Of a stretch of DNA of 7,843 bases, positions 1 through 7,843 are shown piece after piece. The notes under the pieces were generated by a model that had not been told where the DNA came from, made no database searches, and was given only the letters and a program-made list of their open reading frames with translations. Location: NCBI GenBank assembly GCA_027063755.1, contig JAMORD010000084.1, positions 1 through 7,843 on the forward strand. The letters run 5' to 3'. The stretch's first letter is position 1. The number at the start of each line of letters is the position of its first letter. The stretch comes from a bacterium. GTDB taxonomy: Bacteria > Coprothermobacterota > Coprothermobacteria > Coprothermobacterales > JAADFF01. Made by a program: the position numbers and the translations under genes.

Positions 1-1090
1 ATATAACATCTCTCCACACATAGAGCATTGGCGGGAGCGTATTGTGGTAAATGGTGAAGAGATACCGGAAAGCGACCTTGCCGATGTTATATCATATGTG
101 GCCCAATATGTGAAGGAAGTGGGAAGGATATTGGGAGAAGAGCCTACACTGTTTGAAATTATGACATCTGCGGCTTTGGAATACTTAAAGAAAAGAAAAG
201 TAGACTTTGGGGTTATAGAGGTGGGTATAGAAGGCAAGTACGACGCTACCAATATTATCAATCCAGAGTTGTCTATGCTTGTTTCCCTTGACCTTGACCA
301 TTTAAAAACGCTTGGTGGGAGTATACAGAATATAGCTCGTGAGGCAAGATATGTGTTTCGCCGTGGGGTGCCCTATGGTGTTGTTGGCCCACTGCGTAAG
401 GGTGCCCATAAGTTTGTGAAATATCGGTTGTCTAATTTGCATATTCCTGCACTGTGGTATGGAAAAGACTTTTATGTAAAGAGGGTTAAGGATGTTTCAC
501 TTGATGGGACAGTATTTGATCTTTATCTTGATGGAAGGGTATATAAAGATGTAAGAACTTCTCTTGTTGGACTGCATCAGTCTGTTAATGGGGCCGTGGC
601 TTTTGCCGGTGCCTATATGCTCTCAGATAGATATAAAAAGATTACCGAAGATGCTATAAGAAGAGGGCTTGAAAAAGCTTTTCACAAAGGGCGTTTTGAG
701 ATTATTTCACGCACTCCACTGATTATTATGGATGGGGCTCATAATCCTCATGGCATGAGAGCCCTAACATCTACACTGAAGAAATTGGGTTTGACAGATT
801 TTACTGTTGTGTTTGGTGTGCTGGGAGATAAAAATGTTGATGAGATTGTCTCTCTTCTTGCACCGTATGCAAAGAGATGGATACTTGTCACTCCGCCCAG
901 TAAGAGGGCTCTTCCTGCACCGAGGCTGAAAAAGCGTCTGGAAGATTTGGGTATTACCAATGTTGTAGTTAATGAAGATAAAGAGACAGTTCTTAGAGAG
1001 ATTGCTGGCGAAGACAAGATTTTATTTGCCGGTTCTCTGTATATGGTAGGTGATTGGCGTCCTCATGTGGTAAGAGCGTTTAAAAAATAA
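1..1090 (+). CDS. folC: Folylpolyglutamate synthase / dihydrofolate synthase (FolC), 5'-truncated by window edge
   Basis: FolC adds glutamate to folates in the cytoplasm (ATP-dependent Mur-ligase fold) and in many bacteria also makes dihydrofolate from dihydropteroate. The frame is open from base 2 to the left edge and reads YNISPHIEHWRERIVVNG, matching the conserved SPH...ERI..NG segment that follows the P-loop in FolC, so the gene starts outside the window and the GTG at 44 is internal. Numbering from that GTG, visible motifs are FEIMTSAAL (38-46), VIEVGIEGKYDATN (57-70), LDHLKTLGG near 84-92, GLHQSVNGA, MDGAHNPHG near 229-237 (C-terminal domain signature), VFGVLGDKN and GSLYMVGD close to the end. 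The N-terminal ATP-binding P-loop is not in the window. The segment after LDH..LGG..IA.EA lacks the usual EKAG(I) sequence and reads EARYVFRR, a local divergence. The gene converges on the minus-strand cluster, with 24 bases between stop codons. Assignment is confident from the motifs; mono- or bifunctionality cannot be decided. Confidence 0.93.
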   Translation, partial: YNISPHIEHWRERIVVNGEEIPESDLADVISYVAQYVKEVGRILGEEPTLFEIMTSAALEYLKKRKVDFGVIEVGIEGKYDATNIINPELSMLVSLDLDHLKTLGGSIQNIAREARYVFRRGVPYGVVGPLRKGAHKFVKYRLSNLHIPALWYGKDFYVKRVKDVSLDGTVFDLYLDGRVYKDVRTSLVGLHQSVNGAVAFAGAYMLSDRYKKITEDAIRRGLEKAFHKGRFEIISRTPLIIMDGAHNPHGMRALTSTLKKLGLTDFTVVFGVLGDKNVDEIVSLLAPYAKRWILVTPPSKRALPAPRLKKRLEDLGITNVVVNEDKETVLREIAGEDKILFAGSLYMVGDWRPHVVRAFKK

Positions 1091-1118
1091 GTGAAGGGGA
1101 GAAAACTCTCCCCTTCAC
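1082..1118 (-). terminator. Intrinsic terminator between convergent folC and ligase gene
   Basis: A perfect 12-bp inverted repeat (1091-1102 with 1107-1118) encloses a 4-base loop. Read on the minus strand it is followed by TTATTTTTTA, the complement of the A-run at the end of folC, so it is a good rho-independent terminator for the minus-strand cluster. On the plus strand there is no clean T-run after 1118, so it is only a hairpin for folC transcripts. The stem contains the ligase stop codon (1115-1117), and the minus-strand T-tract overlaps the last codons and stop of folC. Confidence 0.8.
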
Positions 1119-1834
1119 AATGCCTTTACTTTGTTTATGTATCTGCTGAGTATTTCGTTTCTATCTATCTTCCATATTTGAGGGGTAAGCCCGTATGTCT
1201 CTTTTACAATTTTTAAGATGGTATGGTGCAGATCTTCTGGGGTAAACGATTTACCGTGCTGTGAAAATGAAGTGCCCTTCATAACCTCTGGTGGGGCAAA
1301 TACCATACCGGCATTCGGGGGAAATGGTTTCATTCTAATAGATGCATGCATAAGCATGCCTTTGCGTGTTTTTCTTACGGCTATACCTGCAATCTTCTCT
1401 CCGTTTATGCCAATCTCATAGCCTGTTGACGATGTGAAACAGCCTTCATGTTTGTGATATTCATCTTCAGCGGTCCTTGATAGAGGAAGGTTTGTCAGCT
1501 GAAACAGTGCTTCTCTCAGTATGTCTGATAGTTCTGTGTATGCATCCTTTGCCCTTCTGGGCAACAGCTCTGCCGGTAAATAGAGGGCAATAGATATATC
1601 ACCATCGTGAATAACAGCTTTGCCTCCTGTTGGTCTTCGTGCAATTACATAACCACTCTTTTGTATAAACTCTTTGTTAAGTCCTGATGTGTCTTGAAGA
1701 TAACCCAGGCTTATGGCATGGGGATGCCATGTAAAGGTATGTAAAGCGGGTATGTTTTCATCAAGCATGTACCAATCTATGGCCATGAGCGTATGACCAT
1801 GTTCGTTTTCTGTAAGTATGTGTCTTAATATCAT
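1115..1834 (-). CDS. lplA: Lipoate-protein ligase A / octanoyltransferase LipM family protein
   Basis: This is a 239-residue member of the biotin/lipoate A/B protein ligase family, which attaches or transfers lipoyl or octanoyl groups to lysines of lipoyl domains such as GcvH. The hallmark RRPTGGKAVIHDGDIS lies at residues 66-81 (RR.TGG.AV.H motif), and GEKIAGIAVRKTRKGMLMHASI at 145-166 carries the conserved lysine (K147) and the strand leading to the usual HGS-like element, here HAS. Cys132 in GCFTSSTGYEI sits where LipM-type octanoyltransferases carry their acyl-accepting cysteine, so an octanoyltransferase is as likely as an ATP-dependent lipoate ligase. No separate C-terminal ligase domain is present; 239 residues is short for E. 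coli-type LplA. The ATG shares its A with the moaD stop (TGATG), so translation is probably coupled. It is the last gene of the cluster, and no lipoylated protein is encoded in the window. Confidence 0.85.
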   Translation of the reverse strand: MILRHILTENEHGHTLMAIDWYMLDENIPALHTFTWHPHAISLGYLQDTSGLNKEFIQKSGYVIARRPTGGKAVIHDGDISIALYLPAELLPRRAKDAYTELSDILREALFQLTNLPLSRTAEDEYHKHEGCFTSSTGYEIGINGEKIAGIAVRKTRKGMLMHASIRMKPFPPNAGMVFAPPEVMKGTSFSQHGKSFTPEDLHHTILKIVKETYGLTPQIWKIDRNEILSRYINKVKAL

Positions 1835-2076
1835 CAGCCACCACCCACAGGCGATATGATGGTAATACCTTTTTTCATATCCTCTTCTGTTATTGGCTCA
1901 TTCCATCGCCATATTGTGTCTCCTACTGTTATAGCACTAACAAGTCCTTTGTTGATACCCAGCTTTTCTATAAGGTCATTAGGGGTAAATGGTACATCTA
2001 TATCTACGGTAATGGTAGATTTTCCACCGGAAATATACTCTTTAGCATGTCCAGCGACCTTTATGGTGATTTCCAT
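1834..2076 (-). CDS. moaD: MoaD/ThiS-family ubiquitin-like sulfur carrier, AOR-associated
   Basis: This 80-residue beta-grasp protein has the MoaD layout: an N-terminal strand MEITIKVAG, a central helix PNDLIEKLGI (about 32-41), then VSAITVGDTIW and a C-terminal GITIISPVGGG ending in glycines. MoaD is adenylated and thiocarboxylated at its terminal Gly-Gly and donates sulfur for the dithiolene of molybdopterin/tungstopterin. Its position directly downstream of the AOR gene fits the common pairing of tungstopterin enzymes with their own MoaD paralogue. The start follows a strong ribosome binding site (GGAGGTGG) a few bases upstream of the ATG. The third terminal glycine (GGG, not the classical AGG) is compatible with function. 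A role in another sulfur-transfer pathway (ThiS-like) is possible but less likely given the neighbour. Confidence 0.85.
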   Translation of the reverse strand: MEITIKVAGHAKEYISGGKSTITVDIDVPFTPNDLIEKLGINKGLVSAITVGDTIWRWNEPITEEDMKKGITIISPVGGG

Positions 2077-2094
2077 AACACCACCTCCGGTGGT
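2077..2094 (-). promoter_or_regulatory. moaD ribosome binding site inside a small hairpin
   Basis: On the minus strand the leader just before the moaD ATG reads ACCACC-GGA-GGTGGT-GTT-ATG. The arms 2080-2085 and 2089-2094 are perfectly complementary (6 bp, 3-base loop), and the Shine-Dalgarno GGAGGTGG occupies the loop and 3' arm. The site is strong by sequence but could be partly hidden when the hairpin forms. Whether this is regulatory or incidental is not known. Confidence 0.5.
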
Positions 2095-2105
2095 ATTGTA
2101 GCATT

Positions 2106-2131
2106 AAAAAAGGCCCCGCGTGCGCGGGGCC
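2106..2131 (-). terminator. Strong intrinsic terminator between aor and moaD
   Basis: The minus strand has a GC-only stem GGCCCCGC/GCGGGGCC (2124-2131 with 2112-2119) and a 4-base loop, followed immediately by six T residues (complement of 2106-2111). This is a textbook rho-independent terminator placed 21 bases after the aor stop codon and 30 bases before the moaD start. It should end most transcripts after aor, leaving moaD and the ligase gene to read-through or a separate weak promoter. No convincing promoter is seen in the short space downstream. Confidence 0.88.
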
Positions 2132-2152
2132 CGATAGCCTCTTTTATGAATA

Positions 2153-3991
2153 TTACATGTTTTCTTCAACAAATTCCAGAATGCCAAGTTCCTGAAGTTT
2201 TTCCTTTGTTGGTCGTCCGTTCTTGTCCCAGCCACGCTTTGCATAGTAATCATCAAGGAGTTTATCAAACTCTTCCTTAGGAATAACGGCACCCTTGGCT
2301 GGTCCTGTTGGAATAGGCTCTTCAAGCCATCTCTTTGGTGGATAGTCCCAAGATCTGCCAAAACCGGGTTTGTGTCTGAACCAAATCATACGGGTGAGGT
2401 TCCATACACGTTCTGCAGCTTTCAGCATATCCTGGAGTGTCCAGTCAATGCCTGTAGCTGCAGACAGGAGTTTGGCGTAGTATTCAAGGTCAAGTCCCAG
2501 CTCTACCCACTGCAGACGGCATGTGGTTAGCATATCAAACATTGGTCTGATGTGCTGCAGTTCAATGACCTTATCTGCTGTCTCAGGTGTAATCTTGTGG
2601 CCAACGGAAATATCGTATGTGATAGCCCATGCTCTGTTGTGGTGGGCACCAATGTCGGCCGTTGCGTATGCAAGCATCATGCCTGGAGCCCATCTGGATT
2701 CATAACCAGAGATTTCCTGGCCTTTAACCTGCATGGCGAACTCGTGACCGGCTCCGAAGTAATCGGCGGCATATTTCACACCTTCTGCCAGTATCTTACC
2801 AATGCCTTCTCTATATGCAATCTTTTCAAGAAGATACTCTGCAGTTTCAACATCATTCCACTTGAGCTCTCTACCGTCTACCATGGATTTGGGGATAATA
2901 CCCTTCTGGAAGGCCTCTATGGCCCAACTGATAACTGCTCCCGATGATATTGTGTCAAGTCCCAGATTATCTGCTACCCAGTTGAGATAGGCAACATCGG
3001 CGACATCTGTGTTGATTCCGAGGTTACCACCCATGAGGGCCAGTGTCTCATACTCGGGACCTTCAACGACATATTCTTTTCCGCGATATGTGAATCTCAT
3101 AACCTTACCACATGGGGATGGACAGTTATAACAACCTTTATGTTTGACATCGTATGTCTCAATCATATAGCGACCATCAATCTTCTCATAGTTTTCAAGA
3201 TATGCAGTGGAGAAGTTGCGGGTTGGAAATGCACCATTTTCATTGGACCACTGCACAACAGATGTTGTGCCGTATTTGACCCAGAAATCATAGTTATCAG
3301 ATTTTGTGCATGCTACAATGGCCTCTCTGGCAATCTTCTTAAACTCTTCATCTCTGGCATACTGTATCTTGCCACCAGAACCTTTGACGACAATGGCCTT
3401 AACCTTCTTGAAGCCCATTGTTGTACCAACACCGGTACGGCCTGCCTGTCTACCGAGGTCGTGATGAATCATAGAGAATTTGGCAAGGTGTTCGGCGGCC
3501 GGACCTATAACAAGCACTTCTGCATCCTGGCCATATCTCTCCTTTAAAATTTCTTCTACCTCAAATGTACCTTTACCCCAGAGATCGGAGGCATCTATAA
3601 ACTCAATCTTGTCATCTTCAATGTAGATGATAACAGGCTCTGGAGAAATGTCTTCAAGAATAAGACCGTCCCAACCGGCATCTCTCATGGCTTTAGATAT
3701 TTTTCCACCAACATTGGAGTCACCATAACCGCCTGTTAGTGGGGACAGATGGCCGATGTCAAATTTACCAGAACCAGGGGTTTCCGTGCCAGATAGAGGA
3801 CCTGTCATAAGGTACAGGTTGTGTTCTGGTGTCAGTGGTTTTACGCCTTTCTGCTCTTTCCATACATAGTAAGCAATGAAACCACGGCCACCAATCCAGT
3901 TTCTTGCCATCTCCTCGGTGACCTCATCAATTTTTACTGTTCTTGTTTTCAGGTTGATTCTGGCTATTTTCCCCGCATAACCATAGAGCAT
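2153..3991 (-). CDS. aor: Tungsten-dependent aldehyde:ferredoxin oxidoreductase (AOR family)
   Basis: AOR family enzymes oxidise aldehydes to carboxylic acids with a tungsto-bispterin cofactor and one [4Fe-4S] cluster, passing electrons to ferredoxin in the cytoplasm. The 612-residue length is typical. The N-terminal beta-barrel domain (about 1-210) opens with LYGYAGKIARINLKT and contains NWIGGRGF, TGPLSGT and GGYGDSNVGGK. Cluster ligands are Cys287, Cys290 and Cys294 (CYNCPSPC) and Cys491, almost the same spacing as in Pyrococcus furiosus AOR. The pterin-binding D..GL(D) type motifs are DNLGLD (341-346) and DMLTTC (486-491). GPEYET (311-316) and DIGAHHNRAW (446-455) carry the acidic and histidine residues lining the active site in this family. 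The start follows GGGAGGTGAG, 23 bases after the DAO gene's stop codon. Placement in an amine/amino-acid dehydrogenase operon suggests it handles the aldehyde produced there. Substrate and metal (W versus Mo) are inferred from family. Confidence 0.96.
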   Translation of the reverse strand: MLYGYAGKIARINLKTRTVKIDEVTEEMARNWIGGRGFIAYYVWKEQKGVKPLTPEHNLYLMTGPLSGTETPGSGKFDIGHLSPLTGGYGDSNVGGKISKAMRDAGWDGLILEDISPEPVIIYIEDDKIEFIDASDLWGKGTFEVEEILKERYGQDAEVLVIGPAAEHLAKFSMIHHDLGRQAGRTGVGTTMGFKKVKAIVVKGSGGKIQYARDEEFKKIAREAIVACTKSDNYDFWVKYGTTSVVQWSNENGAFPTRNFSTAYLENYEKIDGRYMIETYDVKHKGCYNCPSPCGKVMRFTYRGKEYVVEGPEYETLALMGGNLGINTDVADVAYLNWVADNLGLDTISSGAVISWAIEAFQKGIIPKSMVDGRELKWNDVETAEYLLEKIAYREGIGKILAEGVKYAADYFGAGHEFAMQVKGQEISGYESRWAPGMMLAYATADIGAHHNRAWAITYDISVGHKITPETADKVIELQHIRPMFDMLTTCRLQWVELGLDLEYYAKLLSAATGIDWTLQDMLKAAERVWNLTRMIWFRHKPGFGRSWDYPPKRWLEEPIPTGPAKGAVIPKEEFDKLLDDYYAKRGWDKNGRPTKEKLQELGILEFVEENM

Positions 3992-4014
3992 AACAGCTCA
4001 CCTCCCATATATTT

Positions 4015-5184
4015 TTAGCCTACTACTGCAGGCTCAATGACCAATTTACCTTCATCAAAACGTTTCCAGTTAAGTTTAGTGATATCGTAGGCCAGCTCTT
4101 CGCCAACGATCCACTGTGCTAAGATCATGCCTACTGATGGACCAAACATAAATCCGTGTCCAGAACCGCCGGCTAGTATCCACAGACCATCGTAAGCATC
4201 AATGGGACCTACAATGTGGTGATGGTCGGTTGTCATATCGTAAAATCCTGCCCACTGTCTGACAATGTGGACATCTTTTAGGAAAGGCATAACCTCAAGT
4301 ATTGTAGAAGCCATTTTCTTTAAGAAGTGCCAGGAAGACTGAATATTATAATCTTTTGGATCAAACCAATGTTCAGGATCGTCGGGGGAAACGCCCATGA
4401 TAAATCCTCCATGGGGCCTCTGCTGTGCGTAGAAGTCTTTGGAAAACGATATAACCATGGGGTCAAGAAATCTTGCCAGAGGTTCTGTAATGAGTATCTC
4501 GTGTTTTTCTGCCCATAGTGGAATGTCTACACCTATATCTTTTAGTAACTTTGTAGACCATGTGCCAGCGGCTACAACAATGTTTCCACCGTATATAGGC
4601 CCGTCTGGAGTTTCTACTCCGACAACCTTTTCACCTTCGGTTAGCAGTTTTAATACAGGAGTGTATTTTCTCAGCTCTGCTCCTAAACGCTTAGCTGCTT
4701 CTATATATGCAAATGTTGTATAAAATGGATCTGCGTGTCCGTCTCTGGCATGGTATGTGGCTCCAACAACGCCGTCTAAGCGAAGCATAGGCCACCTATA
4801 GTGAACCTCTTCTGGGGTAAGGATTTCTGTATTGATACCTATTTTGTGCTGAACTCTAACATTTCTTCTCAGATTTTCCATTTCCTCTTCAGAATATGCC
4901 AGCACGAGGTATCCACCTTGGTGAAGCCCTATGAGTTCTTTCGGATAATCAAGTTCCTCATGGAGGTTTTCAAACTTTTCCAGTGATATCTTCATGAGGC
5001 TAACATTAAATTCTGTTCCAAACTGGGCCCTAATACCGGCTGCACATGACCCCGTAGCTCCGGCTGTAGGGAAGTCTTTGTCAAGGATGAGAATGGAACC
5101 GGCCTTTCTTTTTGCAAGTTCATATGCGACGACGGCACCGCTTATACCTGCTCCAACGACGATATAATCATATGTTTTATTCAT
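4015..5184 (-). CDS. FAD-dependent amino acid/amine dehydrogenase, DAO family (PDH beta / SoxB / HcnC type)
   Basis: A 389-residue flavoprotein of the D-amino-acid-oxidase fold, catalysing oxidation of an amino acid or secondary amine C-N bond. The FAD Rossmann motif YIVVGAGISGAVVA is at 7-20. A central substrate domain follows (HARDGHADPF 145-154; VVAAGTWS 203-210). The C-terminal FAD-closing signature RQWAGFYDMTTDHHHIVG (309-326) and GGSGHGFMFGPSVG (339-352) resembles the beta subunits of archaeal dye-linked L-proline dehydrogenase and sarcosine oxidase, and HcnC. No signal peptide is visible. It overlaps the BFD-like gene upstream by 8 bases, and its ribosome binding site (GGAGGTGG) lies in the last codons of that gene. 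This should be the catalytic subunit of the complex encoded by the five upstream redox genes. Candidate substrates by analogy are proline, sarcosine, dimethylglycine, glycine or an opine; the sequence does not discriminate. Confidence 0.9.
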   Translation of the reverse strand: MNKTYDYIVVGAGISGAVVAYELAKRKAGSILILDKDFPTAGATGSCAAGIRAQFGTEFNVSLMKISLEKFENLHEELDYPKELIGLHQGGYLVLAYSEEEMENLRRNVRVQHKIGINTEILTPEEVHYRWPMLRLDGVVGATYHARDGHADPFYTTFAYIEAAKRLGAELRKYTPVLKLLTEGEKVVGVETPDGPIYGGNIVVAAGTWSTKLLKDIGVDIPLWAEKHEILITEPLARFLDPMVISFSKDFYAQQRPHGGFIMGVSPDDPEHWFDPKDYNIQSSWHFLKKMASTILEVMPFLKDVHIVRQWAGFYDMTTDHHHIVGPIDAYDGLWILAGGSGHGFMFGPSVGMILAQWIVGEELAYDITKLNWKRFDEGKLVIEPAVVG

Positions 5185-5464
5185 TATCTTCCACCTCCAC
5201 TGCGGTGGCGAATGTAATGTTCTTCATAGGGGGTCTTATCATAGTAGGCCTCATTGGCACTTTATCCGGTGTGGTATTCCAGTAGCGGGCCAATTCGCGG
5301 AGGATAATAGGTCTACATGTCTTACCGCCACATGGTCCCATTCCAGCCCTTGTGTATCTTTTTACTTCGTCATAGGTGGTGTATCCCAGTTCATAAATAG
5401 CCTTTCTAATATCTGCCAGAGTCACATCTTCACAACGGCATACGATTACCTTTTCGGGATCCAT
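5177..5464 (-). CDS. BFD-like [2Fe-2S] protein, small subunit of dehydrogenase complex
   Basis: A 95-residue protein with the bacterioferritin-associated-ferredoxin (BFD/Fer2_BFD) domain. Cys9 and Cys11 (VCRCED) with Cys45 and Cys50 (GPCGGKTC) make the usual C-x-C...C-x4-C [2Fe-2S] set, followed by the helix PIILRELARYW. The stretch after residue 65 is proline-rich and charged, likely a tail contacting partner subunits. This domain occurs fused to the C-terminus of FAD/NAD subunits such as HcnB and the opine oxidase subunits; here it is a separate gene, as in the small subunit of archaeal proline dehydrogenase complexes. Its AGGAGGTGA ribosome binding site overlaps the ferredoxin stop codon, and the end overlaps the DAO gene by 8 bases. 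It probably relays electrons between the two flavin subunits. Confidence 0.88.
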   Translation of the reverse strand: MDPEKVIVCRCEDVTLADIRKAIYELGYTTYDEVKRYTRAGMGPCGGKTCRPIILRELARYWNTTPDKVPMRPTMIRPPMKNITFATAVEVEDNE

Positions 5465-5470
5465 AGGGCT

Positions 5471-5956
5471 TCACCTCCTCTTAAAGAAACGCACCTGAAG
5501 GGCATAGCCCTTTGGCACTTTTATGGTTACTATAGGTGTCTTGTCTTTCTTGTTAACAGCAGGTAAGTGCACAACTTTTTCAATCGTTCCTTCGCACACA
5601 ACTCTTCCTTCGTGATTGAGACAATCTACGGTTTCTCCTACTTCTGGTAGCGGAAATTCATATGGTATAGAGACACGATCCCCATCTTCTTTACTGCCAT
5701 CTACTAAGGCTATGGCAAGACCCGGACAGGCTGCTACGCATAGTGCACAACCTATGCACTTGTCAAAGTCTATCTGGGGGATAGCTGTTAGTTTTTCCAT
5801 GGTAATGGCTCCAGTAGGACAGGAAACAACACAGGGATTGCAAGGTATTTCCTGCCAACATTCAATCATGGCCACGGCACCTTTTTTCATACGCTCTGCT
5901 GGAGGTGCCTTGGCAAGTATATCTTCTTTGGTTGGAATTCCATCAACAGGAAGCAT
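5471..5956 (-). CDS. Two-cluster 4Fe-4S ferredoxin-like subunit of dehydrogenase complex
   Basis: This 161-residue protein carries two [4Fe-4S] motifs. The second is canonical, C67-x2-C70-x2-C73-x3-C77-P (CIGCALCVAACP). The first is wider, C33-x5-C39-x2-C42-x3-C46-P (CWQEIPCNPCVVSCP). Two more cysteines (112, 121) lie in a basic C-terminal region (about 100-161) without a recognised motif. Ferredoxin-like subunits of this size accompany the DAO and FAD/NAD subunits in archaeal proline dehydrogenase clusters. The start overlaps the upstream FAD gene stop by one base (TAATG), with AAGGGGG as ribosome binding site in that gene's last codons. No signal peptide is seen. It is a plausible direct electron partner for AOR as well as for the dehydrogenase, which is inference from position. 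Confidence 0.88.
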   Translation of the reverse strand: MLPVDGIPTKEDILAKAPPAERMKKGAVAMIECWQEIPCNPCVVSCPTGAITMEKLTAIPQIDFDKCIGCALCVAACPGLAIALVDGSKEDGDRVSIPYEFPLPEVGETVDCLNHEGRVVCEGTIEKVVHLPAVNKKDKTPIVTIKVPKGYALQVRFFKRR

Positions 5957-7050
5957 TACTGTAGCCCCCTTTCTTTTGCGGCCTCGTGGAGTTTATGCAG
6001 ACCTTGACGCAATCTTTCCAGTAGTGGTGCATCTCTTAGCTGAGAGAGTTCTTTTTTCCATTCTTCTATTGCTTCATCGTTAACATCAAATCCTAAGTCT
6101 TTTGCGGCTACAGCACCGGCTATTTTGCCTTCCAGTGCTGCTGTTGTGGCCTCTTCAATACCTGAGGCATCACCGGCAACATATATCTCAGGTTTGTTTG
6201 TCCTCATGTTTTCACTGTGAACAGGTACAAGTCCACCAAGCTCGGGTATCCATATCAGTTCAACACCAGCCTGATACATAAGGTCTGTTAGCGGTGAAAG
6301 GCCTATAGATATGGCTATAGTATCCACATCAAGTTCTTTTTCGGTGCCGGGTATAGGTTGAAATTTTTCATCTATCTCGGCAATGGTGGCACCTTCTACC
6401 CATTTCGTACCCTTTATTTCTATGACAGTGTGTTTCATATATAGTGGAATACCCATTCTTCTAATCTTGGTAACATGAACCCAATATGCACCACCCAGTT
6501 TAGGTAAAACATCAACAACTGCTTTGACCTCGGCCCCGGCCTGGGCCAGCTGATATGCCAAGATAACACCGATATTACCGGCACCAACAATGAGATATTT
6601 TTCACCGGGGAGCACACCGTATACATGCATCATAGTTTGTATGGCACCGGCTCCATACACACCGGGAATATCTGCATTTTCTATAGGCAGTGTTTTTTCC
6701 TGTGCACCTACGGCTATAACAACTTTTTTCGGATATATGGGAATAAGTTTTCCCTCTTTTTCTATCATCCATGCACCATCGTCGTAAAGTCCTATGGCCT
6801 CGCTGGATAACATAACGGTGATGTTCTCATGTTCTTCTACTGCTTTTGACCATTCTTCTGCCAGCTGAATACCTCTTGTACCGGCACCTTTTTCGGCCCA
6901 TCCAAAGAATTTGTGAGTTTGTTTGACAAGCTGTCCTCCCAAGTGGGCTTGCCTTTCTACTAAGGTGACAGAGGCTCCTGCACGGGCTGCTTCTATGGCG
7001 GCATTCATACCAGCTGGTCCTCCACCAATAACAAGAACATCAGTTTTCAT
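5956..7050 (-). CDS. FAD/NAD-binding oxidoreductase subunit (HcnB / PDH alpha / SoxA-like, unfused)
   Basis: A pyridine-nucleotide-disulfide-type flavoprotein without the CxxC redox disulfide. I place the start at the ATG at 7050 (364 residues, MKTDVLVIGGGPAG) instead of the in-frame start at 7086, because the FAD Rossmann motif should begin within a few residues of the N-terminus and a GGGGG ribosome binding site lies about 9 bases upstream of 7050. Motifs: FAD GGGPAG (9-14), GGQLVKQTHKFFG (38-50), VVIAVGAQEKTLPI (110-123), NAD(P) Rossmann YLIVGAGNIGVILA (152-165), and the second FAD motif EIYVAGDASGIEEATTAALEG (288-308). A charged helical tail ends the protein. It overlaps the 2Fe-2S gene by 11 bases and the ferredoxin gene by one. 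By family analogy it is the diaphorase-like subunit that exchanges electrons with NAD(P) or a dye and contacts the BFD and 2Fe-2S proteins; the preferred acceptor is unknown. Confidence 0.9.
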   Translation of the reverse strand: MKTDVLVIGGGPAGMNAAIEAARAGASVTLVERQAHLGGQLVKQTHKFFGWAEKGAGTRGIQLAEEWSKAVEEHENITVMLSSEAIGLYDDGAWMIEKEGKLIPIYPKKVVIAVGAQEKTLPIENADIPGVYGAGAIQTMMHVYGVLPGEKYLIVGAGNIGVILAYQLAQAGAEVKAVVDVLPKLGGAYWVHVTKIRRMGIPLYMKHTVIEIKGTKWVEGATIAEIDEKFQPIPGTEKELDVDTIAISIGLSPLTDLMYQAGVELIWIPELGGLVPVHSENMRTNKPEIYVAGDASGIEEATTAALEGKIAGAVAAKDLGFDVNDEAIEEWKKELSQLRDAPLLERLRQGLHKLHEAAKERGLQ

Positions 7051-7357
7051 AGTGCAGTGCCCCCTTTCCCTTGATACGCTCAACACGCATGCCTTCTTTC
7101 AGTGGTGTAATGCATGTTCTAACATTGGGTACACCGTCTACTGTCATAAGGCAAGATGAGCAATTTCCTATAGCACAATAAAAACCACGGGGCCGATGGA
7201 GTTTAAGACTTTCTCTAAAGACCTTTACACCGTTTGCTACCAAGGCAGATGCAATTGTATCTCCTTCATATCCCCACATCTCCTTGCCTTCAAAGTAGAA
7301 TTTTATCTTTTTACCTCGCTTAAATGTGAGTATGGGATGGTTTTCTATGCGTTTCAA
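7040..7357 (-). CDS. Small [2Fe-2S] protein (HcnA / SoxA N-terminal Fer2_4 domain)
   Basis: A 105-residue plant-type [2Fe-2S] domain of the kind at the N-terminus of sarcosine oxidase alpha or standing alone as HcnA. The YEGDTIASALVANGVKVFRES segment (30-50) and RPRGFYCAIGNCSSCLMTVDG (55-75) are characteristic; cluster ligands are Cys61, Cys66, Cys69 and Cys82. The start codon is TTG at 7357: it lies just after a strong GGAGGGGGTGA site, and the next in-frame ATG (residue 27) would remove conserved sequence. It is the first gene of the redox cluster, and its last codons overlap the FAD/NAD gene by 11 bases, in a different frame. It is best read as a separate subunit of the same complex, not a frameshift remnant, since both reading frames have proper ends and ribosome binding sites. 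Confidence 0.9.
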   Translation of the reverse strand: MKRIENHPILTFKRGKKIKFYFEGKEMWGYEGDTIASALVANGVKVFRESLKLHRPRGFYCAIGNCSSCLMTVDGVPNVRTCITPLKEGMRVERIKGKGALHYEN

Positions 7358-7375
7358 GTTTTCACCCCCTCCAGA
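7358..7375 (-). promoter_or_regulatory. Ribosome binding site that fixes a TTG start
   Basis: The minus strand reads GGAGGGGGTGAAAAC directly before TTG AAA CGC. The Shine-Dalgarno core is close to ideal and about 5 bases from the TTG, which supports this start for the 2Fe-2S gene although no ATG is nearby. Confidence 0.75.
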
Positions 7376-7389
7376 TTATTTCAAAGTTA

Positions 7390-7436
7390 TTCTATCATTT
7401 ATGCATAAGTTTTTGGTAGTTCTATTGTTTATGCAT
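7390..7436 (-). repeat. Two 17-bp direct repeats 30 bp apart upstream of the redox cluster
   Basis: The copies at 7390-7406 and 7420-7436 read, on the minus strand, ATGCATAAATGATAGAA and ATGCATAAACAATAGAA: 15 of 17 bases are identical. The spacing between equivalent positions is exactly 30 bp, close to three helical turns. The copy nearer the genes contains a 10-bp palindrome (TTATGCATAA, 7399-7408). The distal copy encodes the last residues (MHKQ) and stop of the membrane-protein gene. The placement 33 bp and more upstream of the first redox gene suggests tandem regulator sites or overlapping promoter elements. I could not identify a confident -35/-10 pair. Confidence 0.55.
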
Positions 7437-7843
7437 TGAATAATGTTGGTAAATATCAGATAGAACCAGTAATATCCAGAAACCTTCTGCAAGTTTGAAA
7501 ATTATGCCAAACATGAATCTTTCAATAAAGGGAATGCGTACAAGAAAGAGGGTAAATATCCAGAGCATAAAGAGAATAAGAGATCCAATGGCTGTTCTTT
7601 CTGGTGTGCCTCTGGAAGGGGCGATCTTGCTTCCTACATAGTAAAATAAGGCAGAAAGACCGGGAATACTAAGTCCGATGAGAAGTGAGTTAGTAATATT
7701 CATTGTAAGCAGGGTGTAGTTCCACCGTATAGAGATATATGCAAATGCCATGTATATACTAGCCCCCAATGACAGAGATAAACCTGCATATTCTGATAGT
7801 AGTTTTTTCCATCGTCTAACATCTCCTGGAAGTAATACGGCGG
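7422..7843 (-). CDS. C-terminal part of an unrecognised integral membrane protein, truncated at right edge
   Basis: The reading frame stays open from the TAG stop at 7422-7424 to the window edge, so the gene begins outside; an internal TTG at 7769 is unlikely to be the start. The last codons inside the edge read about AVLLPGDVRRWKKLLSEYAGLSLSLGASIYM, continuous with the rest. About four hydrophobic segments are visible: SLGASIYMAFAYISI, SLLIGLSIPGLSALFYYVG, TAIGSLILFMLWIFTLFLV and FMFGIIFKLAEGFWILLVL, with short polar loops and a polar tail DIYQHYSMHKQ. I do not recognise the family and assign no function. It has the same orientation as the redox cluster, ends 64 bases before it, and no terminator is seen between them, so read-through into the cluster is possible. 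Confidence 0.7.
   Translation of the reverse strand, partial: AVLLPGDVRRWKKLLSEYAGLSLSLGASIYMAFAYISIRWNYTLLTMNITNSLLIGLSIPGLSALFYYVGSKIAPSRGTPERTAIGSLILFMLWIFTLFLVRIPFIERFMFGIIFKLAEGFWILLVLSDIYQHYSMHKQ

Follow-up and report, generated by a model that had tools for sequence, protein, structure and literature searches.

A FOR-type tungsten oxidoreductase gene joined to a PDH1-like operon suggests a ferredoxin-linked route from proline to glutamate

On comparative sequence evidence, the operon described here probably encodes an anaerobic oxidation of proline to glutamate in which a tungsten-containing aldehyde:ferredoxin oxidoreductase (AOR) of the formaldehyde oxidoreductase (FOR) type replaces pyrroline-5-carboxylate dehydrogenase (P5CDH). 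We infer the substrate, products and electron acceptors of the pathway as follows. A five-subunit PDH1-like complex with a DAO catalytic subunit would oxidize L-proline to pyrroline-5-carboxylate (P5C), the electrons leaving through the FAD and Fe-S subunits. P5C would open spontaneously to glutamate γ-semialdehyde, which the FOR-type AOR would convert to glutamate while reducing ferredoxin, with a MoaD protein supporting the tungsten cofactor. By standing in for the NAD-dependent P5CDH, the AOR would save the low-potential electrons of the aldehyde as reduced ferredoxin. The initial annotation had both steps of the route feeding low-potential carriers, which is unsupported for proline oxidation: at about −0.12 V, this reaction is too positive to reduce a low-potential carrier on its own.

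Gene content, gene order, conservation, the replacement pattern and the active-site residues were observed directly. The window analyzed (7,843 nt) is one entire contig of a Coprothermobacterales MAG. All features given below lie on its minus strand, where the genes run in the order Fer2–FAD/NAD–4Fe4S–BFD–DAO–AOR, followed by moaD and a gene for an LplA-like ligase. All of these ORFs are intact, and the order and family assignments confirm the earlier description of five redox genes, an AOR gene, moaD and a ligase gene on one strand. The first gene (7040..7357) encodes a 105-aa [2Fe-2S] Fer2_4 subunit, the equivalent of the PDH1 alpha N-terminal domain or HcnA, in which four cluster Cys residues (61, 66, 69 and 82) are retained. 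The FAD/second-nucleotide subunit (Pyr_redox_2; 5956..7086), assigned by domain match to the PDH-alpha/HcnB type, had no match among solved structures at 1e-30; its gene overlaps the Fer2 gene by 47 nt, and the chosen start may be too far upstream. A 161-aa 4Fe-4S subunit with two clusters (5471..5956) and a 95-aa BFD-type [2Fe-2S] subunit (Fer2_BFD; 5177..5464) are probably the pdhF and pdhX equivalents, assigned by domain type and not by alignment. The catalytic subunit of DAO fold (4015..5184) is followed by the gene for a 612-aa FOR-type tungsten AOR with AOR N and C domains (2153..3991), the proposed glutamate-semialdehyde oxidoreductase. Intergenic distances from Fer2 to AOR are −47, −1, 6, −8 and 23 nt, and these genes therefore form a single unit. 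The 76-nt gap between AOR and moaD contains an intrinsic terminator (2111..2132; a 9-bp GC stem, then a T run), so that moaD (1834..2076) and lplA (1115..1834), of which the moaD stop overlaps the lplA start, probably make up a second unit. A sister species (L025) has a terminator at the equivalent position with a different stem sequence.

Among solved proteins, the nearest relative of the DAO subunit is PDH1 beta of P. horikoshii (1y56_B; 238.8 bits), with dimethylglycine dehydrogenase (DMGDH) next at 130.8 bits. The PDH1-like residues C47, Y92 and Y315 are kept in AOR-linked, P5CDH-linked and PDH1 proteins (C47 with two exceptions), and these positions differ in the single SoxB and the single DMGDH compared. 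Given the lower scores and differing residues, we did not assign the subunit to the sarcosine oxidases or DMGDHs; a GcvT-like domain was found in none of the window's proteins. The PDH1-type subunit set (Fer2_4, Pyr_redox, Fer4, BFD and DAO) is complete in one unit. The dye-linked L-proline dehydrogenases of Thermococcales (PDH1 of P. horikoshii, 1Y56; T. profundus pdhA-F-X-B) likewise combine a DAO catalytic subunit with an FAD/nucleotide subunit and two small subunits, and the genes for the T. litoralis enzyme cluster with a proline racemase-like gene (PMC4364671). Unlike in PDH1, however, Fer2_4 is here a separate gene with all four Cys, which are lost in the 1Y56 protein (PMC1949818), and an AOR gene is joined to the complex. 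HcnABC, OdhABC (opine) and D-hydroxyproline dehydrogenases have the same kinds of subunit, but fewer separate ones and other substrates, and the excerpts of their descriptions available to us mention no AOR. A DAO subunit near the archaeal L-proline dehydrogenase group can use octopine and not proline (PMC4575208). The PDH1-like complex is predicted to act on L-proline.

FOR-type AOR loci were collected independently of DAO in a search of 84,980 species. The DAO complex–AOR order was present at 21 of the 68 loci, mostly in Bacillota and including cultured organisms. Because these loci were gathered without a DAO criterion, the adjacency is far beyond chance, and this gene-neighborhood search refutes the possibility, raised with the initial annotation, that it occurs in one genome only. 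A proline racemase gene begins one such operon (L077) and adjoins another complex at L222 (over cut-off), P5C reductase lies upstream of a FOR-type AOR at L104 and L135 (over cut-off), and PutP, with a match at cut-off, adjoins a DAO complex that has another AOR (L218). One Bacillota clade of the operon has betaine-type BCCT transporters and MttB methyltransferases as neighbors; betaine-type genes are absent from the window. The FOR-type AOR lies apart from the DAO complex in two genomes of the phylum (G007 and G008) and is unlinked at many other loci. Some FOR-type AORs adjoin class-III aminotransferases, which make semialdehydes, and OCD-family (ketimine-reductase-like) genes occur among the neighbors.

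In relatives, the slot beside DAO is filled by P5CDH (TIGR01236/TIGR01237), an NAD-dependent aldehyde dehydrogenase (ALDH) that is unrelated to AOR and performs the conversion proposed for it. P5CDH directly follows DAO at L033, L185 and L212 and lies just upstream of the complex at L193 and L196; in the DAO tree, L033 and L212 fall in the same part as the AOR-linked proteins. Within the phylum, all four genomes without a FOR-type AOR encode P5CDH (TIGR01236, 809 bits, over cut-off), whereas the five with one (G000, G001, G003, G007 and G008) have no ALDH of any kind. P5CDH was not found in the window's own genome (88% complete), where PF00171 gave zero matches, as it did in the four other FOR-bearing genomes of the phylum; 14 of 14 control genomes were positive in this search. 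PutA-type Pro_dh was found in none of the nine phylum genomes and in none of 27 others. This contrast within the phylum is probably one replacement event. Strict genome-wide exclusion was rejected, since it does not hold outside the phylum: hand-compiled counts from 71 genomes that encode a DAO homologue show a weak AOR/P5CDH association (Fisher p = 0.10), ten genomes with the AOR operon additionally encode P5CDH, and Desulfovirgula has two DAO operons, one with P5CDH and the other with AOR.

The complex might instead act on another cyclic imino or omega-amino acid (pipecolate to aminoadipate semialdehyde, hydroxyproline or D-proline), with the AOR oxidizing the resulting semialdehyde. The DAO family includes enzymes for such substrates, the proline racemase and OCD-family neighbors also suit D-proline or hydroxyproline metabolism, and semialdehyde-making class-III aminotransferases stand beside other FOR-type AORs. 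We nevertheless consider this unlikely, as the enzyme filling the same slot in relatives is specific for glutamate semialdehyde, and Coprothermobacter encodes P5CDH with no other proline dehydrogenase.

The AOR scores 541 bits against P. furiosus FOR (full-length homology) and 417 against AOR, and it falls in the FOR-type clade (SH-aLRT 100), within which P. furiosus FOR has a long branch of uncertain exact position. As a FOR-type enzyme, it would be expected to carry a tungsten-bis-pterin cofactor and to favor C4–C6 semialdehydes or dialdehydes. All five active-site residues of P. furiosus FOR (1B25/1B4N), E308, Y416, H437, R481 and R492, are present, as E315, Y430, H451, R482 and R492. Roles for these residues were reportedly described by Hu in 1999, and R481 and R492 presumably hold the glutarate in P. 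furiosus FOR. This Arg pair is invariant in the 57 FOR-type sequences complete at these sites and missing from AOR-type sequences, including the paralogue of the same genome (contig C124). An AlphaFold model of the AOR built from a four-row alignment had a mean pLDDT of 54 and was set aside. P. furiosus FOR has its lowest Km with glutaric dialdehyde, and its crystal structure contains glutarate (PMC12096430); the AOR described here differs in sitting in a proline-dehydrogenase operon.

Less likely again is a general role for the AOR in scavenging aldehydes or reducing acids, with co-regulation arising only because both it and the complex serve growth on protein-derived amino acids. AORs sensu stricto often appear to detoxify aldehydes (PMC12096430), and FOR-type AORs are unlinked in G007/G008 and at many loci, but such a role fits poorly with the close linkage seen across more than 20 genomes, with the exchange of position with P5CDH and with a conserved active-site pattern unlike that of general AORs.

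Least likely is demethylation of dimethylglycine or sarcosine by the complex with oxidation of the freed formaldehyde to formate by the AOR, considered because the nearest characterized AOR relative bears the name formaldehyde oxidoreductase and BCCT and MttB occur near the operon in one Bacillota clade, since (i) DAO resembles PDH1 more closely than it does SoxB or DMGDH, (ii) such loci carry P5CDH, proline racemase, P5C reductase and PutP, (iii) formaldehyde does not require the conserved Arg pair, and (iv) the window has no betaine-type genes, while BCCT and MttB could equally serve proline betaine. The two-step anaerobic route from amine to acid proposed in the initial annotation is supported and narrowed to proline, glutamate semialdehyde and glutamate, its formaldehyde/sarcosine option being disfavored.

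The 80-aa protein encoded by moaD, with a GGG end, is the presumed sulfur carrier for the W-pyranopterin (Iyer 2006). No Pfam or NCBIfam model matched it, and small proteins after other FOR-type AORs resemble it at 26–38% in weak, short tblastn matches; MoaD-like is a fair call, based partly on position. In the MoaD–AOR gene pairs of Iyer et al. (2006; PMC1779556), moaD likewise adjoins AOR and serves tungsten cofactor synthesis; unlike at this locus, a link to a proline dehydrogenase complex is not described in the portion of that article available to us. The 239-aa ligase, assigned by its LplA-type catalytic domain as a lipoate/octanoate ligase, was rejected as a pathway member in view of the terminator, its adjacency to AOR in this genus only and the presence of GcvH elsewhere in the genome; it probably serves GcvH, outside the proline pathway. 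Counting the ligase, and probably moaD, as pathway steps is unsupported, both lying behind the terminator.

A wider proposal, which we regard as doubtful, is that FOR-type enzymes generally are amino-acid semialdehyde oxidoreductases, acting on glutamate semialdehyde with the proline complex and on other omega-semialdehydes with class-III aminotransferases, and that AOR-reduced ferredoxin feeds the proline complex through its Fe-S/FAD/NAD subunits for electron confurcation, yielding NADH or other energy conservation.

What FOR oxidizes in nature has, to our knowledge, been an unanswered question since the 1990s; its kinetics and the bound glutarate led to suspicion of glutaric semialdehyde. 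The conserved proline-dehydrogenase operon and the exchange for P5CDH point to glutamate semialdehyde, likewise a C5 semialdehyde and identical in shape, as a substrate of the FOR type. Our literature search found no paper joining AOR with P5C or proline, and none on Dethiosulfatibacter with proline and betaine. The question is testable in cultured Acidaminobacter hydrogenoformans, Sedimentibacter hydroxybenzoicus and Dethiosulfatibacter aminovorans. If correct, the proposed pathway would give protein-degrading anaerobes a ferredoxin-linked route of proline oxidation, would explain possible proline use by genomes without P5CDH, and would provide a natural job for a little-understood family of tungsten enzymes in a group of thermophilic, proteolytic bacteria and in over 20 other anaerobes.

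The 1.5-Mb metagenome-assembled genome that holds contig C84 (88% complete; the window is the entire 7,843-bp contig) has as relatives JAADFF01, which is a sister species, and Coprothermobacteraceae bacterium Ch108, making the organism a member of an uncultured Coprothermobacterales family. Every gene named in the initial annotation was found in the window, intact. The genes from Fer2 to AOR overlap or are spaced by at most 23 nt, and a purine-rich ribosome-binding site lies upstream of most window genes. An intrinsic terminator (GC-rich hairpin and T run; 2132-2111, minus strand) lies between AOR and moaD. In the sister species a hairpin occupies the equivalent position with a different stem sequence (locus L025:10839-10867; z = -4.6), and this common position with a changed stem argues that the terminator is kept. 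Since the terminator scan taken whole gave no excess over shuffles, the case rests on these two individual sites. The moaD and lplA genes, which overlap by 1 base, are probably a second transcription unit. The genome encodes the lipoyl acceptor GcvH at another place, which offers a simpler use for the LplA-type ligase.

The best solved relative of the DAO subunit is chain B of 1Y56, the L-proline dehydrogenase of P. horikoshii, with dimethylglycine dehydrogenase and sarcosine oxidase far behind. Judged by domain type, the subunit set corresponds to that of Thermococcus pdhA-F-X-B, from which the window complex differs in that the Fer2 domain is a separate gene. The Fer2-equivalent domain of the 1Y56 protein is without its cluster cysteines (PMC1949818), whereas the window Fer2 protein retains all four.

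By score, tree and residues, the window AOR belongs with P. furiosus formaldehyde oxidoreductase (FOR), and it has counterparts of all five FOR residues E308, Y416, H437, R481 and R492. All 57 FOR-type sequences that are complete in this region carry the R481/R492 pair, which is absent from the AORs of P. furiosus and Clostridium autoethanogenum and from the window genome's own paralogue on contig C124. These two arginines reportedly hold the distal carboxylate (Hu et al. 1999). A 2025 review (PMC12096430) states that the Km of FOR is lowest for glutaric dialdehyde, that structure 1B4N contains bound glutarate, and that a glutaric semialdehyde may be the enzyme's native substrate. As glutamate is 2-aminoglutarate, glutamate gamma-semialdehyde is a C5 semialdehyde matching this suspected substrate.

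The adjacency of DAO and AOR genes, from which a two-step amine-to-acid route had been proposed, recurs at other loci. An alignment of four FOR-type AORs, run against 84,980 species, identified 68 FOR-type loci; DAO lies upstream of AOR in 21 of these 68, and several of the others end upstream of AOR, where linkage cannot be judged. At least three further complex subunits accompany 20 of the 21, and a small ferredoxin usually sits between DAO and AOR. Hosts include Dethiosulfatibacter aminovorans, Acidaminobacter hydrogenoformans, Sedimentibacter hydroxybenzoicus and Desulfovirgula thermocuniculi; one additional linked locus (L226) was reached via DAO. In a sample of 386 genomes, none of the 38 DAO-containing genomes outside the phylum had an AOR beside DAO. 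Directly beside other DAO complexes (L216:3736-5895, L218:4180-6333 and L221:8631-10820) lie AORs of 717-729 aa from a second subfamily, which are about 30% identical to that of the window and carry Arg/Lys where FOR has its Arg pair; L218 also has two PutP-like proline symporters (PutP match exactly at cut-off).

P5C dehydrogenase (P5CDH) takes a similar place elsewhere, directly after DAO (L033, L185, L212) or just upstream of the complex (L193, L196). All four Coprothermobacter-group genomes carry P5CDH and the proline complex as in the window (same neighbours in three), with AOR absent at the complex and FOR-type AOR absent elsewhere too. Each of the other five genomes of the phylum encodes a FOR-type AOR, and none has a gene of the ALDH superfamily; at 83-95% completeness, missing sequence is unlikely to account for all five. 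PutA-type proline dehydrogenase was found in no genome of the phylum, leaving the DAO complex as the only candidate partner of the Coprothermobacter-group P5CDH. This contrast is probably a single exchange on the tree and thus counts once. Counts compiled by hand for 71 genomes show a weak trend (p = 0.10), and ten AOR-operon genomes carry P5CDH as well, so AOR is not always the sole enzyme. In Desulfovirgula, one row of genes (L086:7169-13702) consists of an OCD-family gene, DAO, ferredoxin, FOR-type AOR and a second, AOR-type paralogue, and a separate full complex with P5CDH lies at another locus (L212).

For the serpentinite-spring relative BS5B28, an AOR was reported without a known pathway (PMC9751293). 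This orphan AOR belongs to the FOR type and has a ferredoxin and a MoaD-like gene of its own, and the genome also encodes a proline-type complex (G008; loci L063, L032). A PF00171 search found no ALDH there, in disagreement with the bifunctional alcohol/aldehyde dehydrogenase listed in PMC9751293.

Several neighbours point to proline. A proline racemase gene ends where the complex starts at L077 (its top NCBIfam hit, proline racemase, scores 461.7 bits and so falls short of the cut-off of 556), and one above cut-off lies beside a complex at L222. P5C reductase, above cut-off, lies upstream of FOR-type AOR at L104 and L135. Genes of the OCD family, to which pyrroline-2-carboxylate reductases belong, occur at L086, L105 and L142, the last with a PutP-like symporter under cut-off. 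In the sulfate reducers at L104:6291-11863 and L135:6643-12629, a BCCT transporter, P5C reductase, FOR-type AOR and MoaD-like gene occur with no DAO complex, at L135 together with a ferredoxin. Class-III aminotransferases adjoin FOR-type AOR at L092, L134, L114, L118, L120, L124 and L128 and in a deltaproteobacterial group, which suggests oxidation of semialdehydes from omega-amino acids. MttB and BCCT genes at L099, L101, L105 and L129 suggest betaines and count against the proline reading; proline betaine, at a guess, would reconcile the two kinds of neighbour.

We found no paper that places AOR in one pathway with P5C or proline dehydrogenase; most subscription journals lay outside the search, so the novelty of the AOR-proline link is provisional. 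Oxidation of proline to P5C, near -0.12 V, cannot alone reduce ferredoxin, which makes doubtful the earlier claim that both steps feed low-potential carriers. Aldehyde oxidation, well below -0.4 V, can. The complex combines Fe-S subunits with an FAD site and a further nucleotide motif, so it may possibly confurcate electrons from proline and reduced ferredoxin to NAD. On the proposed route from proline through glutamate semialdehyde to glutamate, P5CDH spends the potential drop of the aldehyde on NAD; a FOR-type AOR in its place would save that drop.
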